Source of the DNA: Tetrahymena thermophila SB210
Lineage: Eukaryota > Ciliophora > Oligohymenophorea > Hymenostomatida > Tetrahymenidae
DNA length: 64,000 nt
Assembly (NCBI RefSeq): GCF_000189635.1
Contig: NW_002476425.1
Span: forward strand, 273,614 to 337,613
Reading direction: 5' to 3'
Shown one piece after another: positions 1 to 64,000 of the stretch. How positions within the stretch are numbered: the stretch's first letter is position 1; the number at the start of each line of letters is the position of its first letter. Under the pieces are notes generated by a model. That model saw nothing but the letters and a program-made list of their open reading frames with translations. It had not been told where the DNA came from and made no database searches. The translations under genes and the position numbers were made by a program.

Positions 1-70
1 AAATTTTAATCATGAGTTTCTTTGAAGTTGATATTTTATTTAAAATTTTTTATATATTAAAAGTTAATAG

Positions 71-2003
71 GTGATTGAAAAGAATTTGCAATAAGAGAAA
101 AATATAATTATGCTTAGTAAGTTGATGGAGATTTATGCTACTACTCATTATTCAAATGATTAAAATATTTAAGATTTAGAGTAGAGAATCATTTAGCTTA
201 GTAGTTACAGTGCTAACCCTACTTCTCCTTTGCTGATTTTGTTTTAATCATTAGCAAACATGCATAGAGGTTAGACTCAATCTCTTCGTTATATTGTTGA
301 CTACTTTAAATATCCTGGAGTGCTCGATAAAATTGAATTCTTTGATTTGATTGTTAAGTTTATTCCTTCTTTAGCTATTAAAACAAAAGAGCTTTACAAA
401 TTTGCAACTAATATGGGATTTTAATCTTAAACCAACTTAATAGATGACACAAACAGAATAGATTTAGATTTCTAAAACAGTAAGCATTTTATTTACTAAA
501 ATTTCTATTTTATATATTTTATAGGCAATTTTAAATAATTTTTTTACAAATAAAGGTTTGGAATAATTATGGGATAAGGTTGAATCTTTAGTCATTTCAA
601 GGATAGATGAAATTTATTACGATAAATACCCTACTCTTTTATTACATTTTATGTATGCAAACTTAATGAAGAACAAGTATAAGCGCATATTTTTCATTCT
701 ACAATAAAGAGTTACTCAGTATTTAGACAAGTATACTCCTAAATAAGTTAGTGAGATAATTTATTCCTATGCAAGAATGCATGAAAAAAACAATGAGTTA
801 TTCTTTAAATCAATACCAATTATTTTAAAGAACATAGATTAATTCAACACTATCGAATTAATCAATATTTATTGGGGATATGCTAATGTGCGTATATATG
901 ATAACTAGCTTTGCACTGCATTAGAAGAAAGCATTATGAAAGAATAAACTAAGGTTAATCCTGAAGGATATATTCAATTTTTCCATGCCATAGGTATTTT
1001 CAGTAGACAAATAAATTCTGGTTCTAAGTTAGACGAGTTTATTCGCTCTAAGATATACAATCTAGATTAGTTGAAGATAAACGTTCAACAACAATTTGCT
1101 TTGGCCTATGCTATTTTGCTCTTCAACAACAGAAGCTAATATTCTCTCTTTTGGGAAAATATAATCAACCTAATCTTGTAAAACCAATCCAATTTCATAT
1201 CAAGTCCTCTATACATGAATTATTTGTATCAAATCTACATACATCTTAGATACTCTGACTCAATATTCTTACCCTGTATGTAGATTCTTCTCTAAGTGTT
1301 AATTAAAAATAGAGATTCACTTATCCGTTTTTACAAAGTCAATAAAAGATACACTAGCTCCGATCTTGAGAAAAAAATTACCTAAGTAATTGATGAAAAA
1401 ATAGCTGCTCCTTAAAATGACCAAAAAGTCTTTGTAGTCTAAATCAAAGTAATTTTTTAAATTATCTATCATTTTTTCTCATATAATTCAGATTATTTTC
1501 TTCATTAAATTTTCTAATAAAAAATTATTCTAACTTAATAAAATAAAAAAAAATTTTATTAAAAATTAAATTTTTAGATTAAGAAATAATACAATATATT
1601 TTTTTAAAATTTACTTATTTAATTATAAATAAAATTAAATAATAAAAAGAATGATATTCCATTAATTTTCTATGATGACTTAAGAGAGCTGGAGTAAAAT
1701 CCTAAATTCCCTGAACATGAATTGATAATACCTTATACTCTGGATTGTAGAAAGGGTGCTTTATGTTTCGAAGTAAATGGACCATAACATTATTTGAGTG
1801 ATATATAAAATTAATCTAGTCTTGATGGCGTTACATTGCTTAAGAAAAATTTCCTTGAGTAACTCGGCTTTAAGTATATTGAAATAAAATACACAGAATT
1901 TGTTCCTGGTATAGTAAAAGAAGACAGCTTGCTTACTTAAAAAGTAATGGATATTGTAAAAGAATAAATGAAAGACGTTAACACAAAAAAAGTTTAGTAA
2001 TGA
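71..2003 (+). CDS. RAP-domain protein (FASTK-like), 5' end uncertain
   Basis: Exons read as 110-479, 556-1448 and 1650-2003 (538 aa from the ATG at 110). The frame is open upstream to about 71 after a possible acceptor, so more 5' exons may lie outside the window. The body is alpha-helical and Leu/Ile/Tyr-rich with no obvious motif, as in FASTK and octotricopeptide-like proteins. The last exon carries a RAP domain: an acidic start, then C-F-E-V-N-G-P-Q-H-Y, G-V-T-L-L-K-K, and L-G-F-K-Y-I-E-I, matching the family pattern (hydrophobic-E-V-D-G-P-x-H-[FY], T-x-x-K, L-G-x-x-x-[IV]-x-I). RAP proteins usually bind and process RNA in mitochondria or plastids; a mitochondrial role here is inference. 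Intron 2 has a length divisible by three and no TGA, so it could be read through; its AT-rich low-complexity translation argues that it is spliced out. Confidence 0.75.
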
Positions 2004-2487
2004 ACAAAATTAAAAATGATTTTAAATAAAAAGTAAATTTGATTAAAAAAGTAAGAAAGATATGTAATATTTATATACAATTTGTAATAAATTAAATAGT
2101 TAATTTTTTTGTTCTAAATTTAGTTAATTATTTTTTATTTATCTATATATTCGATATTGTTATTATTATTAGTTCTTAGTAGAGTTTTGTAATTAATTTT
2201 TAGTTATTGTTTTTATATAACAACTATTTTTAGATTTTCAGCTACATTTTTATGTTTAATTAATAAATACTTTGTAATTAAATTTTTATATTCAGTATTA
2301 ATTCATCCACTTATTTATTTAATTGTTCATCCATTCATTTTTTAGATTACATTTAATATTATATTGTGTTTTTTTTTGTATTTCATCAAATCATTTAAAT
2401 AAATTCTAGCTGAATAATAAATATAATGTCTTTTTTATTCATTAAAATTATAAATTTTTAAATATTTGTTTTACTTTGTTATTTTTT
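2004..2487. other. AT-rich convergent 3' spacer
   Basis: Sits between the 3' ends of two convergent genes. I see only A/T-rich sequence with poly-T runs and no coding signal. Confidence 0.6.
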
Positions 2488-5400
2488 TCAATATTTTCTT
2501 TTGTCATATTTTTTCAGTTAGGCTATGATTTCTATATCGTTATAGGCTTCTTTTAAGAAGTTAATCATTGCTAAATGAGCTTCTATGTCATGAACTTTAC
2601 TTTATTCTAGCCAAAAGTCAGAAAGTTATTTAAGGAAATACTCAAAAACTTCTCCGTAATTTGGATGCTAAATTAGTAATTTAATTGTGTAATGGTTAAA
2701 TTTTTTCTTTACAATATATTTTAAAAATTTGCTTTGCATTTCGTCAAATGATTCATAAATTTTTTTAGTTTTATTGTAATATGAGAGTGCAGATTCAATT
2801 TGTTATTAAGAATACCCAAATTTAGTTGGGTTTGAAATGAAATTCTTAAATGCGGTCATAATGTTTTTAGCAACATTTTTCTTTTTGTGTTTTTGTAATT
2901 GTTGGATACAGTGCCATTGTTCTGATGTTAAGTTACTCGATTTCACAAAAGACTCATCTTCTTCTACATTGCTTCTGGACATGTCTCTATCTTATTATTA
3001 ATTAGAATCTAAGTCTTTGCAATAGCCATATTCTTAGTCCATCTGAATATATCTAGAATCTTCTTATGAATTCAAGCCAGATAGACAAAGATTATTATCT
3101 TAGTCTTATTTCATTTGAGTCTATTAACTAATTACAGATTAAACCAGTAATTCATTTCCTAACTTTATTCTAATTTTTGAATTTAAGGGTGCTACTGGAA
3201 TCTTTTCATTAGATTTTTTATTTAATTATTAAGAAAATCTTTGAAAATGATCGCTCTTATTGCTTCTCTTGTAGTCCCAATCATTATATATTGTTTTAGC
3301 TTAGCAAATCTAGTAATTGGTAGAATTCAAATTTTCTCTAATACTTTTATCATTCTCGAAAGAACTTATTTGATGATCATATTGCTTCTAAGTTGCTTGG
3401 TAAAGCTAACTTGGGCTATTATTAATAAAAAAATTATTAACATTTTGAAAATTGATTAAAAGAAGGAAGTATTTATTTATTATTCCAAAAGCAATATTAA
3501 TGATTTTATTTAGAAATTTAAAAAAACAATTAATGAATTAGAAATTAGTAGATAAATATCTACAATTATTTCTTTTTATTTTTACTTGAAATAGTTGAGA
3601 AAAATTGATTAATTTGCTGGGCAGATTCAACTTGTTACATCAAACACAATAACAAGATTGAGTAAAGTATAAAAAAATTAATAATTTTGGGGAGATAATG
3701 TAACATTACTGTTGATTGATAAAAATATCAAATATAATTTTTAATACAATTGCTCCTAAATCTCACAAATTAATTTAAAATTTTGCGATAACAAAAAGAA
3801 AAAAAGGAAGATGTATTTACCTAGATTTGAAGTGTAGACCATTATGATTTAAAGTGAGATTTTGTATCTTAAATTTTGTTGATTAAATAATATTCTGTAA
3901 TTCTTTATCAGTTCTTCCTCTGAAGTGAATTCTTTAGAGGACATCATTTCCATTCAAAAAGACATAATCAGCTATGTTTATTTACTGTTCCGTGTGTAAG
4001 AGGTGGTTTTACTTGGTAAGCAAGTTAGACTCAAAATGTTATTAATTCATTCTAGCTATTCCTTTAATTGATAGCTATGGCTAGCGCATTTATTATTGCT
4101 ATTATTATTCTGATTATTATAATTAAGAATTCTATTTTGGTATAATAATTTATTATTATAATTATAGAGATTCATCCATTATTTAATCAGTATTTTAATT
4201 TATATGAGGAAATATTGTTTATAATTAATTATCATAAGGGAATGAAGAAACAGGGCAACAAAATTTTTGGTCACTATATTAATGGGACTGCTCAATGCTA
4301 GTCTTAAAAGAGTTGTCCATCATCGCGCGTTGTTCAGAGGAATTATTTTACCATGAATAATCTTTATGTTATTAAAATGGTTAATCTGATTGAGAGGTGG
4401 ATTTAGTCATTTCAGGTTTGCAGCAAATTGAAGATATTTAATTATCTTACTTTGGGATTTATGGAATGTTTTGAAAATCAATTTATTAGTAATGAAATGA
4501 AGGAGTGACATTTGAATTTATTTGAGAGAAATTTTAATTATTATTTTAAAAGAGAGTCTAGCTATTATTTAAATCTGAATTATCTGCTGGATTATTTAAT
4601 TTGTAATTTACTTGATGTGAAGTCTTCTAAGCCAAGCTGATATCGTTATCACTGTTTGAAGTACTATTGTTAGGCTTTTGAAAGTTAAATAGAAAATCTT
4701 CTTCTTCTTCTTCTTCTTTTTGTGTTTATGTGTATTATATCTCACTATTCTTGTATTTTTTTAATTAATCGACTTCTTAATCGTTAATATTGTTATTTTC
4801 ATTACACACATTAATCTAATTTTAGCTTTTTTCAATTTATAAATCTTCTTAATTAATTTGAAAAGCGCGATCCTATTTTTAGAACTCGTCTATTTTTATC
4901 AAAAAATTTTCTTCTATTTTATCTTTTAATTAAGATTATTATAATTATTATTATTACTAAATTTTTTCCTGCTCACTTTAATACCCATTTTCTTCATTTA
5001 TAAATAACTATTATTAAGGTTATTCTATACAATTTTGCAAATAATTTTTCTCGCTTTTCAACTAAAATAATTACTGAATTTCCTAATCTTTTTACAAATT
5101 CAAAACTCTTAAATGCTCATTCTCAAATACATTTAGGTCATTCATTTTGTGTATTTTTTCACTAACGTCAGCTTAGTTTCCATCAGTTAAAGACAAAGCA
5201 TTATATTACACTCTCTAAAAGCTAGGTTATTCTGCTTTTTCTTTGAAATTTTGCTGAACATCTTCATATTTTTACAGAGCTATCAAGCTGTAATTTTCAA
5301 GTTGTTGAGGAGCACTATTATTAAAGCTATTTAAATTTTTTTCTTCATCGTATTCATTATTGTTTGTTATGATTTTATTCCAGAATTAATCGGTATCAGT

Positions 5401-5916
5401 GCTAATCAACGAATTGTTCTTGCAGAACTAAGGAGCCTGCGCTGCAAAGACATTACCAATCAAAGACTCACTTTCAACATTTGGCTGTAGCTACTGTGAA
5501 TTTTATTAAATATCCTCATTATTATTAAATTAGCTACGATTATTAATATTTGAAGAAGGTTCTATTACCAAATAATCAAGATTATTGTGCTCTTTTTCAT
5601 TATTAATGCTGCTATTAAAAGGACTGGATTTTTATAAAAATCTAGAATTTGCTATTTGGTGATTTTGAGCATTTTAATAGTAGTTGTTGTAAATTTAGGG
5701 ACTGACTGTATTACTTTAGTATGAATCAAAGTTTATATTATTATTATATTAAATTTTGTGCCGAGGAGATTCATAACAACTATTTTAATTATGACTTTGA
5801 TGTGTTTTCATTTGGTTTTTCTCTGTTAACATATACTGTGGAGTATCCATTTATAATTATTAAGATTTTTATAATAACTATGGACTAGTAACTTCTGTAA
5901 TCATCTAGGACATCAT
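2488..5916 (-). CDS. Asn/Gln-rich protein with a conserved C-proximal motif
   Basis: Two exons (5916-3821 and 3415-2488) joined by a 405-nt intron give 1007 aa. The intron donor GTAAAT follows a split Ser codon. The start is the first of two adjacent ATGs just after an in-frame TGA. The first 640 residues are dominated by Asn, Gln and Ser with acidic stretches (a Glu run from GAA/GAG at about 4697-4717). Just before the intron lies a compact motif: INI-x-DY-x2-LNG-x2-VL-x-RI-x-F, then about 25 residues, then L-x-L-x-H-x-GLHF. The same motif occurs in the gene at 14542-15213. The C-terminal exon ends in a hydrophilic helical region. I do not recognise the family. The composition suggests a nuclear or granule-associated regulatory protein, but that is inference. 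Confidence is high that it is coding and low on function. Confidence 0.75.
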
Positions 5917-6865
5917 TTATCAATCAGTCAATATAGGATATGATGTTTCAATAAATGAATAATAATATTAAAGTCTGAAAATGAACAAGTTCAATAATAT
6001 TTTAAAATCAATTTATTAATATAGATTGACTTTGATTGTATTTATTTGTATAACTCAACAATAACAGATAAAGATATGTATTTAGTGTAGTTATTAAATT
6101 AGTTAGATAGAATTTGTTATCGAAATTGTTAATAAGGTTATAATTTTCAGTGTTTTTTTTCTCAAAATATAAAGAAAAACCAGATTGATTGATTCTCGTT
6201 ATTAATAAATACTCTGTAATTAATTAAAGAAAGAATTAATTTTTTTTTCTTAAATGATTTTTGTTTATCTTTGCTTGTTTATTTATTATAAATAAAAGTG
6301 AAATACTCTTTTTGAATTATTATCTTTTTTCTTTTCTAAAAATAGCAACAAACAACATATTAAATTTTTTGCCACAATTTCAATTAAATAAATATCTATA
6401 GTTCTATTTAAATTGTTTTTATTTTAATTCCTTCTTCCTTAATGCAAGGTTAAGCCTTAAATTTAAAAAAAATAACTAGTTTGTATTTTCATTATATTTT
6501 TAGTAATAAACTTCATAGCCACTAACAAATTAAAATACAAATAAATTATTTCATAAATAATTAGCAGATAAGCTATTTGAAAAAGAATAACTAATACACT
6601 TAATCCAAAACGCTTGACATATCTAAAATTAACAAGCACTTTTTCAAACAAAAGTATGTGTAATCACTAGATTTGATAGACAAACTCATTTAATTAACAA
6701 AAATACAATTATATTCACAGAATTTAATAAAATAAAAGTTTAAAATAGACAATAAGAGAGAGGTAACAAATCCACATATAATATTTATTAATTATTAATA
6801 TTTGATAGACAATTAAAATAGATAAGTAAATTGTAACTCATTATCAAATAACAAATTTACTAATT
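5917..6865. other. AT-rich divergent intergenic region, left part
   Basis: Presumed upstream region of the 2488-5916 gene. Contains A/T-rich sequence only. A hydrophobic standard-code frame at 6463-6651 (-) lacks an ATG and a clear splice acceptor, so it is not called. Confidence 0.5.
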
Positions 6866-7945
6866 GTAAGTTAAGAAATTTCAATCAATCACTACTGTAC
6901 AGCTTTGAAAATTACATTTTTTACTTTTTATTTTCAAAAAAACAAAGCAGAATACTAATATAAAATCATTTTTACTAACAAATTAAAAACAAGTTATCAA
7001 AAGATTAATAAATATTGATCAAGCAAGAGTAATCTAAATAAGAAAGTCTTTTATTTTACAAGACATTTTAATTTTTGATAAAAATTTTAACTTAATTGAT
7101 AGATAAATTTTTGCCTAACGTGAAAGATATATATACGTATGTATACTAATTTTCTTTTATTATTTTTATAACTTGTGAGTTTTTTCTATAAATCCAAATT
7201 TAATTCTAAATATAAATAAATTAATAATTGCATTAAGTTTCAATCAATCACTATTGAAGAGTTTTGAAAATTACGTGTTTTTCATTTTTATTTTCAAAAA
7301 AATAAAACAGAATACTAAAATAAAAAATGATATTTACTACCAAATTTAAAACGAGATATCAAAAGATTAATAAAAATTTGTCAAGCAAGAGTAATGTAAA
7401 TAAAAAAATCTTTTATTTTACAAGACACTTTAATTTATGATAAAAATTTTAACTTAATTCATTGATAAACTTCTTATCTAATGTGAAAGATATTTTTCTA
7501 ATTTTCATTTATTATTTATATTGCTTGTGAATTTTTTTATATAAATCCAAATTTAATTCTAAACATGAACAAATTAATAATTGTATTAAGAAATTTCAAT
7601 CAATTAATATTGTACAACTTTGAAAATTACATGATTTTCATTTTTATTTTAAAAAAAACAAAGCAGAAAACTAATATTAAATTATTTTTACTACCAAATT
7701 AATAACATGCTATCTAAAGATTAATAAATATTGGCCAAGTAAGAGTAATCTATCTAAAAAAATCTTTAATTTTACAAGAATTTAATTTATAATCAAATTT
7801 TTAACTTAATTCATTGATAAACTTCTTACCTAATGTGATAGATACATACATATAAGTATATATTCTAAATTTTTTTTATTAGTTTTCTTGTTTGTGAGTT
7901 TTTTAAATAAATCCAAATTTAATTCTAAACAAAAATAAATTGATC
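6866..7945. repeat. Three tandem copies of a 358-bp unit
   Basis: The landmark TCAATCAAT[CT] begins at about 6881, 7240 and 7597, giving periods of 359 and 357 bp. Each copy continues through the same series: an AAAATTAC tract, an AAAGCAGAA-type tract, CAAGCAAGAGTAAT (CAAGTAAGAGTAAT in copy 3), TTTTACAAGA, a CTAA(C/T)GTGA segment, and AAATCCAAATTTAATTCTAAA. Substitutions and small indels separate the copies. No reading frame is conserved across them, so this looks like non-coding tandem duplication. Confidence 0.85.
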
Positions 7946-8558
7946 CTTATTTATAAATTTTAGAACTAAATCTTCTTTTTTGATTTTAGAAATTAAAATC
8001 TAATATTTTATCTTTTATTTTAAAAATTATTTTATTTACGTTTAATAATAATTTGTTTTGTTTTTTTTTTTCAATAATAAAAACTTAATCAATCTTCATG
8101 CCTCATTTTAAATAAATTTATATCTAAATTTTTCTCCTTAATTATTTAAATCACTTATGCATTTTACCAATCCAATAAATCTTTATTTTATTTTAAAGAA
8201 TAAATTATTATTTTTAAATTTTTAATTTAAAGCTTTCATATAATAGACTTCCAGAACATGAACCCACTAAATTTTTTTCTTGGCACTTTTTCAATTTTAC
8301 ACACAATTAATCTTAAAAAGAGGTCTTGGTATAAAGAAACATAATTGATTGATAAATGAGGATTGATGGTATGTATATTTAAACTCTAACTCAATATTTT
8401 TAATAACAAAAAATATAAGTGATTTAATTTATTCAAACAAAAGTTATTGATTGATTCTACTTTGGTTTCATAAAAATAGATAAAAAGAAAAATCAAAGCA
8501 AATTTAAATCAAACTCCTAACAATTAAAAAAAGATAAAGAATTTTTTATATATTCATA
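7946..8558. other. AT-rich upstream region of the propeller/cadherin-like gene
   Basis: No coding signal seen. A slightly less AT-rich patch at about 8240-8370 may hold promoter elements of the gene starting at 8559. Confidence 0.4.
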
Positions 8559-11500
8559 ATGTTTATTTAGTATTTTTCAGTAACTTTAATCCTATCTCTG
8601 CTAGTAAGTCTTGTAAATAGCATAGTTTCAAGTTCTTATGATTTTATTTTTCAGCAGTATCATTTTCCTCCTTATTTACTTTTACAATAATCATAGATAG
8701 CTTCTATAACCTCCAACAAAGATTATACTGTAGTTGCTTTCTAAAAAGATGGTATCAAATGGATTGACAACATTAAATGTATCCCTATAGAAAATGCTTT
8801 TGTTTCATTGAATGGTACTATTATTAGCGCTATAGCAATTAGTTAAGATAGCAAATTTTTATTCACTTCAAGTGATAACAGGCTGTCAATTTATTCTGTC
8901 TCAACAGATAATAAATTTGCATTAACATATTTAAAATAAAGTGCTGAATAATATGGAGTAATCACAAATATATACCTCATTTAAGATGATAAAATAGCAA
9001 TTATTCTCGGAGATAGAATAGAATAGAAATACTCGCACATATAAATGCACTCAGAATACGACTTAAAATTAATTTTATTTTTAATGTTTATATATATATT
9101 TAATTATGTATTTATAAGGTGTACAATCATTTTCGTTCTCATAATTAATAATGAAAAGACTAAAGATAAATTTAAGATTTATTTTTTTTTTGTTTTTTTG
9201 ATTATTTTGCATACACCCAGTTTCCTCACTTTTTAAAGAGCCTGAAAATTTGATAAAAATAAAATGTAAAATCATGAAGATCTTCTCTTCTTATTTTGCC
9301 AAGTCCAAAAATATCATGGGATTTGTAAGAATTACAGATAATTTACAATGGATTTATGTTGCAGACTTAGATAAGGGTGTCTATGTTCTTAAATTAACAA
9401 TTGAGCTAGATTATAGCTAGTAAGTAAGTAAAGTAAGTATTGTTTAAGCAGGTTGGGCTTATGCTCGCTATTGTAATTAAGTAGAAGTAAACAAAGAATT
9501 AACCTATATGATCATTTTAGAATCATGGAGAGGATTAAGGATAGCTCCTTTAGCAAATTTATATGCAGCAGATCCGAAAGAATATCCTATTACTCTTCCT
9601 TAAAATGATATTTGGTGGTATAATCTTCTCCAATAACCAGTTTTCTATGGATCTTACTTATCTAAGGACTCTAAATATTTAATTACAGCTATCCGCTCTC
9701 AAGGAATTATGATCTTCGATATTAGTGAACCTTTAAATCCTGCTCTATATTACTAGGTAAAAATATCTGGTTGTCCTACTATTATTGAAATGGTGAGTAC
9801 ATAAGATCTTTTATTCTATACTGATGGTTTATCGTTGCTTGTATTTAAGAGAGTTAAACCAAATATGAATGATGAATTTCCTAACTTATTTAATGGTCAC
9901 CAATCTAAACTTTTTAGTTATTCCACTTCTTTTGCTTAGTGGCGGTGCTATGTCTCAGAAGAGCAAACTTTCATAATAAATGCTTAGTGCGGAGATGTTG
10001 ACTTCCTTTAAATGAAAAACGGGGATCCCTATAATATATCTCTATTCAAGCGAATTAATGCATAATAGAATACTAGAACTTGAACTATGGCTTTTTCATA
10101 AAATAATCGCTACATGTATAGGCCAGTTAGAGAAAATAACTATTTTATGTACATTTATGATATTTATGATATATCTAACTATACAGACTTAGAATTCCCA
10201 ATAGTAGGGAATATTACTGATGCTAACCCTCCAAGAGGAGAAGATTTAGTTTTCTCTAAAGATGAAACTCTTTTAGTTGTTAACTATGGGTAAGGAATAG
10301 TAATTTATGATTCATAGGACAAGTTTAACTTAAGAGCTTTAAGCTATTGGTTTATCCCTATTAATTTGAATGGATGGCCTTCATCAATAGTATTATCAGA
10401 TGATAACAAGTATTGTATCGTTGCATCAAGAACGATTGGAACATTTTTTTTACTTGACCTATCAGATATTATGAAGCCAAGATTGGTAAATCAAACTTAC
10501 ACAAATGGGGCTGAGTTACTATTAAAATCTAGCGTATACACTAATATAGCATATGTCTGCGATGGTACTTCAGGTTTCGCTATTTTGGATTTTTAAGCTC
10601 TCCCATAATTCAAATTTATCAGCAGAATACCTGTTGATGGATGGGCCAATCACATGACATTAATCTCTAATGAAAAGTATGCTATTGTTTCTTCTATGGA
10701 TTATAATGGTATGATAAGCGTTATAGATCTCAGCAATTTATATAATCCTGTTATTATAAGTAAATACATTGAAAATAATGAATAATCAATTGCTAATTGC
10801 GTCCTTAAAAGCTTAGAATATGGTTTTTCAACTAGCAACAAAGGTCTTAGAATTTTTCCTCTCAGAAGCTAAATTGCTATACACTCTTCATTTTACTTAC
10901 TGACAGAAGATTCTTCCGTTAAAGCTATTTCAAATAATCTCTTAATCGGTTAAAGTGTATTAATCTAGCTTCTCCTTTTATATGCGACAGACGGAATGTA
11001 GATCTTGGATGTCTTTTATTACAAAAATTTTTAAAAAAGCAATCTTCCAAGTTGGATAGAATTTATAAAAGTTGATAATTCTATAAAAATGCTAGTCGAT
11101 AAATAAGCATCTTCATCATCTTCTACTTCTACTTAAAATATTCTGATTATTTAAACTGCAGTGCCTTTTTAAAGTAATAGCTTTGTCTATGATGAAGTCC
11201 CTACAAATCTTACAGATAGTTAGTTAATATTTAATCTCCTGAAAGAAAAGGGTATTATTATGAATAATAATTTATTATCAGTAACATTTGATCCTAATAG
11301 CATTTCTATTAGTTTATCATAACTAGATTTACCATAAACAAATCGCTTGGTAGAACTAGTAATTCTCACCCTTTAAAGAGGTATTTACTATAATCCTATA
11401 TCCTTCTCTGTCTCAAGCTCTTTACTTTTTTAACCTGATAATTTAGAAATGATAAATTCACTATCTTAAGAAGTTAGAGTGCAGATGACGATTGAATTAA

Positions 11501-13758
11501 ACTCAGGAGGGACTTTTGTAGAAAAATAATATTCAGGAGTTATTACATCCATTTCTGAAGACGGTTAATCTATTCTAATTTATGGAACTCTTGATGCAGT
11601 GAATAAAGTACTGAAATAAAAGATATTTTATTTCTTAAGCCCTTTAATTACAGATGAAGTTAAATAAGCCTTAAAAGTAAATTTAGTAATTGTTGATGGT
11701 CTAAATGAAAATTTAATCATTAACTAAAACTTTATTGAAGCCACTAAATACTACCTACGTTAGAAATCTTACATACAACAAACATCCTCCCTTTAAAGTC
11801 AAATTAATGAGTAATTCAGTGGTTCAGAGATGACTGTAATAGAGTAAAATACAATTAATATTCAATTTAATACATTTTAAGATTCAGATAATTTTCCTAT
11901 ATCGTACGAAGTCAAGTTGATGTCTAATGAATAAGGAGTAGGTTTTATAGTATTCCCAATCGACTATTGGTTAAAATTCTAGCCTACTTCTCTGCAGTTT
12001 AGTGGAATAGCTCCTATATTTCTTTTAAATACAAAAATTACTATAAAAATGATAGCTACTGATGGATATTCTATTACTTCAGATATATTTACTATCAAGC
12101 TCACTAAACTACCATTTACATACGTGCTTAGCTTATTGCTTTAGATCTTAACTCCCTTAGTTAGTATTGTATAAATTTATAAATACAGATATTTAATAAT
12201 CAATCTATTCTGTCATAAGAAGATAATTAGTTCAAAAGAGTGTGTTCATCCTAACCAACTATATATTAAATTTATCCTTCTATTAGGTAAGAATGTATTG
12301 TATGCCAATTAAATTGTTTAACTATACATAAAAGAAATTTAGAAAAAGAGAAAAAGTTCAATAAGGTTTTCTAATCTAAGTCTAAAATAAAGTGAAATCG
12401 CTCAAGGCGAAACTCAAAAATAAATTCAGCGTTCTCAAAATACTTTAAATATTAATAATAAAACTGAAAATAGGTTGTAATATGAACAAAATAGTTAATT
12501 TAAAGAAGCTTTTCCAGTTTTACAAAACAAATTGCCTGAAATATATGAAACTTATTGCACTAAAGATGGAAGAATAGACATGAACAGAGTTTTTAAAAAT
12601 ATTTAAAATAATAAAATACTTGATTAGTATATGGGTTCTAAGAATCTTTTTAGGAGTGGATGCTTGTAAAAAAACGAAATATTTATATTTGAAGGAGTAA
12701 GAGTTTTTCTTTCTAGGTTTGTTCTTGAAAAAGATGAAAAATTAAAAAACTTTTACTTGTTTTTAAAAAAATTATCTTTAAAATCTCAAAAATATTCGAA
12801 CAATGATTGGTACAAAGACTATGTTGGAATATGCTTAAATCAAGGAGGAGATTCAAAATATATTGAAAATATAACTTTGGATCAAGTAATAAAAACTTAT
12901 TAAGTAAAGTAGGATAAAATTATTTAAATTTTTGGTATATACTAAAAATCTGAGAATTTAGAAAATAAATTGGAAAAACTATAAACTCACTAATTAAATA
13001 TTTTGAAACAAGTTTTGATAGGTGATTCTCTTGGAATAGTGAATCAAGAAATTGGATTTTTTAAAAAATGTTTTGGAGAATCCTTATGGTTAAGAAAATA
13101 AAAAATAAAGAGAATATAAGCCTATTTATAAGATACAGAGAGCTGCTTATTTAAAATAAAGAATTTATTTAATTGCGGATTTACACCTTATGGCATTCAA
13201 AAAAATTTGAATTTACCTAATTGGCTATTTTTTGAGCTTAAAAGAGGCTATATTATATTTAAAGGAACTCCTACCGAACAAGATATAGAAAAATTTTAAG
13301 TTCGAATCTCTGACACGTCCCACTACACAGTAAAGAAATTTGACATAGAAGTTACATAGATGTAAGAAGTTTAAGAAAATCGGTAAAAAGAGCATTCTAT
13401 GAATATAACTAAATAATACCCATATTAATAAATGTAAACAGATTCTAATTTAATAAATAATAATAAATCTTTTAACTTGCTATAACAATAATAATATCTT
13501 ATATAAAACGCCAAAATCAATATGCCATAAAATAATTGTGTTGATGATTTGAGCTTTAATCAATAACATCAAAAAGAATTAGCGAGAGAAGAATAATTTT
13601 AAATTAAGAAATAATAACAATATGAAGAGGAAGAGAAAGACGATGTAATGGAATATACTAATTATGGTTAGTCTCCATCATCTTAGAACCAAAATTATTT
13701 ATTTTAGAGTAAGCCACATGATTTAAAATTTTTAGATTGGAGTAATATAAATATGTGA
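8559..13758 (+). CDS. Large membrane protein with LVIVD/propeller repeats and cadherin-like domains; one in-frame TGA
   Basis: Two exons, 8559-9120 and 9221-13758 (junction tentative; the 100-nt intron keeps frame), give 1700 codons. Residues 1-25 look like a signal peptide. Residues 60-640 hold repeated motifs of the LVIVD/beta-propeller type, for example G-I-M-I-F-D-I-S, F-F-L-L-D-L-S-D and M-I-S-V-I-D-L-S, each ending a strand before N/K-P. Residues 750-1140 resemble Ig/cadherin-like extracellular domains. A membrane span lies near 1150-1175, followed by a Lys/Gln-rich cytoplasmic part. A second dystroglycan/cadherin-like strand pattern (F-x-L-x-x-G-Y-I-x-F-x-G-T-P) sits near 13210-13360. 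The architecture matches large ciliate families of predicted surface proteins of unknown function. Codon 475 is TGA (10081-10083) with perfect coding on both sides, so this copy is either broken, mis-sequenced or recoded. Confidence 0.75.
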
Positions 13759-14541
13759 ATAAGCAATTTTTTCAACCAAAAATTTGATGTTCTATTGTGT
13801 AAACTAAATAAAATTACAAAAAATTATTTTATTAAAAATTTTTTTAAATAAAATAAATATTTGAATTTATAATTAAATGGATTTAAATTTATTATTAATT
13901 TTTTTAAAAATTTAATTGTAGTAATCACTCGTTAATTCAGTTTTAAAAATAAAAATTATGTATTTTATAAAGTGAATATATCTTATTAATAAAAACTGTC
14001 AATTTTATCTAATCAAATATAAAAAACAATTTATTTAATTTTATTATTGATTTTTTTTTTAAGTTTTGTTTAATTTGTTTATAAAAATATATCACACATT
14101 TAAAATTTTAGCATTTTTAAATAATAAAATAATTAAGATAAATGAAGTGCTTTTTTTTGTTGTTGAAGATTTATGTGATAAAAAAACATATTCTTAAATA
14201 ATTTTACAAAATAAATTTTAATAAATATTTTAATATAAATTAATTTTATCAATAAATAATAATTATGGTTTTTATTATTTTAGAAATTTTATTATTTCTA
14301 TTTAAACATTAAGTATAATTAATTAGAGAGTTAAATATAATGTTATATATTGGTTTGTTATCATAAAAAGCTTATTTATATTATTTTTTTTAAATGAAAA
14401 ATTAATATGAAGTCTTATAAATATCTAAACTTTTAGTTATATCCTTTGTTTAGTTTGCTTGTATGTTTAGTAATATCAGTAAAATTTTAAAGAATATTTA
14501 TTAATAATTTCTATATTTCTATCTATCTAGATTTACTAGAA
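13759..14541. other. AT-rich convergent spacer
   Basis: Over 85 percent A/T by eye, with poly-T and poly-A runs and no coding signal. Lies between the 3' ends of the 8559-13758 and 14542-15213 genes. Confidence 0.6.
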
Positions 14542-15213
14542 TCAAATTTTACCAATGTCTCTAGATCTAAAATGTAATCCATCGTGATCTAAATTAAGAT
14601 CATTTGATCTACTTCTAGTTTGCTCTATTATTAGTTAAGCTTCTGAAACTTAAAATGAAGAAGGGAATTTGATCCTATTGAGAACTTAATCACCGTTTAG
14701 ATATGCATAATCAGAAATATTTATTAATACTTCTTTTTGTTTATTTATATTAAATTTATTTAACTAGCTTTTATAGAAGTCGCATTAATTATATTAGTTA
14801 GTTTCATTTTTGTTTACGCATATTTATAAAACTTTTTTTTATTTTTTGTGATTTTTTGATTAAATATTTTCTAAATAATTAGTTTATAATTCTTAATCTT
14901 AAATCAAATATTCTGCTTGAATGTTTTATTAAGTTTATTTTGAATTTATATTGTAATTTAGGTGGTTTTAGTTAGCAGATATTGAATATTTTTCATAATA
15001 GCTTAAAAAAAAATATAAAATGTAAAATATTAAATTTTAGTTATTATTTTATAATAGCTATGGTTATTATTCCTCATTGTTTAATTAAATTTATAAATTA
15101 TTTTTATAATCAAATTCTTTATTTGAGTATTAATTGAATATCAATTACATTTAGTTTTATGATTAGAATATAATTGAAGAAGGCTCCATTTACTATCGAT
15201 TTTATTCAGTCAT
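14542..15213 (-). CDS. Small paralogue of the 2488-5916 Asn/Gln-rich protein
   Basis: A 223-codon ciliate-code frame starts at ATG 15213 and ends at TGA 14544-14542. The N-terminal two thirds are Asn/Gln-rich. The last 60 or so residues repeat the motif of the gene at 2488-5916: INI-x-DY-x2-LNG-x2-VL-x-RI-x-F at about 14727-14670, and L-x-L-x-H-x-GLHF-x-S just before the stop. In the larger gene the equivalent point is a splice donor. Here the frame runs nine or so codons further to TGA, but a GTAAAA donor lies inside that stretch, so a downstream exon could have been missed. It may be a truncated duplicate or a short family member. Function unknown. Confidence 0.55.
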
Positions 15214-16534
15214 TGTTTTATTGATCTTTTTTAAATTTTGTTTTAATATATTGAATTATAATTTTTTAATTGCTGATTCTTTTTTAAATTTAATGAAAAA
15301 CATAGAATCTTAATTACTATATTTAGATTTTTTATTTATTTAGTCTAATTATAGGTTTTTATTAACTCTCGTGCTTGAATAGTAAAAGAATGCTTTGATA
15401 CGTGAAAGTAAATTTTAACAACTAACTAATTAATTAATATCTTTATTATTTTAATATCACTAAATAACATCAATACTCAATTCTAGTTACTATATTTAGT
15501 TATTATGTATATTATTTAAGAAATCCTCTATCTTACTTAGTTTTTTTCTATTTGATAATTTATTATTATTAAAACTATAAAAAAAATTAATTAATTTTAT
15601 ATTTCCTAAAACAGTTCTAGCACTATTTTTAACTTATTTATTTAATATTGATATAAATAATAATATTATTTATTAAAATTCATTAATTTTATTAATGTTG
15701 ATATAAACAATAATTTAAATTTATTCTATTTAATAAATTTCAAATATTTATCGTTTCGCTTCTTTAATTTCTATTAAATTGTGGCCCATAAATATTAAAT
15801 AAATTTTTTCTTTTGTGCTTACAAAAATCTTAAAATTAAATATGTTTAGAAAATATTTCTAAAATTATTTTAAGTCTCTTTGATGAAAGTAAAAGCTTAT
15901 AAAATTAAACTTGAGCTGAAAATGCTGTTTTATTATAAATTCCAATATAATTTATTTTTCCCTTTTGTATTGAGAATAACCTTTAATTAATCTTAAAGGG
16001 TATTCAGCTTTATTCTACTCTTTAATTAACATTTTTAATTCCTATTCTTTTATAAAAGAAAATTCTATTATTACTCTACCATCTCAAATGCATTCTTTTC
16101 CTATCCTTTTTATTCATTTTATCAAAATACTTCTTTTATTTGATGATTAACATTTTCATTATTCATAAATTATTAGAAACTAATAATTGAATAATTATGA
16201 TGGTTAATATAAGAAAGATATTAAAGGTAATCAATCATCTATTAATTTACTCATTTTTAAATTTTTTATTTTTTTAATGCCTTTTTTAATTATATTAATA
16301 TACTCCAAATATAGTTGTAAATTACTATATCTACTATACTAAATCTATTTTCACAATCCAATATAAAATTAAACTTAGATAGTTTAAAAAGGCTTAAATA
16401 AAAGTTATTTTTTACAAATTTAATAAGATTGTATTAATAAATGAGAAATTAAAATATATTTAAAATACAAAAAACATTTTACAAAATAGATATGAAATTA
16501 TAATTTATTGATTTTATTCATAATATAATTAAAA
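15214..16534. other. AT-rich spacer between two minus-strand genes
   Basis: Mostly A/T with scattered short frames. A few stretches (about 15860-16110) could be decayed repeat exons like those of the neighbouring LRR gene, but I could not align them convincingly. Confidence 0.4.
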
Positions 16535-19493
16535 TCATATTTTTATATTAAATGCTACTATTCTTTTAGTCTTATAAATGTTCTAAATTATTTACTTGAT
16601 GAACTATCTTTTGATGCCATTTAATCTATTTTAAAATTAAATAGTTCTTCATTAATATATTTATTTAGCAAACAAAATATTTACTTAAAGAAAATAGTTG
16701 CAAAATTTAAATTTTAGCACCTGCTAACTCCGTTTACTATATTTTACGCTAGAAGATTTCCAACTCTATTTTATCTTTTATTGAAATATATTTTTTTTAA
16801 AAATTAAAAACTCATACTTGCATATATCATTAAAATATAATAATTTTATTATTTAAATTTAAGTATTTAATTTCTAATATAAATTAAAGTTGATCTTATT
16901 ATTGAACTAATATTTTTCATGATAAATAGATAAGGAATTTTGCTTTTTCTTCACTAGAATATAAAATTGATAGCTAAAAATATGCTTGAATTTTATAAAA
17001 ATATATTTAGCTGCAATTTAAAAAATTATTTATTTAGTTTGTTTGTTTGGTTGTTCTCATAGTGGATTGAAATTAAGCAGCATTAATTGTTTAATATTAA
17101 TATTTACTTTATACTAATTGTCAATTGCTTAAGATTAATACAAGAATTCAAATCAAGCTATAATTAGTTATTATTTTAAGCCCCAATATGGTTATCGCTT
17201 TTTATTAATATTAAAATATCATAAATTACAAATTTATATGTTTGTTTTAAGTGAAAAAAATGTATATTTTATTGTAAGCAATTATTTTCAGATTAATTAA
17301 TTACCCAAGATTTATTTCTAGGTTCTCAATTTTCTAACATTTTCCAATTCCGTTGCAAAGCTCAAAGAAACCCTCTTCTTTTATTTGATTAAATCTTTTA
17401 ATTTAAAAATTTACAAATAAAATGTCTAACTAAAAATTAACTAAAATAACTTAAAATAAGCTAAAAAATTTGATTAAGTAATGAAATATTTAAAATCAAA
17501 ATTACTTCAAGTAAAGAGTTAAGCTAATCAAATTTTAACATTTTCCTACTCCTATACCTAAATTAGATTCATTTTCATTTCTAATTGTGTTTCGACTTTA
17601 TCATATTCAAACAAGAAAATGATATTAAATATATAAATGTGAGTAAAAACATGTAACTTAAAGTTTAATTTTACTTTAAGTCTAAAATTAAATTTTCAAG
17701 TTTTTAGCAGTATCCTATTGATGAAAATAGGCATGAAGCTCCTCTATCAGAAACATCATTTTCACTTAATTATTTTAATAAAGTCTTTAAAATTTTTAGC
17801 AATCAATCAAATGAAATACCTTAAATTGATAATAACAGAATTCAAGCTTAGGCATTAAGCTATTCCTTAACCTAAATCTATTGTACCTTCATCTCCAATT
17901 TTATTTTTGCTAAGTATTAATTTTAAATTTGCTCAGATTTTTATCTCCATATAATAATATTTATTTAATTTTACAATAAGTTCAGTTCTAAATTGTATAA
18001 ATTTTAGCACTAAGCTAATCCTTTTCCTATAAAATAAGCACCTAGCTACTTTATTCTATTGACTCTTTTAATATATACAAGTTTATATGCATAATAATGT
18101 AATAAAATAGCTATTTATAAATTAAAACCTCTTAAAATAATATCAAAAAGATTTTAAGTTTGCTTTAAATTAGAATAACATACCTTAAATCGATGTTAAG
18201 AAAAATTAAGTTTGTTAAATTTTCTAAAGCCAACCCTATACCTGAGGATTCTTCTTCCTCAATTTTATTCTATCTTTTAAGAAATAAATTAAAATTTTAA
18301 TATGATATTTAAATAAAATTGAACTTACTTCAAATCAAGAACTAAATATTAAAGATTTACAAAATCTTTTATATCTAATAATCCACTTCCTTCAATTTTG
18401 TTATTTCTATAATTTTAAAAAATTTTCTTTAAATTATTTTTTTATCAAATTTTTTCAAATTATTTTTGAAAAACTTTTTGATTATATAAAATAAATAAAA
18501 GTTGGTATTAATTTTGGAGAAACTATAAAAATTAAATAGTTTTAATTATTTACGATAAGTACAATGTTAGATTTTTAAGGTTTTTGCAATTATGCAATTC
18601 TGATAGACTAGAAACAAAATCATCATTAATATTACCTTTACTTTAATTATATTAAATTTATTGTTGATTTAGAGTAATTAAAAGTTTTACCTTATTTCTA
18701 ACTTTAAACTGCTTAAATTAATACAGTTTGATAAACCTTTACTAAATTCAGAAACATATTTACCAATTATTTAGTTTTCACTAGAATATATTAAAATGAA
18801 ATAATTTAGATAAAAAATTAATTTATGCTTTATTACTGTAAGAATAAAATTAATTTTTTTAAATTAGTGCATTTGCCTAATTCAGTTCCCAATAAGCACA
18901 AACCATAATGACCGATTTGATTTTATCTTTTAATTTAAAACATATTGTATAAAACTAATATTATCAATGAATATTTTACCTCAAGTCAATCATAAGATCT
19001 TCTAATTATTTGCATTAGCCAATACCAATACCAATCTAATGAATACCATCTTCCCCAATATTATTATTCCTGTTTTTGTTTTATAAAATTAAAAACAAAA
19101 TTACAATCAAATTTAATTATAATAGTGAAAATAAATAATAGAGTAAAGTTTATTTTTTCAAAGATAAGCAGCAGGATATAAATAAAATAAAAATCTGTTG
19201 AAATGATTCTACTTTAAATTAAGTTTTAAAGATTTTATGTTTGAACACTTTTAGAGAGCTTCTGAGAGTTCATATGTTGCTTTATCCCCAATTTTGTTAA
19301 AACTTTTTTAATAATAGAAAATAAATAGATAAAATTTACTTATGAAAGAATAAATAAATTACTTTAAGTTTAACTATAGGTTTTAGTGATCCGATAATTC
19401 AGAAGAAATAAACTTTTTAGTATTAAATTTGTAAAATGATTTGGATAAACAATTTTAAATAAATATTACCTTATTTAAACTTGTAATTATCAT
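16535..19493 (-). CDS. Leucine-rich-repeat protein, about one repeat per exon (17 exons)
   Basis: Exons on the minus strand: 19493-19470, 19412-19363, 19302-19213, 19069-18980, 18926-18837, 18780-18691, 18640-18554, 18406-18329, 18273-18184, 18064-17975, 17909-17820, 17764-17675, 17580-17506, 17394-17305, 17197-17108, 16774-16685, 16625-16535. They sum to 1395 nt, 464 aa plus stop. Internal exons are mostly exactly 90 nt, have GT-AG borders, and begin after one base and end with two bases of a codon (phase 2). Each encodes one repeat of the type N-x-I-G-x-x-G-x-x-x-L-G-x-G-[IL]-x-x-C-x-x-L-x-x-L-x-L-x-L, clearest at 19069-18980 and 17909-17820. These are ribonuclease-inhibitor-like LRRs, a protein-interaction fold expanded in ciliates. 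No other domain is seen. Several repeats (17580-17506, 17197-17108) have lost consensus residues, so slow decay is possible, but no exon carries a TGA. The terminal exon assignment is the weakest. Confidence 0.75.
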
Positions 19494-20212
19494 TTTATGT
19501 TATAAAACTTTTTGCTTTTCTAATCTTGGAAATGGAAATGTACTTTTTCTAATTAATTAATATAAAAAATTCAAAATTTTGTTTATTTAAAAAGCAGATT
19601 TTTATTAATAAATATTCAAGAGTAAACTTAAAATAATATTGATTTATATTCAATCACTTTATAGAAATTAAATAACTCTTCATTGACAAATAAAATTAAA
19701 AAAATTAATTTTTAGAGTTTCACAATTATTTATCTCTATAATTACCCTAATTTTAAATATTGAACTTTTAAATTTTTGAGGAAAGTTTTTTTGTTTTGAT
19801 TGCTTAATTTGTTGATAGATTAATTCAGTTTATGTTATTATTTTTAATTTATAAAATATATTCAAAGTGAAACTACATTTTTAAATGAATATTTTTGTAA
19901 AATTAAGTAAGAATAAGAACATTTACTAAAAACAATTAAAATGCCATTTGTAAGAATAAATAATGAAAATATAAATGAAAAGTAAAATAAAATTTAATTA
20001 AGGTTTTGAATGAGCAAATAAGATAATTAATTAATGAATGAGCAGTGGATGTGTCAATTTATTTTATGTTGTGTTAATTTTGATGACAATTATTGTTAGA
20101 TTTACTGATATAAAAAATAAATTACTGTTGATTGTTGAATTTAATTGAAGATAATAGTATTTTAATATAAAAATTAATAAAATATTAAGATTATAGTTGT
20201 TATTAATTCTAA
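19494..20212. other. AT-rich spacer, presumed promoter of the LRR gene
   Basis: Lies between the proposed ATG of the LRR gene and the 3' end of the next minus-strand gene. No coding signal recognised. Confidence 0.4.
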
Positions 20213-20850
20213 TCAATTTAGTATATATTAGATATAGTATTTATTTATTTATTAGCTTGTTCTTCGATAATCGGAATCTCTTAAAGCAGGTTACTTGGAT
20301 GTGCTTTTTTCTGTATTTGATACATCAATAACCTTTATTATGAGAGGTTTAAATTAACTTTTAGGAATCTAAAGAGAATTTCTATTTATATATTTTTTTG
20401 TTTATTATTTTAATTAAAATTGTAAAAGTCTGTTGCATTTGTTATGCTGAGTGACAAGAGAAACATAATCTATGCATTTGTTGGACTTTTTTAGGCTTTG
20501 ATTTATATAATTAATTTAGTTACTAAGATAAATGATTATCGGTAGAGTTTAATTGATGATTCGTTTTTTGTTATTAAGTTGATGCATTTTTGAGATTTAA
20601 TAAACCTACAGCAAGATTATCTTGTTTCTTGACTACTTGAAGTGGGTTTAATCAATCTAATTATTGATTGTAATTTGGTAAATATTTCATATTGCTCATC
20701 ATTTACGGATGCTTTGCTTTGATGGTATATTTGTTTCTTTTTAAAACTAACTAAAATTTGATTGATTGATTGATTGAAGTCTTCTTTATATTTTAATTTA
20801 ATATATTATTTATTAAATTATTAAAATAGATTATTTATTTATTTATTTAC
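20213..20850 (-). CDS. Probable multi-exon gene of unknown function, structure unresolved
   Basis: Several minus-strand stretches have strongly protein-like, hydrophilic translations in ciliate code. One at about 20850-20600 contains Y-K-E-D-F-N-Q and V-N-D-E-Q-Y-E-I-F-T-K-L-Q. A second is at about 20590-20400. A third, ending at TGA 20215-20213, contains V-I-D-V-S-N-T-E-K-S-T-S. They lie in different frames, so at least two introns are needed and I could not fix them. No ATG is assigned. The plus strand of 20444-20765 can also be spliced into a 91-aa hydrophobic frame; I prefer the minus strand because its composition is that of soluble protein. Function unknown. Confidence 0.4.
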
Positions 20851-20962
20851 TTGTTTATTATTTATTTTATTTTTGAAATTATAAGTTAAATTAATTTAAT
20901 TAGTTACACCCATTTATTTTTAAGGGTTTAAGATATTATTTTTCTCATAGTCTTTAGCTGAA

Positions 20963-21822
20963 TCAGTCGTCGTTTTATTCTTCTTTTGGGTTGTTTTCAG
21001 AGTTGATGTAATCTGTGAAGTTATCATCATCTTCTTGCTCCATAGGTTCTTCGTTGTTACACATATTGTTGTTATTATCAACTTCTTCTAAATTCATGCA
21101 ATGTTCAGTGGCTTTTTCTTCGTAGTTAGAGTTTTCAATTTTGAATTGTTGGCTTTGGCTATAGTTTTAAATGGTAAATTAATTTGATTTGATGACATCT
21201 TTTTGCTATTGCAAAGTTTAAGGGATGCTAATAATATTCTATGAGTAGCTAGTTGGTTCAATTTTCACTTAGTTGAAGAGTGATTGAGGTTGTTGTTATT
21301 GAGGAGTCGAAATTGCATGCTTTAAGGGGATTGAAGTCTAGCGAGACAAGTCTAAGTTGTTTTCAGAGTATTTGCGAGCGTTGGAAGGATGTCCGACAGA
21401 CATTGATAACTCTTGCTTGATTATATCTGAGGGGATAGAGGGCTTAAGTTGAGGAGTATTGAAATTGCTCTTAGAGCTGGTATTATTATCAGTGTCTAGG
21501 GATTCATCATCTCCTGCGTTGACGTCTTTTTCTGACATCTTTTTGACGTACTTTCTAAGTGTACCCATCTTCTCAGAAGAATTTGTGTCAAAATCAAAAC
21601 CATATTTTTGAGCCTTACGCAATTAGGCATAATAATCATCTAAAGTTTTTCTTGAGAGACCAACAATTTAAGCTGCTACGTCTAAATTCACTTTTTCATT
21701 TTCCCCACGAGGATTAATGAAGCCATGTTCATAGAGATTACGCCACTCATCAACTTTTCCTTTGACATAGCTGATTTATCTCTCTTTAACTCTCTTCTCG
21801 CGTGGAATGTGTTTGTGATTTT
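20963..21822 (-). CDS. Ciliate protein with probable HTH-like domain, 5' exon(s) missing
   Basis: A continuous ciliate-code frame runs from an acceptor-like CTAG at about 21823 to TGA 20965-20963 (about 286 codons). The N-terminal 90 residues form a compact domain: a basic stretch, V-D-E-W-R-N-L-Y, V-N-L-D-V-A-A-Q-I-V-G-L-S-R-K-T-L-D-D-Y and R-K-A-Q-K-Y-G-F-D-F. The A-A-x-x-V-G-[IL]-S-[RK]-K-[ST]-L-D-D-Y segment has the spacing of a helix-turn-helix. The remainder is Ser/Asn/Gln-rich and then acidic (E-x-D-D-D-N-F) to the end. I recall this domain as a ciliate-specific expansion without a settled name, so DNA binding is inference. The start codon was not found; upstream sequence to 22 kb is AT-rich. 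Confidence 0.65.
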
Positions 21823-23300
21823 CTAGAAGATTATTAAAAAAAATTTAAAATCTGCTGAATGATAAAAGAATTAATTTTTTGAAAAAGACTGATGATTATT
21901 GATTGTAGATGAAAAAAATCAAAAAATTTTAACAAAGTCTATCAGTTTTTATTTATTTATTTTTTTTTTAGAAAATAATTGCTTCAAATAAGAATTTTCA
22001 TTAAAAGAAACTAAGTGGAAAAAAGCATTAACTCCTTGTAAATTATTGATCTAAAAGTCGATCAAAAATTAACTTTATAAAATTTTTTTCTTCTTTTTGC
22101 AAATTTTTGGTAAATAAATAATTAGTTTGAGAAATCTTTCCCTCTAATAAATGTGAATGTTTAACAATAATAGTTATAGCAAATAAATTTATATCTATTT
22201 GAATTAAAAGTATTCAAAAATCTATTTAGACTTTCAAGTAAACAATTAAAGCTAATTTAACTGCGGTAAAACTTAAAATGTTAATATTTGATCTGAATTG
22301 CTGGCTTTTGTAAACAAAAAAGGTCAATAAAAGCCAGAATATTGTATAAAATTCTCAAAAAAAAGTGAATTTTTTAATTAATATTATAAAGAGGATATAT
22401 GATCAATTCTGAAAAATACAGCAAATTCTTTTCAAATTCATTAAAATCGATCAAAAATTTTTCTATTATTTCAGCTAATGTTTTTATTAGAATATTGATC
22501 AATTTGCTGTTTTACGCATTAACAAATAATTATAAGTTAAGCTTTTGATCAAACATCTTAAGGCAGTTAGCTAAATATGCTTAAATAAGGCTCACCTTTT
22601 AACCTATTTTTTTATTGCTGGTTTAAAAACTAATATTTCATGTATTTAATCTTTAAATTGAATTTGTACATTTCATTATATCAAGCTTTTACTTTATATT
22701 ATGTTATTATCAATTTAAACCTTTGTTTAATCTCAATATTATTGTATTTTTAAGTAGATGTCATTAAAATAAATGTAAAAGCTATAGAATTTGTTTAAGT
22801 TAAGTAAGATATGTAAAGATAAATATTAAAAAAATTTTATGTTTTTTTTAACTCTTTTAAGCAAAATTCTACCAAAAATAACTTCTCTCATTTAATGTCT
22901 ATCTTTTATTGCTTGATTAAAAAGGATTATTCATTGCTTTACATTATTTCGCCAATATAAATAAATTATCCTTGCTTTAGATTTATTTTAGATGTAAAAT
23001 GAAGATATATTTAGCAATTAAAATAGAAAAATATTTGTATTTTCTCAAAAATAATATGAAATCTCAATTATAATGTGTAAAAATTATGCAATAACCTATA
23101 TTATTTATAAATATATACAATATTTGCATTATCTTTATTGTGTCTATTACTATTTAATATTGGATTACAGTCTCTATTTATTGCTATAAATGGGATTTAA
23201 TTATTTATATCTCTGAAAAGTATATAGCTTCTTTACACTTTATTTTTAAATAAATCTAAAGTTGTATAAAATGATATTAGTAAAATTATGCTTAGATTTA
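21823..23300. other. AT-rich upstream region of the HTH-like gene
   Basis: Should contain the missing first exon and promoter of the 20963-21822 gene, but no exon stands out. The rest is A/T-rich with no feature. Confidence 0.4.
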
Positions 23301-23309
23301 TAATTTGCA

Positions 23310-24000
23310 GCAAGAAAATGAATAAAGTTACAAGTGAGTGAGTGTGTGAGTGGATTTTAAATAATAGTTGAGAAAAATAATTAATTTGCAACTATTGAAG
23401 AGTAAAGTAAAATTTTCTTGGTTTGTGGTTTTTAACTAATAGAAAAGCTGATCGATCTATAAAGATAAATTGAAGTTGCGTTTGTTCAACTTTTAAAAAT
23501 TTTTCTTATTTACCTTTTTATGCCTAAAATTAGTTATTTATTTGTATTGAAATGTTAAGCGAGTCTTAAATATTTTATTCTTTGCAGGCAGAAATTGATA
23601 GAAAAATAAGGGATGGTGGTTTATAGTACATAAATAATTTTTATATTAAAAATGAACTGCTTTTGTTGTATTTTCTGCTTTGTTTGCTACTTGCTACTTT
23701 TCTTCTAAATCCCATTCAATTTTGAGTTTTATTTTTAATCTATTTATTTTCTTTTCCCACCCTTAAAATTTTGGTGAAAAACAGAACTCGCATTAATAAT
23801 AGGCTTTTGAGTTTGTTTTGACGTAATATGCGAATTTAAGAATATTTCAATATAATCCAATTTTGTTCATCCAAAGCCTATATATTATTTTAAATTTATT
23901 GAAAGAAAAAGAGTTTTTTATTGATGAAATATCTCACTAAATTTTTTAAATTTGCTATAATAGTCTATTTTTGACTTAAATCTTTCATTTTCCAATTGTC
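23310..24000 (-). other. Possible coding region, frame not settled
   Basis: Base composition is less AT-rich than the surroundings. Two overlapping minus-strand frames both give protein-like translations; one includes C-E-F-C-F-S-P-K-F and a long charged helix at about 23810-23640. Neither has an ATG or clear borders. It could be one spliced gene with exons in both frames, or a decayed one. Confidence 0.25.
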
Positions 24001-24536
24001 TGTCGCAAGTAGCAAACAATTTTTTTTAGTAATTTGTTTAAATATTATAATTTTTGTAAGCTTATTCTAATTTTGCTTCAAATTTAGCAGTATTTAGGTA
24101 TTGCCAATAGGCTTAATAGCATGTACGCAGAAGATTTGAGTGATATTTTTAGATTTATTATTGCTTTATTCGTAAATATTGGCTACATTCTAAAATTGTG
24201 AATGCCATATGATTGGAATAGAGATTTGCAAAACGGATTAAAGAAAAATCGATCATTTAAAATTATAAAATTTAGATGGGATTCAAGAGTATTTATTTAT
24301 TTATTTTTAGGATATTGCTGCGAACAGAAAGCAAGGAATTAAGCTTAAAAAGATAGATAGATAAATAGAAATAAAGAAAGAAAGAAGCAGAGAGGAAATA
24401 AGATTTGAAGAAAATATCAAATAAAAATTTAGAATTTGTATTTAGATTTTTGAAGGTGAGTTAATATTTATTATAAAAGTTAGATATCAATTTTACTTGA
24501 TTTGTTAATTTATTTGCTAATTTATCATTCATTCAT
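24001..24536. other. AT-rich spacer with short simple repeats
   Basis: Contains GATAGATAGATAAATA and GAAAGAAAGAA tracts at about 24351-24385 and an ATTC/GATT tetranucleotide tract at 24515-24560. No gene seen. Confidence 0.5.
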
Positions 24537-25949
24537 TCATTAATTGATTAATTGATTGCATTTATTTTTTGTTTGTTTGTTTATAAAAAGAGAGTTAGTT
24601 AATTTGCAAACAATAAGGCAGAGAAATTAAAAAAATGCCCTTAAAATTAATATTTGCAACTTTATGTATGTGGAAGTAAGTATGACTAAACTTGATAGAT
24701 TTTATATGTAATTCTTAAAAATAATATGAAAATTACTTGTTTATTATTCATTTTACTGAGGAGTGGAGCACATATCTTTTTATGACAATTAATCAGAATC
24801 TTTATGTTTTGTCTTACCATTCGATTATTTATTTGAACAAGTAGAGTTATTGACAACATTATTCTAAATTCCATTCAATTCCCCGCTAGCTTGCATATTG
24901 TCAGAAGATTCATGAATATATTCTTTCTTTAAGTTCAGCTGGATAGATTTACTAGTGTACCCATTACCTGTACCTATATTTATAGTAGAAGCAAAGGAAC
25001 TTCCTTAATCTTCCATTTTTAAATTTTTCATCACATTTTCATCATGATCTATTATTGGTGATGAGGAATTAGCTTCTTACTTTAATTAATCGATAAGTCT
25101 TCTTGGATTGTGTAAATTTTCAGAATTAACCATCTTCTCATTTTTAGCTACTGTATTATGGACGCTGCTATTTGTAAAAGCATTATTTGTTAGGCTGCTT
25201 TTGCTATTGCTAGACTCAGATACCATTGATTATCTTTTAGGTCTAATACTAGAGTTACTTGTTGATGCTGTAGAATTGTTTGAACCTGCATCTGAGTTTG
25301 TACGCTGGTAGCTTTAGTTACTTAGAGTTTTGCTACTTGATTTGGCATTGTTGAAGGTACCATGAAAGTTATTTACTTAGAATGAAGAAGAAGTACTTTG
25401 CTATTATATGTTGTACCAGTTATTTGTATTCTATATAGAAGATGATTATTACAAGGAGTTATTAAATAAGTTGTTTTATTGACTATTTTAATACAAAGGA
25501 TTTTCAATATGATAATTGCAAGACATATTTTCGTCAATCATCGATTAGTAGTTAGCATGGGGAGGCACAGCATGCTCCTAGTTAGGAAGATACCTCAAAT
25601 AAATTGGCTAGGCTTGCTTGAAATTGTAGCAAGGAATGGAGCGAATGCGAGTTATGTCAATGTAGTGATTTTCTACTGGATCCCAAATGTTGATATATTA
25701 AGCCTGCTTGAGAGGAATACCATATTCCAAGTAAATATTGTCAAGCCAATCAAGGATTTGAATGCAATCATCGTTGATAGGAATCTTCATCTGTTCAAGC
25801 ATTTAAGATTGATTGCTGCTATCATGGTAGACTTAAACGTCCTTACTCAGAAATCCCTAGTAAACGCTCTATCTGCTGCGAAAATTGATGTTGATATCAG
25901 ACTAGTGAGACTGCAAATGGTTGTTGTATTGATTATGACTGTCTAACAT
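24537..25949 (-). CDS. Asn/Ser-rich protein with a conserved-looking N-terminal domain
   Basis: ATG at 25949 follows an in-frame TGA. The ciliate-code frame runs about 430 codons with convincing composition to about 24690, then continues into AT-rich sequence with TGA only at 24539-24537. The true end is probably a short spliced exon (possible donor GTAATTTT near 24730), so the last 50 codons are doubtful. Residues 45-135 look folded: L-D-W-L-D-N-I-Y-L-E-Y-G-I-P, I-N-I-W-D-P-V, I-D-I-T-R-I-R-S-I-P-C-Y. The rest is rich in Asn, Ser and Gln. The plus-strand frames at 25108-25311 and 25479-25946 are antisense to it. Family not recognised; no function proposed. Confidence 0.65.
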
Positions 25950-28900
25950 TTCTGCTTAATTTTGAACAATTTATTTTCAACTAATAAGATATTGGTTGAC
26001 GCTACAACAGATATTCTAAAAGAAAATTTATTGACAGGTAAACTAGTAAGTTAGTAGATGGACTGATTATTAGTGTTTTTTTGTTTAGTTTTTTTGTGCC
26101 TATACTTGCTTGCTTGCTTGTTAGCGAATATCTGTTATTATCCAATTAGATATAATTTGTTTTTTTGTTTATTTAATTATTTCTTAATTATATTATTTAT
26201 AAATTAATTAATTAATTCACGAAATGAATTACTTATCAAAAACTATTTAAGTATGTAAGATTTAATACAATACTAATCCTTTCAAGACTCTTTCTTTCTC
26301 TTTCCTTTTTATCTTTTTGATTGTTTATTAATCTATTTATTTCTTTGTCTTTGTATTTATGTATGTATGTCTATTATGCAGTCAATATTTTAGGTATTTC
26401 TAATTGTATTGATTTTAGTGTGTTTTTAATAACTAAAGACTTTTCCTTCTTCTTTCTCTTATTAATGATAAATTAATTGTCTTTTTATAATGAAATATGT
26501 GTTAGCCAGATTTTTATTTATTTATATATTTATTATTTTTTTTTGCGATTGATTTATTTTATTTTTGAGTATCTATCATAAAACAAATAAATAAATAAGA
26601 AGCTATTAGTAATTTACTTTATTAATTGAATGAACTTTAAGCAACAACAATCAATAAAATCTCTTTTTAAAAATTAAAAAGCAATTTCGATTGATATTTT
26701 TATGATCAAAACTTAATGTTGATGAATTTGCTTCTTTTTTTCTTGTTTCTTTTTTTTTTTTTGATAAGCTTGATTGATTTTGCCCCTTTTTTTGATTAAT
26801 AATATTTATAAATAAATATTACATTAATCGTCCTTTCTTTTTTTATAACACACTATTTATTATACAAAATCTAACAAAAATTCTAAGTTAAAAAAGTAAC
26901 ACTTTTATTTGTACAGCTAACAACCCATGCTACAAATTCAATTAGATTTCATTAGACGAGGATTTAGGTATTTAAAAGTTTGAATTCACAAGTATAAAAT
27001 AAGATAATAATTTGAATTATTTATGATTATACTGTTTTTAAATTTTTTAACAGTTTTTAAACCATTTTTATTTAGTTAATTTGGAGGGATGTTCATGAAT
27101 ACTAGTAAAAGACGAGCTAAATGTTATTTTAATCAGCCAGTTTTATTTATTTTCTTTTAAATTTATCTATTTTTTTTAAGTGGCAATTTAAAACAAAGAA
27201 AATATATTAAGCTCAAAAAAGATACAAACAAAATGCTCGCACTAAATTAATTTATAAGCATCTCCAAATAAACTCAGTTTACTATAAATATAAATTTAAT
27301 GAGCTTTGACAAAGTAAAATGAGGAGAGACGCCTCCAAAAGTTTTTAGAAGCTCTTGGTACTTTTGTGAAGTAAAACAAAATAAAATATGTAAAAGAGAA
27401 ATGAAATCAACAAATTATTTGAACTATAAAAGATTTCAGAAGTTGAAAGAAAGCTGGAGTCAAAAAACTAATTTATAATTATTATTATTATAAATTTATT
27501 GACCGTCTGTCTGTCTGTCTTTCTTGATTACTTCTAAAAAAAATCAAATCTTCTTCCAAAATTAAAAAATTTTTGGGTTGAAAGAATAATAAATAAATTT
27601 TAGTGTGATTTTTATAATTAAAAATAAGATTTTCTTTAATTGCAAAAGTAGCAGTAAGTAGTCTTTCATTCATTGTTTTCCCCATTTCATTTTCTTTTTT
27701 AATTAAACTTCGTCTCAATTTTCACAAATTTTTTTTTCATCTACCAGTTTTCATACATTCTTTTACTACTTGAATTGCTTGTTCTATTTATTTCTTGGAT
27801 GGATTCAAAATTTTAATATTTATTTTAACAATTTTTAACACTTTTTTGATTTAAAAAGTTAAGTCTTTTCTGATAGACCTCTCAATATTTATAGCTTAAA
27901 TATTTTAAATAATGTTTTAAGTTACCGCTTAACGAATACAAGACAAGTACTCTATCTCATCATAGTATAGAGAAAATTTAATTATCAAAATACTTAAATT
28001 ATTGCAAAAAAAAATCCCTTTTTATTAATTTTCAAAAAAACATTCAAAAAGCTAAACAAATTCAAAACACTATTTTTAATAAAAATTTTGCTATTCCACC
28101 AAACAAAGCAAAACACCTATTTTATTTGTTCACTTTTTTATTGAAACCTAAGCAAACAAAAATTAATCTATCAATTCATATCAAACATCAATGGGTTTGT
28201 ATAAAAATGCTCCTTTTCATTTCTTCTTCCTTACAAATTTATAATAAATTGCTATATTTTAACCTTTCCTGTATTTATATTCTTTTCCCTATTTTTATTA
28301 CGATTACCGCTAACTTAATAGCTTATTTTCTGCATTTTAATTTTAAAATCTATCTGTAATTATTTCTTAATATAAATGCTATTAATGTCTCTCCAAAATA
28401 AAGAAAATCAAAAATATGAAGTGTAAATTTTGAAATATTTATTTGCTTATTCATAGCAATCATACTGGAGATGAGCTTGCTATTCAAATTTCAAAAAAAA
28501 AACTATGCTTAAAGTAAAATTCTTAAAAAATTAATGTCTTTTTTGTCTCCAAGTTAAAAAGGAGATATTGAGTTATAATAAATAGTGTAGCTAATTGAAT
28601 AAAAATAGAATAACAAAAATATAAAAATAATATTGATACATTAGAGTAGTTAATACTCACACACATATCAACTCCTCTTTTGTTTATAATTATATAGTTT
28701 TCTTTTTAATTTAAGCAAATTCGTATTTCCCCCAAGTTTTTATGCATATTTATGATCCAAAAAATAAACCATTATTATTATGCATATTTATTTTGGTAAG
28801 TATAAATTCTCAGCCAAGTAAATACCTTTGAATACTTAATTGACGAATACACTGAAAAAAAAAAATCAAGCTAAAATTTAAATAATCTTTCTTAGCTTTT

Positions 28901-29802
28901 TTTAAGATTAATTGATTGATTTTCTTAATATTTAATAAATAAATAACGAAACATACTCCACCACTCCACTGGCAAAAATTAATTATAATTATTGTTATAA
29001 TTTCTTTTCATATTACACTTTTATTCTGAATTCAAAAGCCAAAAAAGACAATTAACTTTTTATGTCCTTTTAAAGCGTCATAAAAAACTTTTATGCCAAA
29101 TTTCTTGTTAATTTTAAAATCAAATAACTTCTATAATCCAAAATAAAAACTATTATTTTTATAAAAAAGATATTATCAAACAATACAAATTTTGATGAAA
29201 TATTTACTTTAAATGGATTGTAATCTGTCTTCAAAATATAAACTAAGTTAAATTTCTTTTTGCACTTAATAATTAATCCTTACTTTGCTTCTCTAAAAGC
29301 TATTTATTTGATCATTTTTTTGTTTGCAATAGTTTAAATAAATTTATTCTTAAAAGAAATCATATAATTAATTACATTTAATCTTACAATGAAAATAAAT
29401 TTTTAAAATCTAAGTAATTTATTTTTTTAAATCTTTTTTTTATTCTATTAAGGATTGATACCATTTATAATGTTTAATTAAAATCATGTTTATAAGTGTA
29501 GTAGGTAGACCTCAATGAAAAAAAATTAAGTAAATATTGATGCAGATTTGAAAATCTACTCTAAATTTAATGAAAAAATTAAGTACATGAAATGATTAAT
29601 ATGATTTGAAAATCTATTATAATAAAATTTTCATAAAATGATTCTAAAATAAAAAAGTCTACTTAATATATGAGGATTTGCAGTATTTACAAATTAATAA
29701 ATAAAATTGCTAATTTTTTTAGATAGATAGAAATTAATCTCAGACAAAATTTAAATACAAAGAATAAAACAAACTTAATGTTTAAATTCAAATTATAATT
29801 TA
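25950..29802. other. Long gene-poor AT-rich region
   Basis: Nearly 4 kb without a convincing gene. Contains ATTT/TATT and GTAT/TTTG tetranucleotide tracts around 26100-26600 and a GTCT microsatellite near 27506. Short frames at 27092-27330 (+), 27488-27718 (-) and 28126-28359 (+) lack supporting composition or splice context. Confidence 0.45.
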
Positions 29803-32106
29803 TCATGAATAATCTTTTTTCACCAGTTTCTTTTAATTTTTCAAAGCTACTGATTCTCTATCTTTACTCTTTTATTTCTCTGGATACTAAAATTTTATTT
29901 ACAAAAATTATATTTAAAAATAAAAATTTTTTTAGCTAATAATAAATTCATTATTTTATTTATTTACTTTTTAATTACATCTATTTGGTTCATCTTCTTA
30001 CTCACTTTCTTAGCTATCTTTATCATTCACAGACTCTTCATCTAATTTATTTTCATTATATGAATAGATCATGTAATTGCTTTCATCACTGTTTTAATCT
30101 TCGTCATAGCTATTTTAATCATCATTATCCGATTCTTCATTTTCTGAAGAGCTATCACTTTCTTATTAGGGAAAATACTATTTATAATATTTTCCATACT
30201 ATTATTTTCTATATTATTTCTATTTCTTTTTGTGATTCTTATATGTTTCATCTTTATTGGTATATGGCTACTAAAATGTATCAGTTGAATTATAAATAAA
30301 TCCATTTTTAAACATATCAATAGATAGTTTAATCCCTTCGGTTTACATTTTAAATAAAATCTAAGGAAGTCTAAATGTATTTAGTTTTTTAGTACGAAAA
30401 AGCATAACATCTTCTTCATATATTTCTTGCTCACAATTACAAGATGCAAAATTAATTGAATTTTAGATATTGAGTTGGTTAGAAAATATTATCTTACCTG
30501 AAGATAAACCATTTCGCTCATTATTTGAATTTAATTCGGTTTTAATTTCATCAAGATTAATTTTAATCAAATTATCAAATATCAAAACAGAATTTTAATT
30601 CAAAATATTTTTTAAATTTTTAACTGCATTTATTTTTTCTATTTTAAATAATTACTTTGCCTATGTCATATCATCTTTATGTAGAAGACCACATCCACAT
30701 TAGTAAAAAGTAAAATTCTCACAGAGGGTTTTGGGAACATAATCTTCTAAATCTTATAAAAATTGGGCTCTGCTTTCTGTTATCTCTTCATCTTCAAAAT
30801 TTTATTGGTTAACAATATCAAAAATAAATTTATCTATTTCTTCTTCATTTTTTGAGTTGTCAATATTTTTGATAAGTTTTGTCTAAATTTTAATATTTTT
30901 AAGACTATACACTTTACCACTAAAGTAATCTAATACAATCAAAGTGCCAATTAGTTCTAATGGGACATATAGAGGAAACCAGTAATAATTACCATCCGTC
31001 ACATATACTATATCTAGATTTCTTTTAAATAAGTAAACTTTTTTTAGTTCTTCTTTTTCATCTGGAATATTGTATCTCATTTTTACACATTTATTAAACA
31101 AATCTGCAGAATATTATTGCTAATCAATCTCTTTAGTCATATAACAAGCCATATTAAACATCTATGCTACTTTTTCATTATAATTCAATCCATCTATTTT
31201 GTAAATTAATTCTGTTCTAATGAATATCTTATTATTATCAAAATAAGCATTTCCTTCATGCTAAAGTTATTAGTCGAAAATTATGCAGCTGTTTTCTGAT
31301 ATTTTTTTGAATGAGATGTTTTCAATCGCTAAAGGAGGTTATTCGTTTTAAACTTCTTTGTTTCCTGTTAAGTAAATAAGCATAGTATATTTAGAGTACA
31401 ATCCTTATGATTTGTCTGCAAATGGAGTGTCATAATGAGATTTGAATTTTTTATCTCCTGGTGCGAAATTGTTTAGTCTAAATACATTATTGACCTTCAT
31501 AAATTATTTTTTGTCAAAAAAATTGCTCTTTTCAATCATTTCTGTTAAACAATAAGACAATTAATTTGAGTGAAAAATCAATCTTTTTCCTCCTCTCTGT
31601 GTAGCATTTAAAGGCTGTGTATAGTAATTCAACTTATCTAATAAAAGGAGATTTTCAGTTGATCCTTAGATAATAAATGTTTAAATTTTATCTGTAACTA
31701 TCTTGCTACTTTTTAACTTGAATTCTACATTACCAAAAAGGTGATCTAAGTTCAAAATATTTTCAAAATTATGATAAGAAAGATCATCAATATTAACAAA
31801 TATGACTGAATAATTGTTAATTTCGATAAAATTATTTTTATCAAGGAACTACTAAAGTAAAGAAGTCTCAATATATTTCATAACTTTCCTAGATTCTGTT
31901 GGGAATGGACTTACTTCAATATTTTATAATGTAAAGCTCTGAAGATCATCAGAAAATACTAAATCTTAATCCTCTAAATCCAAAGAATCGAATACTAAAT
32001 TTCGAGTATAATTCAACGCTTTCTATATTTTTTATTACTCAGAAAGATTGTTAAACTCCTGTTATTTTAAACTACTCATTCCAAATAAGTTTTGATTATC
32101 TTACAT
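29803..32106 (-). CDS. 2OG-Fe(II) oxygenase (prolyl-4-hydroxylase-like), tandem copy 1
   Basis: Exon 1 is 32106-29968 and exon 2 is 29886-29803, with an 81-nt intron; 740 aa. Start chosen at ATG 32106 because copy 3 lacks the next Met (32079). The core is a double-stranded beta-helix oxygenase: V-F-R-L-N-N-F-A-P-G-D-K-K-F, the iron ligands in S-H-Y-D (H224, D226), T-M-L-I-Y-L-T-G, distal histidine in L-Q-H-E-G-N (H283), and the 2-oxoglutarate arginine in F-I-R-T-E-L-I-Y (R297). All required residues are present, so an Fe(II)- and 2-oxoglutarate-dependent hydroxylase activity is likely; the substrate is unknown. Residues 1-150 and 330-600 match nothing I know. The tail is acidic and Ser-rich (repeated S-D-S-S-S-E-N-E-type blocks) and the last exon is basic. 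No signal peptide or membrane span, so probably cytosolic or nuclear. Confidence 0.85.
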
Positions 32107-32184
32107 TATTCTAATGATTTAATTTTTTATTAAACATTATTTAATTTATGCTTTTATGTTTATAGCAGTATTTATAGTTCAATT

Positions 32185-32203
32185 ATATCAGTTTTTCTGA
32201 TAT
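32185..32203. promoter_or_regulatory. Conserved inverted repeat upstream of oxygenase copy 1
   Basis: Perfect 7-bp inverted repeat ATATCAG-TTTTT-CTGATAT, 79 bp upstream of the proposed ATG. Present at the same place in all three copies while nearby sequence has diverged. Could be a protein-binding palindrome or a 5' hairpin. Confidence 0.5.
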
Positions 32204-32224
32204 TTTTTATTTTCTTTTTGAAAA

Positions 32225-32232
32225 GCGCCAAA
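32225..32232 (-). promoter_or_regulatory. E2F-like site upstream of oxygenase copy 1
   Basis: Reads TTTGGCGC on the coding strand, matching the eukaryotic E2F/DP consensus TTTSSCGC, within a conserved block GAAAAGCGCCAAAA on the plus strand. It is a rare C/G-rich patch in AT-rich DNA and lies 119 bp from the proposed start codon. Confidence 0.5.
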
Positions 32233-32874
32233 AAAAAAATTTCATCCACTTAAATAATAAAAAATAATTTTAGTTTTTCTTTTAATATTTTTGAAAAGTA
32301 TCAAAATATATTTATATACGTATTTACACTCAAATACGTGTAAGCAACCAAAATAGTATAATCAAATAAATAAATAACTACAATCTTAAGTTTGAAAATA
32401 AAATTTAAATTATTGATGAATGTAAAATATTTTTTTTGGATAAATTATTTGTAATAAATTAAATATGTCAATTAATAGAATTAAAATTTTCTATTTTGAT
32501 TTAAAATAGCTAATTATATCGATAGTAAAATTAAAAAGCCTCTTTATAATAATTAAATAGCTTTTATTAATATTTTGGTTTTAGTTATTAATCAAATTTT
32601 AATTTTATTTTAATTAGAATAAACTTTATGCATTTATTTTGATGATTATAAAAAATTCTAAAAAAATAAAAAAATTATTTTTTATTTAAAAAAAATATTT
32701 TTAAAATTATCATAATATAGGTCTTAAATAGTAAATTCTTTTATATATTAAAATTTGCATATTATAAAAATTAAAAATTAATTTGCTAAATGCTTTAGAT
32801 AGAAATTAGTCTGAGCCAAAATATAAATATAATTAATAAAACAAACTTAATATTTAAACTCAAGATATATTTTA

Positions 32875-35178
32875 TCACGAATAATCTTTAAACACCAGTT
32901 TCTTTTAATTTTTCAAAACTTCTGATTATTTATCTTTACACTTTTATTTCTCTGGATACTAAAATTTTATTTACAAAAAATTATTTTTAAAAATAAAAAA
33001 GTAATTAAGTTAATAAAACATTTATTTATTATTAAATTTACTTACTTTTTAATTACATCTATTTGGTTCATCTTCTTACTCACTTTCTTAGCTCTCTTTA
33101 TCATTCTCAGACTCATTTTCTAATTTATTTTCATTAAATGAGTAGATCATGTAATTGTTTTCATCTCCATCACTGTTTTAATCTTCATCATAGCTATATT
33201 AATTATTGTTATCAGATTCTTCATTTTCTGAAGAGCTATCACTTTCATATTATTTACCATATTCTTTTCTATATTTTTTTCTATAGTATTTCTCCATATT
33301 TTCCTGATTCTTGTAAGCTGCATCTTTATTGGTATATGGCTACTAAAAAGTCTCAGTTGAATAATAAATAAATCCATTTTTAAACATATCTATTGATAAT
33401 TTAATCCCTTCGGTTTACATTTTAAATAAAATCTAAGGGAGTCTAAATGTATTTAGTTTTTTAGTATGAAAAAGCATAACATATTCTCTACTTATATCTT
33501 GCTCACAATTACAGGATGCAAAATTAATTGAATTTTAGATATTTAGTTGGTTAGAAAATATTATCTTACCTGAAGATAAACCATTTCGCTCGTTATTGGA
33601 ATTTAATTCGATTTTAATTTCATCAAGATTAATTTTAATCAAATTATCAAGTATCAAAACAGAATTTTAATCCAATATATTTTTTAAATTTTTAACTGCA
33701 TTTATTTTTTCTCTGTAAAATAATTACTTTGCCTATGTCAAGGTATCTTCATATATAAGACCACATTCACATTTATAAAAAGTAAAATTCTCACAGAGGG
33801 TTTTTGGAACATAATCTTCTAAATCTTATAAAAATTGGGCTCTGCTTTCTGTTATCTCTTCATCTTCAAAATTTTATTGGTTAACAATATCAAAAATAAA
33901 TTTATCTATTTCTTCTTCATTTTTTGAGTTGTCAATATTTTTAATAAGTTTTGTCTAAATTTTAATATTTTTAAGACTATACACTTTTCCGCTAAAGTAA
34001 TCTAATACAATCAAAGTGCCAATTAATTTTAACGGGACATATAGAGGAAACCAGTAATAATTACCGTCCGTCACATAGGTTATGTCTAGATTTCTTTTCA
34101 ATAAGTAAACCTTTTTTAGTTCTTCTTTTTCATCTGGAATATTGTATCTCATTTTTACACATTTATTAAACAAATCTGCAGAATATTGTTGCTAATCAAT
34201 CTCTTTAGTCATATAACAAGCCATATTAAACATCTATGCTACTTTTTCATTATAATTCAATCCATCCATTTTGTAAATTAATTCTGTTCTAATGAATATC
34301 TTATTATTGTCAAAATAAGCATTTCCTTCATGCTAAAGTTATTAGTCGAAAATTATGCAGCTGTTTTCTGATATTTTTTTGAATGAGATGTTTTCAAAGG
34401 CTAAAGGAGGTTATTTGTTTTAAGCTTCTTTGTTTCCTGTTAAGTAAATAAGCATAGTATATTTAGAGTACAATCCTAATGATTTGTCTGCAAATGGAGT
34501 GTCATAATGAGATTTGAATTTTTTATCTCCTGGTGCGAAATTGTTTAGTCTAAATACATTATTGACCTTCATAAATTATTTTTTGTCAAAAAAATTACTC
34601 CTATTAATCATTTCTGTTAAACAATAAGACAATTAATTTGAGTGAAAAATCAATCTTTTTCCTCCTCTTTGTGTAGCATTTAAAGGCTGTGTATAGTAAT
34701 TCAACTTATCTAATAAAAGGAGATTTTCAGTTGATCCTTAGATAATAAATGTTTAAATTTTATCTGTAACTATCTTGCTACTTTTTAACTTGAATTCTAC
34801 ATGACCAAAAAGGTGATCTAAGTTCAAAATATTTTCAAAATTATGATAAGAAAGATCATCAATATTAACAAATATGACTGAATAATTATTAATTTCGATA
34901 AAATTATTTTTATCAAGGAACTACTAAAGTAAAGAAGTCTCAATATATTTCATAACTTTCCTAGACTCTGTTGGGAATGGACTTACTTCAATATTTTATA
35001 ATGTAAAGCTCTGAAGATCATCAGAAAATACTAAATCTTAATCCTCTAAAGCCAAAGAGTCAAATACTAAATTTCGAGTATAATTCAACGCTTTCTTTAT
35101 TTTTTATTACTCAGAAAGATTGTTAAACTCCTGTTATTTTAAACTACTCATTCCAAATAAGTTTTGATTATCTTACAT
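32875..35178 (-). CDS. 2OG-Fe(II) oxygenase, tandem copy 2
   Basis: Exon 1 is 35178-33046 and exon 2 is 32958-32875, with an 87-nt intron that has a full GTAAGT donor; 738 aa. It is very close to copy 1 through the catalytic core, with the same H-x-D, distal His and R-T-E-L-I-Y, and is intact. It differs mainly in the acidic C-terminal region (30-35 residues around 33290-33150), where short insertions and deletions accumulate. Start-to-start distance from copy 1 is 3072 bp, so the duplicated unit includes the promoter. Presumably the same chemistry as copy 1; divergence of the tail suggests relaxed constraint there rather than a new catalytic role. Confidence 0.85.
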
Positions 35179-35256
35179 TATTCAAATGATTTACTTTTTT
35201 ATTAATCAATATTTAATGAATGCTTTTATGTTATTAGAATTATTTATAGCTAAATT

Positions 35257-35275
35257 ATATCAGTTTTTCTGATAT
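35257..35275. promoter_or_regulatory. Conserved inverted repeat upstream of oxygenase copy 2
   Basis: Same ATATCAG-TTTTT-CTGATAT palindrome as in copies 1 and 3, 79 bp upstream of the proposed ATG. Confidence 0.5.
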
Positions 35276-35296
35276 TTTTTATTATCATTTTGAAAA

Positions 35297-35304
35297 GCGC
35301 CAAA
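35297..35304 (-). promoter_or_regulatory. E2F-like site upstream of oxygenase copy 2
   Basis: TTTGGCGC on the coding strand, 119 bp before the ATG, identical in spacing to copies 1 and 3. Confidence 0.5.
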
Positions 35305-36019
35305 ACAAAATTTACATTAATTTAAATAATAAAGGATAGTTTAATATAATATATTTGAAAATTATCAAAATAAATTTATATACTTTTATACTTTCAAATA
35401 AGTGTAAGTAACCAAAATAATATTAGTAAATAAAAAAAATCATAACTTTGAAAATAAAAATCAAATTATTCATGAATCTAAAATATTTTTTTTTTGGATA
35501 AATTATCTGTTATAAACTAAATATATAACTTAATAAAATTAAAATTTTCTATTTTGATTTAATATAGCTGATTCTATCTAAAGAAAAATAAAAAAACATT
35601 TTTATCATAATTAAATAGCTTTTATTCATATTTTGATTTTAGTTATTTATTAAATTTTAATTATAGATTAATTAGAATAAACTTTATGTATTTATTGCTA
35701 ATTAAGGTATTGAAATTTGAAAGCTAAGTAGCCTTCTTGCTTTTTTTATTTTAATTTGTCAGAGTTTATCTGGTAGATCTACCTGTGATTTTATTAAAAA
35801 GAAAGGCCTTTTAATTTTTTATGAAAAACTAATTTTTTTGCTTTAAAACATTCATATTACAGGTCTAAAAAAATAAAAAAGTCTTTTTAATATATGAGGT
35901 TTTACAGTATATATATTAATACATAAAATTACTAAATGCTATAGATAGAAATTAGTTTGAGCTAAAATATAATATAATTAATAAAATAAACTTAATGTTT
36001 AAACTCAAAATATATTTTA

Positions 36020-38334
36020 TCATGAATAATCTTTATACACCAGTTTCTTTTAATTTTTCAAAGCTTCTGATTATTTATCTTTACACTTTTATTTCTATGG
36101 ATACTAAAATTTTATTTACAAAAAGTTTATTTTAAAAATAAAAAATTAACTAAGTTAATGATACATTTATTTAATTTATTTACTTTTTAATTGCATCTAC
36201 TTGGCTCATCTTCTTGCTCACTTTCTTAGCTATGTTTATCATTCTCAGACTCTTTTTCTAATTTACCTTAATTATATGAGTAGATGATGTAATTGTTTTC
36301 AATACTATTTTAATCTTCATCACTGTTATTATCTTCATCACTGTTTTAATCTTCATCACTGTTTTAATCTTCGTCACTGTTATCATCTTCATCAAAGATA
36401 TTATAATCACTATTATCAGATTCTTCATTTTTTGAAGAGTTATCAATTTCTTATTTGAACTTATTCTTGTAAACTGCAGCTTTATTTGTATATGGCTACT
36501 AAAAAGTCTCAGTTGAATTATAAATAAATCCATTTTTAAACATATCAATAGATAATTTAATACCTTCTGTTTACATTTCAAATAAAATTTAAGGAAGTCT
36601 GAATGTATTCAATTTTTTATTATGAAAAAGGATAACATCTTCTTCATCGATTTCTTGCTCACAGTTACAAGATGCAAAATTAATTGAATTTTTGATATTT
36701 AGTTGGTTAGAGAATATTATCTTACCTGAAGATAAATCATTTTGCTAATTATTAGAATCTAATTTAATTTTAATTTCATCGATATTAATTTTAATCAAAT
36801 TATCAAATATCAAAACAGAATTTTAATTCAGAATTTTTTTTAAATTTTAAACTGCATTTTTTTTCTCTATCTTAAATAATTACTTTGCCTATGTAATGTT
36901 ATCATCGTCTCTCAGACCACATCTACATTTGTAAAAAGTAAAATTCTCACATAGGGTTTTGGGAACATAATCCTCTAAATCTTATAAAAATTGGGCTCTG
37001 CTTTCTGTTATCTCTTCATCTTCAAAATTTTATTGGTTAACAATATCAAAAATAAATCTATCTATTTCTTCTTCATTTTTTGAGTTGTCAATGTTTTTAA
37101 TTATTTTTGACTAAATTTTAATATTTTTAAGATTGTACACTTTTCCGTTAAAGTAATCTAAAACAATTAAAGTGCCAATTAATTCTAATGGAACATATAG
37201 AGGAAACCAGTAATAATTACCGTCTGTCACATATACAATTTCTAGATTCCTTTTCAATAAGTAAACCTTTTTTATTTCTTCTTTTTCATCTAGATTACTG
37301 TATCTCATTTTTACACATTTATTAAACAAATCTGCAGAATATTGTTGCTAATCAATATCTTTAGTCATATAACAAGCCATATTAAACATCTATGCTACTT
37401 TTTCATTATAATTCAATCCATCTATTTTGTAAATTAATTCTGTTCTAATGAATATCTTATTATTGTCAAAATAAGCATTTCCTTCATGCTAAAGTTATTA
37501 GTCGAAAATTATGCAGCTGTTTTCTGATATTTTTTAGAATGAGATGTTTTCAATCGCTAAAGGAGGTTATTCGTTTTAAACTTTTTTGTTTCCTGTTAAG
37601 TAAATAAGCATAGTATATTTAGAGTATAATCCTTATGATATGTCTGCAAAAGGAGTGTCATAATGAGATTTGAATTTTTTATCTCCTGGAGCAAAGTTGT
37701 TTAGTCTAAACACATTATTAATCTTTATAAATTCTTTTTTATCAAAAAAATTACTCTTTTCAATCATTTCTGTTAAACAATAAGACAATTAATTTGAGTG
37801 AAAAATTAATCTTTTTCCTCCTCTCTATGTAGCATTTAAAGGTTATGTATAGTAATTTAACTTATCTAATAAAAGAAGATTTTCAGTTGATCCTTAGATA
37901 ATGAATGTTTAAATTTTGTCTGTAACTATCTTGCTACTTTTTAACTTGAATTCTACTTGATCAAAAAGGTGATCTAAGTTCAAAATATTTTCAAAATTAT
38001 GATAAGAAAGATCGTCAATATTAACAAATATGACTGAATAATTGTTAATTTCGATAAAATTATTTTTATCAAGGAACTACTAAAGTAAAGAAGTCTCAAT
38101 ATATTTCATTACTTTCCTAGACTCTGTTGGGAATGGACTTACTTCAATATTTTATAATGTAAAGCTCTGAAGATCATCAGAAAATACTAAATCTTAATCT
38201 TCTAAATCCAAAGAATCAAATACTAAATTTCGAGTATAATTCAACGCTTTCTATATTTTTTATTGCTCAGAAAGATTGTTAAACTCCAGTTATTTTAAAT
38301 TACTCAATCCACATAAGTTTTGATTATCTTACAT
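36020..38334 (-). CDS. 2OG-Fe(II) oxygenase, tandem copy 3 (most diverged)
   Basis: Exon 1 is 38334-36184 and exon 2 is 36103-36020, with an 80-nt intron; 744 aa and intact. Catalytic residues H-Y-D, L-Q-H-E-G and R-T-E-L-I-Y are kept. Compared with copies 1 and 2 it lacks the second Met near the N-terminus, which fixes the upstream ATG as the likely start for all three. It also carries an expanded acidic tail: four near-identical 18-nt units encoding N-S-D-E-D-[QN] at about 36310-36395. Overall divergence is greater than between copies 1 and 2, so it probably split off first. Substrate unknown. Confidence 0.83.
36310..36395 (-). repeat. 18-bp coding minisatellite in the acidic tail of copy 3
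   Basis: Units of the form AACAGTGATGAAGATTAA on the coding strand, four in tandem with one GAT/TAA interchange. They add Asp/Glu/Ser/Gln residues without breaking the frame. Copies 1 and 2 have a single unit at this place. Confidence 0.75.
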
Positions 38335-38412
38335 TATTCTAATGATTTACTTTTTTATTAATCATTATATAATGAATGCTTTTATGTTTATAGAATTATT
38401 TATAGCTAAATT

Positions 38413-38431
38413 ATATCAGTTTTTCTGATAT
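38413..38431. promoter_or_regulatory. Conserved inverted repeat upstream of oxygenase copy 3
   Basis: ATATCAG-TTTTT-CTGATAT, same position and sequence as in the other copies. Confidence 0.5.
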
Positions 38432-38452
38432 TTTTTATTATCTTTTTGAAAA

Positions 38453-38460
38453 GCGCCAAA
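38453..38460 (-). promoter_or_regulatory. E2F-like site upstream of oxygenase copy 3
   Basis: TTTGGCGC on the coding strand, 119 bp before the ATG. Retained although the surrounding upstream sequence of copy 3 has diverged. Confidence 0.5.
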
Positions 38461-39553
38461 ACAAAATTTATATTTAAACAACCTACCAAAAAAATAGAAA
38501 ATAAATAAATATAATCATAAGTTTGAAAATAAAATTAAAATTATTCATAAATCTAAAATATTTTTTTATGATTAAATTATTTATATATCCTAAATAAGCC
38601 AATAAATAAAATTAAAAGTTTCTATTTTGATTTAAAATAGGTTATTATAAAAAATGCATCCTCATTAATTAATTAAAATATTTTGTTAAAAAATTACAAA
38701 AATTAATGGTGTATTTTCAATATAAGTTTTTTAATATAATTTATTATATAATTATTTTATGCTTAATTGATAGTCCTTTCAAAATTGAATAGATTTAATA
38801 AAAAGATAATTGAATTAACGTTATATTTGATATAAAAAATATTAATTTAGTTAGAATTGTCATTTAAAAATAAATAAGCTCATATATAATAGTAAATAAA
38901 AATGGAAAATCTTAAAATAAATTTCTCCTTTTCTATTTTTAATTCAATATTATAATATTTTAAATTAGTAATACAGAATATTCTGTTTTGATTGAATTAA
39001 GAATTAATATATTATATATGTTAATTGATTGTAAATTGAAATAATTCAATAGAAATACAGTAATTAATTATTTTTAAATCTCTTATTAAAACAATCTTAA
39101 TTGCTTTTCAATTATAAAATTTTAAATTCAAAGTATGTAATATGATTTTAAAGGACTTTATTTAATGTAAATAAATTAAATAAAAATTAATCAAAAGAAA
39201 GAAAATTCTCAACATTATATATAAAATTTAATTTAAAATGTTTGCTTGATTCTTCATTTACAAATGCTTACTATGTAAATAAGATATTAAATGATAATTA
39301 TGTATATATTTTAGATATGAGGATTTTACATATTAATTCATATTATTTTTTATTGTATTTATGAATGTATGTATGTATGTTTATATGCTCTTCCTATGAA
39401 ACTTTGAATGTTTGTATATCTTTATGATAAATTCCTTATCAAGAAAATTAGAAGCATAAATAGATTGATAGATACATAGATACATATATATATATAGTAA
39501 AGAAAATTATAAAATAGAAATAATAAGTAAAAATAAATAATTATTTAGGGTAA
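38461..39553. other. AT-rich divergent intergenic region
   Basis: Separates copy 3 of the oxygenase from the SET-domain gene. A/T-rich, with GTAT and GATA/CATA tetranucleotide tracts around 39360-39500. No gene seen. Confidence 0.5.
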
Positions 39554-41677
39554 ATGCAAAGGATAGGGAAAGAATTCGTTAATTAATCAGTGTATAAATA
39601 TCCTCAAACAAAACGATTATTAGAATGGCTTACTAAAGACGGATATTTTAAACTGCGTATGCATAAATCTATTGAATTAGATAAAGTTTATGATGATAAG
39701 TGGAAAGTAGATAAAGGATTCGGTTTAAGAGCAGCATAAAATATAAATGCAAATGAAGAAATATTTTTAGTTTCTACAGAGAATTGCATAACTGGTCTTG
39801 AGCTGATTGACTGCGATAGAATTAAGGCCTTCGAAATCAATAAGACTGTTAGCATGATTGCATCTAAATATTATGAAAAGAATTTACCATAGCTCTACTA
39901 CACATAAAATATCTTAAAAATAATCTGCTAAATATTTGCTCACAGCTCAGGTGATTAAATGAAAATGTATCCGTTTGCAAACACCCTTTTAGAGCATTAT
40001 AATAACCAGACCACTACAAAAAATCCTCTTTTTTGGGATAAAAACGCTATTAAAGGTAAAATCATGCTTAATAATTTTCAAAATCAAATATATTAAATCT
40101 GCATATCTTCTGCTTTTTTTGATAAAGATCTTCAGATCCAATATTTCTGCAATAAATAATCAATCAATCAATCAAACAAGCAATTTAATTTAGAAAAATG
40201 AAAGTAACTTTAATATTAATTTAAGAGTGAAAATTAATTAATAAAATAATTACTATAAAATAATAGTTAAGATTTGCATTTGTAATTAATAAAATTATCT
40301 ATCATATTATTAAAAATAAATAAAAACTTCAGGGATAGTTAGTTAGTTAGATATAAAACGAATTAAAGTTCAAACAAATAAATTTTTGATGAAAAAGAAA
40401 AATGTTTTTTTGAAAATCAAATTAACATTTAATATTCTATTAAAAAATAACATCACAACAACAGATAGATATTTTAAATATGAAATATTAAAAGATAGCA
40501 TCAAAACAACATATATTTTAAATATGAAATTATATTTTCAGGACTTAAGCAAAATTTAAAGAGAAACAATTAATTGAAAGGATTTTTATAAATGTCAAAG
40601 CAAGATATTGATTGATTGATTAAGATAACTTTTTTAATTAAGTAAACTTTATTTTAACTGTTTAATAGGTATTTACTCATCCAATTTGGCTAGCATTATT
40701 AGTTCAACTTAGTCTTAATTTGTCAGCATGAACGAAGATTTGCTCTAAAATAGAATGTTTGGATTTAACTTAAGTAAATTTATTGAAATGATGTCAGTAG
40801 TTAGAAGCAGAAATTTAAACTTTTGTCCTGAATAGCCAAAATTTTTTGATATAAATTCTGTCGTTATTATGTCACCAGTTGTAGATTGGATAAATCATTC
40901 GTTTGATCCAAATTGTAAATTGACAGGTGCTTATTATCAGCATGAAACAGAGAGTTTTGTGGTTGTCAAGGCTGCAAAAGATATCAAACAAGGAGAAGAA
41001 CTCACAGTAAATTATGGAAATATGAATAATATGGATTATTTGATGCGTTATGGATTTGTAAACTAATCAAATCCTCACAATGAACTCTCTTTGACTTTAA
41101 ACTTTGACGATTATCTTGAATACACATCCTAATTGTTTGATTTCAAGCAAAAAATTTTCAAAACCCAAGAAGATTTCTCACTAGATAGGTAAAATAAAGC
41201 AAAATTCTTTTGTTTAAATTCATAGAAAGTATCGTAAAAGCTATAATAATCCTTTAAATTTCTAATAGATTTATTTTGTTCGAGAACAGAATCAACAAAA
41301 ACTTACTTAGAAGTTTAAGAATATACTTTTTAAAGAATGAAGATTTATTGACAAATCCAGAAATAGCTTCATATAGATATAAAGATTTTGATAAGTAAAT
41401 CAGTACTGAAAATGAGCTGATTATTTGCAAATTCATGATAGAAACTTTGAAAAAAGAGTTAGAAAAGTACTAAAAAGCTAGAATAAATACATTAGACATG
41501 AATTAACTCATGCATCCAAATAAAAAGGACTAAATAATTAATCTTGATTCACATGAGGATTTGATCTATGTTTAAAATTAAAACTATCGTAACATGCTCC
41601 ATATATGCATAGATGAGCAAACAAACATTTAAAAAAATATTAAATTCTTTGAAAAACAACTACAAAATCTTGTTTGA
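39554..41677 (+). CDS. SET-domain protein lysine methyltransferase (SETD6/LSMT-like)
   Basis: Exons 39554-40055, 40669-41188 and 41269-41677; 476 aa. The N-terminal SET motif is G-F-G-L-R-A at residues 55-60. The catalytic core has D-W-I-N-H-S at 240-245, followed by P-N-C, then G-E-E-L-x-V-N-Y-G ending at 284, the usual NHS and NYG signatures that bind S-adenosylmethionine. A long inserted region between the two halves, and about 160 helical residues after the core, fit the Rubisco-LSMT substrate-binding fold, so the target is more likely a non-histone protein or ribosomal lysine than histone H3. The first intron (613 nt) is unusually long for this region and contains CAAT tetranucleotide repeats near 40160; the second is 80 nt. 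Catalytic residues appear intact. Confidence 0.85.
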
Positions 41678-42880
41678 GTTATTCATTCATTCAGTTTGCC
41701 AGCTAATTAGCAAGCAAGCAAATAAACAAACAATTAAAAAAATAAACAAACTAATAATATTAAATTAGATATAATTTTAGCTAAATCGTAATAATTAAAT
41801 GAATTTGGTTCATTATAATAGAGCAAAAGGCTAAAAATCAATTAAAAACGGCAAATCAATAAATAAGTAAATAAATAAATAGTAAAAATAATTGTAATAA
41901 CTGCTTATTAGATATGATAGAATAAAATCAGTAGTAAAAGAAAGCACTATTTATTTTTATCATTTCTTATTAGAGTAGTTAATTAATAGTTTATTTATAA
42001 CAAAGCAATTTATATTTATTTGCTTATTTATTTACTATTCTCCATATTATCTTTAATCTAAAAATATTCTTTTCAAACAAACAAACAAATCTAATTAATT
42101 AATTAACTCATAAATTAATTATTATTTACATTTTTATTAATAAAATATTTATTTTAAATGTTTGGTTTAATTATTACAAATAAAAATATCAATTTTTATC
42201 AACCTAAATTAATTTATAAATTTTTTTTAAAAGAAATTAAATATAAAATGAATCTAAAAATTAATTAGATTAAAAAGATTAAAATTTAAAATTAGTTGTT
42301 TAATTCCTTTTTTTCGCACAAAAATATTTACATTTTTTTAATAATTTTCAATAGAAATTAGATATATAAATAAATATAAAAGTCTTTATTTAATAGAATT
42401 AAAATCTATTATTTTTTGTTTAATTTTACTTAATTAATTATTTAAAGCTTTTTTAAAATAAATAAATAAATTATAAAAATATGTTTGTTAACTTTCTTGC
42501 TAAAACTTTCTCTCCAAAACATGTCCGAATGTGATTATGTAGATAAAAATTAGATTTAAAATCTTCACTATTAAATTGATTTATTTATTTAATTATTTTA
42601 TTTTAAAACAAAGCAACACATTTAGAATAAGATTGATTTATGAATATTAATTGATGGAGGATATAAAAAAGAAGAGTACATACATTAAATTAATTGAAAT
42701 AAATATTTAAAATATACAGAAAATAATTTTTTTAAAGAGTTGAAAAAGAAAAATTAAATGTTTGAAATGAGTAAAAAAGTTGTGTTTGTTTTGTTTTGTT
42801 TTGAGTTGCTTAGTTTGAAATAGATTTTTTAACTTAAAATATAAATAAATAAATACATACATACATAGCTGATAAACAAA
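41678..42880. other. AT-rich convergent spacer
   Basis: A/T-rich with many AAAT and CAAA tetranucleotide tracts and a TGTTTTGTTTTGTTTTGAG tract near 42786. May contain the 3' end of the minus-strand gene to its right, whose stop could not be fixed. Confidence 0.4.
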
Positions 42881-44263
42881 TTACTCATAAGTTTATAGTG
42901 TATTTTTCTCTAAAAAAGGAGAACTTTTTACTTGCTATATCGAATCCAAATTTTTTACTTTTTATAATGAGTTAAATTATTTTTACTTATTTTTTTAGAT
43001 AAATAAATTTGTATTTACAGAATATTTTTGGTAAGTTCTTTTATTTCTTGCTTGTTCGGAGGTTGGTGAAATTTTGTTTTTGGCATTTCTTCTATGAATT
43101 CTAATTTTAAGTTTAAATAAAGCATTATAAACAGCTTTTTGGTTAAATTTTTAATTAAAAATGTTAAATTAAAAAGATTTGTTTTTGTAAGGAAATCAAG
43201 TCAATTGATGATTATTACATAATTATTTTAACGGATATTTTTTTTGCATTTTTATATAGAATTGATAGTCTGACTCAAGTTGCTTGTTGTCTAGCTTAAA
43301 TCCCTTTTAAGATTCTTTCAACTTGTTTATTTCTTCCTAGTATATTTCAGGTGCCCACTTGTAATTTGTTTAACTTCTTGCAAGAGATTTTTAGAAATCT
43401 GGAGTTGAAACATATTTATCTGTTTGCTTAAAATTCATCAAGTGAGGATTTCCTTCAAAATTAGATGGACGTATCTTGTTAAAATGTTTATCTTTACCCT
43501 TTATAAAAATTCCATGTACTCTTGGTTCTATTAAATTATGAGTGACATTATAATATCCTATTGAAGGTACCTTGTTTTCCTATAGTAAATAATTACAAAT
43601 AAATTAACATTAAATAAATCCTACAACTTTAATTAGTTCTTATCAAAAGTATATTAATCTATTTGCTTAGTTTATATTTAGCTTTTAACACTCATTTGTT
43701 ATATTTTACTAAAATTCAAATTTAGAACATATTTATCAAAAAATGCCATAATATTATTAATCAATTTTCCAACTTTTTTAGATTAATATTTTATCTTAGC
43801 TTCATAAATAATCTGTGTTTTTTAAGATTTTATTTTAGCTAATTTAGATATTTCATAATTTGTTAGTGTTTTCTCTTTTATTTTTTGAATATTTTAACAG
43901 TAAAACTGCAATTAATAAATAAATAAATAATCAAAGCAAATTTCATATTAAATTTTGCTGCATTCTTATTATCATAAAAAGATTTATAAAAATTACATGA
44001 TATTAATCATTAAAACCTAAACGAGGCTATTTTACTGTTCCTCCGCCTCCTCGAACATTTGAATGCTGAGAATTAGGTTTGGTGCTACCCTCTTTAGAAG
44101 GAGAAAACTAACTATGAGTTTCTCTTAATTTATTTGGCTAAATTGTTTTTATCTTAAATTCTTAATAATTAATGGATTTTGGCTTATTTTATTACTAAGC
44201 ATCCTCATTAGTTTTGTTGAGCTCCAAATAGTTAGATCTTTAATATGTCCTTTTATCGTCCAT
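42881..44263 (-). CDS. Probable axonemal protein with a PG-rich (SHIPPO/STPG-like) repeat
   Basis: Exons on the minus strand: 44263-43997 (ATG start, 89 codons), 43905-43690 (72 codons; its donor is a weak GTTAAAAG), 43579-43219, and 43134 to about 42881. The third exon has P-S-I-G-Y-Y-N-V followed about 15 residues later by a short I-F-I-K-G-K segment, and then further P-x-x-Y elements. That is the spacing of sperm-tail PG-rich repeats found in ciliary microtubule-associated proteins. The last exon is joined through a good GTAATAATC donor and ends in hydrophilic sequence, but no TGA is met before microsatellite DNA, so the exact 3' end is open. A role in cilia is inference from the motif and organism. 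The first exon contains a G-x-G-G-G-G run of unknown meaning. Confidence 0.5.
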
Positions 44264-44370
44264 AATTACTTATTACTTTTTTTCTTTTTATAAAGTGAAT
44301 AAATATTTAAGTTAGAATTACTTTTTAATAGAAAATAAATAACACGAACAATTCTTATAAAGCATTTATT

Positions 44371-45061
44371 TCATAAGAATCTGAAACACACACACAATAT
44401 ATCTATCTATCTTTTTAGCTATTACAAAAAATTACTTCCATTAGAGCCTGGCATAATTATGGTATCAAAAAGGAGATGATTTAAACTCTATGTTCTGGAT
44501 GCTAGCTGTAAATTCTTCTATGAAAACAAATTGGACTTGTCTAATCTATTATCAGTAGAATAATGTTTGCTATTTTTTCTAGATTAGCTATCTTGATCTA
44601 GATCATTTTCGTTATTTTAGTCAGAGTTTTCTTCCTATTTAAAGATTTAAACATTATTTACATGCTTTAAATGTATTTTTCTTGCAAATATTTGTTCATT
44701 TTCTCAACATTTTAAATATATTTGTTGATGTTGTTATTTTTTGAAACAACTTGCTATTTAATAAATATCTAATTATAATTAAAACACATACTCTTATTAA
44801 TCTGCCGACGCTATCTCGTTCGTGGATAAATGGAATAAATTTATTTGAATGAAAAGTAGCCATTGGACTCAAGGCAGAAGTCATACCCATTTTTTATTCA
44901 CTCTTTACCGTTTTATTAGGAGATTCAATTAAATTATTTTTGTCAGTGGAAACCCAATTAGTTTCTGTTAAAAAACCTCCTAACCACATTTGATGCCTCT
45001 TACTGACATCTTTCATTTTTTGCTTATCCTGCTAAATTGATTGCCTCAAATCGATGCTCAT
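44371..45061 (-). CDS. Small unknown protein, two exons
   Basis: ATG at 45061; exon 1 is 45061-44792 (90 codons) with donor GTATGTG, exon 2 is 44634-44371 with TGA at its end; 177 aa, intron 157 nt. Exon 1 has a mixed charged and hydrophobic composition (K-M-K-D-V-S-K-R-H, W-L-G-G-F-L-T-E-T-N-W-V, F-I-P-F-I-H-E-R-D-S-V-G). Exon 2 starts acidic (E-E-N-S-D-Q-N-N-E-N-D) and ends hydrophobic; the last 20 codons overlap an AC microsatellite and may be wrong. No family recognised. It lies 108 bp from the start of the PG-rich-repeat gene on the same strand but has its own start and introns. Confidence 0.6.
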
Positions 45062-46905
45062 TTTTAATAAATAATGCTAAACGCTCCAATCTCCTAATTG
45101 TGATAAAACTATTAATTTGCTATCTAAATTTCTAAATAATTATTGTTAATTGCTTTTCAATCTTTTGATTACTTAATTTATTTAATTACTAAAACTGCTC
45201 TATTTTAAAAGCTAATCAATTAATTTACTAATTAATACCTACTTAGCCTTTCCACTATATCAAAACATAGTATTTCAGCATAATAATTAAAACATAAAAA
45301 CTTCAAAAATATTAAGCAAATCTATTTTATTTATAAAGCTTTTAAAATCTCAAATAAGTAATTAATAAAATTAATAATATGTAAGTTATAATTGTTGAAA
45401 ATCCTTCAAAGCTTAAACTTTTCTTTCTAACTAATAATAAATAAATAAATCAGTCATTAAAGAAACGTTAGTAGAAAAATATAATTTTGATAGCTTCTTT
45501 AAAAAAAAAATATAATTAATAATAAATAATTTATTTTATTGATTATTTAGTTATTTTTTTAAATTACTTCTTAATTAAGAAAAAGTACATACAAAAATTA
45601 TTACATTTCCTTTCTATAAATAATTTTATGAAATCAGGGAAAAAAAATTCAATTTCAAAATACTTGTAACAATATTATCACCTACCTAAATATGATTTGA
45701 AATAATCTTCTATCTATCTAAAGTATTTATTTTATAAATATTTAAAATTGTAAATTATCCTAATTACATTTTTATATTGATTTTTTTCTTCAAAACATAA
45801 TTAATTGAAAAGAAAATCATTCTTTACTATTTCAATAAATTTAGATAGATGAGCATCCAAATATGTCTATTCATTAAAAATTAATCAGTTAGCTAAAGAC
45901 CGTCAAATTAAGAAGCTTTTTTTAAAATTTCGAAATAAAAAATTATATTTCATTTTCTTTGTTAATTTTCCTTTAATTTTCAAGTTATTACTATAAAAGC
46001 ATTAATTTACTTTGAAAATTCAATCAAAAAAAACTAAAATGCTTTTTTCAATCTCAAAAATGTTTAGTTTTTTAATAAATTTTGTAAATATGATTATTAA
46101 TCAATAAAACATCATCATTGTTTTAACTAAATATATATATATTAGAGCCTAATATTGTTTTATTTTCTTAAAAAAAATATCATTATAAAACAAAGCAGTG
46201 ACCATAATACTCGTTTTATTATGAAAACTAAAAATTTTGCCTGTTTATAGCTATTTAAAGGCATTTTTTTATCTCTGAAATTAATTATAATCATTGGGCA
46301 TTTATAATCAATAAAGTAGCATTGATATTTTTTTTTAGCATAGATAGCAGCAAAATAAATATATTTAACAAATTCTTCCAATTAAATTGGATGATTACCC
46401 TAATATATAATATTATTTTTGAAAATCTTAAATTTGATTAAGTTTTAATAAAATTTAATAGAAAATTAAAAAATTGATAAATTGATAATTAAAAATATAA
46501 AGTTTTTTGACCAATATTTAGAATATACTATTTATATTTAATTATTTAATTCTTTGTTTTACTCCAAAATTTTTATTTATTTTACTTCTTTAAATTTCTT
46601 TTAATAAGTTTTAATGTGTTAGTTTAATTTGTTTAATGATTGCTTCACCCACCCTCCATATTAATTAAACTAACAAACAATTAAATTAAATCTTAAAAAC
46701 CTTTAATTTTTACAAAATATTGAGAAGATTTAAAGCCTCCTCCTATTAATTAAAGGATACAAAAACAAACTGAAATAATTATATTATTATTAATTTATTC
46801 TAAATAAAAATTAATTTACCCTTTAAAAAAAGAAAAATAATTAATTATAAAAGACCCAACCCTTTTTAATACAAAGAGCAGCGAGTATCTTCGTTTGAAA
46901 TTTCT
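45062..46905. other. AT-rich divergent intergenic region
   Basis: No convincing gene. Long frames occur (for example 46160-46381 on the minus strand), but with only TGA as stop such lengths are expected by chance in AT-rich DNA. Confidence 0.45.
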
Positions 46906-46909
46906 TTTA

Positions 46910-46994
46910 ATACCTCCTATTTTATACTCTATTTGATACCTCCTTAGATAGTCAATCCATTTATTAGGTTTTTGCCATACATTTGATACCTCCT
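46910..46994 (+). promoter_or_regulatory. Three direct copies of ATACCTCCT upstream of the 47184 gene
   Basis: ATACCTCCT occurs at 46910-46918, 46936-46944 and 46986-46994, the last two preceded by TTTG. A related CCTCCTCCTATTA lies at about 46736. These pyrimidine-rich, relatively C-rich repeats stand out from the background and end 190 bp before the ATG, so they may be promoter elements. Confidence 0.35.
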
Positions 46995-47183
46995 CCTTAA
47001 ATACTATTTCTCAATCTTAAATAATTCCAAGTATTTATTTGAATATCACTTATTTATTTGAATTACTTTGGCTTTAATTAACTTATTCAAATACTTAAAT
47101 TATTACTTTTGCAAATAATAGGCTGTAAATAGATCATTGAATCGATCCCACTCTACTTAAATTCCTAAATATTTAAGACTCAA

Positions 47184-48585
47184 ATGAAATCTCATTCAAA
47201 GAAATACCAAGTAACAAATAATTTAGATGCTGACAATGAATTATATCCTCAATCACAAATTTAGAGTTCCAATAATGATTAGTAAACTCAACTGAACAGT
47301 CAAGAAGAAAATAACCCTGATATGATTGAAACTGAAGATATAAACTTTAATCCAAATAACTCCAATAAACCAACAAATAGTTCTTATAAAATTCAAACAA
47401 TAAACTTAGAGAATAACAATCTAGGTGAAAATACTTCGCAATAGACTTCAACAATTAAAAAAAATATCAATAGCAACAATTAGAATTCTATTATAGAAAC
47501 AACCTATTAGCAAGATAAATTCATAAATGGTGCAATAATTGCAATTAGGTCTCAAAATCTAGCTGTTAAGTATATTGTTGACCATATTAAGGAAATAACA
47601 GACAGAAATTTGTCTGAAGCTTATGTAAGAAAGATATGGGATCATTGGCTTAAATACAAAGATATTTACTTCTCTTCAACACATAAAACAAGACTCTACA
47701 CAAAGCATGAAGCCATTCAACTTTATGATGCTATTTTTAAGCAATATAATCCAACTAACTAATCTTAAAGTATTATCCCTAAAATCAAAGAAGTAATTAT
47801 CAAAAAATCTTATTTTAACTAAAAATTATATCCCTTTTGTTTTTTTAAAACAATCTAGGTATTGTAAAAACATGCTATAACAAAAAAATTGTTTATCAAC
47901 TACTCACAATTCGAAGAAGTCAAAGGACTAGATACTGAAGAAACATATCTCTCAATTAAAGAAGCTATAGACTCAGGTTAGTAATCTGATGAGCCAAAAT
48001 GGTATTTGCTTTTTATAATTTTTATCTATTTTAAGTGTTGTGTTTTTTTATGTTAAATTATTAAATAATTTTCATTTTAAATTTAGGATTGATGTCAGTG
48101 TAAGAATGATGATTTCAGCAAGCTAGTTTGAATACAAGAAACAGATTGAAATTCAATGTTTTAATAAACTTAAAAATTATTTGCAATTTTCTTGTATATA
48201 ATTGGTTGGTGTAGTTATGGGTGAAACACTTAATGGAAGAGGAAAATTCATTTATATCCATTGTAGATATGATCAGTTAATACTAAAGAGGAACAAGTAC
48301 TTGAAAAGATTCTTGCTTGAAGTTATTCCTGACTGGTTTTATTCTTATAACTGTGTGCATAGTCAAAAAATTGCTATTTTTAAGTACTCTAAATTTTTAT
48401 ATCTCTAACGCAAGATACTTGAGGAGTAAGAAAGAAAAAGATTTATTCCTAATCCAGTCAATCCTCAGATAAATCAAACCAATCGTTTTAACAATTCTAG
48501 TGCTATAAATACCTCCCTTAACATTTCCTATCAATCATCTGCTGTTCCTAATACGAGTAGTATACCTCTGAACAGTTTATTCTGA
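47184..48585 (+). CDS. Unknown protein with Asn/Gln-rich N-terminus and helical core
   Basis: Exons 47184-48001 and 48087-48585 (85-nt intron splitting a Trp codon); 438 aa. Residues 1-110 are Asn/Gln/Ser-rich. Residues 115-195 look helical and basic, with V-K-Y-I-V-D-H-I-K-E-I, L-S-E-A-Y-V-R-K-I-W-D-H-W and T-K-H-E-A-I-Q-L-Y, suggestive of a DNA-binding or protein-binding fold. Exon 2 has an alternating strand/helix pattern (Q-L-V-G-V-V-M-G-E-T-L, K-F-I-Y-I-H-C-R-Y-D) and a Ser/Asn-rich tail. A 66-nt stretch ending TTTTTTTAAAACAATCTAG (about 47791-47856) could be a further in-frame intron. No known family; the presence of Q codons TAA/TAG throughout confirms ciliate reading. Confidence 0.65.
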
Positions 48586-48639
48586 TAGAACAATATTAAA
48601 TTTAAATATATAAAGAAAATAAATATGTATCCTATTAAA

Positions 48640-48865
48640 TTTTTTGTTTCATTTGATTTAATTTCACTTATTTAATTGAAAAAAAATTAAATATCTAATT
48701 TATTTTGTTGTCTTTTTGAATTAAATTTAAATAAAATAATACATTTTTATCAAAATATAAATTTGTCTATCTATCTATCTATATTTATTTTAAAATCAAT
48801 TAAATAATTTAAAAATATTTTAATTTTTCATTTTTTTGATAAATACTTTTAGAATTACAATAGTC

Positions 48866-48904
<39 letters not shown>

Positions 48905-49200
48905 TGTTTAAATGTATGAATGAATATTTATTTTTTTGTTATTAAATTTTTTTTGGCTTTTAATTTATTTTTCGTTTGATTTAATTTCTCTTACTTAGGT
49001 GAATAAAATAATTTTAATCATTTATTTTGTTGTCTTATTGAAGTAAAATAAAATAATACATTTTTATCAAATTTATTTGTCTATTTATTTATAATATATT
49101 AAAATCAATTGAATAATTTAAAAATATTTTTATTTTGATAGACAATTATTTTGGAATTATAATAGCAAATAATATATAAAGTCAGTCGCTTCTTTGCATA
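48640..49200. repeat. Tandem duplication, period about 322 bp, with embedded microsatellites
   Basis: TTTGATTTAATTTC[AT]CTTA at about 48652 recurs at about 48975. Both copies then pass through TTATTTTGTTGTCTT, AAATAATACATTTTTATCAAA, a (CTAT)n or CTATTTAT tract, and AAAATCAATT[AG]AATAATTTAAA in the same order. The left copy ends in about ten GTAA units (48866-48904). Non-coding. Confidence 0.75.
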
Positions 49201-50365
49201 GATATTTTTTATTAGTTTTTATAAATTTTTTGGCTTTTAATTTATTTTTATTTTTATATTAATTAAATAATTCTACTTTTCTTCTTATAGGATACTTCAT
49301 TAAATCGTTTACAATTTAACTATATTAATCAAGTAGATTTGTTTTGATATTAATTTATTTGAATAAATAACTTTCTTTAAAAATTTTATAATAAAAATAA
49401 AGATCTCTGTTATTCTACCTTCTATAATTTGTCATCTTTTAAAATACTCATATAAATATATAGGCATTTTTAAACCTATTACTTATAAGCTAAGTAGCAA
49501 TCACTTTTTTATTTTGTCATATTTAACTTTGCTTGATATTTTAGAGATAGTTTTTTAAAATTAGTTATAAAATTAGAAATATTAGAAAATTTTATCTTAA
49601 AAAAATGTTTAAAATAAAAGAGTAAATGTTTATTTATTTCTAAAATCAAAGTATAAAAATTTTATTATTTATTTATTTATAAAATGAAAATATAAATATT
49701 ATTTTATTTATTTTTTTGTTTTTTTTGCTTTTGTGTTTGCTTTTTTAAATAAAAAAAAATTATTGATACTTTTTTAAAAAAAAGAGATCAAAGAGTTATT
49801 GGCTAATAAATAAAAAAATTTAATAAAAAAATTATTTTGAAAAAATAAAATTTATAAAGATAGGTAGGATTGAGGAAATTGCTAAACACAAACAAACAAA
49901 CAAACAAACAAACAAACAAACAAACAAGTTACTTACTTTGAACATAATGAATGCAGTAAGTTAAAAAGTTCTAAATAAACAATACTAAATGAAAAAATAA
50001 AGTTTTTATTAGTTATTTTAATTTTAATGTAAAATTGAATATCTTTTTTAAGTTTACAATCAAAAGTGTTTTTATTTATTAATTGAATACAACAAAAGTA
50101 TTCTTTAAATATTTTTGTGGTAATAAATGCTTTGAATTAAGCAGTAAGATAACCCTAACATATTTGTTTTCTTTCTTCTGGAAAATTTCCTTAGTTGAAC
50201 TACACGGAATTCAGTTTGATAATAAAAAATAGATTTGTTTTTTTGTTTGCTTGTTAGATTATTAATTAACAAATAATCACCTTTTAGTTACTATAATTTG
50301 TTTTAAATAAAGTAATTTCACTAAATAAAGAAGAAAGAAGTAGAACAAACATACAATCTTAGGAA
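49201..50365. other. AT-rich spacer with a CAAA microsatellite
   Basis: (CAAA)n of about ten units at 49888-49926. Otherwise A/T-rich; presumed promoter of the stanniocalcin-like gene at its right end. Confidence 0.5.
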
Positions 50366-50884
50366 ATGAAACCTCAAATTTCTGTGTTTATCATCTTAGT
50401 TTTACTAGGTTTAACTCAATGTTATGATAAAAATTATTGCTTAAATGAAGGTTTGTAGAATAATGACTGCGGCTGGTACATTAACTGCCTAGAAGACGCA
50501 TACAATTGTGGACCTAAAGGCTATCCAGTTGGATATGGCTACAAATATTGTTCAAAATTTGTTGAAAAATTTAACAAATTCTCTCCAGCTGGTTAGAAAT
50601 GGATAGATGGCACTTTAACTTGTTTAAAATAATCCTTGAAAGATGCTCTTATTCATTCTGATGATATGACATGCGCTGATGTCAATAAAATTGCTTTTAA
50701 CTCTCACCCAAAATGCTATGTTTAAAATGGATTCTGTGAACTTTTCACAAAATAAGACATTCATGAAATTTATGAAACTCTATTAGCATTGTTATAAGTT
50801 TATCAAGTAAAGGATTTCCTATCCATTCAATCAATCAAGCAAGTCATTACCGTTGCTTTTGACTGCCTCTAAAAAAAAATTTGA
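50366..50884 (+). CDS. Secreted Cys-rich protein, stanniocalcin-like
   Basis: Single exon, 172 aa, ATG at 50366 in an AAATG context and TGA at 50882. Residues 1-19 are a signal peptide (I-S-V-F-I-I-L-V-L-L-G-L-T-Q-C). The mature part has about ten cysteines with spacing like C-G-W-Y-I-N-C-L, C-G-P-K-G-Y, Y-C-S-K-F, F-S-P-A-G-Q-K-W, T-C-L-K-Q-S-L, C-A-D-V and C-Y-V-Q-N-G-F-C, then a C-terminal helix with one more Cys. This resembles the stanniocalcin-family proteins annotated in ciliates: a conserved cysteine pattern, G-x-x-W or G-x-x-F before an L-C pair. In animals these are secreted calcium/phosphate hormones; in a ciliate a role in secretion or ion handling is only inference. Confidence 0.75.
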
Positions 50885-53749
50885 AAAATCTCAAAGCTAA
50901 GAAGAGCAAGCTAAAAAAATAATTCTTAATATAAATAAATAATCAAAAAACAAAATATATATGATATATATACAGTGATTAAATATAGAAACATAATAGA
51001 AAAATAATGAATATATTTTTTAAATTGGTCTTACAAAATACTCAATAAATTATCACTAAATTTACATGTTTTTTTATATAATAATAAATTCATTTTTTCT
51101 ATTATGAGAATTGTAATAAATTGAATTAAATAATTAAGAGAAAAATAAGCAAGTTAATTTTTAAAAATAAATTTTTATAGATTTTATTGTATGTAAGTAA
51201 GTTGATAATTATGATTCAAATAAAATATTTTTATAATTATTAACACAAATGTTTATATTTAGGAATATTTTTTTGGTATATAAATTTCTAAAGTATGTCA
51301 CCGTATTATTCTAAAAAATCTTTTTTTGCTTGTTGTTGCTTTACCTAAAATATACTGAATGGTTTAATGTTCAATCTTTTCATTTTTGAATTTCAATCTT
51401 GTGAACATTATTTATTTTATAAATATTTGAAAAAACAAAAATTCAATTATTTTATGAATTTTAAAGAAGAATTACTTGAGCTCATTAAATCTACAAGAAA
51501 TCAGAAAGAAGTTATTAATTTCTTTTTCACTTTCTTACAATCTTGCAATAGAAAAAAGTCAAAGAGAATAAATTATTTACAATTAAAGATAAGCAATAGG
51601 TTTGTTTGTTTCAGAATTTATTAAAAGAAATAACCTAAAAAAATATTGAATATATAGAAATGAAAAGGTTATAATAGATTATGAGATTATTAAATAGCAC
51701 ATAATTGAAATTTACAATTTTATGAAATAAACAATATTAACCTGTATTACTTTAACAAATTTTAATGAGACTATTATCACTGCAAAAAAGATATTACAAA
51801 AAAACAATAGCGTTTATCAGTATAAATAGGTTTTATTCTTGAAGCTAAAAATATGTAGTATGATAGTATGAAAGAGTTGCAATTGCAATATATTCAATTG
51901 AATAATGTGCTTTAACATAAAAGCGAATTTAAATTTTAGTTTGTTTAAACAATAATATGCTTTTCAAATTCAAAAATATTTATAACATGCTACTTAAAAT
52001 ATAATAAAAATATAGATAAGCATTATTAAAATAAATTTTAAGCTACATTATGAGTAAATTTATATGCTTGAGTATAATAATGATCATAACCCAACCAACA
52101 AGTTTAATTTTTTAATTAAGATTCAACTATTTAAAAAAACAAATGAACGTTAGTTATTTAAAGGTTTTGGATTTAAATATGAAAATAACAATTAAAAAAA
52201 TTTTACTTTAAATTAATTAATAAATTTGAAGATTAAGAGAGCATCAGAGTTTAAAGTGTTTGATTATGTATAATAAATAAATAATTTAATATAATAAATA
52301 ACTTTTAAAATGATAAATCACTTCTTCATGTATGTGAATTTCTTTCAACAAATTTTTCATTTTTTATTTTCCTTATAATTTGAATTAAAATTGAGTGAAA
52401 ATAATTAGAACTTTAGATTTTAAACAGTCAATTGTAAATTTATTTAAAATGAACTTTTATTTATTGAAATAAATTAGATTTGACAAATCTAAACCTTAAA
52501 AAAAAAAATTTTAGATTTAAAAAAATATTTTGTTATAAATATCATTAAGTAATAACCAAAAACATCAAATCTTAAATTTTAATGCTTTATCTCCTCTCTT
52601 TCCCTCAATTTTCCTAAATAAATTAATTTATTTCAAATTTAAAGTGATGAATTTGCTAAAATAATTTATGATATTCAATTTAAAACTTTATTTAAAATTG
52701 TTAAAAATAAAATTTATGATTAAGAAAATTGCTTTTAAAAGATTTAATTAAACTTCAAATAAATAAATTGATTAGTAAATTAAACAATTTAAGAGATTAT
52801 TTTATCAAGTTAATGTAAAATAATTTTTCATAGAAAAAATTACACTTAACATGGCTCTTTTGTAAAATTAAATTTAGAATTTGAGCAACCTAAAAATTTT
52901 TAAATGTGAGTATATTTTAAATTATTTAATTAAATATGAAATAATTTTGTTAAACTGTTTAATCTTTAACTCAATTTAAAAATAAAGCTTACATTTATTT
53001 CTAATAAATAAATTAGATATGAGAAAAAATATTTATTGATCAATTTATAAAAAAAGGAACTTTAAAGATAATTAATTTTTTATGTAAATAATAATGAATA
53101 ATTAATTCAAAATATTTACTTTTTTTAAATCTAACTTAGACGTTTTTGAGTAATTTTTGAAAAGGAAAATAATTTATATTTTTAAATTAAATTAGATTTT
53201 ACTTCATTTTTAAGAAAGCACAAAACAAATTAAATCAATATTTTAAAGTTAGACTTTTTTATTTAAACTAGAATTTAAAATTTTTTGATTTTAAAAAGTT
53301 CTTTTAAATAAATTTAATTAGTTACGTATCAATAAAATAAATAGGCCAAAACTCCTTTTTACTTTTATTGTATTTGTAATGTTTGGATAAAAATAGCATA
53401 AATATATTTAAATAGATACATTAGATAAATTTGGGATTAAATTTGCTTAATATTAGTAAATGAAGCAATATAATGCGCATTAATGATAAAAAAAAGTATA
53501 AAAATGCGAATTTATCAGCTAGATTAAAGAAAACAAATTTAAGTTGGAAATAATTAAAAATAGATATGTATGTATGAATGAGTGAGTGAGTATATGAACA
53601 ATTAATTTATCAATTAATAGAATTCTTTTATTACAACAAAATCTGTTTGAACAATTTTAACTTTTGATTAGAGTAAGGTTCAAATTTTGAGTCGTGAATA
53701 TGAATATAAATTAATTCATGCTATATATACTGCAATTAATTTATCCTTA
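50885..53749. other. Long AT-rich gene-poor region
   Basis: Contains one doubtful frame (51367-51663, listed separately) and little else. The A/T content is among the highest in the window. Confidence 0.45.
51367..51663 (+). CDS. Doubtful small ORF of 98 aa
   Basis: Open from ATG 51367 to TGA 51661 with only three TAA/TAG codons, all near the end. The middle has a soluble look (N-F-K-E-E-L-L-E-L-I-K-S-T-R-N-Q-K-E-V). No upstream or downstream exon identified and no family recognised; a chance frame is possible. Confidence 0.25.
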
Positions 53750-54187
53750 TCAAGATTAAATATCTTTTATATAAATAACCCTAACCTTTGTTAATATTAT
53801 CAATTTAATATATCCAAATCTACTATATTTTGGTTGATTTAGCTTAGCTAAAATTTTTATAGTAGGAAAAACAATGAAAAATGGAATAAGAATAGATAGT
53901 TTAACTTAACGCTGGAAAGAACTCTGATTGATAAAAGAAAGATTAAAACAAATAAACACAAATAACATTTTAATCATTTAGTTAATAATATTATGTAATT
54001 ATTCCAACTGAATATTGTATTATTACCTAATTATCTAATTAACCATGATTTATTTATTTCTTTTATCTTATACTTTTATTAAATGTTCTAAATTTCTATT
54101 TTCCTTTTCTTTCACTTTTCTGGTGCTTCTCTCAGCCGCCTTACATATCTTTAAATTTTTCTTTACTCTATTTGTAGCCTTATCCAT
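53750..54187 (-). CDS. Small basic protein, 3' part uncertain
   Basis: ATG at 54187 in a good AAAATGGA context. The first 40 residues are strongly basic and helical (M-D-K-A-T-N-R-V-K-K-N-L-K-I-C-K-A, then R-K-V-K-E-K-E-N-R-N). The frame continues to TGA at 53752 (145 aa), but after about residue 43 the translation becomes hydrophobic. A good intron (GTATAAG about 54060 to TCAATCAG about 53925) may intervene. Possibly a nucleic-acid-binding or coiled-coil protein; no family recognised. Confidence 0.45.
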
Positions 54188-56069
54188 TTTTATTAACAGA
54201 AAAGTCTAAAAGAAAAATAATTTAATCTTATTTAAAGTTTGTAAATAATCGATGCTCAATTTACTAGTAAACTATATAGAGTATATACATTAATTATTTT
54301 TATATTTTGGTTTGATTTTATTTGATCTATTTAAGTTTTTCAATTTCTATTCTAAAAGTCTATTTATATATTTATTACAACGTCATTTATGCTTCATTCA
54401 TAAGCTAAGTAGCACCAAAATGTCTATAAATAGATCATTAAGTCATATTCATAAAATAAATAAAAGTCTACTTTAAAATCATTTATAGCGAAGCTTATTT
54501 TCAAAAGTTGAAATTGTTTTAAGTTGGATTATTGCGTAGCTTAATTACAAAATTTAAGCAAAATAAATAAAAAATAAGTAATATGTTTGTTTTGTAATAA
54601 ATCTTTATCATTGATTAGGCATAATATTTGTTAGTAAAAATATTAAATATATATGATATATATATATATTTATCTTACTAATATCCAATCAATTTACTGG
54701 GCTTTAAATTACAAAGTAAATAAATAGATGTAAATTTAATCTAGAGAAAAAAATACTTACTTCCACTTAATGTTAATCATAAATAAATAAATTAACAAAT
54801 AGCAAGCAATTGATAATATTCAAGTTTCAAATATATTTTTAAAGCTATTCGTATTTGTTGAATATTTTTAATTGTCTTTAATGTTAAAGCGTAATAACTT
54901 GAAGGACTAATGATTAAATGACAACTAATAAAAATAATGAAAATTTATTTTAAAACTTTATTAATTATTAACTGAAAAAGTATTATATTTTTTCTTCTTA
55001 CAATATAGAAAGAGGTTCTATGAAATAATAATCGTAAAATATTTTTAAATTTAGATGGAAAATAAAACAATAAAATTGATAAAGCATTTTTAAATAGAAA
55101 TTTTAAGCCAAATTTACAATAATTCTAAAGTAAGATAAAACATGTAATTAAATTATAGTAATAATAACACATTTCTATAAAATAATATTTAATAGAATTA
55201 GATAAAATTTTAAATAAATAAAAGAATGAATTTGAAAATTAGATAGAGTTTTATGTATTTATAATCTATAAACACAAAATAATAATAAATACTATTGTTA
55301 ATTGTATATTTTAGAAGTTATAATCAATATAAATAAATTTATATTTATAATGAATATTAATTACAAACGAATTATAATAATTATTAATGACGATCTAGAT
55401 ATACAATCAACGTATGTTAAAGTAGATCAAATAGATATAATAAAACAAAACATTAATAGAGATTTATAATGATTATAAAAAGGTATTTATAATATATACT
55501 AAAATAGATTTATAACAATTATTAAATTATTTTTATAGGGAATCTAAAATAACTAAATGAATACTTAAGAGATTACGAATGAATATTTGGATATATTAGT
55601 TTCTAAAATAAGATTGGTAAAGATTATTAAAGATAAGTATTTGTCTATATAAAAGTGGATTTATAAATGAATGGTAAAATGTGCATAAAAACAGATTTAT
55701 AATTTGTATTAAAAGAGATTTCATTAATAATTGAAAGGATTTATAGTGAATATTGAATAATTTTAGGTTGAAGAAATCAAAAGAATACAATACATTTAAT
55801 ATGAAATATAAATGCAAGTGTTTATTAATATAAGCTTAATATAATTGATACAAGGAATAGTAGAGTTATTATATGGTTTATTTTTCATTTATTAATTAAT
55901 ATATTAGTTTATACATAATTCTAGTATATGTTGAAATTAAATAGTAAATTAAACTAGCTTATTAGTAAATTTGTCAGTTTTTACTTTTTATTTATTTATT
56001 TATTTATGAATTTACTCGAAAATCTATTTATATTTATTAATTTATTATTCTATTAGTAATTTGTTTATC
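54188..56069. other. AT-rich spacer
   Basis: No gene seen. Contains an AT microsatellite near 54645-54672 and TTTA tetranucleotide tracts near 55988. Confidence 0.5.
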
Positions 56070-56435
56070 TCAGAAGATATGGTCTGAGCTGCCTTCAGAG
56101 TAGCAATCATGTTGGTTTTGCATGTTTTCTATGTTTCTCTTCATGCCAATTATATAATGGAAAAGCTCATTGACAGAAGCGAAGTTAGAAGGAGAGTCAT
56201 TAATACCTTCATTACCAAGTTTGCATCTTCTAAATTTGCTTTATTATTCAGAGAGACCACAATTTTGGAAGATGTAAATATCCCAAGCTTCTTGGTTGTA
56301 AATGTCGTAATAAGATTAATCGATCACTTCAATATCTTCAAATTTATTCCAGTGGCCATTATCGCAAATCATTTAAAGGAGTAAGTTGCAATGGTCGAGA
56401 CATTATTGCTTGTATTGTTAAATCTTGAAGTCCAT
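56070..56435 (-). CDS. Small unknown protein, 121 aa
   Basis: Single ciliate-code exon from ATG 56435 to TGA 56072-56070. Composition is clearly protein-like, with several Cys, Asp and Trp residues: C-L-D-H-C-N-L-L-L-Q-M-I-C, W-N-K-F-E-D-I-E-V-I-D, Y-N-Q-E-A-W-D-I-Y-I-F and N-F-A-S-V-N-E-L-F-H-Y-I-I-G-M. Six TAA/TAG glutamines break it in the standard code, so a standard-code search sees only the antisense frame at 56109-56384. It could be a fragment of a larger family member, since no introns or neighbours were found. Function unknown. Confidence 0.55.
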
Positions 56436-58325
56436 TTTATAAGTATTTAATATCAATTATTTGGTTTATATTCTGTGTATTATGCCAGTTCAAATTATTT
56501 TTGTTTAGCAGTTTAGATTGTTAATTAATTAATAAGACTTAGTAATTAATTATTCAGGTTGATGGTTTATTAGTATGTATGTGCGTATGTATATATACGT
56601 TTATTTTATTCAATGAGAAAGTGTGGCGGAGTATTTAATTAGATTTTTTTACTAATTAATTTGTTTGATTTTAATTTAAAAAAATTATAACAAGAGAGAA
56701 CAATTGCGAGCAGACATTTAATGTGAGAAGGAAAACAATGTGATGCAATTAGTTTAATTATTGCAAATAAATAATATGCAAATAAACAATTATTCTTAAT
56801 CAATATGCAATGCGTCAGATCATTGTCGATTTCAAATGATATAATAATTTCTATTTTTAGCAGAGTGACGAATAAAATTAAAAATTCTTGTAATCTATGA
56901 GTCACACCAAATTATTATTTAATTTGTTAATTGCCTATATTACATTCATTTATTGATTAGAATCTCTTTATCAAATTCAATCAATCATATCCTAATTTTC
57001 TATGCATGCGCACATCCTCATTTTTGTTAAGCTTAGGGTTTCATTAGAAAGCATTAGAATTTAAAAAACTAAATAAACATAAGTTAAGAGAGTTAGAATA
57101 TATCAAATAGTATTTAGATGATCAAACAAACAATAAACATATATCTAGAATTTGAAATCAGTAAAATATTAAGTTAATTTTTGTGAAATAACTTAATTAA
57201 AAAAGTAACTTACTTAAATTTCACAACCACATTTTTAGGTGGGTTATTTTTAATTGCTAATTATGGCTTGTTAGACAGCAAAAGAGGCCTGATAAACTTT
57301 ATGAAAGATGGTAACTAAAGATATAGTAAGCTATGAATGCATCTGATTTGATTGTAAAATAAACATAATGTAAGAGTAAGATATAAATAATGTACTTACT
57401 TAAGTAAGTAAATAAATAAAAAATTTCATAGAAATTGGTATAGACATATATATAAGAATGGAATAAATTTCTAATTAATCTACTAATAATAAGCAAAGCA
57501 ACTAGATCATTTAAAGAAGCAGAGTGTATTATTCAGAGCAAATCATAAATTTAGAATATCTACTATTTTTTCTATTACAAGAGTATATTCTATGCTATTT
57601 CTCTTTTAGCTATATTTCTATTACCTGTTACTGATGGTTTACTCGGTCATGATTTAGGACGGACCACTAACCAGTATTTAGTGAAGTCTATCAAATCAGA
57701 GTAAGAATTAGATAATCAAAAAAATTAACTTCAAATTGTTAAGTTAAGCCTGAAATGAAGATAAAAGTTGATTGAAAATGTGATTTATAATATTTCTCTT
57801 TTCTTTTAACGTTGAAAAAAATTGGTAAGTCACCCAGAAAATTCAAGGTATATACGATTGATGAAATGTGATTATTAATTTATTATTTACTGGCAAGCAT
57901 TCTAATTAAAAATAAGGAGTTTTATTTCTGCATAAATATATGCGTTTGGTGCAAAGGTATTTATTTACATTGATATCACATAATTTATTTATGTTGTTTC
58001 AAATAAAAAACTTGCATTTATTTATTATAAGTTGCTGGTTTTTATTCTAGGGCATAAGGGACAATTTGATTTAAGGCTAACAATTTCTTAAAGATAAATA
58101 AATAGTTTTTTCTTTCAAATTTATTCACTCCTTTTTGTTATTTATTTGTTAGTTTTTGTCTCCAAATTTATAAAAGACTCATTACGTAATTCTAAATTTT
58201 TAGTGCGTAAGTTTTAATAAATCTGATTGATAGATTTTAAATAAATCTTATATGCTTCAAGAAATTAGATTTTGTTTCAATTTGAAATTTCAAAATATTA
58301 ATTTTGCTGCAATTTCTTCTGCTAA
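56436..58325. other. AT-rich region with one less AT-rich patch
   Basis: Mostly without signal. At 57500-57775 (+) a frame ending in TGA gives a hydrophobic then hydrophilic translation, including L-L-A-I-F-L-L-P-V-T-D-G and G-H-D-L-G-R-T-T-N-Q-Y. It has no ATG or borders, so it may be an exon or a decayed gene. Confidence 0.35.
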
Positions 58326-58600
58326 TCACTTTTTCCATAGATATTCTTTAAAACTTCTTTGATTTTCTTCAAATACTTTATAAAAGAATAACAATTGTTC
58401 GAAAAAGTTTTCTGATAATTTTGCCTCTTCTTTTAATTTTATTACACGTAATAAAAAGCAATTATATCATAAGGGATCGTATTTATATATGAAATTTAAT
58501 CTATAAAAGAATGTCACTATTATGTATTATTAAGAGCTAAACGATGCATCTAAATTATCTTGGTTTGCACTGATTAATATCCAAACAAAATACTCTTGAG
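58326..58600 (-). pseudogene. Exon-like fragments, possibly a decayed gene
   Basis: Two minus-strand segments have protein-like translations. One at about 58590-58475 contains W-I-L-I-S-A-N-Q-D-N-L-D-A-S and the other, 58466-58326, ends E-E-N-Q-R-S-F-K-E-Y-L-W-K-K before TGA. They are in different frames with a TGA between them and no clear ATG or donor/acceptor pair. Either a small spliced gene I could not assemble or a remnant. Confidence 0.3.
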
Positions 58601-59830
58601 TAAAAAAACAAACAAGAAGTAATAGTAGAAAACAAAATTAATTTCTGTTATTTCAAGTATGGTCATCACTTTGCAATTATAGACAAAAATTTACTCAATT
58701 TGATCATATAAATTTACTCAATTTCGCCACAGAAATTATACCCAGCTAGTCATCTACAAAAGAATCAATTATTACCTAAATCTCAATAAAATAGAAAGCG
58801 AAATTTATATCAATAACAGAAAAATAAATAAACAAAGAAAATTAATAATAAATCTATAGAGGAGTTTTCAAGAAATCTATTTAAAATGAAATCTCTAACA
58901 AACAATTAACAATACCAGTTGCTATTTTTTAAATATTATTTTTTATTTTTCATTTTTCTTAATTACCTTGTAACTATTTTTATGAAATTTAGCTCTTTCA
59001 TATGACTTCTTAGGAAAATTTAATATTAAATTCTGATTTTATAACGCATTTTAAATCAACTTGATGAAAGAATATATCATTAACAAAGCCATATAACATT
59101 TCCAATATTGAGAGTAGAATATTCTGTTTGTTCTATAGTTGCTAAAAAGCATAGCTTCTGATTTTTGATAATACTTTAATGTAAAAAGCAAATGTGTAGA
59201 ATATAAATGTTATTTTAAAGGATTTATATTAAAAAAGTAATATAATCCTTTTTTAGTCGAACGCAATGAATTAAAGTGAACATTTAATTGATATTGAAAA
59301 TATTATTAACTCAAATTAGAATAGTTATTAAATATATGTAAATTATAATGCAATAGATAAATATCAAATCAAATTATCATAGAGTTACTTTTTATTCAGT
59401 TATTTTTATTCTGTGCATAAGCAAGTAAGGAAATAAGTTTATAAGAACTAATTTTTAGTTTTTTATATAAATTATAATAAAAGTTAAATAATTAAATATT
59501 TACTAAAATATATTTTGTGCAACTTCCTAAACGAAGTAAACAAATCCGCATTTGATCAGATCTGATTAACTAACTAACTAGTTATATACTTATTTATGGT
59601 TGAATTTTTTTTAATTTTTAATTTTACGCACACCGGTTTTTATTAAACAAATTCTTTAAAAAATGAACGAATGTCAATTCATTTTAAATAATTTTGATGA
59701 TGATGCATAGTAACTATTAGACAATGAGTGATGTCATAAAATCAACTGCATAATAATATTTCTAAATATAGTTTATAAAAAATAATTAATAAGAAAGTAA
59801 AATAAATCTTTTTGTTTCATTTAATAATAG

Positions 59831-60011
59831 TCAATCATCACAATTTTTTAAATTTATTATTTCTTACCCATCTTCTTTGAATTTATCTTTATGTATTTCT
59901 TATAATTCCTTAACTACTTCTTTCATAATAATTTCAAATTTTTTTGTTATAAAATTAAATTGATATTCTTGTTAATAAAAATACTCTTAGAAAAAATATT
60001 GTAATAACTTT
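59831..60011 (-). CDS. Probable terminal exon of an unplaced gene
   Basis: Begins after an acceptor-like ATAATAG, reads 60 codons (Y-F-Y-Q-Q-E-Y-Q-F-N-F, M-K-E-V-V-K-E-L-Q-E-I-H-K-D-K-F-K-E-D) and ends N-L-K-N-C-D-D before TGA. The charged helical composition is unlike background. A candidate upstream exon with I-E-N-K-Y-E-F-L-I-K-R-K lies at about 60120-60060 but the frames do not join cleanly. Gene start not found. Confidence 0.35.
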
Positions 60012-61028
60012 CTATTATATCATTTAATTATCAACAAAAACTAAATTGCATGATTAATTATAAACAAATTTTCTTTTTATTAAAAATTCATATTTATTTT
60101 CAATATTATTTTTGTTTGTGTTAAAATTTTTCTCTAAACATTAAAAAAAGAAAGAAAGAATAGTTTATTGATAAATTAAATAATCAGCAAATTAGCATCA
60201 GATTTGTTATTAAAAAATATTTTTATATAAAATGAAATAAATAAATTTTTCAATAATAAAATTATTATAATTAAAATATAGAATTATTTGTGAACAAATA
60301 AATAACCAAAAATAATTTTTTTTATTAAATGAATTTACATGAGATAAAGTTTTCAAATAAATATTGTTCTTATTTTTAAAAATAACTCTATCGCTGAAAA
60401 AATTAGAAATTTTTATTTAAATATATTTCAATTAAAATTTAGATATAAAAAGTTATATTTTGCAACAATCTATATATATACATTTTTCAAAAACAAACAA
60501 GCAAACAAATATTAAAAAAATTTGTTTATTTATTTTTGATCTCTCCTTAAAAATTAAACATAATTAAAATTAATTTTTAGTTATAATTTATTTATAAAAC
60601 AAAGCAAATTTATTTTCTATTTTATTTTTTAATCTTTTGATTTATTTAAATTAAAAAAAATATTAAAACAAAAGAAATTTTTTAATAAATTAATATAAGA
60701 AAAACAAATTAATAAAATGCTAAAATATCTAGGCGCAATTATTAAAAAAATTAATGAATGAATTGTTTTTTTTTAAATAAAATACAAGAAAAACAATTTA
60801 TTTGGATTAATGTAAATTAATTATTGTGTTTTTAAATAACTTTGACAAATTCTAATTAAAATAAAAAAAATTTTAATTTTTATTTATAGATTAATTAATT
60901 TGAATTAGCTCAGAAATAAATCATGCCAATAATTATCTTAATTTTCTTTTAATATGTAAAGAACTTCTTTACTTTACTGAAGTAGTTTTATAATTAATTT
61001 ATTAAAAATTTAATTTAGCATCTGGTTA
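60012..61028. other. AT-rich spacer
   Basis: Very A/T-rich, no convincing gene beyond the possible upstream exon noted for the 59831-60011 fragment. Presumed promoter of the last gene at its right end. Confidence 0.45.
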
Positions 61029-61586
61029 ATGACAGGAAAAAAATAACAACCTGTTAAGGGTTTTAATGTTAAAGGTATGATTTTGGCTTTAAAAGGTTTC
61101 GGTTTAAGTCATGGACTAGTTATGAGAACAATGGAAAAATTAGGATTGCCTATCTCATATAATTTGATTACTGAAACTATGACCAACTGGAAAAATGATT
61201 AGTTAGTTGGAAACTTGGATTTAAAAAAATACCTTGATTTAATGGAATTGAGAAGAACTGATCCTGACGCATATTATAAAAAGCTCAATACTTACAAAAG
61301 AGATAAATTAGAAACTCGAAATTCTAAATGGAAAAATAAGGTTTTTAGTCTATAAAATGTTTTAAGTACAAGCAAACTTTCATCATCAAGCAATAATTAG
61401 AATTCCTAATTACTCAGCAAGAAGTAAAAAAGCATGCAAAGTATCTCTCCTCATAAACTTAGACATGAAAATCACCAATAAAGTATCAATTAAATTACTT
61501 TCTAAAAATTAATGAATAAAAAATGCTTTTTTAAATAAAAGAACAATTTAATTCAAATATTGTCAGCATCTCTTAGAAAAAAATGA
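61029..61586 (+). CDS. Unknown protein, telomere-proximal gene (first reading frame)
   Basis: ATG 61029 to TGA 61584, 185 aa unspliced. Residues 1-110 are convincingly coding: V-K-G-M-I-L-A-L-K-G-F-G-L-S-H-G-L-V, M-E-K-L-G-L-P-I-S-Y-N-L-I-T-E-T-M and L-M-E-L-R-R-T-D-P-D-A-Y-Y-K-K-L. Then comes a Ser/Gln-rich stretch. The last 30 codons look less like protein. The stop overlaps the ATG of a second convincing frame (61583), so the two are probably exons of one gene. The best junction I find is donor GTAAAAAAG near 61426 to acceptor TTGTCAG at 61566, which keeps frame. Function unknown. Confidence 0.55.
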
Positions 61587-61858
61587 GTTTTGAACGTGAT
61601 TCAGATTTTGAAGATCTCCAATCAGAATCAGGAGAAGATGATTTTCGTGTTTTTGACTAAAAATATATTAAAAAATCTGATTTTGGCAAATTAGATAAAA
61701 ATCACTCTAAAATAATGCATGGTTCATCAACAAAAATTGTAAAAAATTAATTTATTTTTTAAAGTTATTTAGTTAAAAATTTTTTAAATAAACAAACAAA
61801 TCTAGATTCCTAAATTGAAAATTATAAGTAAGAGGCCAAATAAATTTTAATGAACTGA
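61583..61858 (+). CDS. Second frame of the telomere-proximal gene (acidic exon)
   Basis: Opens at ATG 61583, one base before the TGA of the preceding frame. It begins with a strongly acidic stretch (E-R-D-S-D-F-E-D-L, then G-E-D-D-F-R-V-F-D), followed by K-S-D-F-G-K-L-D-K-N-H-S-K. After about 61735 the composition becomes AT-biased; a short intron (GTAAAAAATT about 61739 to TTATTTAG about 61772) may precede the true end. The unspliced stop is TGA 61856-61858. More likely a 3' exon of the 61029 gene than a separate gene; frameshifting is a third option. Confidence 0.45.
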
Positions 61859-63631
<1,773 letters not shown>

Positions 63632-64000
63632 GGGGTTGGGGTTGGGGTTGGGGTTGGGGTTGGGGTTGGGGTTGGGGTTGGGGTTGGGGGTCGGGGTTGG
63701 GGTTGGGGTTGGGGTTGGGGTTGGGGTTGGGGTTGGGGTTGGGGTTGGGGTTGGGGTTGGGGTTGGGGTTGGGGTTGGGGTTGGGGTTGGGGTTGGGGTT
63801 GGGGTTGGGGTTGGGGTTGGGGTTGGGGTTGGGGTTGGGGTTGGGGTTGGGGTTGGGGTTGGGGTTGGGGTTGGGGTTGGGGTTGGGGTTGGGGTTGGGG
63901 TTGGGGTTGGGGTTGGGGTTGGGGTTGGGGTTGGGGTTGGGGTTGGGGTTGGGGTTGGGGTTGGGGTTGGGGTTGGGGTTGGGGTTGGGGTTGGGGTTGG
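63632..64000 (+). repeat. Telomere, (TTGGGG)n
   Basis: Begins at CGGGGTT and continues to the end of the window as GGGGTT units, the Tetrahymena-type telomeric repeat. Its orientation makes this the right end of a chromosome. One variant unit, GGGGGTC, occurs at 63686-63692. At least 369 bp are present and the array is cut by the window edge. Confidence 0.98.

Follow-up and report, generated by a model that had tools for sequence, protein, structure and literature searches.

Three tandem genes on the minus strand of a 64-kb stretch of Tetrahymena thermophila DNA (the window) appear, on balance, to be working members of an undescribed family of 2OG-Fe(II) oxygenases, probably protein hydroxylases, that also occurs in soil bacteria and for which an E2F-type promoter site seems to have been kept in the ciliate. 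Five members were found in the Tetrahymena genome, the triplet and two older paralogues (C126 and C174). In the family proteins, a PF13640-like catalytic core lies between an N-terminal module and a second conserved region on the C-terminal side, and most of the members seen also have an acidic tail. No description of the family or its gene pair was found in the titles and abstract beginnings of one open-licence library, though a description may exist elsewhere.

The open reading frames were read with genetic code 6, and the unspliced frames run from ATGs at 32106, 35178 and 38334 down to 29803 (767 aa), 32875 (767 aa) and 36058 (758 aa), respectively. A short GTAA...TTTTAG intron was predicted close to the 3′ end of each copy (Table 1), and the proteins after predicted splicing comprise 740, 738 and 744 aa in copies 1, 2 and 3, all with the ending KDYS. 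Because of this predicted intron, the end of copy 3 was placed at 36020 rather than 36058, and the intron was supported by tblastn, where exon 2 of this copy was matched separately in another frame. Copies 2 and 3 share 94% and 92% protein identity with copy 1, and dN/dS is 0.17–0.27 over residues 1–600. The initial annotation had described three intact 2OG-Fe(II) oxygenase genes with unrecognised flanking domains, and both statements held: the HxD...H...R residues are present in all copies, and the flanking regions are real, conserved and without a recognised family.

Table 1. Features of the oxygenase triplet, in coordinates of the window.
Feature	Position	Strand	Remark
Copy 1 exon 1	29968..32106	-	start codon at 32106
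Copy 1 predicted 81-nt intron, GTAAATAA..AATTTTAG	29887..29967	-	prediction
Copy 1 exon 2	29803..29886	-	protein end KKLVKKDYS
Copy 1 N-terminal module and 2OG oxygenase core	31051..31929	-	residues 60-352; H224, D226, H283, R297
Copy 1 conserved C-terminal region	30247..31074	-	residues 345-620; NFASC, LSIDMFKNG motifs
Copy 1 palindrome ATATCAGAAAAACTGATAT	32185..32203	-	exact sequence match
Copy 1 TTCAAA, 2 bp after E2F-like site	32217..32222	-	significance not supported
Copy 1 E2F-like TTTGGCGC	32225..32232	-	119 bp before start codon
Copy 2 exon 1	33046..35178	-	start codon at 35178
Copy 2 predicted 87-nt intron	32959..33045	-	prediction
Copy 2 exon 2	32875..32958	-	predicted splicing
Copy 2 palindrome ATATCAGAAAAACTGATAT	35257..35275	-	exact sequence match
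Copy 2 TTCAAA adjoining E2F-like site	35289..35294	-	significance not supported
Copy 2 E2F-like TTTGGCGC	35297..35304	-	119 bp before start codon
Copy 3 exon 1	36184..38334	-	start codon at 38334
Copy 3 predicted 80-nt intron	36104..36183	-	once removed, exon 2 has the same frame and ending as in the other two copies
Copy 3 exon 2	36020..36103	-	end 38 bases past unspliced frame; tblastn match
Copy 3 palindrome ATATCAGAAAAACTGATAT	38413..38431	-	exact sequence match
Copy 3 TTCAAA adjoining E2F-like site	38445..38450	-	significance not supported
Copy 3 E2F-like TTTGGCGC	38453..38460	-	119 bp before start codon

In copy 1 numbering, the iron ligands are H224, D226 and H283; they do not vary among the ciliate proteins (5/5) or among all 44 sequences with the bacterial relatives included, and neither does R297, the 2OG carboxylate arginine that follows the distal histidine (44/44). 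When the family profile was aligned with WP_083944152.1, an annotated 2OG-Fe(II) oxygenase from Variovorax that itself scores above the PF13640 cut-off (32.8 vs 27 bits), hhalign gave a probability of 96.4 and an E-value of 1.1e-9 over residues 205–306, with the HxD, H and R in register; with the ciliate sequences alone, the values were 91.2 and 1e-6. The excised catalytic domains of C126 and C174 matched PF13640 with E-values of 3.2e-4 and 1.8e-3 (22.0 and 19.6 bits, below the 27-bit cut-off), and the other three excised ciliate domains gave no match to this model. Full-length proteins did not match PF13640 at E ≤ 1 (0/3, 0/3 and 0/25), and a family search of the ciliate genome with PF13640 gave no match either. 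Among the oxygenases scanned, no Pfam or NCBIfam model exceeded its cut-off. Searches of the PDB matched no 2OG oxygenase with the family profile A2 or with single proteins, and profiles A4 and A7 retrieved unrelated chains only (E 0.4 or worse). The AlphaFold models had pLDDT values of 27 (residues 1–626) and 33, too low to show a double-stranded beta-helix fold. An EAL domain (PF00563) in the C-terminal region was considered and rejected, the match being weak and present in 2/5 members (best E 1.5e-3; copy 3, 14.4 bits vs a cut-off of 31.3) and in 1/25 of the wider family (E 0.014).

Full-length homologues of the ciliate oxygenase, with 23–27% identity in full-length alignment, were found at bacterial loci; on four replicons from Streptomyces and Embleya, the tblastn E-values lay between 2e-45 and 2e-50. 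The 40 loci comprise 37 from Actinomycetota, two from Myxococcota and one from Planctomycetota; 39 are full-length, and the remaining one (L151, a fragment of 97 aa) was excluded from the alignment counts and the tree. Most of the members seen have an acidic tail, as judged by eye. A reverse search with the Plesiocystis protein, in which only the best candidates were scored, recovered the five known ciliate loci and nothing further. In the tree, all ciliate sequences group together (100/100), and the branch that carries them from the midpoint root measures 4.8 changes per site on the ciliate side; since this rooting is uncertain and long branches were flagged, the tree speaks neither for nor against horizontal transfer. 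The ciliate-only profile found no relatives in two sets of contigs (viral_contigs, 281 stretches; genome_contigs, 73 stretches), PHROGs gave no useful match to the oxygenase, and phage records gave none at E ≤ 1. A homologous gene lies directly upstream of the oxygenase at 36/40 bacterial loci and overlaps its start by exactly 4 nt at 35 of them, a count based on start codons picked by script; in RefSeq, the pair from Streptomyces sp. 3211 is annotated with the same 4-nt overlap. The six partners that were tested are all leucine-rich-repeat (LRR) proteins, with LRR_6 above cut-off, and no match to the partner was obtained in the ciliate genome in a search run without a positive control.

Upstream of the three ciliate genes, the spacing described in the initial annotation was borne out by the coordinates: in 3/3 copies, counting from the A of the start codon on the minus strand, the nearest base of TTTGGCGC is at 119 bp (with 118 bases between) and that of the palindrome ATATCAGAAAAACTGATAT at 79 bp. 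A scan of both strands revealed no further TTTSSCGC site in the window, and the exact palindrome was listed at three places in the ciliate genome, all before the triplet genes. When the three upstream regions were aligned, as had been proposed, the block from −126 to −1 was without indels and showed pairwise differences of 5–11%. Since the copies arose recently and have been homogenised in patches, equal spacing in the triplet is uninformative by itself. Both elements might thus be passive passengers of recent copying and gene conversion, in which case any 126-bp stretch would be equally conserved and the likeness to an E2F site coincidental. This explanation, which we regard as unlikely, draws on several observations: the upstream difference resembles the synonymous difference over codons 1–60 (6–9%), the two longest invariant runs upstream are unremarkable (P 0.22), and copies 2 and 3 are the most alike upstream (120/126) while in the coding region the closest pair is copies 1 and 2, a mismatch that fits gene conversion. 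Moreover, only 15/126 columns of the block vary, so that an invariant 8-mer is expected by chance, and the conservation test proposed in the initial annotation, applied to the 8-mer alone, gave P 0.35; with the palindrome, the value was 0.02, and with TTCAAA also included 0.005, for elements that were named post hoc. The initial annotation had further argued that the elements look selected because the rest of the copy 3 upstream sequence has diverged. That argument did not stand, as this divergence is mostly a deletion: about −250 to −161 is missing, and homology resumes at −281 to −400 in blocks of 30–32 columns, of which 19 to 28 are identical to copies 1 or 2.

Support for selection came instead from the two diverged paralogues, whose synonymous sites are near-saturated relative to the triplet (dS 0.9–1.9). 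In C174, the top word shared with the triplet promoter is TTGGCGC at −131, and in C126 it is TATCAGAAAA, the left arm of the palindrome, at −102; these scores were reached by 0/1000 and 2/1000 shuffles and by 7/1500 and 12/1500 null stretches, respectively, in a test whose region and offsets were fixed after both retained words were already known and whose null stretches are not a clean background, since all came from loci picked for TTTGGCGC, GGCGC..TTCAAA or a palindrome-like word. TTGGCGC is rare, with only 695 occurrences in 101 Mb on both strands, and its retention in one paralogue, with that of TATCAGAAAA in the other, argues against mere passengers. Neither paralogue keeps both elements together: C174 has the TTGGCGC core and no palindrome, and C126 has a degenerate TTTTTGCAC at the position expected for the E2F-like site. 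Such retention is better evidence of selection than the spacing within a recent triplet.

The sites in all three triplet promoters match TTTSSCGC, the E2F consensus used for Tetrahymena genes in an earlier study; 714 E2F target genes of T. thermophila that carry it are cited in PMC8216455. Genome-wide, TTTGGCGC occurs 265 times vs 58 for the reversed word. This excess was not treated as proof, since there are two CpG in the reversed word vs one in TTTGGCGC and since only 18/50 examined sites are in sequence that is low in GC and promoter-like. One of the five frames scanned around three other TTTGGCGC sites was replication-factor-C-like (E 2.4e-7; 30.5 bits vs a cut-off of 34.9), a single example. 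In all three copies, TTTGGCGC is followed after 2 bp by TTCAAA, the reverse of the CHR hexamer TTTGAA. It is conceivable, if improbable, that the triplet is under E2F control through a composite of E2F and CHR sites bound by a DREAM/MuvB-like complex, as for the Anqa1-bound Tetrahymena genes for which a hybrid E2F/CHR motif is reported (PMC8216455). The P of 0.005 for the invariant stretch with TTCAAA agrees with this, but TTCAAA followed after 1–6 bases at 0/50 other TTTGGCGC sites (50 of 265, in contig order) and is absent beside the site in both C126 and C174, and it was rejected as a general companion of E2F sites. The composite occurs 19 times genome-wide (three in the triplet) vs 4 reversed, about the same excess as for TTTGGCGC itself, and 1179 vs 375 times with two mismatches. 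The orientation in the triplet is also opposite to that of the vertebrate CDE/CHR. An ATCAG-type palindrome as a general companion was likewise dropped: ATCAGA lay downstream of 3/18 low-GC sites (control 3%), and two of these three are repeats of one array without an evident gene.

Under the favored reading of a protein hydroxylase family with a retained E2F-type site, the enzyme would hydroxylate a protein, and by analogy with the bacterial operon it may dock through, or act on, a repeat protein. Two factors might set expression in the ciliate, one of E2F/DP type at TTTGGCGC and another at the palindrome, with a timing that is probably S phase or conjugation. A more specific version, which we regard as unlikely, is that of a hydroxylase guided by a repeat protein: in Actinomycetota, the LRR protein would be made as a coupled pair with the oxygenase, as either adaptor or substrate, and a ciliate lineage would hold the oxygenase without an adjoining LRR gene, would have multiplied it to five copies and would have brought it under an E2F-type promoter. 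A bacterial type of protein hydroxylation would then have a role in the cell cycle of the ciliate or in its conjugation. What had been a triplicated gene of unknown kind can now be placed in a defined family, with about 40 proteins from bacteria and five from the ciliate, whose tightly coupled LRR-type partner in bacteria offers a direct route to the substrate. The small set of ciliate paralogues allows the retention of promoter elements to be read against near-saturated synonymous change, and this makes the E2F-like site testable in a genetic model.

Among known systems, the catalytic domain of OGFOD1 and Tpa1p is at the N-terminus, another domain at the C-terminus shares its DSBH fold, and both proteins contain acidic stretches that are disordered; Nro1 and Ett1 are the partners of Ofd1 and Tpa1p, respectively (PMC4396695). 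PDB entries for both OGFOD1 and Tpa1p are given in that paper. It is nevertheless very improbable that the triplet encodes ribosomal prolyl hydroxylases of this kind: the broad layout is alike (a catalytic domain, a putative second domain without catalytic role, an acidic segment and a partner of repeat-protein type), but the sequence relation is undetectable, with no OGFOD1 or Tpa1p chain among the PDB matches at E ≤ 10 for profiles A2, A4 and A7, and no Ofd1-type Pfam match to the C-terminal region of the five members. With PF13640 and WP_083944152.1, the likeness is that the HxD motif, the distal H and the arginine align in register across some 100 residues, whereas the triplet family is longer (about 610–745 aa), has two further conserved regions and scores under the Pfam cut-off. 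At the level of sequence, the triplet resembles the Tetrahymena E2F target genes in that TTTGGCGC lies before its start codons (3/3 copies). A further parallel, with invariant ligands, is WP_079408618.1, a hypothetical protein on plasmid p3211-2 of Streptomyces sp. 3211, which is a full-length homologue; unlike in the ciliate, the oxygenase there and at the 40 bacterial loci mostly lies directly after its partner gene, which is of the LRR type where tested.

The window corresponds to G000:C123:273614-337613 of the 101-Mb genome. We take its right-hand end, which is made up of TTGGGG repeats, as a chromosome end of the Tetrahymena macronuclear type. In the three tandem oxygenase genes, in-frame TAA and TAG are read as glutamine, with 54, 43 and 43 such odd codons in the respective frames, and over 626 residues the copy 1 protein shares 94% identity with that of copy 2 and 92% with that of copy 3. 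A short intron is predicted near the 3′ end of each gene, giving spliced products of 740, 738 and 744 amino acids. The array adjoins a SET-domain frame; a second frame on the same strand may be a further exon of that gene.

Coordinates of the oxygenase array, its surroundings and the bacterial gene pair
Feature	Position	Strand	Remarks
Start codon, copies 1 to 3	32106; 35178; 38334	minus	one per gene, listed by position
SET domain frame	40728-41351	plus	PF00856, E 1.1e-10; adjoins the array
Second frame of the 39554-41351 region	39554-40201	plus	no Pfam match
TTGGGG repeats	63636-64000		365 bp, right edge of the window
LRR-type gene and oxygenase pair	L108:6976-9902		also in 36 of the 40 loci L112-L151, Actinomycetota and Plesiocystis

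The initial annotation had proposed that an E2F-like 8-mer, TTTGGCGC, and a palindrome, 119 and 79 bp upstream of each start codon, were selected, because the other upstream sequence of copy 3 had diverged. Both elements were found at these positions in all three copies, but the divergence of copy 3 turned out in the upstream alignment to be mainly a deletion, beyond which homology picks up again. In the block from -126 to -1, the pairwise comparisons gave 14, 10 and 6 differences per 126 bases and no indels, about equal to the pS of the first 60 codons (0.06-0.09). Synonymous divergence among the copies (29803-38334) is uneven, from 0 to 0.32 per 50-codon block and lowest at codons 251-350 and 51-100, and the closest pair is copies 2 and 3 upstream but copies 1 and 2 in the coding sequence, which is why we read the pattern as patchy gene conversion. 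None of the 15 variable columns of the block falls in the 8-mer (P 0.35) or in the palindrome (P 0.07); joint invariance has a P of 0.02, or 0.005 when TTCAAA is included, and the two longest invariant runs are ordinary in length (P 0.22). Taken by itself, the triplet offers weak evidence of selection on the upstream elements.

Stronger evidence comes from two diverged paralogues found by genome search, C126 and C174 (the L007/L008 pair), which are 60% and 55% identical, respectively. Their dS relative to the triplet is 0.9-1.9, i.e., synonymous sites are near saturation, and little further alignable sequence was seen between the promoters. A scan was made for the most improbable word that a paralogue shares, at a comparable position, with columns invariant in the triplet; it was run without the E2F-like site or the palindrome as input, the region and offsets being set after both retained words were known. 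The top word was TTGGCGC at -131 in C174 and TATCAGAAAA at -102 in C126, each 6 bp farther from the start than in the triplet. The observed score was reached by 0 and 2 of 1000 shuffles, respectively, and by 7 and 12 of 1500 null stretches, which were sampled from 1888 and all came from loci fetched for these same motifs; TTGGCGC occurs 695 times in the 101-Mb genome. At -127, C126 carries TTTTTGCAC, the E2F-like element being lost, and the palindrome is absent upstream of C174, so that each paralogue has lost one element and keeps only the other, which counts against a functional reading. With moderate confidence, we consider that both elements are probably functional, the name E2F being based on the consensus match alone.

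An earlier in silico study mentioned in PMC8216455 listed 714 T. thermophila genes with TTTSSCGC, and Anqa1-bound genes show a hybrid E2F/CHR-like motif in the same source; the meiotic factors named in PMC8282021 include E2FL1 and DPL2, E2FL1 is treated together with APRO1 in PMC8849441, and a conjugation-specific E2F appears in PMC2636879. Near three other TTTGGCGC sites, five frames were compared with Pfam. One frame gave an RFC1-like match (E 2.4e-7) and another a RING-type match (E 2.3e-5), each falling a little short of its curated cut-off; the remaining three had no Pfam match. At G000:C9:808421 (L017), TTTGGCGC lies ~1 kb upstream of the frame with the RFC1-like AAA lid domain; RFC1 is a classical type of S-phase gene. 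Two further sites at G000:C5:98062-98486 (L011, L012), 417 bp apart and each followed by TTAAAATTAATCAGACTGATT, sit in an AT-rich repeat in which no gene is apparent. TTCAAA adjoining TTTGGCGC was considered as a general feature and was not borne out at 50 other sites.

The three full-length frames gave nothing convincing against Pfam, NCBIfam and PHROGs, nor did copy 1 against the PDB. When cores were excised, those of C126 (E 3.2e-4) and C174 (E 1.8e-3) matched PF13640 below the cut-off, and those of the three window copies did not match it. Using tblastn, the C126 core (293 residues) matched eight plasmid records. Four encode Streptomyces/Embleya proteins that align over 91-98% of the core with 34-36% identity (E 2e-45 to 2e-50), and their genes are full-length relatives of 659-672 amino acids; the other four matches are to Variovorax 2OG-Fe(II) oxygenases (E 2e-3). 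Profile comparison by hhalign with a Variovorax enzyme (WP_083944152.1), itself above the PF13640 cut-off, gave E 1.1e-9 and placed the catalytic ligands in register. A mixed-profile genome scan reduced 103 candidate stretches to 40 loci (37 Actinomycetota, two Myxococcota, one Planctomycetota), a lower bound because the scan seeks two short peptide patterns only; two of the loci belong to a single genome, and one repeats a gene already matched in the plasmid records. In all 44 aligned sequences (39 bacterial and five ciliate, the fragment L151 being left out), H224, D226, H283 and R297 (copy 1 numbering) are kept; other invariant residues are the N-terminal N116, R171-G172-G173 and H179 and the C-terminal C556 and N601. 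Searched against the ciliate genome, the Plesiocystis protein hit five places, the same five oxygenase loci. The acidic, serine-rich tail evolves fast, with a dN/dS of 0.8-1.0 past residue 600 (intron included), and most, not all, of the bacterial members inspected by eye have an acidic tail.

Directly upstream of the oxygenase, on the same strand, a homologous gene (blastp link >80 bits) lies in 36 of the 40 bacterial loci. With starts chosen by script, the two genes overlap by exactly 4 nt in 35 loci, an overlap also present in the RefSeq annotation of the pair from Streptomyces sp. 3211, and in Plesiocystis a gap of 98 nt stands instead. The partner was not found at L145 (~1 kb of upstream DNA covered), L148, L150 and L151. 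Six partners were tested, four taken from the set of 36 and two encoded in plasmid records (one of the latter is the L115 gene), and LRR_6 scored above its cut-off in every one; one partner resembles TIGR02996 and STM4015, each below its cut-off. No published description of such a gene pair was found in the literature searched, nor a partner homologue in the ciliate genome by a search run without a positive control.

In a tree of the ciliate and bacterial sequences, all ciliate members group in a single clade. The branch leading to it is very long: 4.8 changes per site, measured to a midpoint root used solely for drawing. Scuticociliate 2OG-Fe(II) oxygenases acquired from bacteria are reported in PMC4614350, with Aeromonas and Kordia as best matches; because these matches differ, that report is not evidence for the family described here.

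The reaction would be a hydroxylation that depends on iron and 2OG, with a protein as the most likely target, because in bacteria the enzyme is produced alongside a repeat protein that could be an adaptor or the substrate. In the ciliate, control would be exerted by an E2F/DP-type factor at TTTGGCGC and a putative further factor at the palindrome. Since no sequence relation to OGFOD1/Tpa1p was found, the family is not filed under that name, but its layout resembles that of OGFOD1/Tpa1p as outlined in PMC4396695.
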